Assembly (NCBI RefSeq): GCF_025151045.1
Contig: NZ_CP102285.1
Span: 1,364,001 to 1,428,000, forward strand
Source: Parabacteroides johnsonii DSM 18315
GTDB taxonomy: Bacteria; Bacteroidota; Bacteroidia; Bacteroidales; Tannerellaceae
Length of the DNA: 64,000 nt
Direction: 5' to 3'
In this document: positions 1 through 64,000 of the stretch, piece by piece
How the letters are laid out: every line of letters starts with the position of its first letter
How positions within the stretch are numbered: position 1 is the stretch's first letter
The notes under the pieces: model-generated
What the model saw: the letters and a program-made list of their open reading frames with translations, nothing else
The model's database searches: none
Told to the model about the DNA's origin: nothing
Translations under genes and position numbers: made by a program

Positions 1-921
1 GTGATCCTTTCGGGCACACCGAAACAGGGCAGTATCTCTTTGTCACAGGCTTTGACTTCTTTGGCTACTCCGGTGACCGTATCGGCTGATCAGGACACGA
101 TTGTGTATGACGAACGTACGCATGTGGCCGAACTGGCTGTTCCGGCAGGAGCCGTGAAGGAAGATACCGAGATCACGATGACCGAATATCTGAAAGGTGC
201 GAAAGCCGAAGCCGACCATGCCAGTCTTTCGACAATCAACTGTACGCCCGACGGACTGAAATTTGAAAAGAGCGTGGAAGTGACGGTTAAGAATGCGACC
301 AGCAACGCGATCAGCTTTGCCGATGTAAAGCATTTCGTGGAAGATGGCAATGCTTGGAAAGAAATGGGCACAGCCGATTTCGATGCAGACCGTAATGTTT
401 ATGCCTGCTCTTTGGACGGTTTCTCCAACCACTCCTTCGGTCCGGTTTATTCGGTATCCGATGCCGGAAGCTCGACAGAAAACTTGTCTACCGTCACAAT
501 CGACAACTTAGGCAAGATGGCGGCTGCAGAACAGGAAGTGACAGGCAAACAGAAAATCGGCTGGGAAATCCAGGGCGACCTGAAACAGTTGTTGGGCAGC
601 GCGTTCTCCGCTTTGAGCGGCTCTGATCTCGAAAGCCTGGCCAACCAGTTGAACGCGGCTATCACGTCAACCAAAGGTTCGGCTGCCGGTGTGGAAGAAA
701 TTCCTTTCTCTTTGGGTACAGCTAAAGTGGACGGCGACCAGAAGGTGACGATCGACATGAAGGCTAAGAAGAACCTCTCTTCTTTCTCTGTCAACTTCAA
801 CTACCAGGGCCGTGTCGTTCCGTTCAGCGTGGAAATCGCAACATACGCAGGTGTAAGCACGACGATCACTAAGGAAGGCGGTGCAAGCCATCCGGCACAC
901 GGTGGCGGTGTTGCTCAATAA
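1..921 (+). CDS. C-terminal part of a secreted or surface lipoprotein with a ZU5-like segment (5' truncated)
   Basis: The reading frame is open from the first base, so the GTG at position 1 is probably not the true start and the signal sequence lies outside the window. Around residues 30-60 a stretch of the form VPAGAV-KEDTEIT resembles the beta-sandwich ZU5 domain (proline/alanine-glycine-alanine followed by an acidic-threonine strand). This is a family resemblance only. The rest is beta-rich with no catalytic motif that I recognise, and the tail is Gly/His-rich. It ends 35 bases before the polysaccharide export lipoprotein, with no terminator or promoter seen between them, so the two may be co-transcribed. 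Function unknown. Confidence 0.6.
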   Translation: MILSGTPKQGSISLSQALTSLATPVTVSADQDTIVYDERTHVAELAVPAGAVKEDTEITMTEYLKGAKAEADHASLSTINCTPDGLKFEKSVEVTVKNATSNAISFADVKHFVEDGNAWKEMGTADFDADRNVYACSLDGFSNHSFGPVYSVSDAGSSTENLSTVTIDNLGKMAAAEQEVTGKQKIGWEIQGDLKQLLGSAFSALSGSDLESLANQLNAAITSTKGSAAGVEEIPFSLGTAKVDGDQKVTIDMKAKKNLSSFSVNFNYQGRVVPFSVEIATYAGVSTTITKEGGASHPAHGGGVAQ

Positions 922-956
922 GTTGCAATTGTTTATTTAATATAGAAAAAAGAAGA

Positions 957-1742
957 GTGAAAATCTGGAATTATATGTTGATGTGCGTGGTGGTACTCTG
1001 TACCTCCTGCGCATCTTCCAAGAAAGTGGTGTACTTGCAGGATGTCGTCCCGCTGAAGCAGCAGGTGATCGAGCAGAAATACGAAGTGTATATCCATAAC
1101 GACGATTTGCTGGCGATCATGGTGAATAGCAAGAACCCGGAGCTGGCGTTGCCGTTCAATATGCCGATGGTGACGTACCAGTTGGGAAGCGAAAGCGGAG
1201 GGCAGCAGCGCGTGCTGGGCTATCTGGTGGATACCAACGGGGACATCGATTTCCCGATCCTCGGCAAGTTGCATGTGGCGGGGCTGACCCGTTTGCAGTT
1301 GACAGACCTGATCAAGCAACGCCTGATAGAGGAGGACCTGATCAAAGACCCGATCGTGACGGTGCAGTTCCTGAACTACAAGGTGGCGGTGATGGGTGAA
1401 GTGAACCGTCCGGGATCGTTCAATATCTCCGGCGACCGTATCACCTTGCTGGAAGCCTTGAGTATGGCTGGCGACCTGACGATCTACGGACGACGCGACC
1501 GGGTAGCCGTGATCCGTGAGAAAGACGGGAAACGGACGATCCTGTTCCATGATCTCCGTTCGGCCGACATCTTCAATTCTCCCTGCTATTATTTGCAGCA
1601 GAACGATATCGTGTATGTCGAACCGAACAAGGCGAAAGCGGGACAGAGCGAGATCAACCAGAACAAGTCGGTGGGAGTGTGGTTGTCCGCCGCATCGATC
1701 TTGGTTTCCATCGCGTCTCTGATTGTGACATTAACAAAGTAA
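957..1742 (+). CDS. Wza-like polysaccharide export lipoprotein
   Basis: Outer-membrane polysaccharide export protein of the Poly_export/SLBB family, expected to form the exit channel for a capsule or exopolysaccharide. The first 22 residues form a lipoprotein signal with a cysteine after LCTS. A Poly_export-type stretch follows (about residues 40-130) and then an SLBB-type beta-grasp domain (VMGEVNRPGSFNI, about residues 145-200). A hydrophobic helix ends the protein (about residues 238-258), as in Bacteroidales homologues. The start used is a GTG at 957 behind a purine-rich stretch; an ATG at 975 is also possible. The autokinase gene begins 13 bases downstream, so this is the first clear gene of a three-gene export operon. 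Confidence 0.9.
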   Translation: MKIWNYMLMCVVVLCTSCASSKKVVYLQDVVPLKQQVIEQKYEVYIHNDDLLAIMVNSKNPELALPFNMPMVTYQLGSESGGQQRVLGYLVDTNGDIDFPILGKLHVAGLTRLQLTDLIKQRLIEEDLIKDPIVTVQFLNYKVAVMGEVNRPGSFNISGDRITLLEALSMAGDLTIYGRRDRVAVIREKDGKRTILFHDLRSADIFNSPCYYLQQNDIVYVEPNKAKAGQSEINQNKSVGVWLSAASILVSIASLIVTLTK

Positions 1743-1755
1743 AAAAAGAGAACCT

Positions 1756-4131
1756 ATGAACACAGAACAAGAAACGAACACCCGCGTGGAAGAGAGCGAA
1801 TTGAACCTGGGGGACATCCTGCAAACGGTGTTGGCTAACTGGTATTGGTTTGTTCTGTCTGTCGTGGTATGTGCCGGAGCGGCGTTCCTCTATCTGAAGT
1901 GGGCGCCCAAGGTGTATACCCGGACGGCTTCGGTACTGATCAAGGACGATGCGAAGGGCGGTGCGATGAGCGAATCGGCCGCTTTCGAGGATCTGGGGCT
2001 TTTCGGTACGAAGCGGAATGTGGATAATGAAGTGCTGGTATTCAAATCCAGACGGTTGATGACCGAAGTGGCGCGCAACCTGCATCTGGATGTGAGCTAC
2101 ACGGTAAAAGACGGGCTGCGGACGGTGGAATTGTACACCCAGTCGCCCGTACAGCTCTCTTTCCCGGATGCGGAAGAGGCACAGGCCTTTTCGTTGCAGG
2201 CGGTCCCTGTTTCCGGAAAGGAAGTGATGTTGTCCGGCTTCACCCTCGGAGACCAGGAGGTTTCGGACGGCAAGCCGATGAAGGTGGCGCTGAACGATAC
2301 GGTCACGACACCTATCGGCCGGGTGGTGGTGGTCCCGTCGCTTTATTACGGCGACAAGTATTTCAATACGACCGTGCAGGTGACGAAATCGCCGCTGCAG
2401 AATGTGGCGCTCCTTTTCCAGAGCGGCTTGCAGGCTACTTTGGCGAGCAAGACGGCAACGATCATCAACCTGACGCTCCAGGATGTCTCCATCCCGCGTG
2501 CGGAGGATGTGATCAACACGCTGATCTCCGCCTACAACACGGACGCGATCAACGACAAGAACCAGATCGTGATGAACACTTCCAACTTCATCAACGACCG
2601 TCTGATCGTGATCGAGAAGGAACTGGGGGATGTGGATTCGGATATCGAGTCGTACAAGCGGGAACACCAGTTGACGGATATCTCGTCCGAGACGGGCATG
2701 TATCTGCAGACGTCCAGCCAGTACCGCCAAGAGGGATTGAGCCTGGAGAATCAGTTGAGCCTGGCGAAATACATCAAGAACTACCTGACGGACCCCGGCA
2801 AGAACTCGGACCTGATCCCGGCGAACACGGGCATATCGGATGTGAACATCGAGTCGCAGATCGGGGAGTTCAACGAGATGTTGCTGAAACGCGACAAGCT
2901 GATCAGCAACAGCAGTAGCAAGAACCCGGTGGTGCAGGATCTGAACAATTCGTTGATCGCGATGAAGCAGACCATCATCCGTTCGGTGGATAACCTGATC
3001 GTCGGCCTGAACATCAAGATCAAGAATATCCGGGCGCAGGAGGAACAGACGAGCCGCCGCATCTCGGCCGTGCCGACCCAGCAGAAGGAGGTCCTTTCGG
3101 TGGAACGCCGCCAGAAGATCAAGGAAGAGCTGTATCTCTACCTGTTGAACAAGCGCGAGGAGAACGAGCTGACGCAGCGGATGACGGAAAGCAACGCCCG
3201 TATCATCGACCCGGCGGCGGGAAGCAATGCCCCGGTCGCTCCGAAGGCAATGATGATCCTGTTGGCTTCTGTCGTGTTAGGATGCGCGATACCGGCCGGT
3301 ATCCTGTGGCTGTTGATGGTCAGCGATACGAAAGTACGCTCGCGGAAGGATGTGGAGGGGGTACTCTCCGTGCCGTTCTTAGGCGAGATACCGATGCGCG
3401 ACAAGAAGGACAAGAACGAAGTGGTGGTGCATGAGAACGGCCGCGACTCGGTTTCGGAGGCGTTCCGTATCGTGCGTACCAACATGGACTTCATGCGGGT
3501 GAAGGAGAAGAACATGCAGGTGGTGATGTTCACCTCGTTCAATCCGGGAGCCGGCAAGACGTTCGTGTCCATCAACCTGGCGATGAGCTTCGCCCTCACG
3601 CACAAGAAGGTCGTCTTGGTCGACCTCGATATACGTAAGGGTACCCTTAGCTCCCATGTCCAGGTATCGGACATGGGTGTGACCAATTACCTTTCCGGCC
3701 GCATCGACAATGTCGACGAGATCATCCAGAAAGGGGAACTGTACGACAAGCTGGATATCATCCATGCCGGTCCCGTTCCGCCCAACCCAGCCGAACTCTT
3801 GTTGAGCGACCGGTTGGAGGCTTTGATCGCCGAGCTGCGTGAGCGGTATGATTATATCATCCTGGACAACGTCCCGGCCGGAGTGGTGGCCGATGCGGTG
3901 ATTGTCAACCGGGTGGCCGACCTGACGATCTATGTCGTCCGTGCGGGCAGGATGGATCGCCGTGCCCTTCCCGAAGTGGAGAAGCTCTACCGCGAAGGCA
4001 AATTGCGTAACATGAGCCTGATCCTGAACGGGACGGTCTACAAGCATGGCACGTATGGCTATCATTACGGGTATGGATACGGCTACGGTTACGGTTACGG
4101 GTATGGTTACGGACAACGTAAAAAGAAATAG
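1756..4131 (+). CDS. Wzc-like polysaccharide co-polymerase / tyrosine autokinase
   Basis: Inner-membrane chain-length regulator fused to a bacterial tyrosine kinase, which controls polymerisation and export of the polysaccharide by cycles of autophosphorylation. A Wzz domain with a first membrane helix lies near residues 32-52, a long periplasmic coiled-coil region spans about 270-480, and a second helix lies near 500-520. The cytoplasmic BY-kinase follows: Walker A PGAGKT near residue 597, Walker A' VDLDIRKGT near 622 and a Walker B-like IILDNVPAG near 700. The C-terminal tail carries eleven tyrosines, eight of them in a GY dipeptide run coded at about 4068-4113; these are the expected phosphorylation sites. 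The phosphatase gene begins 5 bases downstream. Confidence 0.95.
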   Translation: MNTEQETNTRVEESELNLGDILQTVLANWYWFVLSVVVCAGAAFLYLKWAPKVYTRTASVLIKDDAKGGAMSESAAFEDLGLFGTKRNVDNEVLVFKSRRLMTEVARNLHLDVSYTVKDGLRTVELYTQSPVQLSFPDAEEAQAFSLQAVPVSGKEVMLSGFTLGDQEVSDGKPMKVALNDTVTTPIGRVVVVPSLYYGDKYFNTTVQVTKSPLQNVALLFQSGLQATLASKTATIINLTLQDVSIPRAEDVINTLISAYNTDAINDKNQIVMNTSNFINDRLIVIEKELGDVDSDIESYKREHQLTDISSETGMYLQTSSQYRQEGLSLENQLSLAKYIKNYLTDPGKNSDLIPANTGISDVNIESQIGEFNEMLLKRDKLISNSSSKNPVVQDLNNSLIAMKQTIIRSVDNLIVGLNIKIKNIRAQEEQTSRRISAVPTQQKEVLSVERRQKIKEELYLYLLNKREENELTQRMTESNARIIDPAAGSNAPVAPKAMMILLASVVLGCAIPAGILWLLMVSDTKVRSRKDVEGVLSVPFLGEIPMRDKKDKNEVVVHENGRDSVSEAFRIVRTNMDFMRVKEKNMQVVMFTSFNPGAGKTFVSINLAMSFALTHKKVVLVDLDIRKGTLSSHVQVSDMGVTNYLSGRIDNVDEIIQKGELYDKLDIIHAGPVPPNPAELLLSDRLEALIAELRERYDYIILDNVPAGVVADAVIVNRVADLTIYVVRAGRMDRRALPEVEKLYREGKLRNMSLILNGTVYKHGTYGYHYGYGYGYGYGYGYGYGQRKKK

Positions 4132-4136
4132 CAAAG

Positions 4137-4859
4137 ATGTTTTCCTTACTTTTTCCGAAGAAGAAAGTGGTTCACACCGATTTATTGAGGGGGACGGCAG
4201 ATGTGCATTCACATCTGCTGCCCGGTGTGGACGACGGTGTGCAGAGCGTCGATGATATGCGGGCGGCTCTGAAATCGATGCAGGAGGCAGGTGTGGAACG
4301 TGTTTTCCTGACTCCCCATGTGATGGCGGACCTGCCCGACAACCGGCGCAGTTATCTGCAGGACCGTTTTGCCTGCATGAAAATGCTTGCCCCGGAAGGG
4401 ATCGAGCTGAGGCTGGTGGCTGAGTATATGCTGGATGCCGGTTTCCGTTTGCAGATGGCGGACGGATTATTGACGTATGCGGACAGGCAGGTTTTAGTCG
4501 AGACTTCCTATCTCTCGCCGCCTCCCGACTATCTGAACTTGCTTTACGAGCTGAGGTTGGAGGGCTACACGCCTGTCCTGGCTCATCCGGAGCGGTATAT
4601 GTATATGACGAAGGAGGATTATTTCCGGCTGAAGGACAAGGGTTACAAATTCCAGTTGAACCTGTTCTCCCTTGCCGGCGTATATGGCGCCCGTCCTGCC
4701 AAATATGCCGCCTACCTGATGAAGGAGGGTTTCTATGACTACGCCGGTTCCGACCTGCATCATCCTGACGACTACAAGAGAAACCTCGCCCGGCTGAAAC
4801 TATCGGGCAAAATGTTCGACGCTCTCAGGGAGGTGCTGGAGAATAACAAGGGACTATAG
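4137..4859 (+). CDS. PHP-family tyrosine-protein phosphatase (CpsB/YwqE type)
   Basis: Metal-dependent phosphatase expected to dephosphorylate the tyrosine tail of the adjacent autokinase. The PHP signature is complete: DVHSHLLPGVDDG near residues 22-34, TPHVM near 60, AHPER near 150 and SDLHHP near 204, which supply the His/Asp ligands of the metal centre. Its 240 residues match the CpsB/CapC/YwqE family. It closes the operon: kinase, 5-base gap, phosphatase. The following gene has its own promoter. Confidence 0.92.
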   Translation: MFSLLFPKKKVVHTDLLRGTADVHSHLLPGVDDGVQSVDDMRAALKSMQEAGVERVFLTPHVMADLPDNRRSYLQDRFACMKMLAPEGIELRLVAEYMLDAGFRLQMADGLLTYADRQVLVETSYLSPPPDYLNLLYELRLEGYTPVLAHPERYMYMTKEDYFRLKDKGYKFQLNLFSLAGVYGARPAKYAAYLMKEGFYDYAGSDLHHPDDYKRNLARLKLSGKMFDALREVLENNKGL

Positions 4860-4923
4860 TTTTTATTTATCGTTCCATAGATAAAACTGATGAGCTTTCT
4901 ACATACCTCTTGATAATTCTGCC

Positions 4924-4931
4924 TACCTTTG
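4924..4931 (+). promoter_or_regulatory. Bacteroidetes -7 promoter element (TACCTTTG)
   Basis: TACCTTTG matches the TAnnTTTG -7 consensus of the Bacteroidetes primary sigma factor and lies 30 bases before the ATG at 4962. This placement rules out the upstream TTG at 4929 as a start and favours 4962 for the cytochrome gene. No clear -33 TTG is present at ideal spacing. Confidence 0.6.
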
Positions 4932-4961
4932 CACTTAACAAATCTAAATAAACCAATAATT

Positions 4962-6341
4962 ATGCTTAACACTATTCTTTGTAAGAGGACGGCATTACCT
5001 TTAGGGCTGCTATCATTGGCTCTGGTTCTGCCATCGTGTGGTTCCTCCGAATACAAGAAGTATGCGGATAACCAGGCAAAACAGGTTGCTTCCATCCTTC
5101 GTGAGAACGGATGTATGCAATGTCACTCGGCTACGGCGGCGCTTCCTTTTTACGGTAATCTTCCCCTGATCGGCCCGACTGTCAAGGCGGATATGCAGGA
5201 AGGTACGCGCTATCTGGACCTGACGGCGATGTTGGAGGCCCTCGACAATGGCCAGCTCGTTTCCGAAGCCGACCTGGCGAAGGTGGAAGATGCTGCTCTC
5301 TCCGGTTCGATGCCTCCCGCCAAGTACACGCACATGCCGATGCACTGGGGGACGAATCTTAATAGCGACGAAAAGGCTGTCTTGCTTTCCTGGGCGAAGG
5401 AGGTCCGTAAGAAGAACTATTCGACACCTACCGTCGCCGAAGAATTCGCCAACGAACCTGTACAGCCGTTGATGGCTTCTATCCCGACCGATCCGGCAAA
5501 GGTGGCTTTAGGCTTCGATCTCTATCATGATACGCGTCTTTCCGGTGATAACACGATTTCGTGTGCGACCTGCCATGGGCTGGAGACTGCCGGTGTGGAC
5601 CGTAAGCAATATTCCGAAGGTATAGACGGACAGTTCGGCGGTGTGAATGCCCCGACCGTGTATAACTCGGCTTTGAATATCCTCCAGTTCTGGGACGGCC
5701 GTGCTGCCGACCTGAAGGAACAGGCTGCCGGGCCTCCTTTGAACCCGGTTGAAATGGGCAGTCACTCGTTCGACGATATTTCGGCCAAGCTGGCGGAAGA
5801 CAAGGAATTGAGCAAACGTTTCCTCGAAGTGTATCCGGAAGGGTTCAACCAGTCTACGATCACCGACGCTATCGCCGAGTTTGAAAAGACGTTGCTCACG
5901 CCGAGCCGTTTCGACAAGTATTTGATGGGCGATAAGACGGCTCTGACTGCCGAAGAGGTTGCCGGATACGAATTGTTTAAGGAGAATAAATGCGCTACCT
6001 GCCATACGGGTGTGAACTTGGGCGGACAGTCTTTCGAGTATATGGGAATCAAGAAAAGCTACTTCGATTACCGCGGAACAGGATTGACGGACGGTGACAA
6101 CGGACGTTATTCCGTTACGAAGAACGAGCAGGACCGTCATCGTTTCAAGACTCCGACCCTGCGTAACGTGATGCTTACCCCGCCGTATATGCACGACGGA
6201 TCGATCGCGACGGTCGAAGATGCTATCCGCATCATGCACCAGTTCCAGATCGGTAAGAACATTTCGGATGCGGATACCAAGAGTCTCGTGGCGTTCCTGA
6301 ACACGCTCACCGGAGAATATAAGGGCGAGCTGCTACAATAA
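4962..6341 (+). CDS. Three-haem cytochrome c peroxidase-like lipoprotein
   Basis: Periplasmic haem protein of the CCP/MauG family, which reduces hydrogen peroxide or oxidises a partner through c-type haems. The start ATG sits downstream of the promoter and opens a lipoprotein signal ending in LPSCG. There are three CxxCH motifs, near residues 51, 201 and 344. The first belongs to an N-terminal haem-binding extension (about residues 25-150) and the other two to the classic di-haem peroxidase core. MPPAKY-type and PTLRNV segments fit the family. The third haem may supply electrons to the core (inference). No neighbouring electron donor gene was seen. A second, two-haem relative lies at 31981. 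Confidence 0.9.
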   Translation: MLNTILCKRTALPLGLLSLALVLPSCGSSEYKKYADNQAKQVASILRENGCMQCHSATAALPFYGNLPLIGPTVKADMQEGTRYLDLTAMLEALDNGQLVSEADLAKVEDAALSGSMPPAKYTHMPMHWGTNLNSDEKAVLLSWAKEVRKKNYSTPTVAEEFANEPVQPLMASIPTDPAKVALGFDLYHDTRLSGDNTISCATCHGLETAGVDRKQYSEGIDGQFGGVNAPTVYNSALNILQFWDGRAADLKEQAAGPPLNPVEMGSHSFDDISAKLAEDKELSKRFLEVYPEGFNQSTITDAIAEFEKTLLTPSRFDKYLMGDKTALTAEEVAGYELFKENKCATCHTGVNLGGQSFEYMGIKKSYFDYRGTGLTDGDNGRYSVTKNEQDRHRFKTPTLRNVMLTPPYMHDGSIATVEDAIRIMHQFQIGKNISDADTKSLVAFLNTLTGEYKGELLQ

Positions 6342-6384
6342 AATCGAGAGCTTTACGTTATTGTAAAGTAAAACGATAACGTGT

Positions 6385-6846
6385 ATGCCCTTCCGTCTGG
6401 TACATATCCTTCTCCTGCTGGTCGCTTTCGCGGGCAAGGGGGAAGTGTGGGGCCAGGAGGAAGGGCTTGCTTCTTATTACCACAACCGTTTCCACGGGCG
6501 TAAGGCTGCCAGTGGCCGGGTCCATGATGCGGACGAGCTGGTCGCTGCCCACCGGACCTATCCTTTCGGCACTTTTCTGCGTGTCACCAATCTGGCCAAT
6601 ATGAAGCGGGTGATCGTCTGTGTCACTGACCGCGGGCCTTTCCGCAAGGGCCGTATCATCGATGTCTCTGTCGGTGCGGCCGAACTTCTGGGCTTTAAGA
6701 AAAAAGGTCTTGCCCGTGTCCGTATCGAGGTCGTTCCGGGTAAAATCGATCTCAGCCTTCTCGATCTTCTCTATCCCAAGATTCCTTTTCTGGAAGTGGA
6801 TCATCTTCGGGTGAAGCCACCTTACAGGATCGATCTGAAAAAATGA
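6385..6846 (+). CDS. RlpA-like double-psi beta-barrel protein
   Basis: Small secreted protein of the RlpA family. A signal peptide (about residues 1-24) precedes the double-psi beta-barrel core: ASYY near residue 30, a segment resembling the family's K/M-TAN region near 40-60, V-TNL near 68-72 and the conserved DRGPF near 86-90. In other bacteria RlpA proteins bind or cleave glycan strands lacking stem peptides at the division septum; activity here is not shown. There is no C-terminal SPOR domain, so septal targeting may differ from the E. coli protein. It stands alone, 43 bases after the cytochrome gene. Confidence 0.85.
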   Translation: MPFRLVHILLLLVAFAGKGEVWGQEEGLASYYHNRFHGRKAASGRVHDADELVAAHRTYPFGTFLRVTNLANMKRVIVCVTDRGPFRKGRIIDVSVGAAELLGFKKKGLARVRIEVVPGKIDLSLLDLLYPKIPFLEVDHLRVKPPYRIDLKK

Positions 6847-6917
6847 TCTAATGATTTTCTAATTTGACCTAAGAGTATTCTAATCGGATATTCGGGGTGA
6901 TTCATGTTGCAGGTCTG

Positions 6918-6925
6918 TACATTTG
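6918..6925 (+). promoter_or_regulatory. Bacteroidetes -7 promoter element (TACATTTG) for the efflux operon
   Basis: TACATTTG fits TAnnTTTG. Transcription should begin near 6931, after the ATG at 6904 and before the ATG at 6946, so the promoter decides the start of the TolC-like gene. Confidence 0.6.
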
Positions 6926-6945
6926 CCGCAAAAAAGAAAAAGCAA

Positions 6946-8208
6946 ATGTACAGACCTGTTTTATTGATCTTGTTGATGATGCCTGTGTGGGCGGGGGCGG
7001 CACAGGAGAGGGTGGTCCGGCTGTCGTTGGACGACGCCCTTGAACGTTTCGCCGCTTGTAACCTGTCTTTGATCGCCGAGCGTTATAATATCGATATGGC
7101 GGAGGCGCAGGTGATGCAGGCGAAGCTGTTCGAGAATCCGGTCATTTCGCTCGAACAGAATATCTACAACCGCAATAATGGCAAGTATTTCGATCTGGGA
7201 AAGGAAGGCGAGGCGGTGGTGGAGATCGAACAGTTGATCTATATTGCCGGCCAGCGCAACAAGCGGGTCCGCTTGGAAAAGATCAATAAGGAGAGGGCGG
7301 CATATCAGTTTGAAGAGGTGCTCCGCACGCTTCGGGGAGAGCTGAAGGAGAAGTTCGTCGACCTTTATTATACCCGGAAATCCTTGTCGGTCTATGACCG
7401 GGAGATCGGATACCTGGGAACTGTCTTGGATGTTTATAAGGAACAGAATGCGAAAGGGAATGTCTCTCTCTTGGAGAAGTCGCGCATACAGGCTTTGCTG
7501 CTTTCGCTGAGACAGGAGAGGAACGGCATTTCGAATGAGGCGGTCGCTTTGGAGGGAGATCTGCGTTTGCTTTTGGGGTTGAAGAGGGGGGAGGTCCTGG
7601 AACCGCTTTTCGATGAATCGGTGCTGGACCGCATCAGTCTGGATAAACTCCCGTTCGCTGAATTGAGTGCCCGTATAGCCGAGCGTCCCGACCTGAAACA
7701 GGCGGAGGCGGACATACGGGCTTCGGAGGCGGATGTGCGTTTGCAGCGGTCGCTCGCTTTCCCTGAAGTGAGCTTGAAAGGGGCTTATGACAGGGCGGGG
7801 AACTTCTGCAACAATTACTTTGCCATCGGATTGAGTGTCTCTGTCCCCATCTTCAACCGTAACCAGGGAAATATCAAATCGGCACGCCTCTCTGTCCTTC
7901 GCAACAACAGTTTGGCGGAGCTGGCACGCAGGCAGGCGGATAACGAGCTTTTTGCTTGTTACACGAAGCTGGAAAAGGCGTTGGAGCTTTACCATTCCTC
8001 GGATTATGAGCTGGAGCGGGATTTCAATCGCATCATCGAAGGGGTGAACGCCGGTTTCCAAAAGCGCAACATCAGCCTGTTGGAGTTTATCGATTATTAT
8101 GAGGCTTATAAGGAGACTTGTTTGCAGTTATACGGTATGCAAAAGGAGGTGGTGATGGCGGTGGAGGAGTTGAACACAGTTGTGGGCGTTGAGGGTGTGT
8201 CAATTTGA
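6946..8208 (+). CDS. TolC-family outer membrane efflux protein
   Basis: Outer membrane channel of a tripartite efflux pump. The chosen ATG at 6946 gives a clean signal peptide (MYRPVLLILLMMPVWAGAA); an in-frame ATG at 6904 lies upstream of the promoter. Long amphipathic helices with two related halves (OEP repeats, about residues 25-210 and 225-410) are typical. It precedes an adaptor and an RND pump of the heavy-metal class. The last five codons and the TGA stop lie inside the inverted end of a repeat element (8191-8343), so the native C-terminus has been replaced or trimmed. Confidence 0.9.
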   Translation: MYRPVLLILLMMPVWAGAAQERVVRLSLDDALERFAACNLSLIAERYNIDMAEAQVMQAKLFENPVISLEQNIYNRNNGKYFDLGKEGEAVVEIEQLIYIAGQRNKRVRLEKINKERAAYQFEEVLRTLRGELKEKFVDLYYTRKSLSVYDREIGYLGTVLDVYKEQNAKGNVSLLEKSRIQALLLSLRQERNGISNEAVALEGDLRLLLGLKRGEVLEPLFDESVLDRISLDKLPFAELSARIAERPDLKQAEADIRASEADVRLQRSLAFPEVSLKGAYDRAGNFCNNYFAIGLSVSVPIFNRNQGNIKSARLSVLRNNSLAELARRQADNELFACYTKLEKALELYHSSDYELERDFNRIIEGVNAGFQKRNISLLEFIDYYEAYKETCLQLYGMQKEVVMAVEELNTVVGVEGVSI

Positions 8209-8343
8209 TATCACTGGACGCAGATGACGCAGAACACACAGACGGACGCAGATTTATTTTGCTGATAATTAATAACATCTGCGTTAATCTGCGCTCGTCT
8301 GCGTTGTCTGCGTCCCATGAATACCGATATTTGGCACACCCTC
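8191..8343 (+). repeat. MITE-like interspersed repeat, copy 1 (family A)
   Basis: This element of about 153 bases has inverted ends (GAGGGTGTGTCAATTTGATAT at the left, and the complement of GAGGGTGTGCCAAATATC at the right). Its interior is rich in ACGCAG/CTGCGT and is itself largely palindromic around an AT-rich centre. Near-identical copies occur at 29108-29250 and, inverted, at 34005-34158. There is no open reading frame. The left end supplies the stop codon of the TolC-like gene. It separates that gene from the adaptor gene and could fold into a long RNA hairpin. Confidence 0.85.
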
Positions 8344-8382
8344 AATAGAACAAATAAGAATTTAAAATATATCTCTATAAAT

Positions 8383-9471
8383 ATGAATAAGAAAACTCTT
8401 TTTCTACTCTTTCTTTTCCCCCTGTTCTTTTCATGCGGCAAGCAAGCCGCCATGCCAGAACAAACGTCTACGGACCTGATGTTGACAGACAGTCTCCGGC
8501 AGGTGATCTCGGTCGATACCGTACGAAGGACGCCTTTGAACAACGAGTTGTTGTTGAACGGTCGTGTCGCCTTCGATGCGGAGCAGGTAGCCCAGGTGTA
8601 TCCTATCTTCGGAGGGACCGTTACGCAGGTAGAGGTTGAAGCCGGCGATTATGTGGAGAAAGGCGATCTCCTTGCCGTTATCCGAAGCAGCGAAGTGGCC
8701 GATTTCGAGAAACAGCAGAAGGATGCCGTCCGTCGACTCGCTTTGGCCGACCGTAACCTCGAAGCGGTACGGGATATGCTCGGAAGCGGAACGGCCTCCG
8801 AACGTGACCTCTTGCAGGCTGAACAGGAAGCTGCCGGTGCGAAGGCGGAGGTGAAAAGGCTGCGTGAGGTGTATGACATCTACCGGATCGGTGCCAACTC
8901 GACTTACGATATAACCTCTCCCGTCTCCGGCTTTGTGGTCGGGAAGAACATCAGCCGGGATATGCTGATCCGCTCCGACCGGGAAGAGGAGTTGTTTACC
9001 GTCTCCGGTCTGGACAATGTCTGGGTGATGGCGGATGTGTACGAAGGCGATATCCGCAAGATACAGGAAGGAGCGCTTGTCCGTATCACGACGCTCGCTT
9101 ACGGGAAGGACAGGGAGTTTGCCGGGACGATCGACAAGGTCTATAACTTGCTCGATAGTGAGAGCAAGACGATGAAGGTCCGTATCAAATTGAACAATAA
9201 GGATTATATGCTTAAACCGGGAATGTTTACGAACGTGTATGTACAATGCCGGGTGGAAGGGCAGCTTATGCCCCGCATACCGGCGCACGCCCTGATATTC
9301 GAGGGAGGCAAGCAGTATGTCGTGTGTGTCGGTACGGATGGCCGCCTGTGGATGCAGGAAGTCGGCGTCTATAAGCAGACGGACGAATACTGCTACCTGA
9401 ATGCCGGACTGAAAGAGGGAGACGTGGTCGTAAACAAGAATACTCTGCTGGTCTATAATGCTTTAAAATAA
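8383..9471 (+). CDS. RND efflux periplasmic adaptor lipoprotein (CusB/CzcB type)
   Basis: Membrane fusion protein that links the RND pump to the TolC-like channel. The ATG at 8383 opens a lipoprotein signal with FFSCGK; the longer frame from 8317 would start inside the upstream repeat. A barrel-sandwich/lipoyl domain (GGTVTQVEVEAGDYVEKG, about residues 66-90) is followed by an alpha-helical hairpin (about 95-150), the return lipoyl half (TSPVSGFVV), a beta-barrel and a membrane-proximal domain. It ends 8 bases before the pump gene. Confidence 0.92.
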   Translation: MNKKTLFLLFLFPLFFSCGKQAAMPEQTSTDLMLTDSLRQVISVDTVRRTPLNNELLLNGRVAFDAEQVAQVYPIFGGTVTQVEVEAGDYVEKGDLLAVIRSSEVADFEKQQKDAVRRLALADRNLEAVRDMLGSGTASERDLLQAEQEAAGAKAEVKRLREVYDIYRIGANSTYDITSPVSGFVVGKNISRDMLIRSDREEELFTVSGLDNVWVMADVYEGDIRKIQEGALVRITTLAYGKDREFAGTIDKVYNLLDSESKTMKVRIKLNNKDYMLKPGMFTNVYVQCRVEGQLMPRIPAHALIFEGGKQYVVCVGTDGRLWMQEVGVYKQTDEYCYLNAGLKEGDVVVNKNTLLVYNALK

Positions 9472-9479
9472 GAAACAAG

Positions 9480-12400
9480 ATGCATACCTTTATAGATAGA
9501 ATCATCACCTTCTCGCTCAGGAACAAGTTTTTCATCTTTTTCCTGACCGTGATAGCCGTTATCGCCGGGGCGGTCAGTTTCCTGCATACACCTGTCGACG
9601 CTTTTCCCGATGTGACGAACACGAAGGTGACGATCATTACCCAATGGCCGGGACGGAGCGCGGAGGAGATCGAGAAGTTCATCACGATCCCGGTCGAGAT
9701 AGCCATGAACCCGGTACAGAAGAAGACGGATATCCGGAGTACGACACTGTTCGGGCTGTCGGTCATCCATGTGATGTTTGACGACGATGTGGACGATTTC
9801 TATGCCCGCCAGCAGGTCTATAACCTCTTGAACGATGCAGACCTGCCGGAAGGGGTGACACCGGAGGTACAGCCGTTGTACGGGCCTACGGGAGAGATTT
9901 TCCGGTATACATTGCGTAGCGACAAACGGACGGTACGGGAGTTGAAGACTTTCCAGGATTGGGTGATCGAACGGAAACTGAGGGCGGTCCCCGGAGTGGC
10001 GGATATCGTCAGCTTCGGAGGGGAGGTGAAGACCTTCGAGGTGAGTGTGAATCCGAACCAGCTGATCAACTACGGGGTGACGACACTCGAGCTCTATGAC
10101 GCCATTGCCAAAAGCAATATCAACGTAGGAGGGGACGTGATCACCCGGAGTTCGCAGGCGTATGTCGTCCGGGGGATCGGTTTGATCAACGACGTGAAGG
10201 AGATCGAGAATATCGTGGTGAAGAACATCAACGGTACGCCTATCCTGGTGAAGAACCTGGCGGACGTGCATGAGTCCTCTTTGCCCCGTCTCGGGCAGGT
10301 CGGAAGGATGGAAGAGGACGACGTGGTGCAGGGGATCGTCGTGATGCGGAAAGGGGAGAACCCCAGTGAAGTGATCGCCGCCCTGAAAGACAAGATCGCC
10401 GATATCCAGCAAAACTCGTTGCCGGAGGATGTGCGGATCGTCCCCTTCTATGACCGGGAGAATCTGGTGGACCTGGCGGTGCATACGGTGACTCGCAACC
10501 TGATAGAGGGAATCTTGCTGGTGACTTTCATTGTGTTGATTTTTATGGCGGACTGGCGTACGACGGTCGTGGTGTCGATCATCATACCGTTGGCGCTGCT
10601 CTTTGCTTTCATCTGCCTCCGGGCGATGGGGATGAGTGCGAACCTGCTGTCGATGGGGGCGATAGACTTCGGCATCATTATCGACGGGGCGGTCGTGATG
10701 GTAGAGGGGCTGTTTGTCGCACTCGACAGGAAAGCCCGCGAAGTGGGGATGCCTGCCTTTAACGTGATGAGTAAGATGGGGATTATCCGGCATACAGCGA
10801 AAGACCGGGCGAAAGCTGTGTTCTTTTCCAAGTTGATCATCATCACGGCATTGGTTCCGATCTTCTCTTTCCAGAAGGTCGAAGGGAAGATGTTCAGTCC
10901 GTTGGCCTATACGTTGGGCTTCGCCCTGTTGGGGGCCTTGATCTTTACCCTGACACTTGTGCCGGTCCTCTCGTCGATGTTGTTGAAGAAGAATGTGAGG
11001 GAGAAGCATAACCCGTTCCTGGCTTGGGTAAACCGGATGGCGACGGGGCTGTTCGACCGTTGCCATGCCCATAAACGGATGACGGTGACGGTGACGACAG
11101 CGGTGGCGGCTGTCGGGTTGTGGTGCTTCACCTTGTTGGGGACGGAGTTCCTGCCGCAGTTGAACGAAGGTTCCATCTATATCAGGGCGACGCTTCCGCA
11201 GAGCATCTCGTTGGATGAATCGGTGGAACTGGCAAACCGGATGAGGCGCACGTTGGCTTCTTATCCCGAAGTCCGCCAAGTCTTGTCACAGACGGGACGG
11301 CCGAACGATGGGACGGATGCGACAGGTTTCTACAACATCGAGTTTCATGTGGATATCTATCCGGAGAAGCAATGGGAGAGCAAGCTGACGAAAGCGGAAC
11401 TGATCGAGAAGATGCAGGAACGGCTGGATATCTATCCGGGGGTGGACTTCAACTTCTCGCAACCGATCAGCGACAACGTGGAGGAGGCAGCCAGCGGGGT
11501 AAAAGGTTCTATCGCAGTGAAGGTGTTCGGCAAGGACCTGTACGAGTCGGAGAAGAAAGCGGTCGAGGTGTATAAGGTCTTGCAGACGGTGGACGGGATC
11601 GAAGATCTGGGCGTGATCCGCAATATCGGACAGCCGGAACTGAGGATCGAACTGAACGAATCCCGCCTGGCGCGTTACGGTGTGGCGAAAGAGGACGTGC
11701 AGTCGATCATCGAGATGGCGATCGGGGGCAAGAGCGCCTCGCTGCTTTACGAGGACGAACGGAAGTTCAACATCATGGTCCGTTATGAATCCTCTTTCCG
11801 CCGGAGTGAAGACGAGATCGGCAAGATACTGGTCCCTGCACGCGACGGGGCGATGATCCCGGTCAAGGAACTGGCGGATATCCGCACGATTACGGGACCG
11901 CTGATTATCTACCGCGATAATCATGCCCGCTTCTGTGCCGTCAAGTTTTCCGTCCGCGGACGGGATATGGGGACGGCTGTCGCCGAAGCGCAGCAGAAGG
12001 TGAAGGAGCGGGTGCGTTTGCCGGAGGGTTATACGTTGAAATGGACAGGCGATTTCGAGAACCAGCAACGGGCCACGAAACGGTTGGCACAGGTCGTACC
12101 GGTCAGTATCGCGATTATCTTTATCATCCTTTTCGTCCTCTTCGGGAATGCCCGTGATGCAGGACTGGTCTTGTTGAATGTGCCGTATGCCGCGGTCGGG
12201 GGGATTCTGGCTTTGCTGCTTACCCGTTTCAACTTTTCGATATCGGCGGGGATCGGGTTTATCGCTCTCTTCGGTATCTGCATACAGAACGGGGTGATCA
12301 TGATATCGGATATCAAAAGTAACCTGAAGGCTCGTAGCCCGTTGGACCAGGCCATCAAACAGAGCGTCCGTTCGCGTGTCCGCTCCGTCCTGATGACAGC

Positions 12401-12605
12401 TTCGATGGCTGCTATCGGTCTGATGCCTGCGGCACTCAGTCACGGCATCGGTTCGGAAAGCCAGCGGCCATTGGCGATCGTCATCATCGGCGGCCTGATA
12501 GGAGCGACCTTCTTCACCCTCTTCGTCTTCCCCCTGATGGTCGAAACCTTTTACCGGCGGATGCTGTACGATAAAGACGGAAAATTGTTGCAACGTAAAT
12601 TATAA
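9480..12605 (+). CDS. HME-type RND efflux pump (CzcA/CusA family)
   Basis: Proton-driven inner membrane pump of 1041 residues, the usual size. It has the twelve-helix RND layout: helix 1 near residues 14-34, two large periplasmic loops, and helices 2-6 near 340-500 with the central acidic segment IDFGIIIDGAVVMVEG near 397-412. The second half carries helices near 870-1020. The HME hallmark motifs (VDAFPDVTN near 39-47, PGRSAEEIE near 56-64) suggest divalent or monovalent heavy-metal export rather than drugs. The metal cannot be read from the sequence. It lies between the adaptor and a two-component system, a common arrangement for metal-responsive pumps. Confidence 0.93.
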   Translation: MHTFIDRIITFSLRNKFFIFFLTVIAVIAGAVSFLHTPVDAFPDVTNTKVTIITQWPGRSAEEIEKFITIPVEIAMNPVQKKTDIRSTTLFGLSVIHVMFDDDVDDFYARQQVYNLLNDADLPEGVTPEVQPLYGPTGEIFRYTLRSDKRTVRELKTFQDWVIERKLRAVPGVADIVSFGGEVKTFEVSVNPNQLINYGVTTLELYDAIAKSNINVGGDVITRSSQAYVVRGIGLINDVKEIENIVVKNINGTPILVKNLADVHESSLPRLGQVGRMEEDDVVQGIVVMRKGENPSEVIAALKDKIADIQQNSLPEDVRIVPFYDRENLVDLAVHTVTRNLIEGILLVTFIVLIFMADWRTTVVVSIIIPLALLFAFICLRAMGMSANLLSMGAIDFGIIIDGAVVMVEGLFVALDRKAREVGMPAFNVMSKMGIIRHTAKDRAKAVFFSKLIIITALVPIFSFQKVEGKMFSPLAYTLGFALLGALIFTLTLVPVLSSMLLKKNVREKHNPFLAWVNRMATGLFDRCHAHKRMTVTVTTAVAAVGLWCFTLLGTEFLPQLNEGSIYIRATLPQSISLDESVELANRMRRTLASYPEVRQVLSQTGRPNDGTDATGFYNIEFHVDIYPEKQWESKLTKAELIEKMQERLDIYPGVDFNFSQPISDNVEEAASGVKGSIAVKVFGKDLYESEKKAVEVYKVLQTVDGIEDLGVIRNIGQPELRIELNESRLARYGVAKEDVQSIIEMAIGGKSASLLYEDERKFNIMVRYESSFRRSEDEIGKILVPARDGAMIPVKELADIRTITGPLIIYRDNHARFCAVKFSVRGRDMGTAVAEAQQKVKERVRLPEGYTLKWTGDFENQQRATKRLAQVVPVSIAIIFIILFVLFGNARDAGLVLLNVPYAAVGGILALLLTRFNFSISAGIGFIALFGICIQNGVIMISDIKSNLKARSPLDQAIKQSVRSRVRSVLMTASMAAIGLMPAALSHGIGSESQRPLAIVIIGGLIGATFFTLFVFPLMVETFYRRMLYDKDGKLLQRKL

Positions 12606-12681
12606 AGAGATTGGGAGGAAAAGAATCACCCTTCAATCATCATTTATCCTATATTTGTAGTCCGATACACAAAAATATGTA

Positions 12682-13359
12682 ATGGCAAAGATATTATTAG
12701 TAGAAGATGAAATAAACATCGCCTCTTTCATCGAGCGGGGCTTGCAGGAGTTCGGCCATGAAGTCCGCGTGGCCAATGACGGGCAAGCCGGCTGGGAGTT
12801 GGTTCAGCAGGAAGATTTCCACTTGTTGATACTCGACATCATCATGCCGAAGATGAACGGCCTGCAACTCTGTAAACAGTATCGCCAGGCGTATGGCTAC
12901 CAGTCGCCCGTCATCATGCTGACCGCCTTAGGGACGACGGACGATATCGTGAACGGACTGGATGCCGGTGCCGACGACTATCTGGTGAAACCTTTCAGTT
13001 TCCAGGAACTGGAAGCCCGTATCAAAGCCCTTTTGCGGCGTACGGGGGTGGAACCTGCCGTACCGCTTCTGAGTTGTGGAGACCTGACACTCGATCCGTC
13101 CAGCCACCGGGCGATCCGTGGCAAGGTGGTGATCGACCTGACCGTAAAGGAATACCGCCTGCTCGAATATCTGATCCAGAACCAAGGGACGGCACAGAGC
13201 CGGCTGACCTTGCTGAAAAATGTGTGGGACAAGAACTTCGATACGAATACGAATGTGGTGGATGTCTATGTCAATTACCTGCGTAGCAAGATCGACAAGG
13301 ATTTCGACCACAAACTGATCCGCACCGTAGTGGGAGTGGGCTATATGATGGAAGCATGA
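12682..13359 (+). CDS. OmpR-family response regulator
   Basis: DNA-binding response regulator of 225 residues. The receiver domain has acidic residues EDE near 8-10, the phosphoacceptor Asp in LLILDIIMPK near residue 51, Thr in MLTALG near 80 and Lys in LVKPFS near 103. The C-terminal winged helix (about 130-222) has the OmpR-type TVKEYRLLEYL and YVNYLRSKID segments. A TATATTTG promoter element lies at 12650-12657, so it can be transcribed separately from the pump. The sensor kinase overlaps its last 4 bases. Most likely it controls the upstream efflux genes. Confidence 0.93.
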   Translation: MAKILLVEDEINIASFIERGLQEFGHEVRVANDGQAGWELVQQEDFHLLILDIIMPKMNGLQLCKQYRQAYGYQSPVIMLTALGTTDDIVNGLDAGADDYLVKPFSFQELEARIKALLRRTGVEPAVPLLSCGDLTLDPSSHRAIRGKVVIDLTVKEYRLLEYLIQNQGTAQSRLTLLKNVWDKNFDTNTNVVDVYVNYLRSKIDKDFDHKLIRTVVGVGYMMEA

Positions 13360-14534
13360 AGACCGGGAACAAGATAGCGCTTTTTTATACGGCTATCACG
13401 ATCGGCATTATTTCGGTGGTGACAGTCGTTTTCTATTTTGTGGCGACCGACTATATCAGCCGCCTCTACTATTCCTATCTGACGGAGAAGGCATACGCGA
13501 CGGCACAGAAGCATTGGGAGAAGGATGAGTTGGACGAGGAAGATTATGCCCGTATCCAGCAGCATTATGAGGAGACGTTGCCTGTTGCAGCGGAAATCTT
13601 GCTGAACGCCGACAGCATAACGGAGGCGCATGCCGTCTTGTCCCGTTACCTGACCGATGAGAAGATCGCTTCCCTGTATGCAGGCAATGTGGTTCGTTTC
13701 CATGAAGGGAAAGAATTAGGAGCGGCTGTCTACTATCCGGATAATGAGGGCAATTTTATCGTACTGGTTGTGTCGAGCAACCAGTACGGCGGGGATATCC
13801 AGCACCGGATCGGCTGGCTGTTGCTGGGGATGCTGGTGATCAGTGCCGTCCTGGTCTATTTCGTCGGCCGTTTGTATGCGACCCGCATGGTCGACCGTAT
13901 CGATGCGGCTTACCAGAGTGAGAAGTCTTTTATCAGCAATGCATCTCATGAACTGAATAATCCGCTTACGGCCATCCAGGGAGAATGCGAGATCAGCTTG
14001 CTGAAGGAACGTACGCCGGCCGAATACCAGGCAGCATTGGGGCGTATCGCTTCTGAAACGAAACGCATCATCCTATTGATGAAGAACCTGCTTTTCCTCT
14101 CTCATGGGGATAAGGAGATTCTGAAGAATGCACGTGAGACGGTTTTGCTGGCCGACTTCCTGATGCAGTTCGTGGGTAACCGTGTTCGTTTTACAACCGA
14201 CCATTTCGCTTTCGCTATCGAGGCGAATCCGCATCTGCTGAAGATCGCTATCGGCAACATCTTGAATAATGCCTGTAAATATTCGGGAGAAGCGCCTGTC
14301 GAGATGCAGCTGAAAGGTTCTGTCCTGACCATTACGGACATGGGGATCGGTATTCCGGAGGAGGAGATCACCCGTGTGTACCAGCCTTTCTATCGTGCCT
14401 CCAACACACGGGAGTTCGCCGGGCATGGTATCGGACTCAGTCTTTCCATGCGTATCCTGAGAAGCTACGGGGCGGAAATTACGATTACGTCCGAGGTCGG
14501 GAAGGGTACGACGGTGGAAATCGAATTTCCGTAA
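13356..14534 (+). CDS. Sensor histidine kinase
   Basis: Membrane histidine kinase paired with the preceding regulator through an ATGA overlap. Two membrane helices (about residues 9-32 and 152-172) flank a periplasmic sensor region of about 115 residues. The HisKA box SNASHELNNPL has its phosphorylatable His at residue 198. N, G1 and G2 ATP-binding boxes follow (NILNNACKYS, DMGIGIPEE, GHGIGLSLS), and the protein ends shortly after. The efflux neighbourhood suggests that the signal is a metal or envelope stress. Confidence 0.93.
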   Translation: MKTGNKIALFYTAITIGIISVVTVVFYFVATDYISRLYYSYLTEKAYATAQKHWEKDELDEEDYARIQQHYEETLPVAAEILLNADSITEAHAVLSRYLTDEKIASLYAGNVVRFHEGKELGAAVYYPDNEGNFIVLVVSSNQYGGDIQHRIGWLLLGMLVISAVLVYFVGRLYATRMVDRIDAAYQSEKSFISNASHELNNPLTAIQGECEISLLKERTPAEYQAALGRIASETKRIILLMKNLLFLSHGDKEILKNARETVLLADFLMQFVGNRVRFTTDHFAFAIEANPHLLKIAIGNILNNACKYSGEAPVEMQLKGSVLTITDMGIGIPEEEITRVYQPFYRASNTREFAGHGIGLSLSMRILRSYGAEITITSEVGKGTTVEIEFP

Positions 14535-14551
14535 GTTTTAGACTGTTACGC

Positions 14552-14581
14552 TTGGACGGATGGAAAGAATGGCTATCTTTG
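14552..14581 (+). promoter_or_regulatory. Bacteroidetes promoter (TTG - 19 bases - TATCTTTG)
   Basis: A TTG at 14552-14554 and TATCTTTG at 14574-14581 are separated by 19 bases, an excellent match to the Bacteroidetes -33/-7 consensus. It lies 28 bases before the small membrane protein gene. Confidence 0.75.
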
Positions 14582-14609
14582 TGATATTATTTAACTAAAA
14601 GTATTAGCT

Positions 14610-14801
14610 ATGGATATAAAGGAGAAAACAGGGAATTTTCTGCTGGACATTGCAAAATTGATCTTTGCAGGTATTATTATCGGAGGTATAATGACCGAAG
14701 AAATCAATAGGTGGGTGTTGTACTTATTGGGCCTTTTTGCATTTGTATTAATTATTGTGATAGGTTTTGTATTATGTAGTCAAGTAAAAAAGGAGGATTG
14801 A
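14610..14801 (+). CDS. Small two-helix membrane protein (DUF6722-like)
   Basis: A 63-residue protein with two membrane helices (about residues 14-28 and 33-54), an N-terminal charged segment and a lysine/glutamate tail. It resembles the small Bacteroidales membrane proteins grouped as DUF6722; I am moderately sure of the family and its function is unknown. It has its own strong promoter and is followed after 3 bases by a second tiny membrane protein, then a terminator, so the pair forms a discrete transcript. Confidence 0.75.
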   Translation: MDIKEKTGNFLLDIAKLIFAGIIIGGIMTEEINRWVLYLLGLFAFVLIIVIGFVLCSQVKKED

Positions 14802-14804
14802 ACG

Positions 14805-14933
14805 ATGGCTTTTATTATATCTTTTTGTGCAATGTCGATAGCGGCAATATTGATACCGCTCTATTTCGTTTATCAAGATAATAAGCGTAAAGCAGCCGCA
14901 GGTAAAAAAGGACAGTCTTCAAAGGAAGGCTGA
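14805..14933 (+). CDS. 42-residue single-helix membrane microprotein
   Basis: The frame ATG GCT TTT to TGA at 14931-14933 codes for 42 residues: one membrane helix (about 3-23) followed by a strongly basic tail with KRKAAAGKK. An AGGAGG Shine-Dalgarno sequence lies about 10 bases upstream, which is unusual in this phylum and supports translation. It follows the DUF6722-like gene after 3 bases and precedes a terminator. Function unknown; co-transcription suggests a role shared with the preceding protein. Confidence 0.65.
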   Translation: MAFIISFCAMSIAAILIPLYFVYQDNKRKAAAGKKGQSSKEG

Positions 14934-14970
14934 ACGATATAACTTCATTATAAAAACTATATATGGGCAG

Positions 14971-15010
14971 AGGTCCGGTTAAGCACTCTTTAGCCGGACC
15001 TTTCCTTTTC
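14971..15010 (+). terminator. Rho-independent-type terminator
   Basis: The arms AGGTCCGG...CCGGACCT (14971-14978 and 14994-15001) form a stable stem and are followed by a T-rich run. It ends the small membrane protein transcript. Confidence 0.75.
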
Positions 15011-15074
15011 TACTACCCACCTCTTCCTCGCAACATTCAGGCCGTTTTGATTGTTAGATATAAAAACAAATAAT

Positions 15075-16073
15075 ATGACATACAAAATTGCATTCTTTGG
15101 AGCTAAACCATACGATATAGCTTCATTCGACAAAGTAAATGAAAAGTACAATTACGACATTCGTTACTACAAAGGACATTTGAATCCGAATAATGTAGTC
15201 CTGACGCAAGATACGGACGCGGTCTGTATCTTTGTCAACGACACTGCCGATGCCGCCGTGATCGATGCGATGGTGAACAATGGTGTCAAACTGCTGGCCC
15301 TTCGTTGTGCCGGTTTTAATAATGTGGATCTGAAAGCGGCCAAAGGAAAGTTGCCGGTCGTTCGCGTACCGGCCTATTCGCCTTACGCCGTAGCCGAATA
15401 TTCGCTTGCCCTGATGCTGTCGCTGAACCGGAAGATACACCGTGCCTACTGGCGTACGCGAGACGGTAATTTCTCGCTGAACGGCCTGATGGGGTTCGAT
15501 ATGCACGGCAAGACGATCGGTATTATCGGTACCGGAAAGATCGCCAAGATCCTGATCCGTCTCTTGAAAGGGTTCGGAATGCGTATTCTGGCTTATGACC
15601 TTTATCCCGACACGCAGTTTGCCGAAGAGGAAGGCATTTCTTATGTGTCGTTAGACGAACTGTATCGCGAGTCGGACATCATCTCTTTGCACTGTCCGCT
15701 GACCGACCAGACAAAATATATGATCGACAAAGACTCCATCGACAAGATGAAGGAAGGTGTGATGATCATCAATACAGGCCGGGGCCAACTGATCAATACC
15801 AACGACCTGATCGAAGGTCTGAAGGAAAAGAAGATCGCGGCGGCCGGTCTGGATGTGTACGAGGAGGAGGGCGAATACTTCTATGAAGACAAGTCCGATA
15901 AAATTATCGACGATGATGTATTGGCCCGTCTGCTTTCTTTTAATAATGTGATAGTTACTTCGCATCAGGCTTTTTTCACGAAGGAGGCTCTGCATAACAT
16001 TGCAGAGACGACTCTTCAGAATATCGACGATTTCCGCCATCACCGTCCTTTGGTGAACGAAGTTATTCTGTAA
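15075..16073 (+). CDS. ldhA: D-2-hydroxyacid dehydrogenase, probably D-lactate dehydrogenase
   Basis: NAD-dependent reduction of pyruvate to D-lactate is the likely reaction. The NAD-binding Rossmann motif GIIGTGKIAK lies near residues 152-161, with a substrate-domain RCAGFNNVDL near 74-83 and an ARCG-equivalent NTGRGQLINT near 231-240. A GLDVYEEE segment and the catalytic His in SHQAFFT near 295 follow. The acidic motif EEEGEYFYEDKS is typical of LdhA rather than phosphoglycerate dehydrogenase. The start used is the ATG at 15075; a longer frame opens at 15051. It is a single gene after a terminator. Confidence 0.9.
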   Translation: MTYKIAFFGAKPYDIASFDKVNEKYNYDIRYYKGHLNPNNVVLTQDTDAVCIFVNDTADAAVIDAMVNNGVKLLALRCAGFNNVDLKAAKGKLPVVRVPAYSPYAVAEYSLALMLSLNRKIHRAYWRTRDGNFSLNGLMGFDMHGKTIGIIGTGKIAKILIRLLKGFGMRILAYDLYPDTQFAEEEGISYVSLDELYRESDIISLHCPLTDQTKYMIDKDSIDKMKEGVMIINTGRGQLINTNDLIEGLKEKKIAAAGLDVYEEEGEYFYEDKSDKIIDDDVLARLLSFNNVIVTSHQAFFTKEALHNIAETTLQNIDDFRHHRPLVNEVIL

Positions 16074-16167
16074 AAAGACTATGTTTATATCGCTGATTTA
16101 TTATATTTTTGCGGCCATTGTCCGGTGTGAGCCAGGCAATGGCTATTATTTTTTATGGTAAACAGAT

Positions 16168-17034
16168 ATGGAAATAGACAGTCGCACAGGTCTGGTGCTT
16201 GAAGGAGGAGGGATGCGTGCCATCTTCACCGTCGGAGTGCTGGACTGCTTTATGGATCATGACATTTGGTTCCCTTATACGATCGGTGTGTCCGCCGGGG
16301 CGAGCAACGGCATTTCGTATGCCTCCCGGCAGCGCGGGCGTTCCCGGTTCAGCAATATCGACCTGCTGGAAAAATATGATTATATCGGTTTCAGGCATTT
16401 CCTGCGGGGGCGGGGATATATCGATATGAAATACCTTTTCTATATTTATCCGGAGAAATATTATCCGCTCGACTACGAGACATATTTCAAGTCGCCGAAC
16501 CGCTTCGTCATGGTCACCAGCAATTGCCTGACGGGTAAAGCCGAATATTTCGAGGAGAAGCAGGATGCAGACCGTCTGGTCGATATCTGTTGTGCCTCCT
16601 GTACGCTTCCGGTGCTTTGTCCGGTGACGTATGTCGACGGTGTCCCGATGGTCGACGGAGGTGTCTGCGATGCCATTCCCATCCGGCATGCCATCGACGA
16701 CGGTTTCCGCAAGAACGTGATTATCCTGACCCGTAACAAAGGCTACCGGAAGAAAGAAAAGGATTTCTGGCTGCCCGGCTTCATCTACCGCCGGTATCCC
16801 GCTATCCGGAAGCAGTTGAAGCTGCGCTACCGCAACTATAACGAAGTGCTGGATTATATCGACGAGCTGGAAGCGAAAGGAGACGCGATCGTCATCCGTC
16901 CGCAAAAGAAAATGGAAGTCAGCCGTACCACCAACGACCGTAAGAAGCTGTCCGCCTTGTATGACGAAGGCTATGCCATCGGCCGATCCATCGTCGAAAA
17001 CAACCGGTTCGAATTCAAAACACCAGTGATTTGA
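16168..17034 (+). CDS. Patatin-like phospholipase
   Basis: Cytoplasmic serine lipase of the patatin/RssA group. The oxyanion motif is GGGMRA (about residues 13-18), the nucleophile lies in GVSAGA (Ser near 43), and the catalytic Asp is in VDGGVCDA (near 160). The family hydrolyses acyl esters of lipids; the substrate is unknown. The final codons lie inside a 22-bp-period repeat (from about 17007), so the C-terminal residues after NNR may be repeat-derived. A short inverted repeat (GCCATTG...CAATGGC) lies at 16114-16143 in the leader. Confidence 0.88.
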   Translation: MEIDSRTGLVLEGGGMRAIFTVGVLDCFMDHDIWFPYTIGVSAGASNGISYASRQRGRSRFSNIDLLEKYDYIGFRHFLRGRGYIDMKYLFYIYPEKYYPLDYETYFKSPNRFVMVTSNCLTGKAEYFEEKQDADRLVDICCASCTLPVLCPVTYVDGVPMVDGGVCDAIPIRHAIDDGFRKNVIILTRNKGYRKKEKDFWLPGFIYRRYPAIRKQLKLRYRNYNEVLDYIDELEAKGDAIVIRPQKKMEVSRTTNDRKKLSALYDEGYAIGRSIVENNRFEFKTPVI

Positions 17035-17066
17035 AAACGAAACACCGGTGATTTGAATTCGAAACA
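17007..17066 (+). repeat. Two-unit 22-bp tandem repeat (ACACCrGTGATTTGAA type)
   Basis: Two 22-base units of the form ACACCrGTGATTTGAAnnCGAA follow each other and are flanked by TTCGAATTC-like sequence on both sides, making the whole roughly palindromic. They overlap the end of the patatin gene. Unit spacing equals that of the GAAAC/GTTTC repeats at 37.6 and 50.7 kb. Confidence 0.6.
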
Positions 17067-17200
17067 TATATGTTTCACATTTGCTACCTATATATGTTGC
17101 TTTATATTTGGGTGAATCGGTGACGATTTGAATAAATGAGAGCTTAAAATTCGGATTATTCGAGGAAATTCCTTACATTTGTATATTAACACACTAAAAG

Positions 17201-18025
17201 ATGCAAATGATGAATAATTATGCAAATTACCTGTATATAGCTATTCGCGCCGCCCTCGATGCAGGCAAAGCGATCATGGATATTTATACCGATCCGGAAT
17301 CCGATTTCGGTATCGAACGTAAAGCCGATAACTCCCCATTGACAAAAGCTGACAAGAAAGCCCATGCCATTATCTCGATGGCTCTGTCTGTGACGCCTTT
17401 CCCCGTATTGAGCGAAGAAGGAAAGGAAATACCTTTTGCCGAACGTTCAGGCTGGGATATGCTCTGGATCGTGGACCCGTTGGACGGGACGAAGGAGTTT
17501 ATCAAGAAAAACGGTGAATTTACGGTTAATATCGCTCTTGTGAAGGAAGGAGTTCCGGTGTTGGGCGTGATCTACGTGCCCGTACGGAAAGAGCTGTATT
17601 TCGCGGCAGACTCGTTGGGAGCATTCAAGCTGGCGGAGATCGACAGCGGCTACCAGCCCTCGATGGACGATATCAAAACGAAAGCCGTACACCTGCCTAT
17701 GTCGATGGGACACCAGGGAGTCGTGGTGGTCGCTTCGCGTTCTCATCAGACGGAAGATACGACGGCCTTTATCGAGAATCTGCGCAAGCAGGGACAGCCG
17801 GTCACCCTGATCAGTAGCGGCAGCAGCTTGAAGATCTGCCTGGTAGCAGAAGGAACGGCCGATGTCTATCCCCGTTTCGCACCGACGATGGAGTGGGATA
17901 CCGCCGCCGGACATGCGATTGCACGGGCTGCCGGATGCGATGTGTATCATATCGACGGCAAAACACCATTAAAGTATAATAAGGAAGACCTTCATAACCC
18001 GTGGTTCATTGTCAAACCGCTCTGA
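17201..18025 (+). CDS. cysQ: 3'(2'),5'-bisphosphate nucleotidase CysQ
   Basis: Inositol-monophosphatase-fold enzyme that hydrolyses 3'-phosphoadenosine 5'-phosphate (PAP), the by-product of sulfotransferases and PAPS reductase. The metal site is seen in SEEG (about residues 71-74), WIVDPLDGTKEF (about 90-101) and the distal MEWDTAAGH (about 231-239). A TACATTTG promoter element lies at 17174-17181, which allows the ATGs at 17201, 17207 or 17210 as starts. It heads the sulfation gene group and removes the PAP formed by the sulfotransferase at 23327. Confidence 0.92.
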   Translation: MQMMNNYANYLYIAIRAALDAGKAIMDIYTDPESDFGIERKADNSPLTKADKKAHAIISMALSVTPFPVLSEEGKEIPFAERSGWDMLWIVDPLDGTKEFIKKNGEFTVNIALVKEGVPVLGVIYVPVRKELYFAADSLGAFKLAEIDSGYQPSMDDIKTKAVHLPMSMGHQGVVVVASRSHQTEDTTAFIENLRKQGQPVTLISSGSSLKICLVAEGTADVYPRFAPTMEWDTAAGHAIARAAGCDVYHIDGKTPLKYNKEDLHNPWFIVKPL

Positions 18026-18040
18026 TGAGCGGTTTGTTCC
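18013..18040 (+). terminator. Terminator overlapping the cysQ stop
   Basis: CAAACCGCTC (18013-18022), a TGAT loop and GAGCGGTTTG (18027-18036) form a perfect 10-bp stem followed by TTCCGTTT. The stop codon of cysQ lies in the loop. The weak T-run makes termination partial. Confidence 0.65.
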
Positions 18041-18142
18041 GTTTGCTGAAACTTTTGGTCTGTAAGCAAGATAATCCCTAAAATTGCTTATCGTAGTGAG
18101 ATTAGATTTAATATTCTTATTACATTTGCAACCTTAACGGAA

Positions 18143-18226
18143 TAATTGACAATGGACAATTGAAAATGGACAATTGATAGTCTCTGTTCTTAATTGTCAA
18201 TTGTTAATTTTCAATTGTCAATTGAA
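18143..18226 (+). repeat. 7-bp-period array pair (CAATTGT / ACAATTG), inverted
   Basis: About three ACAATTG-type heptads are followed by about four CAATTGT-type heptads in opposite orientation, ending just before the ATG of the transporter gene. The two arrays can pair into a long hairpin in the mRNA leader. Comparable arrays occur at 22976, 24519 and 28090. Confidence 0.75.
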
Positions 18227-18229
18227 AAG

Positions 18230-19783
18230 ATGAACTTTGAAATAGTATTTGTATTGCTGGCGTTGGTCGGCATGATAGCAGCGTTAATATGGGATGGACT
18301 GAGACCCGGGATGGTGTTACTCACGGTTGTGGTGCTATTCCTCTGTGCCGGAATATTGACACCGAAGGAAATGCTCGAAGGCTTTAGCAATAAAGGAATG
18401 ATAACCGTCGGAATGCTTTTTCTGGTAAGCGAGGGCATTCGCCAGAGCGGAGCATTGGGACAGCTCATCAAGAAGTTGTTGCCGGAAGGAAAAACAACCG
18501 TTTTCAAGGCGCAGTTGCGTATGCTTCCGCCTATTGCTTTTGTCTCCGCTTTTCTCAACAACACGCCTGTTGTCGTTATTTTCGCCCCTATCATCAAACG
18601 TTGGGCGGAGTCGGTCAAGCTACCGGCGACGAAATTCCTGATTCCTCTTTCGTATGTGACCATTTTAGGCGGTATCTGTACCCTGATCGGAACATCGACC
18701 AACTTAGTCGTACATGGCATGATCCTTGAAGCCGGATATGAAGGGTTTACGATGTTCGAGTTGGGAAGGGTGGGGATCTTTATCGCGCTGGCCGGCATCA
18801 TTTACCTGTTCGTGTTCTCCAACAAACTGCTGCCCGATTCCCGCACCGATCGTTACGAGGAAGATGAGGAAGACGGCAATCCTGGTAATCTGCACCGGGT
18901 GGAAGCGGTGTTAGGTTCCCGTTTTCCGGGTATCAACAAGACATTGGGCGAGTTCAACTTTACCCGCCATTACGGTGCGATCGTGAAAGAAGTGAAGAGC
19001 GGGGGACAACGGTTTACCCGTGATCTCGACAGGGTGACGTTGCACGAAGGCGATACGCTGGTTCTTTGGGCGGACGATACGTTCGTTCCGACATGGGGTG
19101 AATCCAGCGTCTTCCTTTTGCTTGCCAACGGTACGGACGGTACGGAACCGGTTTCCCGTACGAAACGCTGGCTGGCATTGGGCTTGCTGATCTTTATGAT
19201 CGTAGGCGCCACGATAGGGGAGTTGCCGGTGGTGAAAGAGGCGTTCCCTGAAATACGGCTGGATATGTTTTTCTTTGTCTGCATTACGACCATCATCATG
19301 GCGTGGACCAAGATTTTCCCTCCGAAAAAGTATACCAAATATATATCCTGGGATATTCTGATTACGATTGCCTGTGCCTTTGCTATCAGCAAGGCGATGG
19401 AGAATTCCGGTTTCGCTGCTTTGATAGCCCGTCATATTATCGGTATGTCCAGCAGTATGGGACCGTATGCCCTGTTGGCGATTGTCTTTATTATCACCAA
19501 TATCTTTACGGAACTGATTACAAACAATGCGGCTGCGGCGCTTAGTTTCCCGATCGCCTTGTCGGTCGCTACGCAGCTCGGCGTAGACCCGACACCGTTC
19601 TTCGTGGTGATCTGTATGGCGGCATCCGCAAGTTTCAGTACGCCGATCGGCTATCAGACCAATCTGATCGTGCAAGGTATCGGTAGTTATAAGTTCACGG
19701 ACTTTGTGAAAATCGGCTTACCTCTTAACTTAATCACCTTCTTGATCTCGGTATTCGTGATACCGATGATCTGGAAATTCTAA
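18230..19783 (+). CDS. SLC13-family sulfate/anion transporter with one RCK_C domain
   Basis: Sodium:anion symporter-type permease of about 517 residues, expected to import sulfate given its neighbours. There are ten or more hydrophobic helices, with the two SNT motifs of the DASS/SLC13 fold: FLNNTPVVV (about residues 108-116) and LITNNAAAAL (about 432-441). A single TrkA-C/RCK_C-type soluble domain sits in the middle (about 225-300); many bacterial SLC13 proteins carry two. The start is the ATG at 18230, directly after a heptad array; an upstream in-frame TTG would translate the array and is unlikely. It lies between cysQ and cysC. Confidence 0.88.
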   Translation: MNFEIVFVLLALVGMIAALIWDGLRPGMVLLTVVVLFLCAGILTPKEMLEGFSNKGMITVGMLFLVSEGIRQSGALGQLIKKLLPEGKTTVFKAQLRMLPPIAFVSAFLNNTPVVVIFAPIIKRWAESVKLPATKFLIPLSYVTILGGICTLIGTSTNLVVHGMILEAGYEGFTMFELGRVGIFIALAGIIYLFVFSNKLLPDSRTDRYEEDEEDGNPGNLHRVEAVLGSRFPGINKTLGEFNFTRHYGAIVKEVKSGGQRFTRDLDRVTLHEGDTLVLWADDTFVPTWGESSVFLLLANGTDGTEPVSRTKRWLALGLLIFMIVGATIGELPVVKEAFPEIRLDMFFFVCITTIIMAWTKIFPPKKYTKYISWDILITIACAFAISKAMENSGFAALIARHIIGMSSSMGPYALLAIVFIITNIFTELITNNAAAALSFPIALSVATQLGVDPTPFFVVICMAASASFSTPIGYQTNLIVQGIGSYKFTDFVKIGLPLNLITFLISVFVIPMIWKF

Positions 19784-19794
19784 ACAGGTGAAAG

Positions 19795-20153
19795 TTGAAA
19801 GTGATGGGGAAGAGTTTGACGGCAGAAAAGTCCTTTGGTTTTGCGATCCGTATCGTTAGACTATATAAGATATTATATGAAAGAAAAGAATTTGTTCTGT
19901 CAAAACAGATGTTGCGTAGTGGAACTGCCATTGGCGCCCTTTTGAAAGAAGTTGAGCATGCGCAGTCCAAAGCCGATTTTATAAGCAAAGTGAATATTGC
20001 TTTGAAGGAAGCAATATGAAACGGAATATTGGATTATGTTATTGAAAGAAACGGATTATTTATCTGAAAAAGAATACGAATCGATTATAGAAGACTGCCG
20101 TGAATTGATTAAACTGACAGTCAGTATTGTGAAAACAAGTAAACAAAATATGA

Positions 20154-20170
<17 letters not shown>
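19795..20170 (+). pseudogene. Frameshifted four-helix bundle (S23/IVS-type) protein gene
   Basis: The first frame (19795-20019) gives a four-helix bundle protein start with the typical LYKILYERKEFVLSKQMLRSGTAIGALLKEVEHAQSKADF. It then stops prematurely at KEAI. Shifting frame at about 20014 restores the expected continuation YETEYWIMLLKETDYLSE through to a stop at 20168-20170. A single-base shift therefore breaks the gene, unless it is a sequencing error. It is preceded by short GTGAAAGTTGAAAG heptads, and its restored 3' end overlaps the start of cysC. Such proteins are found in 23S rRNA intervening sequences and near variable repeats; their cellular role is unclear. Confidence 0.8.
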
Positions 20171-20819
<649 letters not shown>

Positions 20820-20851
20820 ATAAGTAATCAAAATAATACAATCCTATAATT

Positions 20852-21760
20852 ATGTCAGATTATAAATTAAGCCATTTACAGGAACTGGAAGCAGAGTCTA
20901 TCCATATCATCCGGGAGGTCGCTGCCGAGTTCGAGAATCCTGTTATGCTTTATTCTATCGGAAAAGATTCTTCCGTCATGGTTCGCCTGGCTGAAAAGGC
21001 TTTTGCTCCGGGAAAAGTCCCTTTCCCTTTGATGCACATCGATTCCAAATGGAAGTTCAAGGAGATGATCCAGTTCCGCGACGACTATGCGAAGAAATTC
21101 GGATGGAACCTGATCGTGGAATCCAATATGGAGGCATTCAATGCCGGTGTAGGGCCTTTCACGCACGGAAGCAAGGTGCATACGGACCTGATGAAGACGC
21201 AGGCGTTGCTGCATGCGCTCGATAAATATAAGTTCGATGCCGCTTTCGGAGGTGCCCGTCGCGATGAAGAGAAGAGCCGTGCGAAAGAACGCATCTACTC
21301 GTTCCGCGACAAGTTCCATCAATGGGACCCGAAGAACCAGCGTCCGGAGTTGTGGGACATCTACAACGCCCGTGTCCATAAAGGAGAGAGCATCCGTGTG
21401 TTCCCCTTGTCCAACTGGACGGAACTGGATATCTGGCAATATATCCGCCTGGAAAATATTCCGATCGTACCGTTGTATTTTGCCAAGGAACGCCCGTGTG
21501 TAGAGATCGACGGCAACCTGATCATGGCGGACGACGACCGTCTGCCGGAACAGTACCGCGATCAAATCAAGATGCGTATGGTGCGCTTCCGTACCTTAGG
21601 CTGCTGGCCGTTGACCGGGGCTGTGGAAAGCGATGCCGACACGATTGAAAAGATCGTCGAAGAGATGATGACGACAACCAAGAGCGAACGCACGACACGC
21701 GTGATCGACTTCGACCAGGAGGCAAGTATGGAACAGAAAAAGAGAGAAGGATATTTTTAA
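20852..21760 (+). CDS. cysD: Sulfate adenylyltransferase subunit 2 (CysD)
   Basis: Small subunit of ATP sulfurylase, which adenylates sulfate to APS using GTP hydrolysis by CysN. PP-loop motif [10 protein letters not shown] near residues 34-43; [15 protein letters not shown] near 134-148; [12 protein letters not shown] near 186-197; and a C-terminal [14 protein letters not shown] near 247-260, all hallmarks of CysD. Its 302 residues are the usual length. It is followed after 99 bases, mostly repeat, by cysN. Confidence 0.97.
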
Positions 21761-21761
21761 T

Positions 21762-21850
21762 TAGTTGAAAGTGGAGAGTTGAAAGTTGAAAGTGGCTTCG
21801 CGTCACTATTTTCATTTTCAACTTTCACCTTTCACCTTTCACCTTTCAAC
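21762..21850 (+). repeat. 7-bp-period GTTGAAA / TTTCAAC-type inverted arrays before cysN
   Basis: AGTTGAAAGTGGAGAGTTGAA-type heptads on the left face ACTTTCACCTTTCAC-type heptads on the right, able to form a long stem. The right arm ends 9 bases before the cysN ATG. The same architecture occurs before ligA (25446-25540). Confidence 0.8.
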
Positions 21851-21859
21851 TTAAAACAT

Positions 21860-23323
21860 ATGGCAACATTAAATATAAAAGAATACCTCGACAGAGATGA
21901 ACAAAAGGATTTGCTTCGCTTCTTGACTGCCGGATCGGTGGATGATGGCAAATCGACGCTGATCGGTCGTTTGTTGTTTGATAGTAAGAAGTTATACGAA
22001 GACCAGTTGGACGCCCTCGAACGCGACAGCAAGCGCATGGGGAATGCCGGCGACCACATCGACTACGCCCTGTTGCTGGATGGCCTGAAGGCCGAACGCG
22101 AACAAGGGATCACCATCGATGTGGCTTATCGCTATTTCAGTACGAATAACCGTAAGTTCATCATAGCCGACACTCCGGGGCACGAACAGTACACCCGCAA
22201 TATGATCACCGGCGGTTCGACTGCCAACCTTGCCATCATTCTGGTGGATGCCCGTACGGGGGTGATTACGCAGACGCGCCGCCATACCTATCTGGTTTCG
22301 CTTTTAGGCATCAAGCACGTGGTGCTGGCGGTCAACAAGATGGACCTGGTTGATTTCGACAAGAATATTTTCGACAAGATCGTTTCCGATTATAAGGAGT
22401 TTGTCGCTCCGTTGAATATCCCGGATATCACCTGCATCCCGCTGTCTGCTTTAGATGGCGACAATGTGGTGGAGAAGAGCGACCGTACACCTTGGTACGA
22501 AGGGCCGTCGTTGCTGGACTTCCTCGAAACGGTTCCTATCGACCAGGATCGCAACTTTGAGGATTTCCGCTATCCGGTACAGTATGTATTGCGTCCGAAT
22601 CTGGACTTCCGCGGTTTCTGTGGGAAAGTGGCCAGCGGTATCGTTCGTAAAGGCGATACGGTGATGGCTTTACCTTCCGGAAAAACATCCAAAGTGAAGA
22701 GTATCGTGACATACGACGGAGAGCTGGATTATGCATTCCCTCCCCAGTGCGTCACCATCACGCTGGAAGACGAGATCGATGTTTCACGTGGTGAGATGCT
22801 CGTCCATCCGGATAACCTGCCGATAGCGGACCGTAACTTCGAAGCCATGCTGGTGTGGATGGACGAAGAGCCGATGGACACAAGCAAGCAGTTCTATATC
22901 AAGCATACGACCAACCTGACACGCGCTCGTGTGGACAGTATCCGTTATAAAGTGAATGTCAATACGATGGAACAGTTGTCAATTGACAATGGACAATTGA
23001 CCGTTGACAATTTGCCGATGAAGCTGAACGAGATCGCTCGTGTCGTCTTCACGACCGGAAAGGAACTGTTCTTCGATCCGTATCAGAAAAACAAACAGAC
23101 CGGAGCCTTTATCCTGATCGACCCGATCACGAATAATACATCGGCTGTCGGTATGATTATCGACCGGGTAGATGCTCGCGACATGGTGACGGAAGACGCG
23201 TTGGCTGTACTGAATCTTCCGGAATTGGGTATCGGCCCCGAGCACTACGAAGCTATCCGTTCCGTTTGTAAAGAGCTCGAACGGCAAGGGGTTTCCGTCA
23301 AGTGTATAACAGAAAATAAATAA
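21860..23323 (+). CDS. cysN: Sulfate adenylyltransferase subunit 1 (CysN, GTPase)
   Basis: EF-Tu-like GTPase that drives APS synthesis with CysD. G1 is GSVDDGKST (about residues 25-33), G3 DTPGHEQY (about 104-111), G4 NKMD (about 159-162); beta-barrel domains follow. The start is the ATG at 21860 ([15 protein letters not shown]); the longer frame from 21779 would translate the repeat array. Within domain III, before LNEIARVVF, a heptad array (22976-23011) is translated as a short extra segment ([15 protein letters not shown]). No C-terminal CysC fusion is present. The sulfotransferase begins 3 bases after the stop. Confidence 0.96.
22976..23011 (+). repeat. In-frame CAATTG-type heptad insertion in cysN
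   Basis: TTGTCAATTGACAATGGACAA-type sequence lies within the cysN frame and adds about 12-15 residues at a point where other CysN proteins go directly to the LNE-I-RV strand. The frame is kept. Confidence 0.7.
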
Positions 23324-23326
23324 GGT

Positions 23327-24430
23327 ATGGGATTACTGGAATTTGACAAACTACCGATCAATACTTTAGTGGGTGCTGACTGGAAAACGTTCAAGGCTGT
23401 GACAGCCAATAAAACGATCGACAAAGGATTTCGTAATAAATATTTTCTGACTAAATCCGTTTGCCGCCTGCTCAGCCTGTTGCAACCCTTCGAAAATGCG
23501 CGTTACCGCAAGATTGCGGACAAGCCGTTGGAGATGGACCCGGTGTTCATTCTCGGACATTGGCGTAGCGGGACGACTTTCATGCACAATGTTTTCTCGT
23601 GCGACAAGCATTTCGGCTACAATACGACTTATCAGACCGTATTCCCGAACCTGATGCTCTGGGGGCAGCCTTTCTTCAAGAAGAACATGGCGTTCCTGAT
23701 GCCCGACAAGCGTCCGACCGATAATATGGAATTGAAGGTGGATCTTCCCCAGGAAGAGGAATTTGCCTTGGCGAATATGATGCCTTACACGTATTATAAC
23801 TTCTGGTTTTTCCCGAAGCATATGCTCGAATATTGCGATCGTTATTTGCTTTTCGACAATATCAGCGAACATGAACGGAAAGTGTTTAAGGAAACGTTCC
23901 TCAAACTGATCAAGATCTCCCTCTGGAATACGAACGGGACACAATTCCTGAGTAAGAACCCGCCCCATACGGGACGGGTGAAGACGTTGGTGGAAATGTT
24001 CCCGAATGCTAAATTTATCTATCTGAAACGAAATCCGTATACGGTGTTCGAGAGCACGCGCAGCTTTTTTACCAATACGATTCAGCCGCTCCGCTTGCAG
24101 GAGATCTCCAACGAGCAGATCGAAAGTAATTTTATTGAAGTGTACCGCCGTTTGTTCTATAAATATGAAGAACAAAAGCACCTGATACCCGAAGGCAACC
24201 TGGTAGAGGTGAAGTTTGAGGATTTCGAGCAGGATGCTTTCGCCATGACAGAGGATATATATAAGAAATTAAACCTCCCCGGCTTTGAAGAGTCTAAAGC
24301 AGAAATCGAGAAATATCTTGGGAAAAAGAAGGGCTATAAAAAGAACCAGTACAAGTATGACGACCGTACGGTACAGCTTGTGGAAGAAAATTGGGGAATG
24401 GCTCTCAAGGAGTGGGGATATTCTTTATAA
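23327..24430 (+). CDS. PAPS-dependent sulfotransferase
   Basis: Cytoplasmic sulfotransferase, 367 residues, expected to transfer sulfonate from PAPS to a small-molecule hydroxyl. The 5'-phosphosulfate loop GHWRSGTTFMHN lies near residues 70-81, and the 3'-phosphate motif KFIYLKRNPYTVFES near 226-240. The gene follows cysN after 3 bases and shares the PAPS-making operon. In Bacteroides thetaiotaomicron a sulfotransferase in a similar cys gene group (BT_0416) has been linked to cholesterol and steroid sulfation. Orthology here is an inference from context and family, and the acceptor cannot be read from the sequence. Confidence 0.88.
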   Translation: MGLLEFDKLPINTLVGADWKTFKAVTANKTIDKGFRNKYFLTKSVCRLLSLLQPFENARYRKIADKPLEMDPVFILGHWRSGTTFMHNVFSCDKHFGYNTTYQTVFPNLMLWGQPFFKKNMAFLMPDKRPTDNMELKVDLPQEEEFALANMMPYTYYNFWFFPKHMLEYCDRYLLFDNISEHERKVFKETFLKLIKISLWNTNGTQFLSKNPPHTGRVKTLVEMFPNAKFIYLKRNPYTVFESTRSFFTNTIQPLRLQEISNEQIESNFIEVYRRLFYKYEEQKHLIPEGNLVEVKFEDFEQDAFAMTEDIYKKLNLPGFEESKAEIEKYLGKKKGYKKNQYKYDDRTVQLVEENWGMALKEWGYSL

Positions 24431-24484
24431 TTGTCCATTGTCGGCAAAGCCGACTTAGGGGATTTAAGAAAAACAAAATTTGAA

Positions 24485-25445
24485 ATGAAACAGAAAGTAA
24501 AACTCCTCTTTCTCCTGGGAATTGTCAATTGTCAATTGTCAATTGTCAATTGCCAAGAGAAAGTGGTGCCGTTCAGTTTTGGAGATATGGATCATTGGGT
24601 CGTTCGCGAGATACATGAGTCCGGCATCATCGGAGGAAATACGAAGCATCTTTATGAGCTGGGTCCGACGGATACGATCATCGGCAATACAGCCTATACG
24701 AACCGGGGCGGTTCGCCGTGGGCGAACTCCAACGTGATGGCAAAGGTGGCAGGCGTGGTGAAGACGAATACTTCTGTCTTCCCGGAGAGGCGGGACAACG
24801 GTTGGTGTGCGCGTCTGGAGACACGAATGGAAAGTGTGAAGGTTTTCGGCTTGGTCGATATCGAAGTGGTAGCTGCCGGTTCCGTTTTTCTCGGAACGGT
24901 GCACGAACCGATCAAGGGAACCAAAAATCCGCAGGCCATGTTGAACAGTGGAGTGGCGTTTACCAAGAAGCCGAAGGCGTTGCGTTTTGACTATAAGGTG
25001 AAGCTGGCTCCGGAAAAGAACCGTATCCGCAGTACCGGTTTCAGCCGTAAGTCGACGGTTGCCGGACAGGATTCGATCGCAGCCATCCTTTTGCTACAGA
25101 AACGTTGGGAAGATAAAGATGGAAACATATATGCCAAACGTGTCGGAACGATGGTGCAGCGTTATACGGAATCCAGCAATAGCTGGGTGAATGATGCGAC
25201 CTACCCGATCCTGTACGGTGATATTACGAAGCATCCGGAGTATAAGCCTTATATGCGGATTCAGGTGGAAGAGCGCTATGCTTTGAACAGCCAAGGTAAA
25301 AGCGTCCCTATTCAGGAAGTAGGCTGGGCGGCGGAAGGCGAATTGCCGACTCATCTCGTCCTGCAATTTACTTCCAGCCACGGTGGTGCCTATATCGGCT
25401 CGCCGGGCAATACGATGTGGATCGATAATGTAAAACTTATATATT

Positions 25446-25447
<2 letters not shown>
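24485..25447 (+). CDS. Secreted PCMD-type (putative carbohydrate-binding) protein
   Basis: Secreted protein of about 320 residues. The signal peptide begins MKQKVKLLFLLGIVNCQ and is lengthened by a heptad array translated as two more IVNCQLS-like units before EKVVPF. The mature part (FSFGDMDHWVVREIHESGIIGG, a central RFDYKV strand, and a C-terminal YIGSPGNTMWIDNVKLIY) matches the PCMD beta-sandwich family of Bacteroidales, whose role is unproved. The ATG at 24485 is preferred over the upstream TTG. The gene is 54 bases after the sulfotransferase and probably co-transcribed; a link to recognising or exporting the sulfated product is conceivable but unsupported. Confidence 0.75.
24519..24553 (+). 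repeat. CAATTGT heptad array inside a signal peptide
   Basis: ATTGTCA repeated four times, then ATTGCC. Because 3 x 7 bases equals 7 codons, it is translated as a heptapeptide repeat (IVNCQLS) within the signal peptide of the PCMD-type protein. Confidence 0.85.
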
Positions 25448-28064
<2,617 letters not shown>

Positions 28065-28089
28065 TATAAATTCCTTATTTTTGCAGTAC

Positions 28090-28192
28090 CGTTGACAATT
28101 GACAGTGGACAATTGACAATTGACGAGTAAAGTCACAATTGTTCCTTTATCCATTATTAATTGTCAAATGTCAATTATCAATTGTCAATTAT
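28090..28192 (+). repeat. CAATTGT-type inverted heptad arrays before dapA
   Basis: GTTGACAATTGACAGTGGACA-type heptads, an AT-rich spacer, then TTGTCAAATGTCAATTATCA-type heptads ending 4 bases before the dapA ATG. A -7-like TATTTTTG lies just upstream (about 28075-28083), so the array would be in the mRNA leader. Confidence 0.78.
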
Positions 28193-28196
28193 AATC

Positions 28197-29090
28197 ATGG
28201 CAGACATAAATTTAAAAGGAATGGGTGTGGCGTTGATCACTCCCTTTAAAGAAGATGAAAGTGTAGACTATGAGGCGTTGGCTCGGCTTGTAGACTATCA
28301 GTTGCAGAATGGAACCGATTATCTGGTTGTGTTAGGTACCACTGCAGAAACTCCTACACTCACGGAAGAAGAAAAGAAGAATATAATCAATTTGGTCGTG
28401 ACGAAGGTAAACGGACGCATTCCCATCGTGTTGGGTGTGGGCGGAAACTGTACGCGTTCGGTTGTCGAGAAGTTGAAAAACGATAACTTTGACGGTATAG
28501 ATGCGATCCTGTCTGTCGTACCTTATTATAATAAACCATCTCAGGAAGGGATCTACCAGCATTATAAAGCGATAGCGGAGGCGACCGCGTTACCGATTGT
28601 CCTGTATAACGTTCCGGGACGTACCGGAGTGAACATGACGGCCGAGACTACGCTGCGTATCGCCCGTGAGTTCAAGAACGTGATCGCAGTCAAGGAGGCT
28701 TCCGGCAATATCACCCAGATGGATGATATCATCAAGAACAAACCGGCGAACTTCAATGTGATTTCAGGAGACGATGGCATTACGTTCCCGCTGATTACGT
28801 TGGGAGCTGTCGGCGTGATTTCTGTAATCGGCAATGCTTTCCCGCGTGAGTTCAGCCGTATGGTGCGTCTGGCATTGGCAGGCGACTACGATAGTGCCCG
28901 CACGATCCACCATAGTTTTACGGAGCTGTTCAGTTTGCTGTTTGTCGACGGTAATCCGGCAGGAGCGAAGAGTATGCTGAATGCAATGGGCTTTATCGAA
29001 AATAAATTGCGCTTGCCTTTGGTTCCGACCCGTATCACCACATTCGAAAAGATTCGTGACGTATTACGCCAGTTGAGCATCAAATGTTAA
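28197..29090 (+). CDS. dapA: 4-hydroxy-tetrahydrodipicolinate synthase DapA
   Basis: Condenses pyruvate and aspartate semialdehyde in lysine and diaminopimelate synthesis. TIM-barrel family motifs: GTTAETPTLT near residues 43-52, the tyrosine in LYNVPGRTG near 135-143, and the Schiff-base lysine in VIAVKEASGN near 158-167. The ATG at 28197 is used; a frame opening at 28161 would translate part of the repeat. It stands alone and convergent to the AraC regulator. Confidence 0.97.
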   Translation: MADINLKGMGVALITPFKEDESVDYEALARLVDYQLQNGTDYLVVLGTTAETPTLTEEEKKNIINLVVTKVNGRIPIVLGVGGNCTRSVVEKLKNDNFDGIDAILSVVPYYNKPSQEGIYQHYKAIAEATALPIVLYNVPGRTGVNMTAETTLRIAREFKNVIAVKEASGNITQMDDIIKNKPANFNVISGDDGITFPLITLGAVGVISVIGNAFPREFSRMVRLALAGDYDSARTIHHSFTELFSLLFVDGNPAGAKSMLNAMGFIENKLRLPLVPTRITTFEKIRDVLRQLSIKC

Positions 29091-29107
29091 GATATTTCAG
29101 GCTGTAG

Positions 29108-29250
29108 GAGGGTGTGTCAGATTGATATTACTGGACGCGGATGACACAGAATACGCAGAGGGACGCAGATTTATTTTGCTGATAATTAATAATATCTGCG
29201 CTCTTCTGTGTTATCTGCGTCCCATGAATACCGATATTTGACACACTCTC
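29108..29250 (+). repeat. MITE-like interspersed repeat, copy 2 (family A)
   Basis: About 143 bases, same orientation as copy 1 and highly similar, with inverted ends (GAGGGTGTGTCAGATTGATAT and the complement of GAGAGTGTGTCAAATATC). It is slightly shorter than copy 1 through loss of one CTGCGTTAAT-type unit in the right arm. It starts 18 bases after the dapA stop, between two convergent genes. Confidence 0.85.
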
Positions 29251-29300
29251 GATACCGTCCCAATAATCCCCCTCCCAATTCAACCCATATAACCCCACAT

Positions 29301-30200
29301 TTAGTTTATGCCTCTGTACTCGTTAGGCGTATGTCCCACATTTTTCTTAAATACCCGGGTGAAATGTTGGGGATATTTGAATCCCAGTTCGTAAGCGATT
29401 TCGCTGACGGTTTTGTTTGTGCCTAATATCTTTTCTTTGGCGATGTCGATCAGCCGGAGCTGGATGTGTTCTTGTGCGGATTTACCCGTTTCCTTCTTTA
29501 TCAGGTCGCCTAAATAGTTGGCGGAAAGATGCAGCTGGTCGGCACAGTAGCGTACGGATGGCAAACCGATCGTTTGCGGTTTGTCGGTCTGGAAATAACC
29601 GTTCACGACATTCTCGAACTTGGAAAGGATGTCTTTGTTTACATTTTCACGGGTGATGAACTGGCGGTCATAAAAACGGATGCTGTAATTGAGCAAAAGC
29701 TCGATGTTGGAGACAATCAGCATTTTGCTGTGCTTGTCTATTCCCCGGTTAAGCTCTTCGCTGATGTTGTTCAGGCAATCGATGATGACACCCCGTTCCT
29801 GTTCGGAGAGATGAAGGGCCTCGTTCACCTCGTAGGAGAAGAAAGAATAGTCCTTCATATTGTGTCCGAGGGATGTGCCGCGGATCAGGTCGGGGTGGAA
29901 TAGCAGGGCGCGGCCTTTCGGTTGGAAATACTCGCCGTTGTCATCGATACCGATCACCTGTCCGGGAGCCAGAAAAACCAGCGTGCCTTCCTGATAATCG
30001 TAATAGTTGCGTCCGTATCGCAAATCTCCGCATTTGACCTCCTTCAGGAAGACTGCATAGAAACCGTAACTCATGCGTACGTGCTTCATCATCCGGGACG
30101 ATTTCGACAGATCGATAACACTTACCAGCGGATGCAAGGTTTCATGGCCTACCATTTCATTGTACTGACAGATATTGTCCAGTTTAATAATTTCTCCCAT
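29301..30200 (-). CDS. AraC-family transcriptional regulator
   Basis: 299 residues: an N-terminal cupin-like sensor region (about 1-170; GTLVFLAPGQVIGID) and a C-terminal double helix-turn-helix (about 200-297) with LSANYLGDLIKKETG and the second-helix signature VSEIAYELGFKYPQHFTRVFKK...TPNEYR. A CAAAAATA (TATTTTTG on this strand) promoter element lies at 30225-30232. The target is unknown: no pump or sugar locus lies next to it, and the next genes are divergent. Confidence 0.92.
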   Translation of the reverse strand: MGEIIKLDNICQYNEMVGHETLHPLVSVIDLSKSSRMMKHVRMSYGFYAVFLKEVKCGDLRYGRNYYDYQEGTLVFLAPGQVIGIDDNGEYFQPKGRALLFHPDLIRGTSLGHNMKDYSFFSYEVNEALHLSEQERGVIIDCLNNISEELNRGIDKHSKMLIVSNIELLLNYSIRFYDRQFITRENVNKDILSKFENVVNGYFQTDKPQTIGLPSVRYCADQLHLSANYLGDLIKKETGKSAQEHIQLRLIDIAKEKILGTNKTVSEIAYELGFKYPQHFTRVFKKNVGHTPNEYRGIN

Positions 30201-30328
30201 AACCTTCTTTAGTTTGTTTCCTCACAAAAATAATATATTTTTTCTTCTTATCCCATCTGTTTCAACTCTTCGGTAATATTGGTAAGCATAACCGTAATTT
30301 ATATACAGACTATCGAAATGATCTGGTA

Positions 30329-30336
30329 TAACTTTG
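30329..30336 (+). promoter_or_regulatory. Bacteroidetes -7 promoter element (TAACTTTG)
   Basis: TAACTTTG fits TAnnTTTG and lies 31 bases before the ATG of the small secreted protein. Confidence 0.5.
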
Positions 30337-30367
30337 CATACAGGAAATATAAATAGATTAGCATATA

Positions 30368-30694
30368 ATGAAAAAGATTGTTTTAGGATTATCAGCTTTA
30401 GTGGCGACTTATTTTGGAATCTGTGTTTCACAATGTGATGTAAATGCACAAGTATCAGCTCAACCGATTGTGAAATTGGTTGAATCTGATGCTTTTCGAA
30501 GAGTCGAATTGCAGCATTTGCCTTATGATGTATTGAAAACGATGGGGACATCCGAAGCCTATGAAGGCTGTACCTTCGAAGGTGCATACGTGAAAGGGAC
30601 GGAGTGCGCTCCTCTGTATAAAGTATTGGTACAGAAAGAAGACCGAACACAAATGTATGTTTTTATGAACCGGGAAGGCAAGATTATGGAATAA
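30368..30694 (+). CDS. Small secreted protein of unknown function (paralogue-like to 37779)
   Basis: 108 residues with an N-terminal signal peptide (about 1-27, ending NAQ). The mature part has a short helix and then beta-strands (APLYKVLVQKEDRTQMYVFMNREGKIME) in the V-L ... V-F-D/N-x-x-G-K pattern of small PepSY-like periplasmic proteins. The protein at 37779-38138 has the same size, signal and ending, so the two look like paralogues. Function unknown. Confidence 0.7.
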   Translation: MKKIVLGLSALVATYFGICVSQCDVNAQVSAQPIVKLVESDAFRRVELQHLPYDVLKTMGTSEAYEGCTFEGAYVKGTECAPLYKVLVQKEDRTQMYVFMNREGKIME

Positions 30695-30699
30695 GTCAT

Positions 30700-30707
30700 T
30701 ACCTTTG
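30700..30707 (+). promoter_or_regulatory. Bacteroidetes -7 promoter element (TACCTTTG)
   Basis: TACCTTTG lies 26 bases before the ATG of the DUF4250 gene and supports a separate transcript. Confidence 0.5.
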
Positions 30708-30733
30708 CACCCGGTTTAGAAAAATGATGAATT

Positions 30734-30910
30734 ATGACACTTCCGGAAGATCCGATGATGCTTTTCAGCGTTATCAATATGAAATTACGTGATAATTATT
30801 CCTCTCTTGACGAATTGTGCGACGATATGCATATCCAAAAAGAGACACTTGTCCAGGAACTGAAGAACGTAGGATTCGAGTATAGCCAAGAGAATAACAA
30901 GTTTTGGTAA
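30734..30910 (+). CDS. DUF4250 protein (58 residues)
   Basis: The ORF ATG ACA CTT ... TGG TAA encodes 58 residues with the DUF4250 signature: LPEDPMMLFSVINMKLRD at the start, SLDELCDDMHI in the middle and GFEYSQENNKFW at the end. The family is widespread in Bacteroidetes and Firmicutes. Its fold is probably a small helix-turn-helix and no function is established. It has its own promoter element and is followed after 12 bases by a repeat element. Confidence 0.88.
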   Translation: MTLPEDPMMLFSVINMKLRDNYSSLDELCDDMHIQKETLVQELKNVGFEYSQENNKFW

Positions 30911-30922
30911 TCGATGGAAAGC

Positions 30923-31057
30923 GGTGTGTCAAAATCCCCTTGTCCCCGCACTTGATGCGGGGCCGCAAAAGGACAGACCTTATCAATCAGATTTTTATAG
31001 GGCCGGTTTTAATGCGATCCCGCGTCAAGCGCGGGAACAGGATAGTTTTGACATACC
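30923..31057. repeat. MITE-like element with GGTGTGTCAAAA inverted ends (family B)
   Basis: About 135 bases. Ends: GGTGTGTCAAAA at the left and the complement of GGTATGTCAAAA at the right. Inside are two hairpins, CCCCGCA-CTTGA-TGCGGGG (about 30944-30962) and TCCCGC-GTCAA-GCGCGGGA (about 31018-31032). The ends resemble those of family A but the interior is unrelated. The right end covers the last eleven codons and stop of the urea transporter. Confidence 0.72.
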
Positions 31058-31885
31058 TCCTTTTAATATGATCCATACGGCAACGACGAAAGGAGCGGTC
31101 AGAGTCACGAATCCAAAGTGCATCCCCAATAGCTGCAAAGCGATGGAAAGCAAAATGGAAGCTGTCGCCCACAAGCCGCTTTTCCATGTGTCGCCGCCTA
31201 AAGCGATCGCACATAAGACGCCGTTGTAACCGATCAGTCCGGCATTCAGCGCCGTATAATCTGTTCCGGCCACCCAAGCGACAAGGATGGGAAGGAGGGC
31301 TCCCCAGACCGTATATAATGCATGCCAACGTGAATTGACAAGGATGGCAGCAAGGAAGAACAGACCGGACAGGATCGTATTTCCTTGGAACATCACCTGT
31401 CCGATATTCAGACAGAAGGCCCGTACCAGATCGGGTGATTGTTCGGCAACGGCAGGAGCGGAGGCCGACAAAAGCGAGGGATACCCGTATGTACATCCGG
31501 CCAGCAATATCCAGACCGATAAAATGAACGGGGCGGTATATCCCGGCAGTTTCCCCCAATAACCGAACAGACGGGCAATCCAGGTGGACAAGGCGGAACC
31601 GGCTATTAATAACGCTATCGACAGGAGGTTGATCGGCATAAAGACACCGATGGCGATCCCGACCAGCGTCCCGTTAAATCCATAGAGTCCGTTCCGGATA
31701 TCCTCCCGGCTATACTTGCAAAGACAGGCCGTCAAATTACCGACTAAATTCCCGGCGACGGCCAATAGGGCCATTTGCCATGAACCGCATAAAATACCCA
31801 CTAACATAAGGGCTCCCGAAAGAGCGTTGTTCTGAAACATTACCTGACCGATTCCACGGCTTATGATAAACAATCCTTCACGCAT
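31025..31885 (-). CDS. Urea transporter (UT family)
   Basis: Channel-type urea transporter with about ten membrane helices arranged as two inverted homologous halves. Each half has the QVMFQNN / QVMFQGN segment (about residues 15 and 170) and a second conserved segment (YGFNGTLVGIA and IGYNGVLCAIA), the family hallmarks. The start is the ATG at 31885 (MREGLF): the longer frame begins with a TTG that lies within a TATTTTTG promoter element (31898-31905). The final eleven residues (GGMSKLSCSRA) come from the family B repeat. No urease genes are in the window. Confidence 0.9.
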   Translation of the reverse strand: MREGLFIISRGIGQVMFQNNALSGALMLVGILCGSWQMALLAVAGNLVGNLTACLCKYSREDIRNGLYGFNGTLVGIAIGVFMPINLLSIALLIAGSALSTWIARLFGYWGKLPGYTAPFILSVWILLAGCTYGYPSLLSASAPAVAEQSPDLVRAFCLNIGQVMFQGNTILSGLFFLAAILVNSRWHALYTVWGALLPILVAWVAGTDYTALNAGLIGYNGVLCAIALGGDTWKSGLWATASILLSIALQLLGMHFGFVTLTAPFVVAVWIILKGGMSKLSCSRA

Positions 31886-31980
31886 GTTTTTTTGCTGCAA
31901 AAATATAACGATTTTCCCTGAAGTCCTACAGTATAATGCAAGATTTATTCGTACATTGGCCCATAAATTGTAATAGGGTT

Positions 31981-33084
31981 ATGAATAGTCGTGTATATCT
32001 AAAAGTGATGGTTGCCGGATTGGCAGGGACATCTGTGTTGTTTTCCGCGTGTGTACCGGGTTCCCGTTCGGAGTTAAATGACAAGGAACTGGTAGGGAAA
32101 CAGCTCTTTTTTGACGAGTCGTTATCGGAACCGGCCGGACAGTCGTGCGGAACCTGCCATGAACCGACGAAAGGGTTTGCCGATACATACGGACGGATCA
32201 CTTCGGAAGGGGCCGTGAAAGGCTTGTTCAGCAACCGGAACTCCATGAGCTGTTCGTATGTGGCGTATGTCCCGGCCTTGTATTATGACGAAAAAGAAGA
32301 AACCTATGTAGGCGGCTTGTTCTGGGACGGCCGGGTGAACTCGTTGGAAGAACAGGCCGGCCAACCGTTCGTCAATCCGCTGGAAATGGGAAACAAGGAC
32401 AGCCGGGCTGTTACGGAGAAAGTCCGGCGTGCAGCCTACTATCCCGATTTTGTGCGTATTTATGGAGAGACAGCGTCCGACGATTCTCTTTATGCCCATA
32501 TATTGGATGCAATAGCCACTTATGAACGTTCTGCCGAGGTGAACCCCTTCACGTCCAAATACGATGCCTACCTGGAAGGCAAATGCCAGCTTACCGGACA
32601 GGAGATGGAAGGGCTGGACTTATTTAAGGAGAAAGGTCTCTGCGCGGAATGCCATATTCTGGAAAACGACGAGCGAGCCGGACGTGTCCTGTTTACCGAC
32701 CATACATATGACAACCTCGGAATCCCTTCCAACCCGGACAATCCGTTCTTCCGGGTTCCCGCTCCCCATAACACGGTCGGGCGGGACACGATGGATCTGG
32801 GGTTAGGGGCTTTTCTGCATGATAGTACCGAATTCGGCAAGTTCCGGGTACCCACGTTACGCAATATCGCCCTGACAGCTCCTTACGGGCATAACGGCTA
32901 TTTCAAGACACTTGAGGAGATTGTCCATTTCTATAATGTGCGTGATGTGGAAGAGTACCCGGCTCCCGAATATGCGGAGACCGTCAACCGCGACGAACTG
33001 GGGAATCTCGGACTCACCCCGGAAGAAGAAGCGGCCATTGTCGCTTTCATGCATACCTTGACCGATGGGTATCGAATAGATTGA
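31981..33084 (+). CDS. Di-haem cytochrome c peroxidase lipoprotein
   Basis: Periplasmic peroxidase of the CCP/MauG family. The ATG at 31981 opens a lipoprotein signal ending LFSAC; an upstream ATG at 31936 is possible but gives a poor signal. Two CxxCH motifs, CGTCH near residue 56 and CAECH near 221, bind the low- and high-potential haems. Conserved LFWDGRVNSLEEQA near 112-125 and VPTLRNI near 290-296 fit the family. Transcribed away from the urea transporter. It differs from the three-haem relative at 4962 by lacking the N-terminal haem domain. Confidence 0.93.
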   Translation: MNSRVYLKVMVAGLAGTSVLFSACVPGSRSELNDKELVGKQLFFDESLSEPAGQSCGTCHEPTKGFADTYGRITSEGAVKGLFSNRNSMSCSYVAYVPALYYDEKEETYVGGLFWDGRVNSLEEQAGQPFVNPLEMGNKDSRAVTEKVRRAAYYPDFVRIYGETASDDSLYAHILDAIATYERSAEVNPFTSKYDAYLEGKCQLTGQEMEGLDLFKEKGLCAECHILENDERAGRVLFTDHTYDNLGIPSNPDNPFFRVPAPHNTVGRDTMDLGLGAFLHDSTEFGKFRVPTLRNIALTAPYGHNGYFKTLEEIVHFYNVRDVEEYPAPEYAETVNRDELGNLGLTPEEEAAIVAFMHTLTDGYRID

Positions 33085-33111
33085 TCCATATTATTTTTTT
33101 GTATACATTTG
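33081..33111 (+). promoter_or_regulatory. Bacteroidetes promoter (TTG - 20 bases - TACATTTG)
   Basis: TTG at 33081-33083 and TACATTTG at 33104-33111 match the -33/-7 consensus and lie 28 bases before the esterase ATG. The TTG overlaps the stop region of the peroxidase gene. Confidence 0.7.
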
Positions 33112-33139
33112 CTGTCATTTAATAAAAAATGAAAGAGAT

Positions 33140-33961
33140 ATGAAAACAAGATTGATGATGTTCGTGGCGGTTTTTGTCTTGGTCGCCATTTCGGTGAAAG
33201 GAGCGGTTGTCGATACGTTGGATGTTTATAGCGAGGCAATGAAGAAGAATGTCCAGGTCGTTGTCGTTTCTCCGGATAATAATCGTGCACCGAAACCGGT
33301 TGTCTACCTGTTGCACGGGTATGGAGGAAATGCGAAAACCTGGATTTCCATGAAGCCGGAGTTGAAAGATATTGCAGACCGCGACGGTCTGATCTTTGTT
33401 TGTCCCGACGGCAAGAACAGCTGGTATTGGGATAGTCCGAAAGATCCGTCTTACCGTTATGAGACATTCGTATCCTCTGAATTAATCAAGTATATCGATT
33501 CCGAATATCCGACAGTGAAAGACCGTTCCGGTCGTGCCATCACAGGGTTGAGCATGGGTGGACACGGAGCCATGTGGCTGTCTTTCCGTCATAAGGATGT
33601 GTTTGGCGCAGCCGGTAGTACGAGTGGCGGAGTCGATATCCGGCCCTTCCCTAATAACTGGGAGATGAGTAAGCAGCTCGGAAGCGAGAGCGACAACCAG
33701 GAGGTCTGGAACCGTCATACGGCAATCACGCAGATCGACCGCATTAAGAATGGTGAGCTGGCTATCATCTTCGATTGCGGTTACAGTGATTTCTTTTTCG
33801 AAGTGAATAACGACTTCCATAAGAAGCTGTTGAAATATAAGATCGACCATGATTTCCTGGTCCGTCCCGGATCGCATAACGGGGAGTATTGGAAAAACTC
33901 GATCGACTACCAGATCATGTTCTTTAAGAAGTTCTTCGATAAAAACAAAGGAAAGGATTAA
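33140..33961 (+). CDS. Secreted esterase of the esterase D / Fes family
   Basis: Alpha/beta-hydrolase with a signal peptide (about residues 1-22). VVYLLHGYGG near 54-63 forms the oxyanion region, the nucleophile is the Ser of GLSMGGHG near 137-144, an acid lies in IIFDCGYSD near 212-220, and the catalytic His in GSHNGEYW near 246-253. The family includes carbohydrate esterases and S-formylglutathione-type hydrolases; the signal peptide points to an extracytoplasmic ester, perhaps acylated glycans. It has its own promoter and is a single gene. Confidence 0.9.
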   Translation: MKTRLMMFVAVFVLVAISVKGAVVDTLDVYSEAMKKNVQVVVVSPDNNRAPKPVVYLLHGYGGNAKTWISMKPELKDIADRDGLIFVCPDGKNSWYWDSPKDPSYRYETFVSSELIKYIDSEYPTVKDRSGRAITGLSMGGHGAMWLSFRHKDVFGAAGSTSGGVDIRPFPNNWEMSKQLGSESDNQEVWNRHTAITQIDRIKNGELAIIFDCGYSDFFFEVNNDFHKKLLKYKIDHDFLVRPGSHNGEYWKNSIDYQIMFFKKFFDKNKGKD

Positions 33962-34004
33962 CCGGATAGGACTGGTTGTGAAATCCCTATATTTTGAAAT
34001 CAAA

Positions 34005-34158
34005 GAGGGTGTGCCGAATATTGGTATTCATGGGACGCAGACAACGCATACGAGCGCAGATTAACGCAGATATTATTAATTATCAGCAAAATAAATCTGC
34101 GTCCGTCTGTGTGTTCTGCGTCATCTGCGTCCAGTGATATCAAATTGACACACCCTTC
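34005..34158 (-). repeat. MITE-like interspersed repeat, copy 3 (family A, inverted)
   Basis: About 154 bases, the reverse complement of copies 1 and 2 (left end GAGGGTGTGCCGAATATTGG, right end the complement of AAGGGTGTGTCAATTTGATAT). It fills almost all of the gap between the convergent esterase and fhs genes and ends 6 bases before the fhs stop. Confidence 0.85.
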
Positions 34159-34164
34159 TCTTTT

Positions 34165-35832
34165 TTAGCTTAACCCTTCGATCACGCCGTTCACGATGTC
34201 GATGCGTTTTGCCTGCGGGTCTTTCGGTAGTCCCGGCATACGCATGATCTCGCCCATGATAACGACGATCATCTCCGCACCGTTATTGATGATGATGTCA
34301 CGCACTTTCAACTCAAAATTCTTGGCCACCCCGTATGCTTTCGGGTCGGAAGAGAACGAATACTGTGTCTTGGCAATGCAGATCGGGTAGTGGGAGATGC
34401 CGAGGCTTTCGATCTGTTTGATTTTCTTGTCCGCCAAGGTCGTGTAGACAACGGAAGCGGCTCCGTAGATCTGTTCGGATACCTTTTTGATCTTGCTGCG
34501 GATCGGTTCGCTGTCCTCGTAGATGTATTTGAGCGGGGCGGAAGGTTTCTTTTCGATCGTGTCGACCACCAATTTCGCCAACTCGGCACCCCCTTCGCCA
34601 CCGGCAGCAAATACGTTGTTCATACAGAAACCTACACCGATCTCGCGACAATGTTCTGCAACCAGCGCGATTTCCTCGTCCGTATCGGATGCATATCTGT
34701 TGAAGGTCACGATCACTTCCTGGCCGAAACGTTTCATATTCTCGACATGCTTGTCCAGGTTCTCGAAACCGTTTTTCAGCCCTTCTATATTCTGTTCTTT
34801 GATCTTGTCTTCCGGTACGCCTCCATGCAGCTTCAAACTCTGGGCCGTTGCCACGATAACCGTCAGTTTCGGTGTCAATCCGGCTTTGCGGCATTTGATG
34901 TCGAAAAACTTTTCAGCTCCTAAGTCGGCACCGAAGCCGGCCTCCGTAATGACATAATCACCATACGTCAGCGCCATTTTGGTCGCCAGGACAGAGTTGC
35001 AGCCATGTGCGATGTTGGCGAACGGACCTCCGTGTACGAATGCGGCCGTGTTCTCGGTTGTCTGTACCAAGTTAGGCAGGAGGGCGTCTTTCAGCAATAC
35101 CGTGATCGCTCCGGCCACTCCAAGGTCGTTTACGGTGAAAGGCTTGTCATCGTTCGTATATCCTAACAAGATATTGCCGACGCGACGTTTCAGGTCCTCG
35201 ATGTCCGTTGCCAGACAGAGAATCGCCATGATTTCCGAAGCGGGCGTGATGTCGAAACCAGTCTCTGTCGGTACGCCGTTGGCCGATCCTCCCAGGCCGG
35301 AAACGATGTTACGCAAACTGCGATCGTTCACATCCAGCACACGTTTCCATTTGATTTCTTTCAGCCCCTCGCAGGTATTACGCGTCTGGTAGATGTAGTT
35401 GTCCAGCAATGCCGTGATCATGTTGTGGGCGGAAGTAACCGCATGGAAATCCCCCGTAAAATGCAGGTTGATGTTTTCCATCGGCAACACCTGCGAGTAT
35501 CCGCCTCCGGCAGCTCCGCCTTTCATACCGAAGCACGGGCCCAGTGATGGTTCGCGCAAAGCGACGACCGCCTTTTTACCGATCTTGTTCAATCCCAAAG
35601 CCAGCCCGATCGAAACGGTCGTCTTGCCGATACCCGCTTTCGTAGGAGTGATGGCTGTAACCAGGATAAGGTTGTGTTGTTTGATCTTCTCTTCATCGAT
35701 CAGATGGAGAGGTATTTTGGCGATGTATCTGCCGTAATTCTGAACTTCTTCGCGCGGGATGCCTAATCCGGTCGCGATTTCTTTTATCTTGCGCAGAGAG
35801 ACCTCTCTTGCAATTTCTATGTCCGATTTCAT
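34165..35832 (-). CDS. fhs: Formate--tetrahydrofolate ligase
   Basis: ATP-dependent formation of 10-formyl-tetrahydrofolate, feeding one-carbon metabolism. The 555 residues are typical. The P-loop [11 protein letters not shown] lies near residues 63-73, [19 protein letters not shown] near 93-111, and the [11 protein letters not shown] motif near 126-136. No other folate genes are adjacent. Its 3' end abuts the family A repeat. The long 5' intergenic region (35833-36228) contains no clear -7 match close to the start codon on this strand. Confidence 0.97.
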
Positions 35833-36228
35833 GTCTTATGTAAGTTTAAGTGGAAAACAAAAGTAAATATATTTTTATATAATAACAAAATGAAAGCTCG
35901 GGTGGTTTACAGGTGGTAATTCTCTCCCGATAAAAGTGTTAAATTGATAAATGTTGGTCTTTTTGACTTTTGAATATGCAATATGTAATATGTATTTGTT
36001 GTTTTGTTGATATTTTGTAAACCAGAGTTGGCAAAATATATACATTTAGCTATCTATTCTCTTAAAGAATTATAAAATAGACCTTCTTGTATGGAAGTAG
36101 TAGGGGTGGGTTTGATAATTTGTTTACTTTTGCATCGTGATGATGATAAAATGAAATCAAAAATCAGTTTTAATGTGATAAAAAGAAAGTGTTAGAATCT
36201 TTAAACCAATTTAGAGGAGATATGAATT
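35833..36228. other. AT-rich intergenic region between divergent fhs and the orphan GSIII-domain gene
   Basis: About 396 bases without a gene. A TACTTTTG element at 36125-36132 could serve the gene at 36229, which would then have a leader of about 90 bases. I see no riboswitch-like conserved core and no repeat of the families found elsewhere. The base composition is clearly richer in A/T than the flanking genes. Confidence 0.5.
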
Positions 36229-36732
36229 ATGTCAACAGCAAGATTTAGTTTAGCAGTAATTGCATCCAAAGTATTTGAAACAGAAACTTGGTTAAAAATG
36301 GTATCAGAGTGTTTCGGGGCCCGTTCGATATCCAAGCAGGTTTGCTCGGACAGCCAGGAAACAAAATGGGAACTTGCGCTCAAGCAGCAGCAGAAGGAGG
36401 CCCATTCGCTATGCCATCATGCAATTCATAAACTGATCCCGATGGCAGGTGCATACCAGCAGTCCATGTTGGAGGCTGTATCCCAGGCCAGTTCGATATA
36501 CGCTCCGGACGAGGCGGAGGCTATTTGCCATGCCGGGAATAAGGTGCTGGATGAGATCTCGAATCATATTTCCGCTATCTTGTATAACGCCCGTAAGACG
36601 CGTGAAGCCAACCGCAAGGCCAACAAAATGGAAGATTCGCATATGAAAGCAGTCATATATCATAATTCGGTCCTGCCTTATATCGAGATGCTTCGTTTCC
36701 ATATAGACAGCCTGAATGCGATAATAGCATAG
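36229..36732 (+). CDS. Orphan C-terminal domain of type III glutamine synthetase
   Basis: A 167-residue, helix-rich protein. Its whole length lines up with the C-terminal part of Bacteroidetes GlnN (GSIII), recalled from memory. LAVIASKVFETET matches AVLIGERIFNETE, HKLIPMAGAYQ matches NHIVPTAVSYQ, and EISNHISAI...TREANRKAN...VLPYIEMLRFHIDSL matches the GSIII tail EISHRVSAI...TEARKVANH...VRPYLESIRDHIDHL. The catalytic domains are absent and there is a proper ATG and promoter-like element, so it is a stand-alone domain rather than an obvious remnant. In GSIII this region contributes to the double-ring assembly; a regulatory or partner role here is speculative. Confidence 0.7.
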   Translation: MSTARFSLAVIASKVFETETWLKMVSECFGARSISKQVCSDSQETKWELALKQQQKEAHSLCHHAIHKLIPMAGAYQQSMLEAVSQASSIYAPDEAEAICHAGNKVLDEISNHISAILYNARKTREANRKANKMEDSHMKAVIYHNSVLPYIEMLRFHIDSLNAIIA

Positions 36733-36746
36733 TTTAGATAGATATA

Positions 36747-37445
36747 CTATTGGATGATCATCAGGGAAAAGTATGGGAATATTTTTCCCTGAATTTGTTT
36801 CCGGTCGGAAGTATAGAACTCTTTCCCGGTCCCGACATTCTCAAAATAGTGGAAGTTCGCTTCCGGATGCAACTGGATGCAGGTATGGACAGCCTCCACG
36901 CATTGGGACAGCTTCATGATGACGATCACATAGCCGGCCTTGATTTTTTCCGACAATTCTTCCGCTGTCAGCGTTCCGGGTATGACGATGATCTGTTCTT
37001 CCTGTTTGACGATATGCAAGCCGGCTAAGGCTCCTGCCGCAATGAAGGCTGGGATTCCGGCGGTTCGTTCTACTTCGATGCGGTTCTCCCTGAATTTGTC
37101 GTATATATATTGTATGGAAGAGTAGAACCCGGCATCGCCTTCCGCCACAATGACCACCTTTTTCCCTTCGTCCCAAGCGGATGCTGCCTCTTCATACAAG
37201 GCATCGTAGACTTTCCAGGCTTCGGTGCGGTTTTTACTCATCGGAAGCGTGAAGAGCCGGATCGCGGATTCGCCGATTCCCAATTCTTCAATAATACGGG
37301 CCGCACGGGAGAGGAGTTGCCCGTTTTTGTTCATGGTGGCGGGACAATAGATGATCTCGGCCTGTCGGAGCTTTTTCAAGCCTTTCAGGGTGATCAGTTC
37401 GGGGTCTCCCGGACCGAGCGATACGAAGCAGATGGGGTACGACAT
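36747..37445 (-). CDS. cobI: Precorrin-2 C20-methyltransferase (CobI/CbiL)
   Basis: SAM-dependent methylation of (cobalt-)precorrin-2 at C20, the first corrin-specific methylation. 232 residues with SLGPGDPELITLKG near 8-21 (SAM site), AEGDAGFYSS near 99-108 and GIPAFIAAGA near 128-137, typical of the tetrapyrrole methylase fold. The start is the ATG at 37445; a longer frame from 37514 has no support. It is separated from the main minus-strand cob operon (42451-48907), with the uptake genes in between. Confidence 0.9.
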   Translation of the reverse strand: MSYPICFVSLGPGDPELITLKGLKKLRQAEIIYCPATMNKNGQLLSRAARIIEELGIGESAIRLFTLPMSKNRTEAWKVYDALYEEAASAWDEGKKVVIVAEGDAGFYSSIQYIYDKFRENRIEVERTAGIPAFIAAGALAGLHIVKQEEQIIVIPGTLTAEELSEKIKAGYVIVIMKLSQCVEAVHTCIQLHPEANFHYFENVGTGKEFYTSDRKQIQGKIFPYFSLMIIQ

Positions 37446-37578
37446 ATGCGTTTGATTTATTTGATGTGCAAAAGTGAGGAGAATTGAGGAACTTTCCAAA
37501 TCGGCATTCCACAATTGTGGGGATAATTTCTACATATCCTGTTCCACAATCTTTTTTAGTTTCATTCTGTCTCAAAGT

Positions 37579-37660
37579 ATGAAACTAAAGTTTCTGCCGC
37601 ATGAAACTAAAGTTTCCCCGGATGAAACAAAAGTTTCAACCTGATGGAACTCTTGAAACT
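37579..37660 (+). repeat. Four 16-bp ATGAAACtaAAGTTTC units spaced 21-22 bp
   Basis: Units start at 37579, 37601, 37622 and 37644: two are identical (ATGAAACTAAAGTTTC), the third has one change, and the fourth is diverged. Each unit is close to a palindrome (GAAAC-n4-GTTTC). They lie between cobI and the small secreted protein gene, which are divergent. Similar units occur at 50721-50780. Confidence 0.78.
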
Positions 37661-37778
37661 TTTAAAAGCAGTGAAGAATGTTTCAGAAGGAGAATACCGT
37701 TTTATGTTCTTTGGCATATAATTTGTATTTAATGGGGCGATTAGAAAAAGGTAAATAGATTGTTTAAAATTTTAGGTT

Positions 37779-38138
37779 ATGAAGAAGTTAGTATTGATGA
37801 TGGTTATGGTGGTTTCGTGTGTCTGTATGTCTCAAAACGGTTATGCGCAGGCAGGGCAGGACGAGAATATGGATATCGATATGTTGAGTATGAAAAATTT
37901 CTATGCGGTCGATATCGTCGATGTGGATCTTGCCACACAGGAAGCGATTTACAACGCTTATGAAAATTGCCTGATCAAAGAGGTGTACAAGTCGAATGGT
38001 GGCGGCAGCCCTATCCAGTATAAGGTCTCTCTCGAGACGACTGATCAGCGGAATCTGGTTGTCGCTTTCGACGAAAGCGGCCATGTGCTGAAAGTCATGC
38101 CGGAAGACGAATATCTGGCGGCTCGTAAGAAAAACTGA
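37779..38138 (+). CDS. Small secreted protein of unknown function
   Basis: 119 residues with a signal peptide (about 1-24, ending YAQ). A short acidic stretch (DENMDIDM) is followed by a helix (LATQEAIYNAYENCLIKEVYKS) and two strands (QYKVSLETTDQRNLVVAFDESGHVLKVMP). It resembles the protein at 30368 in layout and in the V-F-D-E-x-G-x-V end. Bacteroidales have many such PepSY-like small periplasmic proteins; none has an assigned job that I can apply here. Confidence 0.7.
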   Translation: MKKLVLMMVMVVSCVCMSQNGYAQAGQDENMDIDMLSMKNFYAVDIVDVDLATQEAIYNAYENCLIKEVYKSNGGGSPIQYKVSLETTDQRNLVVAFDESGHVLKVMPEDEYLAARKKN

Positions 38139-38178
38139 TTTGTCTGCCACTTTTCTCTTGAAAGAAAAGTAATATTAT

Positions 38179-38186
38179 TATATTTG
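38179..38186 (+). promoter_or_regulatory. Bacteroidetes -7 promoter element (TATATTTG) before the cobalamin riboswitch
   Basis: TATATTTG lies directly upstream of the riboswitch, so transcription would begin near 38192 at the aptamer's 5' edge. Confidence 0.55.
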
Positions 38187-38192
38187 CCCTTT

Positions 38193-38371
38193 GAAACAGG
38201 TTTCCCTGTCCTCCTTACAGGACAGGGATGAAAAGGGAACCGGGTGGGAATCCCGGACAGACCACGCTGCTGTGAAACTTCGGTAACATACCGGCAATAC
38301 TCAATGCCACTGATCGGGGGATCGGGAAGGTGTCCGGGGATGGAAGTAAGTCAGAAGACCTGCCGTTTCGG
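38193..38371 (+). promoter_or_regulatory. Cobalamin riboswitch
   Basis: Conserved core elements of the cobalamin aptamer are readable in order: AGGGAACCGGGTGGGAATCCCGG-type helix (38236-38259), the GCTGCTGTGA segment (near 38267), GCCACTG (38303-38309), GGGAAGG and the closing AGTCAGAAGACCTGCC box (38348-38363). A P2-like stem (CCTGTCCTccttacAGGACAGG) lies at the 5' side. It precedes btuFCD by about 66 bases, so high B12 should reduce expression of the uptake operon, as for other members of the class. Confidence 0.93.
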
Positions 38372-38437
38372 TTTAGAAGAGTCTCGTCCTCGTGGGGTGG
38401 ACAACGCTCGCCTGGTTATAATAAAATAATATTGAAT

Positions 38438-39598
38438 ATGAAAAAATGCCTGGCAGGGTGCTGCCTGCTTATGTCGTTGTGTGTCGCATCCTCGTGTACG
38501 ACCAAAAACAATCAACGGACCGACAAGGTGGAAACGACGGAAAAAAGCGCGTTTTCCGGTGTCCATATTGTACCGGAGTATGCCCGTGGTTTCGAATTAT
38601 CCTATCGGGACGGGTATGTCTTGCTGGATATCCAGGACCCGCAGAATGAGGAAAGTACGACTTTCCATTATGCGCTTGTCAGGAGAGGAACGAAACCGGC
38701 CGGCATCCCCGAATCGTATACTGTGATCGAGACACCCATCAGAAGTGTTATCTGTATGACATCTTTGCAGTTGTCCAATTTTATCAAGATGGGCGAACTG
38801 GACAAGGTCGTAGGGGTGACCAGTACCCGGCATCTGTTCAATAGAGAGATGAACGAACGTCTCAAGAGCGGGAAGACCGCCAAAATCGGTATAGAAGGGA
38901 ATTTCGACAACGAGGTGATCATGAGTATGAACCCCGACCTGATCCTTGTTTCGCCTTTTAAACGGGGCGGATATGAGACCTTGAAGGATGTCGGTATCCC
39001 ATTGATCCCGCATTTAGGCTATAAGGAGATGACGCCGTTGGGACAGGCGGAATGGGTGAAGTTCGTCGGTCTGTTGGTGGGACAGGAGCAAAAGGCAAAC
39101 GAGACATTCGACGCCATCGCGGCCCGTTACAATGAATTGAAGGAGCTGACGGCGGAAGGAAAAGTGAAGAAACGTCCGGTCGTGTTGAGCGGCGAGATGC
39201 GGGGCGGTAACTGGTATGCCGTAGGAGGGGAGAGCTTTCTCGCCCAGCTTTTCAAGGACGCCGGTGCCGACTATTTCCTCAAAGACGATAAACGTTCGGG
39301 AGGTGTGACGCTCGATTTCGAAACTGTCTACAACCAGGGTGACGAAGCCGATTACTGGCGCATTGTGAACAGCTATCCGGGTACGTTCAGCTATGAGGCA
39401 TTGAAGGAGCAGGACCCGCGTTATGCCGATTTCCGTGCCTTCAAAGAGAAAGGGATCATCTATTGCAACATGAAAGATACGCCTTTTTACGAAAGTATGC
39501 CGACCGAGCCGGAAGTCGTACTGGCCGACCTGCTGCATATATTCCATCCGGACTTGCTGCCCGATCATACGCCTGTTTATTATGCCCGACTCAAATAA
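38438..39598 (+). CDS. btuF: Cobalamin ABC transporter substrate-binding lipoprotein (BtuF-like)
   Basis: Periplasmic binding protein of the BtuF/FecB class anchored as a lipoprotein (signal ending VASSC). The Helical-backbone lobes are marked by RSVICMTSLQLSNFIKMGELDKVVGV (about 100-125) and NPDLILVSP (about 166-174). Start at the ATG at 38438 after the riboswitch; a frame opening at 38330 overlaps the riboswitch. It is 386 residues long, larger than E. coli BtuF but usual for Bacteroidales. The permease follows after 9 bases. Confidence 0.9.
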   Translation: MKKCLAGCCLLMSLCVASSCTTKNNQRTDKVETTEKSAFSGVHIVPEYARGFELSYRDGYVLLDIQDPQNEESTTFHYALVRRGTKPAGIPESYTVIETPIRSVICMTSLQLSNFIKMGELDKVVGVTSTRHLFNREMNERLKSGKTAKIGIEGNFDNEVIMSMNPDLILVSPFKRGGYETLKDVGIPLIPHLGYKEMTPLGQAEWVKFVGLLVGQEQKANETFDAIAARYNELKELTAEGKVKKRPVVLSGEMRGGNWYAVGGESFLAQLFKDAGADYFLKDDKRSGGVTLDFETVYNQGDEADYWRIVNSYPGTFSYEALKEQDPRYADFRAFKEKGIIYCNMKDTPFYESMPTEPEVVLADLLHIFHPDLLPDHTPVYYARLK

Positions 39599-39607
39599 GC
39601 TGCACGA

Positions 39608-40645
39608 ATGAGACATTCCACTACTTTTCTTATGTTGCTCATCGTAGCGTCTATCCTGGTCCTGATGTTCCTGAATTTGGTGTTAGGATCGGTGTCTATC
39701 CCGTTGAAGTCTGTCTGGAACATTATTTGCGGACTTGGAGACGAGCCGGTGACTTGGCAGAATATCGTCTGGAAATCACGTCTTCCGCAGGCATTGACTG
39801 CTTTGGTGGCGGGAGCGGGCTTGGCGATAAGCGGCTTGCAGATGCAGACTGTTTTCCGGAATCCGCTGGCGGGGCCTTCCGTGTTGGGGATCAGTTCCGG
39901 TGCGAGTATGGGCGTGGCCTTCGTGGTGTTGTTGAGCGGTAGCCTCGGAGGAGTTGCGCTTAGCAAATTAGGGTTTATGGGAGAAATTGCGCTTTCGATT
40001 GCGGCTGTGATCGGTTCGCTGTCGGTGATGGCGTTGATCGTATATGTGTCGCAGAAGGTGAAAGGGAACGTGACGCTACTGATCATCGGTGTGATGATCG
40101 GCTACGTGGCGAATGCGGTGATCGGCGTGCTAAAGTTCTTCAGCGTGGAGGAGGATATTCGCGCCTATGTGATCTGGGGGTTAGGCAGCTTCTCACGTGT
40201 TTCCGGCAACCAGATGATGCTGTTTGTTGCGATCATGGCGATTCTGATCCCTTTGTCGTTCCTGTTGATCAAGACGTTGAACCTGATGCTGCTTGGCGAC
40301 GGCTATGCCCGTAACTTGGGATTGAACATCAAGCGGGCACGTCTTTTGGTGATCACCTCGGCAGGAGTGCTGACGGCGATCGTGACGGCCTATTGCGGAC
40401 CGGTCATCTTTCTTGGCCTGGCCGTTCCGCACCTGTGCCGGGCCATTTTTCAAACCTCCGACCACCGGGTCCTGATGCCTGCCGTCTTGTTTGCCGGTGC
40501 CGCATTGGCGCTCGCCTGTAACCTGATTGCCCGGATGCCCGGCTTCGAAGGGGCTTTGCCGGTCAACTCGGTGACTGCCTTGGTCGGTGCTCCTGTAGTG
40601 GCCTCCGTACTATTCCGCAAACGTAAGAACGAACTGAACGAATGA
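39608..40645 (+). CDS. btuC: Cobalamin ABC transporter permease (BtuC-like)
   Basis: FecCD-family permease of 345 residues with about ten membrane helices. Family motifs: LPQALTALVAGAGLAISGLQMQTVFRNPLAGPSVLGISSGA (about 60-100; the region contacting the ATPase follows later) and FLGLAVPHLCR near 275-285. Overlaps the ATPase gene by 4 bases (ATGA), which indicates tight coupling. Cobalamin is assigned because of the upstream riboswitch; the family alone would also allow iron-siderophore import. Confidence 0.92.
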   Translation: MRHSTTFLMLLIVASILVLMFLNLVLGSVSIPLKSVWNIICGLGDEPVTWQNIVWKSRLPQALTALVAGAGLAISGLQMQTVFRNPLAGPSVLGISSGASMGVAFVVLLSGSLGGVALSKLGFMGEIALSIAAVIGSLSVMALIVYVSQKVKGNVTLLIIGVMIGYVANAVIGVLKFFSVEEDIRAYVIWGLGSFSRVSGNQMMLFVAIMAILIPLSFLLIKTLNLMLLGDGYARNLGLNIKRARLLVITSAGVLTAIVTAYCGPVIFLGLAVPHLCRAIFQTSDHRVLMPAVLFAGAALALACNLIARMPGFEGALPVNSVTALVGAPVVASVLFRKRKNELNE

Positions 40646-41652
40646 TGAAACAAGATACGATCCATATACATGATCTCTCTATCGGTTACCGGACAAAGAA
40701 CGATACTAAGTTGGTGGCAAGCCATATACAAGCCCGGATTTATAGCGGAGAATTAACCTGCCTGTTAGGGGAGAACGGAGTCGGGAAGTCGACGCTCTTA
40801 CGCACGTTGTCGGCTTTCCAGCCGAAGTTGGGAGGTGAGATCGCCGTCTTGGGACGTGATGTGGATAGCTATTCGGACAAGGAACTGAGCACGACGATCG
40901 GTGTGGTCTTGACGGAGAAATGTGATATCCGGAATATGTCTGTGCGGGAGTTGGTCGAGATGGGACGCAGTCCCTACACCGGTTTTTGGGGGCGGTTGGG
41001 CAAGGAGGACAAGCAAGTCGTAGAAAAATCGATCGCTCTGGTACGGATCGAGAACCTGGCCTCCCGCATGGTGCATACCCTCTCGGACGGAGAACGGCAG
41101 AAGGTCATGATCGCCAAGGCGCTGGCTCAGGAAACACCTGTTATCTTTCTGGACGAGCCGACCGCTTTCCTCGATTTTCCGAGCAAGGTGGAGATCATGC
41201 AATTGCTCCACCATCTGACACGAAGCACGAATAAGACGATTTTCCTCTCCACACACGACCTCGAACTGGCGCTCCAGATCGCCGACAAGATTTGGCTGAT
41301 GGACCGGACGAACGGGATTACGACCGGTACGCCCGAAGACCTTGCCCTGAGTGGCCATTTGAGCGGTTTCTTCGCCCGCAAGGGGATCGTGTTCGACACG
41401 GAGACCGGCTTGTTCCGTATTGATAACCAGTATTCGAGAGAGATACGTCTGACCGGTCACGGACAGAAGTATGCGATGGTCCGTAAGGCGCTCCAGCGGA
41501 ACGGCATACGTGCCGGTAGGCATGTGGAGTCGCCTGTATGGATCGAGACGGGTGAGCTGTCTGCCGGTTCTGCATTCCTGATCCACCAGTCCGATGGATG
41601 TACGCTGTCTGCTGATACGATAGAATCCCTTTTGCAACAGCTTTCCATCTGA
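40642..41652 (+). CDS. btuD: Cobalamin ABC transporter ATPase (BtuD-like) with C-terminal extension
   Basis: ABC ATPase: Walker A GENGVGKSTLL near residues 41-51, signature LSDGERQKV near 146-154, Walker B VIFLDEPTAFLDF near 169-180 and the switch His in STHDLE near 203-208. About 90 residues follow the ATPase core (from about 245), longer than E. coli BtuD and of unknown role; such extensions are common in Bacteroidales homologues. A small hairpin (GGAAAA-ac-TTTTCC, 41668-41681) lies just after the stop and may weaken read-through into the next gene. Confidence 0.93.
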   Translation: MMKQDTIHIHDLSIGYRTKNDTKLVASHIQARIYSGELTCLLGENGVGKSTLLRTLSAFQPKLGGEIAVLGRDVDSYSDKELSTTIGVVLTEKCDIRNMSVRELVEMGRSPYTGFWGRLGKEDKQVVEKSIALVRIENLASRMVHTLSDGERQKVMIAKALAQETPVIFLDEPTAFLDFPSKVEIMQLLHHLTRSTNKTIFLSTHDLELALQIADKIWLMDRTNGITTGTPEDLALSGHLSGFFARKGIVFDTETGLFRIDNQYSREIRLTGHGQKYAMVRKALQRNGIRAGRHVESPVWIETGELSAGSAFLIHQSDGCTLSADTIESLLQQLSI

Positions 41653-41775
41653 CAAAAAAGCCTAAAAGGAAAAACTTTTCCCGCCTCATTTGTTATTTCT
41701 ATCAAAGAACAGTAGAGTCTTCGGAGAAGCAATTGATCTCTTATACCTTCCGGAACTCGGATAAAATTAAACGAT

Positions 41776-42450
41776 ATGAGAAAGTATTTCCTTTATGCTT
41801 GCCTGTTGTTCGCAGGTGTGTTTACCGCTTGCGATAACGATGATTCGGACGGGATTGATCCGTCGATCCCTTTCTACCAGAATTTGGGTGTCGAATATAA
41901 TGTTACGCAGAATCATACCCATATAGGCGCAAATTTCAATAAGTATAACAGTGAAGGAGCCAATCTGCGCCTGCCGGCCAAAGGTATTCTCTTTAACGGG
42001 AAAGCACCTGACTTTTTGGGGATGGGAACCTATATGTATATGCTGTCCGAGTCCGGGCTGGACCCGGTCACGTTCACCTTTACCCGTTGGAAGGACCAGG
42101 TTTATACAAACAAGGCCTCTATCGACGATGTCGATCCGATCGCGCTTCCCGAATCTCTGACGTCTATTAAAGGTAATGGCACGACCGTTATCACTTGGGT
42201 AGGAAAGCCGGTCGGAAAGGATGAATATGTCCAGGCACATCTGACCTACAATGGTGGTGTTTATGATATCAACAATACGCAGGAAGGTGCGACCTTTATC
42301 ACGCTGAACTTTACGAATCCGACCTCTGCCGCCAAAGGAACTTTGTTCCTGAGCCGCGTCAGGAAACTCCCTTTGCAGGAGAGCAACGGCAATGCAGGAG
42401 GAAAGATCGATGTCTCTTATGTGCAGAACAAGGATGTTACATTTGAATAA
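41776..42450 (+). CDS. Lipoprotein of unknown function next to the B12 transporter
   Basis: 224 residues with a lipoprotein signal (VFTACDND) followed by acidic residues, a pattern often seen in surface-exported Bacteroidetes lipoproteins. The mature part is beta-rich (GTYMYMLSE, TFTRWKDQ, TTVITWVGKPVG, ATFITLNFTNP) and shows no motif that I can name. It follows btuFCD on the same strand after 123 bases and abuts the end of the cob operon, so a role in capturing B12 at the surface is a reasonable guess but unproven. Its stop codon touches the stop codon of the convergent cbiJD gene with no base between. Confidence 0.7.
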   Translation: MRKYFLYACLLFAGVFTACDNDDSDGIDPSIPFYQNLGVEYNVTQNHTHIGANFNKYNSEGANLRLPAKGILFNGKAPDFLGMGTYMYMLSESGLDPVTFTFTRWKDQVYTNKASIDDVDPIALPESLTSIKGNGTTVITWVGKPVGKDEYVQAHLTYNGGVYDINNTQEGATFITLNFTNPTSAAKGTLFLSRVRKLPLQESNGNAGGKIDVSYVQNKDVTFE

Positions 42451-44295
42451 TCACGATTGAAAGGCTATTTCCCCGCTTTCCGAAATCAGTAGGACAGACA
42501 GTTTCCCATCGGGGAACAGGGGTGCACAGTGCTCCTGGCATTTCTGCAACAGAAGAGGGAAGAAGCTTTGCTGTTCGGTCTCACTGAACAGTTCCCATAG
42601 TTCCCTGGCCAGTGTCAGGGAATCTATTGTTTGTACGGATTCCGGTTTGCAGCCTGCCTTTCCGGCCAGTTCTTTCAGAAAGGTTTTGTTCATGACGACT
42701 TTCTTGCTGTGCGTGTCCAGTGCTCCTTCTGCCAGTTTGACGGCTTTGCCGATCATGATTCCCATGATGACTTCGGCGAATTGCAGTTCGGCAGCTATTT
42801 TCAGTGTTTCTCCGATAAAGTTCCCGTAGTGTACGAACATCTGTGGAGGAAGTTCTTCCGACAACTGTTCCGACAGGTAGCCTTTCAGGAAACGCTCGCT
42901 TTTCGCCCCTGAGTTGATGACGAGGCGGGAGCATCCTATTGCTTTCGCAACTTCGGCTTCTTTCCTGATCGAGGCAATAAAGGCATCGTTCGAGAAAGGG
43001 TGTACGATTCCGGATGTCCCGATGATCGAGATTCCGCCGACAATTCCCAACTTCGGGTTGAATGTCCGGGCAGCCAACTCTTTCCCTCCCGGAACGGAGA
43101 TCGTAACGACCACCTCCTTTATCTTGCCCGACAGGCCGTTTTCTTCCAGTACTGTTGTCAGTTCTTCGGTAATCAGGCGGCGGGGAGTGGCGTTGATGGC
43201 TGGTCCGCCTATTTCGAGGCCGAGACCGGGAAGCGTTACCGTACCGACCCCTTCACCGCCGCGAAACAGGATAACGGGGACGGGGGATTGTCCTGCCTGC
43301 AACTCGATACGGGCGATGACGGAACAGCCGTTTGTCACGTCCGGATCGTCGCCGGAGTCCTTTATAACTGTGCACAGGGCGGCGTTTTCCACCCATTCGG
43401 TAGCGGTGACAGGGAGTGTGATCTTTTCTCCGGAAGGGAGCGTGATGCAACTTGTGGTTTGTACCGTTTGGCTCAGTAGAGCGACTAAGGCGGCTTTGGC
43501 GGCAGCCGTAGCACATGCGCCGGTCGTGAAACCGTTCCGGAGCGGGAAGAAACCGGGAGCGAGGCGTTCGATGGCTTTACGAAGTCCTTCCAGGCCTTGC
43601 ACGAAGGTGAAACTGTCGGGCAGGGGAGGGCGTTGTATGACATAGACGGGAATGCCGCAGGCTTGTGCTGCTTCGACCTTTTCCTTGAAATATCCGCTTT
43701 CCCCGCTTTCCTTTGTCAGTATAGCATCCGGATGAAGCCGGTCCAGCAGCTTCTTCTCGTCTTCTCCTTCATGGAAAAAAATGATCCGTTCTTTCGGGAA
43801 TCTGTTGGATTCGGCCAGCGAAAGCGACTCTTTCCGGTTCAGAATACGGAACCAGCAGGGTGTCTGCTCCCAGTAAGGGCGCAGTTTCGCAATGGTTTTG
43901 ACGCCTGTCAGGGCCAACAGGTTGCAGATCCCGTCCGCACGCAGGCGGTCGATGGCGGCGGCATAATCCGTGCACCATATCAACCGCTTGTCATGTGCGG
44001 GATATTGCCTTTCCAACCGGACGACAGGAATCCGGAGGCGGGAGGAAACCTTTGCAAGTGTCCGGTGCAACTGGATGGCGAAAGGGTGAGCGGCATCGAC
44101 CAGTAACGAGATTTCTTTCTCGCGGCAGAATCGTGCCATATCTTCTTCATCCATACCACCGGTGAGGCGGATGGCATGGACGGTTTCTATCGCCTGTTCG
44201 TTACCAACCGTCGAGTAGTAGTAAGGTTTACCTGCGCTTTCAACGACTTGTACGGCCTTTCGTCCTTCGGTTGTTCCTCCTAAGATCAGTATCAT
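42451..44295 (-). CDS. Fused cobalt-precorrin-6A reductase (CbiJ) and cobalt-precorrin-5B C1-methyltransferase (CbiD)
   Basis: The N-terminal CbiJ/CobK domain (about residues 1-240) begins MILILGGTTEGR and has SLLVDAAHPFA near 73-83 and a TKESGESGYFKEK motif near 206-218; it reduces the macrocycle. The C-terminal CbiD domain (about 255-614) begins RNGFTTGACATAAAKAAL and has GGEGVGTVTLPGL and GTSGIVHPFS; it methylates C1 after ring contraction. Together they cover two steps of the anaerobic (cobalt-early) route. Start is the ATG at 44295; a 14-residue longer frame opens near 44343. It is the last gene of the minus-strand cob operon. Confidence 0.93.
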   Translation of the reverse strand: MILILGGTTEGRKAVQVVESAGKPYYYSTVGNEQAIETVHAIRLTGGMDEEDMARFCREKEISLLVDAAHPFAIQLHRTLAKVSSRLRIPVVRLERQYPAHDKRLIWCTDYAAAIDRLRADGICNLLALTGVKTIAKLRPYWEQTPCWFRILNRKESLSLAESNRFPKERIIFFHEGEDEKKLLDRLHPDAILTKESGESGYFKEKVEAAQACGIPVYVIQRPPLPDSFTFVQGLEGLRKAIERLAPGFFPLRNGFTTGACATAAAKAALVALLSQTVQTTSCITLPSGEKITLPVTATEWVENAALCTVIKDSGDDPDVTNGCSVIARIELQAGQSPVPVILFRGGEGVGTVTLPGLGLEIGGPAINATPRRLITEELTTVLEENGLSGKIKEVVVTISVPGGKELAARTFNPKLGIVGGISIIGTSGIVHPFSNDAFIASIRKEAEVAKAIGCSRLVINSGAKSERFLKGYLSEQLSEELPPQMFVHYGNFIGETLKIAAELQFAEVIMGIMIGKAVKLAEGALDTHSKKVVMNKTFLKELAGKAGCKPESVQTIDSLTLARELWELFSETEQQSFFPLLLQKCQEHCAPLFPDGKLSVLLISESGEIAFQS

Positions 44296-44308
44296 GATGT
44301 GCGTCTCG

Positions 44309-46246
44309 CTAATGGCGGAAAAGATGTTTGAACTCGTCTGCATAAAGACGTGAAAGTCCCTCCCTGTTGTCTATGGCATCGCCGACGACTAACAAGGTTG
44401 TCAACGTCAGGTTGTTTTCTTTTACGATCCGTTCCAGATCTTTCAATTCGCCCCGGTAGATGCGTTCGTCTTTCCAAGTCAACTTGTAGCAGGCGGCTAC
44501 CGGTGTCGTCGGCGGGTAATGTTCCAGAAGCTCTTTCTGAACTTGTCCGGCAATACCGGCGCTCAGGAAGATGCACATCGTGCTTTGGCTGGCGGCCAGT
44601 TTATGCAGCTGCTCTTTCTCCGGCATGGGGGTACGTCCTTCGCCACGCGTAAGGATGATGGTCTGCACCTTTTCTGGAATGGTGAACTGGGAGCGGAGAG
44701 CTGCTGCTGCAGCCTGGAACGAGGAGATCCCCGGTGTGATATGGTAGCTCATGCCGTAACGGTCGAAGAAGGCCATCTGTTCCTGTATCGCCCCGTAGAT
44801 GCAGGGGTCGCCTGTGTGCAAGCGTACGACGAATTTCCCTTTGTCATAAAACTCTTTCATAAGGGCGAATTGTTCTTCCAGGTTCATGTCGGCGGAGCTG
44901 CGAACTGTTGCCTCTTTTTTAGCGCATAGGGTGAGCTCTTTGGGTACGAGGCTTCCGGCATAGAGGATCAGGTCCGCATTTTCCAGCATCCGCCGGCCCC
45001 GGATAGAGATCAGTTCCGGGTCGCCCGGTCCGGCTCCGACGATCTCGATGTGACCCTGTTTCAGTTTCCTTTTTTGTTCGTCTTCTTTTTCGTCCCGTAC
45101 TGCCGATTTGCTGATGGCGATCGCATAAGTGAAGTTCTTTGTCTGTCCCTTCTGTTTTTCTACCCATAACGGGCCACTTTCCGCGCTCAAGATGGCGGCT
45201 GCCTCCGATACACTGTCCGATCCGGTGACCTCTTTTACTTTAGAAGAGGGATGGGGGACGGGAACTTTGTCCAGCTCCTTTGCCGCATAGGTCTTGAACG
45301 GGCTACGCAGGTAGATGTCCGCCAGTTCCTTTAATATCGGTTCGTCTTTCTTCAGATTGATGGAGGAGACATCAGCGATGCTCTTCAGGTTGAACCCGTA
45401 GAAGATGGAGCAGATAAACAAGTCTGTGAGGACGGATCTCATATCCGTCAATCCTTTTTTACATCCGACACCTAAGTGAAGCACTTTCGGGAAGAATGAC
45501 AGGCAGGGGATAGGAACTTTTTGGTAGAAAGTCGGACTGACCGTGATTAGCAGTTCGTATTTTTCCAAGTCGATATCTTCATATTTGTAGAAGATATCCA
45601 CGTGTGGGGGACAGGTCTCTTCCATATAGTCCGTTTCTTTCGTGCGGATGTCGAGCAGGAGAGCGGTCGACTTGCGGTTGACGAAACGTGTGACGCATTC
45701 GTTCATCGCTTTCTTCCTGGAGGCAGCAAAGACCTCTTCGTCTGTTTTATCGAAATTCGTATCGAAAAAACTATGTATGTCGTCTTGCAGATTGTAGACG
45801 TCCTGTTCCCAGCCGTATTGCTGTGCCAAAGTGTCCAGTGGCCAGAGTCCCAGATTGTCGCTCTGTGTCGTGACAATCGCCTCGGCATTCAATAGGCGGG
45901 CCAACTCGTGTGTCAGCTCATTCGCCCCGCCGATATGGCCGGATAGTACCGACACGACATATTTGCCGGTACTGTCAAGGCAGACGACTGCCGGGTCCGT
46001 GTACTTACTTTTGACGTACGGAGCGATGCTCCGTACGCAAATGCCCATCGCCCCGATAAAGACCATCGCTTCCGATTTATTGAAAAGATCGCCGGCCAGC
46101 TCCTCGAAAGAGGTGAATGGTTCGACATCGTTATCTGCCTCTCTACAATAGATAATGGTTTTACCCTGATATTTGTCCCGGATTTTGCGTGCTAACGGCA
46201 GACTGCTTGCCGAAACCACAAGAATGTTCAATATGTTTTTAGACAT
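44309..46246 (-). CDS. Fused CbiG and cobalt-precorrin-4 C11-methyltransferase (CbiF/CobM)
   Basis: The N-terminal CbiG part (about residues 1-345) has FIGAMGICVRSIAPYV near 65-80 and SGHIGGANELT near 103-113 with a later HLGVGCKKG; it opens the lactone and releases acetaldehyde. The C-terminal methyltransferase (about 395-645) has VGAGPGDPELISIRG, GDPCIYGAIQEQ and TPGISSFQAAAAAL, the SAM-binding segments of CbiF. The start is the ATG at 46246 rather than one 6 codons upstream. It overlaps the end of the CbiET gene by 8 bases and ends 13 bases before cbiJD starts. Confidence 0.93.
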   Translation of the reverse strand: MSKNILNILVVSASSLPLARKIRDKYQGKTIIYCREADNDVEPFTSFEELAGDLFNKSEAMVFIGAMGICVRSIAPYVKSKYTDPAVVCLDSTGKYVVSVLSGHIGGANELTHELARLLNAEAIVTTQSDNLGLWPLDTLAQQYGWEQDVYNLQDDIHSFFDTNFDKTDEEVFAASRKKAMNECVTRFVNRKSTALLLDIRTKETDYMEETCPPHVDIFYKYEDIDLEKYELLITVSPTFYQKVPIPCLSFFPKVLHLGVGCKKGLTDMRSVLTDLFICSIFYGFNLKSIADVSSINLKKDEPILKELADIYLRSPFKTYAAKELDKVPVPHPSSKVKEVTGSDSVSEAAAILSAESGPLWVEKQKGQTKNFTYAIAISKSAVRDEKEDEQKRKLKQGHIEIVGAGPGDPELISIRGRRMLENADLILYAGSLVPKELTLCAKKEATVRSSADMNLEEQFALMKEFYDKGKFVVRLHTGDPCIYGAIQEQMAFFDRYGMSYHITPGISSFQAAAAALRSQFTIPEKVQTIILTRGEGRTPMPEKEQLHKLAASQSTMCIFLSAGIAGQVQKELLEHYPPTTPVAACYKLTWKDERIYRGELKDLERIVKENNLTLTTLLVVGDAIDNREGLSRLYADEFKHLFRH

Positions 46247-47498
46247 GATATTTACCTGTTGCACAAAGAATTGTAATAGGATTATTGGTATCGACCGTAA
46301 TGTTCATTTCCGAATGTAGTTTCAGGTCGTTTTCTTCGACTGCCTCCCGGAACAGCTTGTTGCTTTCTTCCGAAACGGAATTGAAGACGATCTTGCCTTT
46401 CAGCTTATCCAGATGAGAAGCGACTTTGCAGATGATCTCTTTCAGTTTGCCGCCGTGACCGCCGATAAAAACAGCATCGACAATTGCATCCTCTGCGATT
46501 GGCAGGTTCAGGAAGTTACCGATATGCAGGTCTATGCCGGGAGCACTGTGCAGACGTGCGTTTGCCCGGATGATGTCTTTGCATTCTTCCCGCACTTCGA
46601 AAGCCTGGATATTCAGGTGGGGGTACTGGCGGCGTGCTTCGATCGAAACAGAGCCGGTACAGGCGCCGATATCCCAGAAGGTACGGCTGTTATGCAGTTC
46701 CAGCAGGCTTAGGTCCATCACCCGTATCGGTGCTTTGGTAATCATCTTAGCCCGGTCGTTCAGCAAGACAAACTTCGTGTCGGGTATGCCTAAGGTCGGT
46801 CGTTGCTGCGTGCTGTTCGGAGCCTTCATCAGCAGGACACAGTTCGGGCAGCTGAAACTCATTTCGCTGATTTCCTCGATCGAGTAGATATTATAGATTT
46901 TCTCCTTCTTCGGGTTACCTAAATGTTCGGCTACCCGCATGGTGTAATCCTTGTCCAGATGATATTCCATCATCCTCTTGGCTATAGCCCTGGGCGTATG
47001 GACATGATCGGTCAGCACACCGATCAACGGCCGACATTCCAGTAATGCCCGGTCGAGTTCGTGCCACGGTCGTCCGGTAACGGACACGGCGTGCATGTTC
47101 TCATACGGGATTTGTTCGTGGTGTGCGAACATCTGCAATGAGTTGAAGTAGGGGAACACTTTCATGCCTACCCCTAAAAGGTTTTTCTGGATGGTGGAAG
47201 CGAAACCGAAAAAGAACGGATCTCCCGAAACGAAGGAGACGATCACTTTGCCTTCTTGGATCAACCGGCTGTATTCTGCAAGGACGGCATTTATCGGAGC
47301 CTTGATTTCGATCCATACCGCATCGGCGGGCAGGAACGGCTTCACAATCTCATAATGCCGCTTCCCTCCGGAGAAGATATTGTCGTGTTTGACACTTTTG
47401 ATAATGACTTCTACATGCTTAGGTTGTGGATTGTCGTCCATCCCGACCATATAGATGTGTGTTTTGCCGTAAGCCTCTATAATTTCTTGAGTTCTCAT
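46239..47498 (-). CDS. Fused cobalt-precorrin-7 C5/C15 methyltransferase-decarboxylase (CbiET/CobL)
   Basis: 419 residues. The N-terminal CbiE part (about 15-215) is a tetrapyrrole methylase with VSFVSGDPFFFGFA near 86-99 and SVTGRPWHELDRAL near 138-151. The C-terminal CbiT part (about 235-410) has the class I methyltransferase motif FWDIGACTGSVSIEA near 272-286 and DAVFIGGHGG near 340-349. It methylates C5 and C15 and removes the C12 acetate carboxyl. Overlaps the CbiHC gene by 4 bases (ATGA). Confidence 0.94.
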   Translation of the reverse strand: MRTQEIIEAYGKTHIYMVGMDDNPQPKHVEVIIKSVKHDNIFSGGKRHYEIVKPFLPADAVWIEIKAPINAVLAEYSRLIQEGKVIVSFVSGDPFFFGFASTIQKNLLGVGMKVFPYFNSLQMFAHHEQIPYENMHAVSVTGRPWHELDRALLECRPLIGVLTDHVHTPRAIAKRMMEYHLDKDYTMRVAEHLGNPKKEKIYNIYSIEEISEMSFSCPNCVLLMKAPNSTQQRPTLGIPDTKFVLLNDRAKMITKAPIRVMDLSLLELHNSRTFWDIGACTGSVSIEARRQYPHLNIQAFEVREECKDIIRANARLHSAPGIDLHIGNFLNLPIAEDAIVDAVFIGGHGGKLKEIICKVASHLDKLKGKIVFNSVSEESNKLFREAVEENDLKLHSEMNITVDTNNPITILCATGKYHV

Positions 47499-48907
47499 AC
47501 GTCTCTACCTGGTTTTAATTGTTCTGCATCATTGTAGCATAAAATCGCATTTACCAAAGTCGCGGCGAGGTTGCTACCGCCTTTCCGTCCTTCGATGATG
47601 AGTTTAGGAATAGAGACAAACGGCTTTACCATGTGTTTGGATTCCTGTACGTGTACGAAACCGACAGGAGCGGCAATGATGCCGGCGGGAGTGGCTTTCC
47701 CTTTCCTTGTCAGGTCACAAAGTTCCATTAATGCGGTCGGCGCATTGCCGAATACATATAGAGCGCCGGGATGTTCCTGTACGGCAAGCCGGATGCCGGC
47801 CTGTGTGCGGGTGATCCCTTTTTCTGTTGCAAGTTGTACGGTGCGCTCGTCCTGCAAATAGCATCTCACTTCGATTCCCATACGCTGCAAAGCTCCTTTG
47901 CGGATGCCGGAAGCAGCCATTGTGACGTCTGTGATGATGGTGCGCACCTCCCCCCGGCTGAATTTCCCGTAAAGGGAAGCCACCGCGTGATCGTCGATCC
48001 GTAGGATATTTTCCATATCGAAATCGGCTGTCGTGTGGATGGCATGGAGCAAAGCCCATTTCTTGTCGAGCGGTATTTCTTTGTTCTTGAGTTCTTTCTC
48101 GATGGTGCGGAAGCTGCGGATCATGATGTCCTGGCCGATCCCGACATCTGTTTTCATCTTGATCTCTCCATAATAGCCGCGTGGTGTGATGAATTTACCG
48201 TCGGCCTCATATGACTGCGAGTTCCCGATCAGGATGACAGTGAACATGTCGACCTGTTCAGGGTCGAACTCTGCCAGCGTGGTCAGGTTGACGACCTGCT
48301 CTTCGCGTCCGGCCTGACGGACATAGCCGACCGGTGTTTCGGGGGCACGTTCTTCGAGGAACAGCTCCTTGAGACGATGCAACTGCCAGTAGCGCCCTTC
48401 GCTTTTCGGATTGTAGATGGCTGTCACGAAGTCGCCGATAGCGGCGGCCCGTATGCGTTTTTCGATCCGTAGCCAGGGAGTCATCAGGTCGGAGAGGGAG
48501 ATGATACAGAGATCATGCCCGATAGGTGCTCCCAGAAGCGAAGCTGCTTTTTGGAACGCACTGATACCGGGCACTACCTCGATCTCCACTTGCGGCGCCT
48601 CTTTCATCGCTCGCATTTCATATATCAACGGGGCCATCCCGTAGATTCCGGCATCACCAGAACTGATCACTGTCACTGTTTTACCTTCCGAAGCGTATTT
48701 GTAGGCCTCTTCGGCACGTGCTTTCTCACGCTTCATCCCGGTATCGATACATTGGGCATCCGGACGGATTATATCCTGTATAAACTGGAAGTAATAATTG
48801 TATCCGATGATCACATCCGACTGCCTGATGGCAGATAACGCTGCGGGCGTTATGTCTTCGCGACTTCCCGGTCCGATGCCGGCAACAGTAATTTTCCCTT
48901 TGTTCAT
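47495..48907 (-). CDS. Fused precorrin-3B C17-methyltransferase (CbiH/CobJ) and precorrin-8X methylmutase (CbiC)
   Basis: The N-terminal CbiH part (about residues 1-245) has VAGIGPGSREDITPAAL near 8-24, SSGDAGIYGMA near 80-90 and YNPKSEGR near 167-174; it performs ring contraction. The C-terminal CbiC part (about 255-470) has the methylmutase signatures HTTADFD near 285-291, TDVTMAASGI near 318-327, FGNAPTAL near 387-394 and PVGFVHVQESK near 418-428. The start is the ATG at 48907. It is the first gene of the operon; a TACCTTTG element lies upstream. No riboswitch is seen in the 48-base gap to the next gene. Confidence 0.94.
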   Translation of the reverse strand: MNKGKITVAGIGPGSREDITPAALSAIRQSDVIIGYNYYFQFIQDIIRPDAQCIDTGMKREKARAEEAYKYASEGKTVTVISSGDAGIYGMAPLIYEMRAMKEAPQVEIEVVPGISAFQKAASLLGAPIGHDLCIISLSDLMTPWLRIEKRIRAAAIGDFVTAIYNPKSEGRYWQLHRLKELFLEERAPETPVGYVRQAGREEQVVNLTTLAEFDPEQVDMFTVILIGNSQSYEADGKFITPRGYYGEIKMKTDVGIGQDIMIRSFRTIEKELKNKEIPLDKKWALLHAIHTTADFDMENILRIDDHAVASLYGKFSRGEVRTIITDVTMAASGIRKGALQRMGIEVRCYLQDERTVQLATEKGITRTQAGIRLAVQEHPGALYVFGNAPTALMELCDLTRKGKATPAGIIAAPVGFVHVQESKHMVKPFVSIPKLIIEGRKGGSNLAATLVNAILCYNDAEQLKPGRDV

Positions 48908-48934
48908 ATGAGCTGTTTGTAAATTAACAGAAAA

Positions 48935-48942
48935 CAAAGGTA
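48935..48942 (-). promoter_or_regulatory. Bacteroidetes -7 promoter element (TACCTTTG) for the cob operon
   Basis: CAAAGGTA on the plus strand is TACCTTTG on the minus strand, 28 bases before the CbiHC start. The leader is too short for a cobalamin riboswitch, so the biosynthetic operon is not controlled like the uptake operon by any element I can see. Confidence 0.6.
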
Positions 48943-48955
48943 CGATTTTATTTGT

Positions 48956-50620
48956 TTAATTTTCCTCTGCGGGCTGATATAAATACCGCTTAATGCTCCG
49001 TTTCGGTGTCTTTTCGAATTCTTCCTGATAAAGCTTGAAGCAGGACACTTTGCTGTAGGCGGGCATTTCGGTATTCAGCTGGTCGATGTTCTGTTGCATC
49101 AGCCCTTCGATTTCAGAGTGTTGGATGCCAGCCTTGTCCACCTGTTCCCAGTCTGGATAGATCAGTGCAACCAGTTTTCCTCCCTGCGAAATGATCAACG
49201 ACTCCGCCACGTACAACATATTGTTCAGACGGTCTTCTATCTCTTCGGGGTAGATGTTCTGTCCGTTGGAGCTTAGGATCATGCTTTTGCTTCGTCCGCG
49301 GATATAAAGGAAACCATCTTTGTCAAGTGTCCCCAAATCACCTGTCCGTAACCAACCGTCGGGTAGCATTACCGCTTTCGTCGCCTCCAGATTCTTGTAG
49401 TAGCCTAACATCACGTTCATACCGCGAACCAGGATTTCGCCTACTTCGTTTTCCGGATCGTTCGAGTCGATCCGGATTTCCATGCGGTCGACGACACGGC
49501 CTACCGAACCTTGTTTAAACGTGTCCCACTGTTCGTAGGAAACCAGCGGTCCGCATTCTGTCATCCCGTAACCTACCGTATAACGGAAGTTGATGGATTT
49601 GAGGAACGTCTCTACCTCTTTATTAATGGCTGCACCGCCGATCACGATTTCGCCGAAGTTTCCACCGAAAGAGGCTTCTAGCTTTTGGGCGATCTTTTCG
49701 CGTACCTTTTGGTCGATGTACGGCACTTTCAGCAGCAATTTGATCAACGGCTTTTCCAGTTCGGGGAAGACCTTGTTCTTGATGATCTTCTCGATGATGA
49801 GTGGCACGGCAAGGATCAAAGCCGGGCGAACCGTCGCAAATGCTTCCGCAATGATTTTCGGACTTGGTGTGCGTGTCAGGAAATGAACGTGGCAGCCTTT
49901 GTTGACGGAGTTCAGCACTTCAAACGCCAACCCGTACATATGTGCCATAGGTAACATACAGACGATGTTGTCCCCCGGATGGATGAACGGCAGGCGGTCG
50001 TAGGCAAACTGCGTGTTGCTCCACAAGCTGCGGTAGGGGATCATGACCCCTTTCGAGAAGCTGGTCGTGCCTGATGTATAGTTCAGGACAGCCAGTTCCT
50101 CCGGGGCCTCGATATGATATTTCACGTCGTTGGCGGTGAAGGAACGGGGGTATTTCTTGCCGAAATATTCGTTGATGCGGTCGCGTACGGTGCGTACCTC
50201 CTTATTCTTGCAGTCGATGATGGAGAAGTTGTCCAGCATCATGAACAGCTTGACATCCGGCATCATCTTTTCGTTCATGTTCTCCCAGTTGCTGGAGCCT
50301 GCCAGTACGGCTTTCGCTCCCGAATGGTTGACGATGTGATGGATATTGTCGGGTTTGAATTCATGCAGGATCGGCACAGCAACAGCTCCGTATGCTAATA
50401 TTCCGAAAAAGCAGATCGCCCAGCTAGAAGAGTTACGCCCGACGATGGCCACTTTGTCGCCTTTCTTGATACCGGCGTGTTCCAGCAGGATGTGGAACTT
50501 CTCTATCCGCCGTGCGACGTCTTTGAAGTGAAAGGTATGTCCGTTGTAATCAGAGAAGGCGGGGAGGTCCCAATGTTCCTTCATGCTTCTCTCTATAAGG
50601 CCCAAGAAACGATTATCCAT
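48956..50620 (-). CDS. AMP-forming acyl-CoA synthetase (long-chain fatty acid--CoA ligase type)
   Basis: Adenylate-forming enzyme of 554 residues. The P-loop is NYTSGTTSFSKGV near 174-186 (the usual second residue pattern TGTP is replaced by TSFS), GGAAINKE near 315-322, YGMTECGP near 335-342, TGDLG near 419-423 and the C-terminal hinge and lysine region (NGQNIYPEEIED near 446-457; KTPKRSIKRY near 538-547). Probably activates fatty acids for lipid metabolism. It lies upstream of and on the same strand as the cob operon, but that operon has its own promoter. Confidence 0.9.
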   Translation of the reverse strand: MDNRFLGLIERSMKEHWDLPAFSDYNGHTFHFKDVARRIEKFHILLEHAGIKKGDKVAIVGRNSSSWAICFFGILAYGAVAVPILHEFKPDNIHHIVNHSGAKAVLAGSSNWENMNEKMMPDVKLFMMLDNFSIIDCKNKEVRTVRDRINEYFGKKYPRSFTANDVKYHIEAPEELAVLNYTSGTTSFSKGVMIPYRSLWSNTQFAYDRLPFIHPGDNIVCMLPMAHMYGLAFEVLNSVNKGCHVHFLTRTPSPKIIAEAFATVRPALILAVPLIIEKIIKNKVFPELEKPLIKLLLKVPYIDQKVREKIAQKLEASFGGNFGEIVIGGAAINKEVETFLKSINFRYTVGYGMTECGPLVSYEQWDTFKQGSVGRVVDRMEIRIDSNDPENEVGEILVRGMNVMLGYYKNLEATKAVMLPDGWLRTGDLGTLDKDGFLYIRGRSKSMILSSNGQNIYPEEIEDRLNNMLYVAESLIISQGGKLVALIYPDWEQVDKAGIQHSEIEGLMQQNIDQLNTEMPAYSKVSCFKLYQEEFEKTPKRSIKRYLYQPAEEN

Positions 50621-50720
50621 AGTGATATAATTTTAAAAAGAACCGGAATATCTGTGAGAATGTTGCAAAGATAGCAAAGAAACGATATGTTTTACGGAAT
50701 GATGGTACAGTTTCATAGGC

Positions 50721-50781
50721 ATGAAATAAAAATTCCATAGGCATGGGACAAAAGTTTCATGCCTATGGAACAGAAATTTCA
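50721..50781 (+). repeat. Three 16-bp ATGrAACaaAAGTTTC-type units spaced 22 bp
   Basis: Units start at 50721, 50743 and 50765; the linkers contain CATAGGC / GCCTATG. They share unit and spacing with the repeat at 37579-37660. They sit between the acyl-CoA synthetase start and the end of the DUF1080 gene, within the likely promoter region of the former. Confidence 0.72.
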
Positions 50782-50807
50782 TGCGGAGGGAATAAATCCG
50801 CGTCCGT

Positions 50808-51461
50808 TTACCATGAAGTGACCGTCACGTTGCGGAATTGTACTTCTTTGCCTTCGCTTTGCAGTCCGATGTAACCTTCCTTCACCTTGTTTGTTCCGGT
50901 GTTCTGGTAAACGCCGTTGATGTAAACCGTGATGACACCGTCTTTTACGAAGATATTAGCTTCGTTCCATTCACCGGCAGGTTTCTCGCTGTTGGCCACT
51001 TTGCGTTCTACCACTGGGAATGCTGGTCTCGGCGTGCCCGGTTTGTTCTGGAACTCGGCCAGGTCCGATCCGTTTAGCAGGACGAAGTCTCCGGCCTTGC
51101 CGGCACACAACTGGCATTCGATTCCGTTAGGGAATGGGTTGGCCGGATCGGCGATCAGGAGGAAAATACCACTGTTCGCTTTCTCTTCGCCGTTTGGCCA
51201 GCGCCACTCGACATGCAATTTATAATTGCCGTATTTTTCTTTCGTGTACATATATCCGAAGGGTTGTCCTGCGATGTTGATGACGCCGTCTTTTACGGAA
51301 TATACCTGTTCGGCAGGGACAGAATTCTTGTCGACAACGAAGTTCCAGCCGGCAAGGTCTTTCCCGTTGAACAACTTAGTTGTTTTCTGTGCACTTGCAT
51401 CACTTCCGAAACACAAAAAGGCGGCAGCCATTACTGCCATCGATAACATTCTTTTTTTCAT
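50808..51461 (-). CDS. Secreted DUF1080 (3-keto-disaccharide hydrolase-type) protein
   Basis: 217 residues with a signal peptide (about 1-24) and a single concanavalin-like jelly-roll domain: LFNGKDLAGW near 30-39, a GIFLLI / GIECQL sheet in the middle and GYIGLQSEGKEVQFRNV near the end, which is the DUF1080 (PF06439) signature. Family members bind or hydrolyse 3-keto-glycosides; substrate unknown here. No dehydrogenase partner lies nearby. It is 25 bases downstream of ettA on the same strand and could be read from it. Confidence 0.9.
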   Translation of the reverse strand: MKKRMLSMAVMAAAFLCFGSDASAQKTTKLFNGKDLAGWNFVVDKNSVPAEQVYSVKDGVINIAGQPFGYMYTKEKYGNYKLHVEWRWPNGEEKANSGIFLLIADPANPFPNGIECQLCAGKAGDFVLLNGSDLAEFQNKPGTPRPAFPVVERKVANSEKPAGEWNEANIFVKDGVITVYINGVYQNTGTNKVKEGYIGLQSEGKEVQFRNVTVTSW

Positions 51462-51486
51462 GGTCTTACAAAATTATTTATTATAA

Positions 51487-53175
51487 TTAATCAACAATAA
51501 GTTTACGATAACGGACACGTTTCGGTTCCACATCGCCCAACTGTTTGCGCTTGTACTCTTCATATTCAGAGTAGGAACCTTCGTAGAACACGACATTCGA
51601 ATCTCCTTCGAACGAAAGGATATGTGTACAAATACGGTCGAGGAACCAACGGTCGTGAGAAACAACCACCGCACAACCGGCGAAGTTCTCCAAACCTTCT
51701 TCGAGTGCTCGAAGTGTGTTCACATCGATATCGTTGGTTGGTTCGTCAAGCAGCAGCACATTCGCCTCGGCTTTCAGTGTGAGGGCCAGATGCAAGCGGT
51801 TTCGTTCACCACCGGAGAGCACGCCGCAGAGTTTTTCCTGGTCGGCTCCCGCAAAATTGAATTTGGAGAGATAGGCGCGGGAGTTGACTTCCTTACCACC
51901 TACGCGGATGAACTCCTGTCCACCGGAAACGACCTGATAAACGGTCTTTTTCGGATCGATGTCTTTATGTGTCTGGTCTGCATAACCGACCTTTACTGTT
52001 TCACCCACTTCGAAAGAGCCTTTGTCGATGCTTTCCATTCCCATGATCATTTTGAACAGCGTGGTCTTACCCGCACCGTTCGGACCGATCACACCGACGA
52101 TTCCGTTCGGTGGTAACATGAAGTTCAGGTCGTCAAACAGCAGTTTGTCGCCGAACGCCTTTGCTACATGCTGAGCCTCGATCACCTTGTTACCCAAGCG
52201 TGGACCATTCGGGATAAAGATTTCCAGTTTGGCCTCCCGTTCTTTCTGGTCTTCGTTCAAAAGAGCTTCGTACGAATTCAGACGGGCCTTGCCTTTTGCC
52301 TGGCGGGCTTTCGGAGCCATATTGATCCATTCCAGTTCGCGTTCCAGTGTCTTACGACGTTTGCTTGCCTGCTTTTCTTCCTGTGCCATACGTTTGGTCT
52401 TTTGATCCAGCCAAGAAGAGTAGTTTCCTTTCCAGGGGATACCTTCTCCGCGGTCCAGTTCCAGAATCCATCCGGCTACATGGTCGAGGAAGTAACGGTC
52501 GTGCGTAATACAGATAACCGTACCCGCATATTGCTGTAAATGTTGCTCCAGCCAATCGATCGATTCGGCATCCAAGTGGTTGGTCGGTTCGTCCAGTAAC
52601 AGGACGTCCGGCTGTTGCAGCAATAAACGGCAGAGAGCTACACGGCGGCGTTCGCCTCCCGACAGCGTATCGACTACCTGATCTTCAGGCGGGCAGCGCA
52701 AGGCGTCCATCGCCCTTTCCAAGCGGCTGTCGAGGTTCCATGCGTCGGTTGCATCTATCTTGTCTTGCAATTCGGCCTGTCGGTTGATGAGGGCGTCCAT
52801 CTTGTCCGGATCTTCGAGCACTTCAGGATCGCCGAACTTTTCGTTTACTTCTTCATATTCTTTGAGGGTGTCTACGATATCCTGTACACCTTCCTGTACG
52901 ATTTCTTTTACCGTCTTGCCCGGTTCCAGTTTCGGGTCCTGCTCCAGATATCCAACGGAATATCCGGGTGAGAAAACCACTTCTCCCTGGTATTCTTTTT
53001 CGATACCGGCAATAATTTTCAGCAATGTAGATTTACCGGAACCGTTCAAACCGATGATTCCGATCTTCGCTCCATAGAAAAAGGACAGGTAAATATTTTT
53101 CAATACTTGTTTTTGAGGCGGAAAGATTTTACTCACGCCTACCATCGAGAAAATAATTTTCTTGTCGTCTGCCAT
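51487..53175 (-). CDS. ettA: ABC-F translation factor EttA
   Basis: Ribosome-associated ATPase that gates translation initiation according to energy state. Two ABC domains: Walker A GLNGSGKST near 38-46 and GPNGAGKTT near 355-363; signatures LSGGERRRVAL near 161-171 and LSGGERNRLHL near 443-453; the ABC-F linker with KRMAQEEKQASKRRKTLERELEWI lies between. DEPTNHLDAESIDWLEQHL is typical of EttA. No membrane segments. 562 residues is the usual length. Confidence 0.95.
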   Translation of the reverse strand: MADDKKIIFSMVGVSKIFPPQKQVLKNIYLSFFYGAKIGIIGLNGSGKSTLLKIIAGIEKEYQGEVVFSPGYSVGYLEQDPKLEPGKTVKEIVQEGVQDIVDTLKEYEEVNEKFGDPEVLEDPDKMDALINRQAELQDKIDATDAWNLDSRLERAMDALRCPPEDQVVDTLSGGERRRVALCRLLLQQPDVLLLDEPTNHLDAESIDWLEQHLQQYAGTVICITHDRYFLDHVAGWILELDRGEGIPWKGNYSSWLDQKTKRMAQEEKQASKRRKTLERELEWINMAPKARQAKGKARLNSYEALLNEDQKEREAKLEIFIPNGPRLGNKVIEAQHVAKAFGDKLLFDDLNFMLPPNGIVGVIGPNGAGKTTLFKMIMGMESIDKGSFEVGETVKVGYADQTHKDIDPKKTVYQVVSGGQEFIRVGGKEVNSRAYLSKFNFAGADQEKLCGVLSGGERNRLHLALTLKAEANVLLLDEPTNDIDVNTLRALEEGLENFAGCAVVVSHDRWFLDRICTHILSFEGDSNVVFYEGSYSEYEEYKRKQLGDVEPKRVRYRKLIVD

Positions 53176-53555
53176 GTTTCAAATTATGTGTATTTATATG
53201 ATCATTTTTCTTCGTGGACAAACTTACGGAAATATCTTCATAGTTCATATATATCGGATGAAAATAGCGTGTATTTTTATCCTTTCTGCCTCCCTTTGTA
53301 TTTGATCGTTAAGGTCAATCGTAGGGATGTATGATTGCCTGTTGTGGTATCGGTTCACCGCAAACACTGCAAATGTGTTCACTATCCTTATCTGGCCGAT
53401 ATTTTGGTTTATATGAAATAACCCCGGTTGCGTAATTGATGAAAACACCCCTTTTCTGTGAAAAGCCGATTTTTTGAAAAAATATTGATTTTCAATTATA
53501 ATCTGTTTTGATATATATTTTTCTAAATGAAAAACAAATAAAAATGCACTCAATA

Positions 53556-53587
53556 TTTGCATGATAAAAATTAATCACATATCTTTG
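53556..53587 (+). promoter_or_regulatory. Promoter of the tRNA-Lys gene
   Basis: TTTG at 53556-53559 and TATCTTTG at 53580-53587 with 20 bases between match the Bacteroidetes consensus, 30 bases upstream of the tRNA. The preceding stretch (53176-53555) contains no gene that I can support. Confidence 0.7.
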
Positions 53588-53617
53588 CACCCGCATTACA
53601 GAAGTAACGCACAGGAT

Positions 53618-53690
53618 GATTCGCTAGCTCAGCAGGTAGAGCACATCCCTTTTAAGGATGGGGTCCTGGGTTCGAACCCCAGGCGGATCA
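53618..53690 (+). tRNA. tRNA-Lys (anticodon TTT)
   Basis: Cloverleaf by eye: acceptor GATTCGC pairs with GCGGATC (one G-T pair), D-arm TAGCTCAGCAGGTAGAGCA, anticodon stem CATCC/GGATG around the loop CTTTTAA (anticodon TTT), variable loop GGGTC, T-arm CTGGG-TTCGAAC-CCCAG and discriminator A. CCA is not encoded. It lies immediately before a terminator and the integrase gene, so its 3' end is a candidate attachment site. Confidence 0.96.
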
Positions 53691-53714
53691 CTGAAACAAC
53701 AAGAAAAATCAAGC

Positions 53715-53756
53715 AAATCCCTGATAATCAGACATTATCAGGGATTTCTTTTTTCT
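53715..53756 (+). terminator. Terminator after tRNA-Lys
   Basis: A perfect 13-bp stem, AAATCCCTGATAA (53715-53727) with TTATCAGGGATTT (53735-53747), is followed by CTTTTTT. Confidence 0.85.
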
Positions 53757-53804
53757 GGCAGCTAGCAGAAAATAGCCGTTTCAAGCATATTATCGGTGGA
53801 TAAA

Positions 53805-53841
53805 TCGTGGGACTAAAATTTAGTTCAAAAAAGTCCCACGA
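53805..53841. repeat. Perfect 10-bp inverted repeat between tRNA-Lys and integrase
   Basis: TCGTGGGACT (53805-53814) and AGTCCCACGA (53832-53841) surround AAAATTTAGTTCAAAAA. It has no T-run, so a protein-binding or recombination role near the element end is more likely than termination. It marks the change to AT-rich sequence. Confidence 0.6.
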
Positions 53842-53932
53842 ATTTGCATCTTTCTCACTGATTCATAGTCTTTTGCATAGACTTACTTTGGAAGAGAATA
53901 CATAGTTTTGTAACTTTAAAAACGATGTAAAA

Positions 53933-55153
53933 ATGGCTCGAAAATCATTTTCTGTATTGTTCTTCATCAAGAAAGGCAAATTATTAAAGAACGGAGAAGC
54001 ACCCGTGTGCATGAGAATCACCGTAAACGGCTGTATGGTAGATATTTCTATCAAAAGAAGTTGTCCCGTAAACCTATGGAATCAGGCAAAAGAGAATTCA
54101 AAAGGCAAAGACCGCATGTCGGTGGAACTGAACCACTACTTAGAAATCACACGTTCCCACGTACACCAAATTTATAGAGAACTGGAAACTTCCGGTAAGG
54201 TTATCACTGTTGATCTTGTTAGAAAACTGTATTATGGTGTGGACGAAGATAACAAAACGCTATTGCAGGTATTCAGAGAGCATAATGAACAAAGCCGTAA
54301 GCTGATTGGAAAAGACTTTGTAAGTAAGACCGTCCAGCGATATGAAACCACTACCCGATATTTAGAAGAATTCATTAAGAAAGAATATCAATTACCGGAT
54401 ATTGCCCTGAATAACTTGGAAGCCAACTTCATTTCTAAGTTCGATGCTTTTTTGAAGATTGAAAAAGGTTGTGCGCAGAACTCCGCTATCACCCGATTGA
54501 AAAATTTGAAGAAGATTATCCGCATTGCTTTGGAAAACGACTGGATAAAGAAAGATCCGTTTGCTTACTATCGCTTCAAACTGGAAGAAACAGATCCTGA
54601 ATTTCTGACAATGGACGAGATTAAAATCATTCTCGCTAAAGAGTTCACAATTAAACGAGTAGAACAGGTACGTGACGTTTTTGTCTTTTGCATTTTTACT
54701 GGCTTGGCGTTCAGCGATGTGAAAGATTTATCACCCGAACACTTGGTAAAAGACAATAAAGGAGAACTTTGGATAAGGAAGAACCGCCAAAAGACCAAAA
54801 TCATGTGTAACATTCCTGTGTTACCTGTGGCAGCTTCCATACTTGATAAATATAAGGATGTGGCAGAGTGTACCGGAAAACTTTTGCCTGTATTAAGCAA
54901 TCAACGCATGAACAGTTATTTGAAGGAAATTGCCGATGTGTGCGGAATTCATAAAAATCTTAGTACACATACCGCCCGTCATAGCTACGCCACAAGCATT
55001 TGCCTTGCAAATGGCGTGAGTATAGAGAATGTTGCTAAGATGTTAGGTCATGCAGATACAAGCGTAACAAAACACTATGCAAGGGTATTGGATCAGAATA
55101 TTTTCAAGGATATGCAAAAAGTAAATAGCTGTTTATCAGAATTAACTATATAA
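53933..55153 (+). CDS. CTnDOT-type tyrosine recombinase (integrase)
   Basis: Site-specific integrase of 406 residues. N-terminal arm-binding domain (about 1-95), core-binding SAM-like domain (about 105-205) and catalytic domain (about 220-400). Catalytic residues: the first box reads FTGLAFSDV, so the usual Arg is replaced, as in IntDOT-like enzymes of Bacteroidetes elements; Lys in KTKIMCN near 284; H-x-x-R in HTARHSYAT near 342-350; and LGHADTSVTKHYARV near 365-379 with the nucleophile Tyr. It would catalyse integration and excision of the element at the tRNA-Lys end. Directly followed by a terminator. Confidence 0.93.
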   Translation: MARKSFSVLFFIKKGKLLKNGEAPVCMRITVNGCMVDISIKRSCPVNLWNQAKENSKGKDRMSVELNHYLEITRSHVHQIYRELETSGKVITVDLVRKLYYGVDEDNKTLLQVFREHNEQSRKLIGKDFVSKTVQRYETTTRYLEEFIKKEYQLPDIALNNLEANFISKFDAFLKIEKGCAQNSAITRLKNLKKIIRIALENDWIKKDPFAYYRFKLEETDPEFLTMDEIKIILAKEFTIKRVEQVRDVFVFCIFTGLAFSDVKDLSPEHLVKDNKGELWIRKNRQKTKIMCNIPVLPVAASILDKYKDVAECTGKLLPVLSNQRMNSYLKEIADVCGIHKNLSTHTARHSYATSICLANGVSIENVAKMLGHADTSVTKHYARVLDQNIFKDMQKVNSCLSELTI

Positions 55154-55175
55154 TAAAGGTAATAGGCAATATAGA

Positions 55176-55222
55176 AAAAGGATTGGGAAGAATGAATTTC
55201 ATTTTCTCAATCCTTTTCTTTT
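55176..55222 (+). terminator. Terminator after the integrase gene
   Basis: AAAAGGATTG (55176-55185) pairs perfectly with CAATCCTTTT (55208-55217), followed by CTTTT. The rest of the gap to 55437 holds no gene; it contains AGACTTGCACAGACT (about 55361-55375), also seen near 56636. Confidence 0.7.
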
Positions 55223-55437
55223 AAGGTAAGTTTTCCAAAACTCAATATGAAGCATTGACAAAGGTAAGTTCCGCATTTAGCCTGTTCAAGTCAGAGCCTT
55301 CGGTTTGAATAAAAATCTTCCTCTCCATTTCATTCCGAGCGTATTTTTATCCAAAGACTTGCACAGACTAAATACTTCACTGGAAAAGTCAATGATTCAA
55401 ATTAAATTCCGAGAAACAATGTTTTTGGCTTGACAGG

Positions 55438-55731
55438 TTACTCTTTCCAACTTTCAAAGTAGTGCTTTTGGAGCAGTTTATCAATATCACTCTGACGGTA
55501 GATGATTTTACCTTTTATCTGGATAAAGGGGATTAGACCTGTATCTCTCCACTCTTGCAGGGTTCGCAAACTGACATTCAGTTTCTTGGAAACTTCATTA
55601 TTAGAAAGAAAGCGTTCCCCGTTCAGGTGGGGCTTGTAATGCTTGACTATAGACTCAATGCCGTTCAGCATCGAATCAAGCGAAGAAATAAATTCTTTGA
55701 CTTGTGGGGTATCTTTATTTATTAATTCCAT
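55438..55731 (-). CDS. Small helix-turn-helix protein (HTH_17 / excisionase type)
   Basis: 97 residues: an N-terminal helical segment and a winged-helix domain (FLSNNEVSKKLNVSLRTLQEWRDTGLIPFIQIKGKIIYRQSDIDKLLQ, about 41-88) of the type found in excisionases of Bacteroidetes elements. It probably binds DNA near the element end and sets direction of recombination; this is inferred from family and place. A CTAGATAG direct repeat lies just upstream (about 55774-55790). Confidence 0.85.
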   Translation of the reverse strand: MELINKDTPQVKEFISSLDSMLNGIESIVKHYKPHLNGERFLSNNEVSKKLNVSLRTLQEWRDTGLIPFIQIKGKIIYRQSDIDKLLQKHYFESWKE

Positions 55732-55792
55732 GATTGAAAGATTGTTTTATTGAAATCTTGATTTCAAGATGGCTAGATAGCTAGATAGCTGG

Positions 55793-56086
55793 CTAGTTAC
55801 GCAGATAGTCACCCAAAGATGAAATGTTAAGTATATCTTTTGCCAGATCATAATCTACATAGAGCCGTTTGGATCCAGCAATAATAAAATACTGGCTACC
55901 ATCTTGCTGTATCTCATAAGTAGCGGGTGAAGCCTGTTTAGTGGTTTCCGATACATATATAATAGAAAGAAGGTACTCTTTATCGCTCCGATAAATGATT
56001 ATCGTAGGATTCAGATTAACGCTTTCCCATGTGCCGACAATGGAAAACAGGTTGAAGGACGGGTAATCTTCTTTAGTTCTTTTCAT
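55793..56086 (-). CDS. DUF3876 protein
   Basis: 97 residues starting at the ATG at 56086 (MKRTKEDYPSF). The family signature is GTWESVNLNPTIIIYR (about 17-32) followed by EYLLSIIYVSETTKQASPATYEI and an ending SSLGDYLRN. DUF3876 proteins accompany helix-turn-helix genes on Bacteroidetes integrative elements; function unknown. It overlaps the next upstream gene by 14 bases, so the two are co-transcribed. Confidence 0.85.
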   Translation of the reverse strand: MKRTKEDYPSFNLFSIVGTWESVNLNPTIIIYRSDKEYLLSIIYVSETTKQASPATYEIQQDGSQYFIIAGSKRLYVDYDLAKDILNISSLGDYLRN

Positions 56087-56387
56087 AAGGCATAATTTGT
56101 TTGGGTGATTGATTTTGTGTTTCACTGTCCGCAATAATTCTTTCAATATCGGAAGACTTGTAAAAAATCTTACTCCCGATTTGAGAATAAGCCAACCGCC
56201 CACTACTTCGGTAATATTGCAGCGTTCGTTTACTAAAGCCCAACAACAGGCAAACTTCCTGACTATCCAGCCAGTTTTCTACTTTCTGGGTATGAGTGTT
56301 ACACAAACTTTCTATCCGTTTGGCAAACTCGGTGAACCGTTCGCAGACACACGAAAAAGTTCTTTTTTCAATGGTTACTACTTCCAT
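56073..56387 (-). CDS. Helix-turn-helix protein (HTH_17 type)
   Basis: 104 residues from the ATG at 56387 (MEVVTIEKRTF); a longer frame reaches 56456. The C-terminal half carries WLDSQEVCLLLGFSKRTLQYYRSSGRLAYSQIGSKIFYKSSDIERII, the same winged-helix type as at 55438 and 58975. Three such proteins in one element is usual for CTnDOT-like elements, where they act in excision or regulation. Confidence 0.85.
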   Translation of the reverse strand: MEVVTIEKRTFSCVCERFTEFAKRIESLCNTHTQKVENWLDSQEVCLLLGFSKRTLQYYRSSGRLAYSQIGSKIFYKSSDIERIIADSETQNQSPKQIMPYEKN

Positions 56388-56703
56388 ACTTTCATTTTTT
56401 AATGGTTTATAAAACATGTTGATTAAACTTTCACCAGCAAATGAAAGAAGAATCAAGAGACGTTTTCAAAACTGTCTGGAAGTGGTAGAATGTGACTATA
56501 TATGGCTTCTTCCAAAAATTTAAAAGCCAGATATATAATTGAAATATGCTTTGTTATTAGGAAATACTAGATTAATATCAAAAGTAGATTTTAAGTCTCC
56601 ACACCTGCGCTATGCTTCGGGTTATATTCTAGTTTAAGACTTGCACAAACTGGATAATACACTGATAGAGTTAATGTTATTAATCCGTCTCAGAAAAAAT
56701 ATT
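56388..56703. other. Intergenic region within the mobile element
   Basis: About 316 bases without a gene. AGACTTGCACAAACT (about 56636-56650) repeats the motif found near 55361, and both copies are followed by an ATA-CaCTG-like tail. They could be binding sites for element proteins. Otherwise AT-rich with no RNA gene seen. Confidence 0.45.
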
Positions 56704-57489
56704 TTATTGAATCGAGCTGTTTAATAAGCCCAACCTTTGAGCAATATTAACAGCTTCAATAGAATTGTTTGCTTTTAATTTTAATAGTATGTTTTGCCTA
56801 TGAGTGTTTATTGTATTGATACTAACATTTAAAGAGTTTGCAATTTCTTTGCTTAATAAGCCTTGTTTCATTAATTGCAAGACGCTCAACTCCCTATTGG
56901 TCAATGGTTCTTCTAAGGTATCTGACAAATCAATAAATATCTGTTCTCCTGTTTCAAAATTATATAGGTGGCTTTTGGTTATTTCTGATTCATGACTTGC
57001 ATCAACATCAATAACCGAAAGCATAAGCCAAATATTACCAGATTTATCCAATTCTATTGCTTGCTCCTGTTCAATAATACGGATATATTCACCACGTACA
57101 TTTTTTACTCTCATCTCATGTACCATCTTGTGCTTCATTTTTTCTTCTGCGGAAAGACTACTTAATAAAGAGTAGATTTTCTTTCTAACAAGCAGGCCGT
57201 AATATATATCACCCGGATGAATAATTTTTAAGACTGGTTCATGTCCATTGATAAATAACCTTTCAGAGTCAATTCCGTATGATTGAGGGATATTATTTGA
57301 TACAAAAACGAATTTTTTAGTGCAGCAATCAAAGACCAGCACAATACTATGAGTTAATTCCGACAATTTGAGCCAATCTGCTCTTTTCCGTTCTATAACA
57401 GAGTAATCCAACTCATTGATAAAAGCACTTGATGTTGGCAGAATATTTTCGACTGCTTTTTCTATTTTATCTATTGATTCATTTTTCAT
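56704..57489 (-). CDS. PAS-like / LuxR-type transcriptional regulator
   Basis: 261 residues. Residues about 45-165 resemble a PAS fold (IVLVFDCCTKKFVFVSNNIPQSYGID, then a PAC-like EMRVKNVRGEYIRIIEQEQAIELD). The C-terminal LuxR domain (about 192-255) has LTNRELSVLQLMKQGLLSKEIANSLNVSINTINTHRQNILLKL. The ligand is unknown. It is divergent from the SRPBCC gene, with a palindrome overlapping a promoter between them, which suggests that it controls that gene and itself. Confidence 0.88.
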   Translation of the reverse strand: MKNESIDKIEKAVENILPTSSAFINELDYSVIERKRADWLKLSELTHSIVLVFDCCTKKFVFVSNNIPQSYGIDSERLFINGHEPVLKIIHPGDIYYGLLVRKKIYSLLSSLSAEEKMKHKMVHEMRVKNVRGEYIRIIEQEQAIELDKSGNIWLMLSVIDVDASHESEITKSHLYNFETGEQIFIDLSDTLEEPLTNRELSVLQLMKQGLLSKEIANSLNVSINTINTHRQNILLKLKANNSIEAVNIAQRLGLLNSSIQ

Positions 57490-57536
57490 ACCTCACATTT
57501 TCAGTCTATTAAGTCTTTCCTCATTATAAATGACTA

Positions 57537-57576
57537 TTGTAACAGTTAAGGCTTGCCTATAACTTTGCACAAAGTT
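57537..57576 (+). promoter_or_regulatory. Promoter with overlapping palindrome (candidate operator)
   Basis: TTG at 57537-57539 and TAACTTTG at 57560-57567 (20 bases apart) form a good promoter towards the SRPBCC gene. AACTTTG (57561-57567) and CAAAGTT (57570-57576) form a perfect 7-bp inverted repeat with a CA centre that covers the -7 box, where a bound regulator could block or reset initiation. Confidence 0.6.
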
Positions 57577-57656
57577 AATAAATTAATAATGAATAACATG
57601 TGTAGGGTTACATATAGTTATTCATGCCAATAATAAACAATTAAAAACTATCAATT

Positions 57657-58148
57657 ATGATTCAGAAAGTTAAGTTAATAACACGTGAAGGTAAAAAAGT
57701 TATGGGCTACCGAGTTACTGTTACTTCGGATTTTCATTCTAACATAGAGAATATATGGGATAAAATTCAAGATATTGATACTTTGAGAGAAATTTGTAAA
57801 CCTAAAGCTAGTTTTATTGCTTGTGATGATTCTCCTATACAGTGGAAAGAAGGCAAAACTTTTGTTTTCAAAATGTACTTGCATGGCTTTTTGCCAGTAG
57901 GTAGGCATACAATTAATGTTGTCAAGATGGATAAAACGTCACGAGAAATAGATACAAAAGAATATGATAATACTGTAGTCATTTGGAATCACTATATTAA
58001 GATGGAAGAAATAAGCCAACAAGTAACCCGATATACTGACACTGTGGATTTATATGCAGGTTGTTTAACGTCTATTGCTGCATGGTGGACTTTGAAATTT
58101 TATAAGCACAGACAACGCAAATGGCAAGAGATAGCTAAAAGTTTATAA
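57657..58148 (+). CDS. SRPBCC-fold protein
   Basis: 163 residues. The START/Bet v1-like pattern is seen in ENIWDKIQDIDTLREICKP (about 32-50), IQWKEGKTFVFKMYLHGFLPVGRHTI (about 61-86), IWNHYIKMEEIS and RYTDTVDLYAGCLTS...FYKHRQRKW near the end. This fold holds hydrophobic ligands or, in cyclases, catalyses ring formation; no ligand can be assigned. It is an unusual passenger for a mobilizable element and is likely controlled by the divergent LuxR-type regulator. An in-frame ATG at 57702 is an alternative start. Confidence 0.78.
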   Translation: MIQKVKLITREGKKVMGYRVTVTSDFHSNIENIWDKIQDIDTLREICKPKASFIACDDSPIQWKEGKTFVFKMYLHGFLPVGRHTINVVKMDKTSREIDTKEYDNTVVIWNHYIKMEEISQQVTRYTDTVDLYAGCLTSIAAWWTLKFYKHRQRKWQEIAKSL

Positions 58149-58179
58149 ATTCATATAGAGCGATAAAAAACAGAAAGCC

Positions 58180-58821
58180 ATGTCAGATTGGGATTTAACT
58201 GAAAAACGTATATATAAATTGCTAAGACATCCATACCAATTAGATAAGTCTGTTGTTGAAGATATGGCTTCTGCTTATTTGGAATTTGTAGAGGAGCTCT
58301 TTGATTACCTGAATAGAATAGGTGACAATAAAATACGAATTAGACAGCTTAATATGAGTTATATTGACTTTGGAACACTTAAAGCGTTGGAAGAATCATG
58401 TCCCACAGAAAACAGTAAGTTGAAATTGGTTTTTCTGGATAAGTTGTTATCGTTGATAAATATGGAACAGGAACTAATTTATCGACAGATGGAGTATCCT
58501 AAATTTTTTATCAATATTGAATCTGAATGGAAATCACCATTTTATCTAAATAATGAAGTAATAAAACTCGTAGATATGATGGAGCTAGTTTGTGGTATTT
58601 TCTATATATCGAATGGTGTTATTCGCATAGATCATAAGGAAATCTTTCTTAGCGATGTAGCTCGTATCTTTGAAAAGATGTTTAATATAAATTTTGGTGA
58701 TATTTATAAGAAAGAAAGTGCAGTAATCAAACGAAAGCCAATGAAAATAACTGAATTTCTCGATAGGTTGAAAGCTGTCATTATCCAGAAGAGTAAAGAT
58801 GAAGGTTACTATCATTCATAA
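58180..58821 (+). CDS. RteC-like regulatory protein
   Basis: 213 residues. The C-terminal part (VIKLVDMMELVCGIFYISNGVIRIDHKEIFLSDVARIFEKMFNINFGDIYKKESAVIKRKPMKITEFLDRLKAVIIQK) matches the RteC C-terminal region in layout, as recalled from CTnDOT-type elements: LVEL-IYAL ... G ... I ... FE-FN-LG ... R ... FL--L---L. RteC activates the excision operon of CTnDOT. It begins 31 bases after the SRPBCC gene. The family assignment is moderate; the N-terminal half is unassigned. Confidence 0.65.
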   Translation: MSDWDLTEKRIYKLLRHPYQLDKSVVEDMASAYLEFVEELFDYLNRIGDNKIRIRQLNMSYIDFGTLKALEESCPTENSKLKLVFLDKLLSLINMEQELIYRQMEYPKFFINIESEWKSPFYLNNEVIKLVDMMELVCGIFYISNGVIRIDHKEIFLSDVARIFEKMFNINFGDIYKKESAVIKRKPMKITEFLDRLKAVIIQKSKDEGYYHS

Positions 58822-58871
58822 AGTATAAAGTAATTTAATCTGAAAATCAATCATATACATGCAATTTATGA

Positions 58872-58892
58872 GGGAGTACCACTGGTATTCCC
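58872..58892. other. Hairpin between the RteC-like and HTH genes
   Basis: GGGAGTACC-ACT-GGTATTCCC forms a 9-bp stem with one G-T type mismatch. No long T-run follows, so it may be an operator or a leader structure rather than a terminator. Confidence 0.5.
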
Positions 58893-58974
58893 CTAACTTA
58901 TTTACACTCATTTGCCGAACTTTGCTTCATCAATCGATTGAAAACAAGAATGTTGAACTTAAAAATTAAGCAAA

Positions 58975-59307
58975 ATGTATATAGACAACGAAAACTTCGA
59001 GAGGTGGATGGAGAAACTATCCAAGAAACTCACTGAAATCGGACAAGACTTGAAATCACTCATCAATACTGATACGGTACTAGATGATAATGAGAAAATT
59101 CTCGATAATCAAGATTTAGCTTTTCTTTTGAAAGTATCTTTCCGAACTCTTCAACGCTACAGAGTAAATAAACAACTTCCTTATTTCACTATCGGAAGGA
59201 AAACCTATTATCGGGCTGTAGATATTCGAGCTTTTGTTCGTGAACGTGCTGATTCTCAAACCTACAAACAGTTTGAAAAAGCCAATCAGTTGGCTAATCA
59301 ACCTTGA
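58975..59307 (+). CDS. Helix-turn-helix protein (HTH_17 type)
   Basis: 110 residues. After a helical N-terminus, the winged helix NQDLAFLLKVSFRTLQRYRVNKQLPYFTIGRKTYYRAVDIRAFVRERA (about 46-92) matches the excisionase-like proteins at 55438 and 56073. It lies just before the putative transfer origin and mobilization genes, so it may bind there or control them. Confidence 0.85.
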   Translation: MYIDNENFERWMEKLSKKLTEIGQDLKSLINTDTVLDDNEKILDNQDLAFLLKVSFRTLQRYRVNKQLPYFTIGRKTYYRAVDIRAFVRERADSQTYKQFEKANQLANQP

Positions 59308-59399
59308 TAGCAAAAAGTAGCAGAGGAAAGAAGCCAGTGTTCAGGCTATTCCTCTATGTTACTACCCCAATTTAGCACAAACAGCTTCACCTATCGGTT

Positions 59400-59560
59400 C
59401 AGCCCGTTTCGCTAAATTGAGCAAGAGGGAACTGGACAAGTCCTGTTCTTCCCTCTTGCTCTGCGAGGCAAAGCCTTCGGCTTTAGCGTGTTACAAGAAC
59501 ACGCTGTAATGACACCTGTAATAAGCATTTTCTTTGCAATGCTTATTCTCAGGTATTTAT
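59400..59560. other. Candidate origin of transfer (oriT) with four perfect inverted repeats
   Basis: Four inverted repeats stand in a row between the HTH gene and the mobilization genes. IR1: GAGCAAGAGGGAA / TTCCCTCTTGCTC (59419-59431 / 59449-59461), with an inner GGAC-aag-TCC. IR2: AAAGCC-ttc-GGCTTT (59470-59484). IR3: AGCGTGTT-acaag-AACACGCT (59485-59505). IR4: AATAAGCATT / AATGCTTATT (59520-59529 / 59538-59547). Placement directly upstream of btgA/btgB-like genes is typical of oriT in Bacteroides mobilizable elements. The nick site cannot be read by eye, and some hairpins may be terminators. Confidence 0.55.
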
Positions 59561-59591
59561 CTATTCATATTTCTATAAAAGAGTAATTACC

Positions 59592-60176
59592 ATGCCAAAC
59601 AGCAATCGAAAAACGATATTTACCACCATTTCCATAGACAAGGAAACGGCAGCTTTGGTAGAGAAGATATGCAAACGCTTTTCACTGAAAAAGAGTGAAG
59701 TTGTAAAGTTGGCGTTCGGGTATATAGATAAGGCACATATCAACCCATCCGAAGTCCCTGAATCCGTAAAATCAGAACTGGCGAAAATAAATAAGAGACA
59801 GGATGATATTATCCGGTTCATCCGTCACTATGAGGAAGAACAACTGAATCCCATGATACGGGTAACAAATTCTATCGCTTTGCGCTTCGATACTATCAGC
59901 AAAACTTTGGAAACTCTTATACTCTCTCAACTGGAAGCCAGTCAGGAAAAACAAACAGCCGTGCTTAAAAAGTTAAGTGAACAATTCTGTAATCATGCAG
60001 ATGTGATAAACAACCAGTCGAAACAGATTAATGCACTTTACCAGATACACCAACGGGATTATAAAAAGCTACTTCAACTGATACAACTCCATTCGGAACT
60101 GTCCGCTTGTGGTGTGATGGATAGCAAAAGGAAAGAAAACCTGAAAGCTGAAATCAGCAATCTGATAAATACATAA
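59592..60176 (+). CDS. BfmA/BtgA-family mobilization accessory protein
   Basis: 194 residues. N-terminal ribbon-helix-helix-like DNA-binding segment (TTISIDKETAALVEKICKRFSLKKSEVVKLAFGYI, about 11-45) and a long helical region with coiled-coil character (about 60-165). The family binds oriT next to the relaxase and helps to form the relaxosome. It precedes the relaxase by 4 bases, the usual order btgA-btgB. Confidence 0.88.
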   Translation: MPNSNRKTIFTTISIDKETAALVEKICKRFSLKKSEVVKLAFGYIDKAHINPSEVPESVKSELAKINKRQDDIIRFIRHYEEEQLNPMIRVTNSIALRFDTISKTLETLILSQLEASQEKQTAVLKKLSEQFCNHADVINNQSKQINALYQIHQRDYKKLLQLIQLHSELSACGVMDSKRKENLKAEISNLINT

Positions 60177-60180
60177 GATT

Positions 60181-61089
60181 ATGCACATAGGCTTTGCTCC
60201 ACCATCAAACGGAACGTATAATAATGCAGGAAGTAGCCGACAGCTAGCTAATTACCTTGAACATGAAGATTTAGAACGAATGGAAAAGAGAATCTATACC
60301 GAAGGCTTTTTCGATCTGACAGATGATAACATCTATAAATCAAAGGTCATAAAAGATATAGATTCCAATATCGGGCAACTATTGAAAACAGATGCTAAGT
60401 TTTATGCTATTCATGTCAGCCCATCAGAAAAAGAACTCCGAGCAATGGGTTATACAGAACAGGAGCAAGCCGAAGCCATGAAACGCTATATCCGTGAAGT
60501 GTTTATACCTGAATATGCCAAGAACTTCAACAAAGGGCTATCCGCTTTTGATATAAAATTTTATGGTAAGATTCATTTTGGTCGTAACCATTCAGATAGT
60601 GACTTAAATATGCACTGCCATTTGATAGTGAGCCGGAAAGACCAGTCTAATAAAAAGAAGTTATCACCTCTCACCAACCACAAGAACACCAAGAAAGGGA
60701 CGGTAACAGGCGGTTTTGAACGTGTACAATTGTTCCGAGAAGCAGAACAAGGCTTTGATAAGCTATTCTGCTACAACCGCCAATTATCAGAATCCTTTGA
60801 GTATGCTAATACGATGAAAAACAGTTCTATCACAGAACAACTTGAATTACAAGAACAAAACTTTACTTGCGAAAAGAAAAAGGAAATATTCCAATCCAGT
60901 GAAAAAGAAAACATGATTTCTTGCAATTTTAATATTAAGGCAGATGATAAACACTCTTACAATCAAAAAAATAGTACTGGTGATGATTCTCTGTTATTTA
61001 TCTTTTCATTTAGAGATGAAAATAATTACGATGCAACATTGGCTGAGAAATTACACGTACAGAAATACAAAAAGAAGCAGAAGAGATGA
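60181..61089 (+). CDS. BtgB/DUF5712-family mobilization relaxase
   Basis: 302 residues. The start MHIGFAPPSNGTYNNAGSSRQLANYLEHED and FYAIHVSPSEKELRAM near 78-93 match the DUF5712/BtgB family. A relaxase-like metal motif, IHFGRNHSDSDLNMHCHLIVSR (about 132-153), contains the clustered histidines. A candidate nucleophile tyrosine is in the first 40 residues (NNAGSSRQLANYL). It should nick oriT and pilot the strand through a helper conjugation apparatus; no conjugation (tra) genes are visible in the window. The C-terminus is basic and poorly conserved. Confidence 0.88.
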   Translation: MHIGFAPPSNGTYNNAGSSRQLANYLEHEDLERMEKRIYTEGFFDLTDDNIYKSKVIKDIDSNIGQLLKTDAKFYAIHVSPSEKELRAMGYTEQEQAEAMKRYIREVFIPEYAKNFNKGLSAFDIKFYGKIHFGRNHSDSDLNMHCHLIVSRKDQSNKKKLSPLTNHKNTKKGTVTGGFERVQLFREAEQGFDKLFCYNRQLSESFEYANTMKNSSITEQLELQEQNFTCEKKKEIFQSSEKENMISCNFNIKADDKHSYNQKNSTGDDSLLFIFSFRDENNYDATLAEKLHVQKYKKKQKR

Positions 61090-61164
61090 TTGTTGTAATC
61101 CTCAAAAACTATATTTTAATTTGTAGTTTCATTATCAATAACCTAAATTTGTTAATAAAATGTT

Positions 61165-61193
61165 TTGCAAGCAAAGAGAATAACGTATCTTTG
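61165..61193 (+). promoter_or_regulatory. Promoter of the NACHT - RelA/SpoT gene pair
   Basis: TTG at 61165-61167 (within TTTTG) and TATCTTTG at 61186-61193 with 18 bases between fit the Bacteroidetes consensus. It lies 28 bases before the ATG at 61221, so the cargo pair is transcribed independently of the mobilization genes. Confidence 0.7.
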
Positions 61194-61220
61194 TATGTTT
61201 CAATTTAATAACTATTGTTT

Positions 61221-63377
61221 ATGAATATAGAATTATTAGATAGTATATATGAACGTTATGGCTATGAGGTGAAGAAATCACACGTAGGAGTACGCGTTTA
61301 TATATTTACCAAAAGCATATACTCAGGTGCTGAAATAATTGTAACAGATTCCCAAAGTTGCAATATTGAACAACTAAGGAAGGAATATAGTGATAGCGGA
61401 TATGCTGTAAAAGTTAGACAATATAAATCTATTGAAGAAGCCGAAGTTATTCTATTTAAAGAGTTTTTTAAAGTAGACGCTGTTATTCAAAATCTAAAGA
61501 GAAGATATGAGGACTTTATCCGTAGAGTTATGGATAAGCTTTCGGATAGTGCAACCTATGAGTATATAAAATGTCCATATGAAATTTCAAAATATCAGTC
61601 TGAAAATGAAAATTTCGAGAACACATCTGTGAAATTTTATCAAGAGGGATTAGTAGAAAGGCTCTCTGACCTATTAGATTCTCATCAAGGTCCCTTATTT
61701 GTTATACTAGAAGCAGCCGCCGGTTATGGAAAAACTTGTACCGCCTATGAATTACTTAGTCGTTTTTTAAAAATAAGTAATACAAAAATTCCTTTCTTTA
61801 CAGAATTGTCTAGAGATAGAAAAGCAACCATTTTTAGCCATATTTTAAGAAAGGAAATTGAAGAGCAATTTGCGAATAGAGTTGATTCATCTGTTGTTAT
61901 TGGAGAAATAAAAAAAGGAAGAATACCTTTAATTATAGATGGGTTTGATGAATTAATATCCAAAGATTTTTCATTCAATACGAGTGAATTTCAGCAGGTA
62001 GAAAGTATGCTTTCAACAGTTGTTGATCTCCTATCGGATAATGCAAAAATTGTAATAACATCAAGAAAAACTGCAATTTTCAACAGTGAAGATTTTTACA
62101 ATTGGATGTCAAATAGAAATATTGATTATACAATGGCAAAAATCACTATTTCTGAACCATGTATTGAAAATTGGCTAAATAAAGAGCAGCTAGATGTTAT
62201 TAATAGAGCGAATTTACCATTAGAAACATTTGCAAATCCTGTTCTATTAGCATTTTTGAAATATTCATCAATGGAAGAGTTGGAAAAAATGGTATTAAAA
62301 GATAATACTATAATCAACGAGTATTTAGACTTCTTATTGAAACGTGAACAAACAAGACAAGGACTATTAATAGAACCTGAAACACAATTAAGAATATTCC
62401 GAAAATTAGTTCGCCTATTTACAGAACTAGATATTAAAACGGCATCAAAAGATGATATCAAAGAATTAATTTTAGATTATAATAAAAAAATACTCAGTAA
62501 AACATTAGAAAAATATCTTCCATCAGAAAGACCACGTATTGAACAATTAGCAGATACTCTATCAAATCATGCATTTTTAGATAAAAAAGATAATAAGACT
62601 ATTGGATTTGTAAATGAATTCATACTCGGTACATTGATTGCTCAAAATTTAGTTATGGGTAAATATATGGAACATAATTCTAAATTTTATAAAGATCTGG
62701 ACATAATGTTTGCAAACTTAGCATTTCATGCATATAGGGTGCAGACAGATAGTGAAAAACATAAATTATGGGAAGTATTCACTTCATTACCATTTAATTA
62801 TGATCCACTATTTTATCTTCAAATAGATGTTGAGTTAGAAAAATCTCTAAACAGAAAGTACAAGCAACTCGCTATAGACAACTATTGTATGTCTAATATT
62901 TCATTTATTGGAATAGATAGATTTGAGAATACAGTTTTTACTAATTGTGCTTTTAAGAGTTGTGAATTTAATACTAATTCTTTTCGAAACTGTTCCTTTG
63001 TGAAATGCAAATTTTATGATTGCATTGTGCATAATAAAAAAGAAAACAATAATTATATTGGTTTCTTTACATCTACAGATAATAATGGTTTTATTGAAAA
63101 GATGACTATCAGCGACGATGAGATTTTAGAGAATGAGATAGAAGAAATAAGTTCAGAAAAGCTTATTCTTGATAAATTTTTTAATCAGGGATCATTACGG
63201 CCAAGATATAGGCAATTTTCGCAGCTTAACTCAGAATTATCAGATATGGGAAGTAGAGAATTATCAAAACAACTACACTCTCTTGAAGTAAAAAATTATA
63301 TTGCGATGAATGGAAATCTTTGTCATCTTACGAAAGAAGGTATAATCTATTATAACGAACAATACAGAAAATCATGA
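61221..63377 (+). CDS. NACHT-type NTPase with pentapeptide-repeat segment
   Basis: A 718-residue STAND-class ATPase. N-terminal alpha/beta region (about 1-75; KKSHVGVRVYIFTK ... SIEEAEVILFKEFF) of unrecognised fold. NACHT domain: Walker A LEAAAGYGKT (163-172), Walker B IPLIIDGFDEL (about 235-245) and sensor IVITSRK (about 277-283). A helical region follows (about 320-550), then a short pentapeptide-like stretch (about 558-603; SFIGIDRFENTVF, CEFNTNSF, CSFVKCKF). The end (about 650-718) looks like a winged helix. Such NTPases act as switch proteins in anti-phage defence and in other signalling. Its stop overlaps the start of the next gene (ATGA). The region is strongly AT-rich. No effector nuclease or TIR domain is visible. 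Confidence 0.82.
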   Translation: MNIELLDSIYERYGYEVKKSHVGVRVYIFTKSIYSGAEIIVTDSQSCNIEQLRKEYSDSGYAVKVRQYKSIEEAEVILFKEFFKVDAVIQNLKRRYEDFIRRVMDKLSDSATYEYIKCPYEISKYQSENENFENTSVKFYQEGLVERLSDLLDSHQGPLFVILEAAAGYGKTCTAYELLSRFLKISNTKIPFFTELSRDRKATIFSHILRKEIEEQFANRVDSSVVIGEIKKGRIPLIIDGFDELISKDFSFNTSEFQQVESMLSTVVDLLSDNAKIVITSRKTAIFNSEDFYNWMSNRNIDYTMAKITISEPCIENWLNKEQLDVINRANLPLETFANPVLLAFLKYSSMEELEKMVLKDNTIINEYLDFLLKREQTRQGLLIEPETQLRIFRKLVRLFTELDIKTASKDDIKELILDYNKKILSKTLEKYLPSERPRIEQLADTLSNHAFLDKKDNKTIGFVNEFILGTLIAQNLVMGKYMEHNSKFYKDLDIMFANLAFHAYRVQTDSEKHKLWEVFTSLPFNYDPLFYLQIDVELEKSLNRKYKQLAIDNYCMSNISFIGIDRFENTVFTNCAFKSCEFNTNSFRNCSFVKCKFYDCIVHNKKENNNYIGFFTSTDNNGFIEKMTISDDEILENEIEEISSEKLILDKFFNQGSLRPRYRQFSQLNSELSDMGSRELSKQLHSLEVKNYIAMNGNLCHLTKEGIIYYNEQYRKS

Positions 63378-64000
63378 TAGGACTTGAATTAATTAAAAAC
63401 AATATAGAGCAAGATATACAAAAGCAGTTAAATAGAATAGGAATCTTATATAGATTACATTCTCGAATCAAAACGGCAGATTCAATAACTGAAAAGAATG
63501 AACGTAACCACTACTCTACATCAACAAAATTGATGCAAGATATTATAGGGTTTAGAGTAATAACTTATTTTGAAGACGATGTTAAATTAGTAGCAGATTA
63601 TTTCTCTAACCATTATATCAAAGATAATCTACAATATGATGAGCCTAAAGTTAATGAGTTTAATCCTTTGCGTAAGAATCTTGTTTGCAGATTGAATGGA
63701 GATAATCTACAGATTTTTAATGAAGTAAAAAGCAGACATGAAGAATTAAACTTTATAGATGCCACTTTTGAGATACAATTCAGAACTACTTTATCTGAAG
63801 GATGGCATGAAGTTGAGCACAATATGCGCTACAAATGTAAAAAAGAATGGAATGAATTAGAACAGGAATCCAGAGCCTTGAATGGGATATATGCAACTTT
63901 AGAAACAAGTGATTATACTTTAAGAAACCTATTTAATGACATATCATACAAACAGTATAAAGCACATAATTATAGCGGAATGATTAGAAATAAATTTAGA
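63374..64000 (+). CDS. RelA/SpoT-fold nucleotidyltransferase (3' end outside the window)
   Basis: The frame starts at the ATG overlapping the NACHT stop and runs open to the window edge (209 residues so far). Pyrophosphokinase motifs are recognisable: the ATP site R31-x-K33-xxx-S37-xxx-K41 (RIKTADSITEK), the metal Asp in D56IIGFR61, and E133-x-Q135-x-R137-T (FEIQFRTT) followed by W144-EVEH-x3-YK. The G-loop that normally reads PKPNGYQSLH reads PKVNEFNPLR (91-100): the stacking Tyr becomes Phe and the His becomes Arg. No HD hydrolase domain precedes it. It could make (p)ppGpp-like signals, modify RNA like toxic small alarmone synthetases, or be a degenerate sensor. Confidence 0.82.
   Translation, partial: MIGLELIKNNIEQDIQKQLNRIGILYRLHSRIKTADSITEKNERNHYSTSTKLMQDIIGFRVITYFEDDVKLVADYFSNHYIKDNLQYDEPKVNEFNPLRKNLVCRLNGDNLQIFNEVKSRHEELNFIDATFEIQFRTTLSEGWHEVEHNMRYKCKKEWNELEQESRALNGIYATLETSDYTLRNLFNDISYKQYKAHNYSGMIRNKFR

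Follow-up and report, generated by a model that had tools for sequence, protein, structure and literature searches.

A conserved operon of a NACHT ATPase and a RelA/SpoT-fold enzyme on a mobilizable island of Parabacteroides johnsonii: a predicted bacterial NLR-like system with a separately encoded effector

In CARD-NLR systems, the sensor ATPase and the effector reside on separate chains, the effectors being proteases or gasdermins, while the bNACHT anti-phage proteins have a STAND/NACHT ATPase core, which is also present in the protein described here. Among the enzymes with a RelA fold, CapRel is an anti-phage tRNA pyrophosphokinase built as a fused toxin-antitoxin, and the toxSAS enzymes (FaRel2, PhRel2, FaRel) are encoded in two-gene operons. 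The RelA nucleotidyltransferase has moreover been listed among the rarer domains that generate nucleotides in a different kind of conflict system (Kaur et al., 2020, PMC7159879). A pair of a NACHT and a RelA/SpoT gene was not found in the literature searched, which consisted mostly of papers available without subscription and without their supplements, and neither PADLOC nor NCBIfam names a system for it (NCBIfam run with enzyme residues 1-209 of 294). The layout that an earlier note on this DNA had proposed as new, a sensor ATPase with a RelA-fold effector on a second chain, fits the data and was not found described in these sources.

The window, i.e., the whole stretch of 64,000 nucleotides analysed, covers positions 1364001-1428000 in a genome of 4.75 Mb on one contig; the pair lies at the right edge of the window, and the next 36 kb were added. 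The gene for the NACHT (STAND) ATPase extends on the forward strand from 61221 to 63377 and codes for 718 amino acids from an ATG start (an alternative TTG at 61215 would add two residues). The RelA/SpoT-fold pyrophosphokinase-like gene follows on the same strand at 63374..64258 (L002:3374-4258), also with an ATG start, and overlaps its neighbour by the ATGA at 63374..63377 that the earlier note had recognized. Only residues 1-209 are encoded within the window, which ends at 64000; the 3' end, whose recovery the earlier note had called for, gives a protein of 294 amino acids with the stop codon ending at 64258. The presumed dedicated promoter also has candidates in the sequence: two forward-strand matches to TTTG-N-TANNTTTG, which we take to be the Bacteroidetes promoter consensus, precede the pair at 61120..61151 and 61164..61193, the latter ending 27 bp 5' of the NACHT start. 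They represent two of the five matches to TTTGN{18,23}TANNTTTG in the 64 kb, against 1.14 expected, and at least five matches were obtained in 1 of 100 shuffled sequences.

In line with the mobilizable element suggested before, a mobilizable island of about 10.75 kb sits in the 3' end of a tRNA-Lys gene, and both genes are its terminal cargo. The last 14 bases of the tRNA-Lys gene (53618-53691) constitute attL (53678..53691, forward strand) and are repeated 3' of the pair as attR (64432..64445; L002:4432-4445), this repeat being the sole exact match of at least 14 bases between positions 53401-53950 and the stretches analysed 3' of the pair. In between, the forward strand codes for a tyrosine integrase (53933..55153; Pfam/NCBIfam), an RteC-like regulator (58180..58821; Pfam), a helix-turn-helix protein (HTH_17, 58975..59307; Pfam), a BfmA/BtgA-like mobilization protein (59592..60176; NCBIfam), and a MobB-type relaxase (60181..61089), which scores above the cut-off for Pfam DUF5712 and reaches 150 bits against an NCBIfam cut-off of 200. 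The GC content changes from 0.48-0.53 at 40-52 kb to 0.28-0.38 at 54-64 kb. The island ends are supported by uninterrupted sites detected in a search of 21 genomes including the own one, where the tRNA 3' part directly abuts the attR-flank sequence and shares the 14-base core; these occur at another tRNA-Lys gene in this genome (C1:4032640-4032370; tRNA part 89%, attR-flank part 98% identical) and in genomes of the same genus (e.g., G841:C141; 86% and 95%). Since the stop of the RelA-type gene is located about 170 bp short of attR, which begins 173 bp past it, the gene belongs to the island; its assignment to a downstream chromosomal operon, which the earlier note had named as a risk, was rejected on this ground and because the pair is conserved elsewhere. 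An ISL3-family insertion sequence adjoins the island to the right of attR (L002 about 4556-5597). About ten more copies are present in the genome, one of them behind an extra attR-flank copy (C1:4026926-4027921) located 4.5 kb from the second tRNA-Lys, which qualifies the evidence from that uninterrupted site.

The NACHT protein consists of an NA-iREase2 domain, the NACHT NTPase, a pentapeptide-like stretch and a C-terminal tail. Its N-terminus (residues 6-122) matches Pfam NA-iREase2 (PF22723) above cut-off with an E-value of 2.8e-33, and its own sequence was the sole match to this family in a search of 247 genomes of the phylum. Going by the family name, NA-iREase2 is an inactive restriction-endonuclease fold, so the chain has no other evident effector enzyme. 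The NACHT domain (residues 161-286; E 1.1e-5) scores 25.8 bits, slightly below the Pfam cut-off of 26.7, but its assignment as an ATPase holds, as both the Walker A motif GxGKT (168-172), including its lysine K171, and the Walker B motif DGFDEL (240-245) are kept in all 59 NACHT sequences aligned. As to the pentapeptide segment that had been claimed, residues 568-601 remain below the Pfam cut-offs, but the profile of the 59 sequences matches the pentapeptide-repeat structures Qnr, McbG-like and HalA with E-values of 3e-6 to 8e-6. This stretch may represent a sensor or binding part of the protein. A search of PADLOC-DB 2.0.0 with the NACHT protein gave only WH_III-A (E 0.0073) and no full-length match.

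The full 294 amino acids of the second protein match PF04607 (E 2e-14), confirming the RelA/SpoT assignment, and a SYNTH fold was recognized via the fold of a relative (L047), with CapRel, Tas1 and FaRel2 appearing as similar structures in the fold search. Membership in the CapRel/toxSAS group by sequence was rejected, as PDB profile matches up to an E-value of 1 comprise only GTP pyrophosphokinases or long Rel chains; PADLOC PDC-S33, a candidate phage defence protein, shows a weak partial match (E 1.4e-7, residues 9-87 against positions 49-126 of 349). The enzyme continues from about residue 200 with some 100 extra helical residues at the C-terminus. All residues of the donor site (R31, K33, S37, K41) are present in 86 of 86 aligned letters, with one gap, and D56, E133, Q135 and R137 are invariant in 87 relatives; D56 and E133, which had been singled out for mutation, correspond in each of the 87 to the acidic catalytic residues of synthetases. 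The acceptor side is rewritten. None of the 87 relatives retains the G-loop tyrosine (P in 67, A in 19, V in 1), which is present in 11 of 11 other RelA-like proteins used, taken from 13; the G-loop Ser is replaced in every case (Arg in 79), as is the His. The replacement motif Fx[P/A]xRxN is itself conserved, with F and N in 87/87 and R in 79/87. Without the tyrosine, the protein may catalyse another reaction or no reaction at all, and as this residue binds the acceptor, the CapRel-like tRNA chemistry that was envisaged earlier becomes less certain. Two further observations concern more remote relatives: a second RelA-like group of 324-406 amino acids in 11 genomes of the phylum (L029-L038, L040) retains the canonical loop residues Y, S and H and has no NACHT relative in the surrounding stretch, and a 609-aa protein of Lachnospira eligens (L046:5944-8168), whose gene is followed by a response regulator gene, has an N-terminal part distantly related to the enzyme, after which no Pfam domain was recognized.

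Within the order, the pair is rare. The single protein was searched against subsets of larger groups, namely 393 genomes from the order (at E 1e-5), 18 of which matched, and 395 from the phylum (at E 1e-8), with matches in 6, the own genome being among both; besides it, only two close relatives were found, giving three close members among the 393 genomes, and the remaining matches are 23-33% identical. In both relatives the NACHT gene is located upstream with the same 4-base overlap, and the NACHT and enzyme sequences are 68% and 73% identical in one (G133) and 36% and 43% in the other (G131). A contig scan of the genome collection with the single protein as query yielded no match, and a profile scan confirmed 163 enzyme relatives among 84,980 species genomes. 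The best 80 of these and eight earlier loci make up a set of 88, of which 87 contain a closed enzyme reading frame; in the remaining one (L103) the match runs into the contig end. In 68 of the 87 loci, the enzyme is immediately preceded by a NACHT reading frame in the same orientation, a count from a non-random sample, since the relatives were collected through their similarity to conserved motifs. The gap between both frames, calculated with mechanically chosen start codons, ranges from -61 to +17 nt in 67 loci with a mode of -4 (16 loci), and in L090 a NACHT piece stops 2 nt short of the enzyme. Conservation in other genomes, on which the earlier note had made its proposal depend, is therefore apparent from order, strand and spacing. 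The paired loci come from 38 Bacteroidota, 17 Pseudomonadota, four Bacillota, one Myxococcota, one Campylobacterota, four plasmids and three unnamed sources, as judged from the record labels, many of which belong to metagenome bins. The trees of both proteins agree (64 pairs, r 0.89, reached in 0 of 2000 permutations), and among 44 whole genomes searched for NA-iREase2, a single match is present in 31 of 31 paired genomes. Recent transfer or mis-binning is indicated by enzymes that are nearly identical between Pseudomonas and Undibacterium records (L109, L111, L113) and between a bin of Bacillota and one of Bacteroidales (L083, L084).

At some of the loci, the surroundings are those of mobile elements and defence genes. 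Both genes occur on six plasmid records of Pantoea, Klebsiella and Yersinia, with NACHT proteins 30-36% and enzymes 36-42% identical; all six records matched by the NACHT protein are within the 19 matched by the enzyme. Four of the six were inspected, and the Yersinia NACHT protein lacks its N-terminal part and lies beside an IS1 element. A blastn search with the Klebsiella pair in 5,426 E. coli genomes gave no match, divergent copies being invisible to such a DNA search. Among viral contigs, the profiles of the NACHT protein and of the enzyme each match the same seven, with the genes adjacent in 7/7 (in L160, NACHT is split over two reading frames). In two lambdoid contigs, L162 (5312-9020) and L164 (5288-9020), the pair lies 26 and 50 bp, respectively, behind a gene for a CI-like repressor on the same strand; the repressor of L162 was identified through 86% identity to that of L164, beyond which an integrase is encoded. 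This arrangement presumably resembles the position of rexAB in lambda, and no CI-like repressor neighbour was found in the other five viral contigs. The nearest genes on each side of 67 paired loci, excluding the window's own, yielded 125 proteins, in which type I restriction-modification families head the list of Pfam matches, followed by integrases (three) and AbiEii (two) as well as ordinary transporters, thioredoxins and topoisomerases (two each), all among the matches listed (25 of 100 families). For comparison, 125 proteins were picked at random out of 192 encoded in 20 stretches of 16 of the same genomes and run against PADLOC only: no PADLOC family was matched more than once, restriction-modification families were absent among the matches listed (25 of 44 families), and the defence-named families AbiD, mad3 and GajB-like had single matches; genes were called mechanically in both sets. 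Judged from this genomic context, the pair looks like a defence system.

The enzymes without a NACHT neighbour bear on how the two proteins may cooperate. Of 19 such loci, one starts at a contig edge (L073) and one (L082), whose genome has a single NA-iREase2 match, carries IS21 genes directly upstream of the enzyme, with a NACHT on a separate 4.5-kb contig, which leaves 17 solo loci with judgeable context; NA-iREase2 is found nowhere in the other 12 solo-enzyme genomes among the 44 searched. When the tree is rooted on six RelA-like proteins from outside the family (support of the family branch 100/99), the paired label changes six times and the solo label five times, compared with shuffled means of 22.1 and 17.5. 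Two Bacteroidales solo groups, around L105/L118 (100/94) and L049/L054 (99/90), nest within paired loci; a Blautia group is weakly placed (58/96 and below) and branches first in the midpoint-rooted tree. The solo enzymes retain their active-site residues, and such intact enzymes without NACHT argue for NACHT as an activator rather than a required antitoxin. A toxin-antitoxin module, in which the enzyme would be active by default and neutralized by NACHT until infection releases it, as with the toxSAS antitoxins, would match the two-gene operon known from the bicistronic toxSAS module aTfaRel2/faRel2 (PMC10565793), but appears unlikely in view of these 17 solo genes and the two nested groups. 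The neighbours of some solo enzymes would favour a stress or alarmone signal apart from phage, gated by NACHT for the benefit of the host or the mobile element: one follows genes for a SpoIIE phosphatase and an HATPase_c_2 protein, overlapping the latter by 4 bases (L105:3638-6882), another follows an HATPase_c_2 gene alone (L110:5494-6864), and both Blautia-type loci examined have the enzyme directly upstream of the gene for ribosomal protein L13 (rplM; L104:5631-7213, L107:5941-7536), which suggests a translation-linked housekeeping role for these. Solo genes, some of them in such settings, indicate that the enzyme family may have a non-defence or housekeeping role, but as an account of the paired forms this is rather improbable, because these are present on an island, plasmids and viral contigs, some beside restriction-modification genes and two directly after a prophage repressor gene.

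The replacement of all three G-loop residues would also accord with a RelA-fold protein that has lost its activity together with the tyrosine and serves as a non-catalytic binder; we give little credence to this, given that donor-site and catalytic residues are invariant across 87 widely divergent sequences and that the replacement motif is conserved in its turn. Chance neighbours with separate roles would be compatible with the solo enzymes and nothing else, and such an adjacency was rejected as very implausible, since order, spacing and co-inheritance are conserved, with the pair kept in 68 of 87 loci.

We therefore favour, with moderate confidence, a two-gene abortive-infection system in which an NLR-like NACHT sensor switches on a separate RelA-fold effector. 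The NACHT protein would act as a sensor switch with no evident enzymatic effector of its own, its pentapeptide/C-terminal part being the likely sensor; upon an infection signal, presumably from a phage, it would bind ATP, oligomerize, and turn on the RelA-fold enzyme, perhaps by physical contact, and it probably serves as activator and not as antitoxin. Once activated, the enzyme would use ATP to pyrophosphorylate an acceptor whose binding does not involve the usual tyrosine of the G-loop, and growth or the production of phage would come to a halt. More tentatively, the pairs may constitute a widespread class of bacterial NLRs whose separate RelA-family effector has a new acceptor specificity and is active only with the NACHT switch on. 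If so, the target would not be bound, as guanine or adenine are, by the classical tyrosine, and the product may be either a nucleotide second messenger of a new type or a novel modification, on RNA or on some other macromolecule. As this RelA branch combines a rewritten acceptor pocket with retained catalytic residues, the question of the acceptor may be tested on dozens of diverse pairs, some of which come from environmental Gammaproteobacteria close to laboratory hosts (e.g., L102, L112).

The pair would join NLR-like sensing and RelA-type growth arrest, found described only apart, in a compact and widely transferred operon. In comparison with CapRel, which carries its own sensor/antitoxin domain in fusion and needs the G-loop residue Y155, the pair has a separate NACHT protein and no tyrosine. 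The toxSAS share the RelA-fold enzyme in a two-gene operon and, for FaRel2, the donor-site pattern R-x-K, S, K, but have small antitoxins, such as pZFD or Tis1, in place of NACHT and a conserved Tyr touching the acceptor base; the neighbour here is a NACHT protein of about 700 amino acids in 68/87 loci. The small alarmone synthetases RelQ and RelP contain SGYRSYH (other relatives FGYxSxH) in place of Fx[P/A]xRxN, and lack the roughly 100 additional C-terminal helical residues and the NACHT partner. The endonuclease-fold N-terminus of the NACHT protein recalls the PD-(D/E)XK effectors of bNACHT25/32, but here the domain falls into a family whose name marks it as inactive, and the second, RelA-type chain is the likely effector. 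The CARD-NLR systems share with the pair the distribution over separate chains and differ in that their effectors are not RelA-type enzymes. As predicted from these features, the pair would represent a bacterial NLR whose effector is encoded separately and belongs to a new class.
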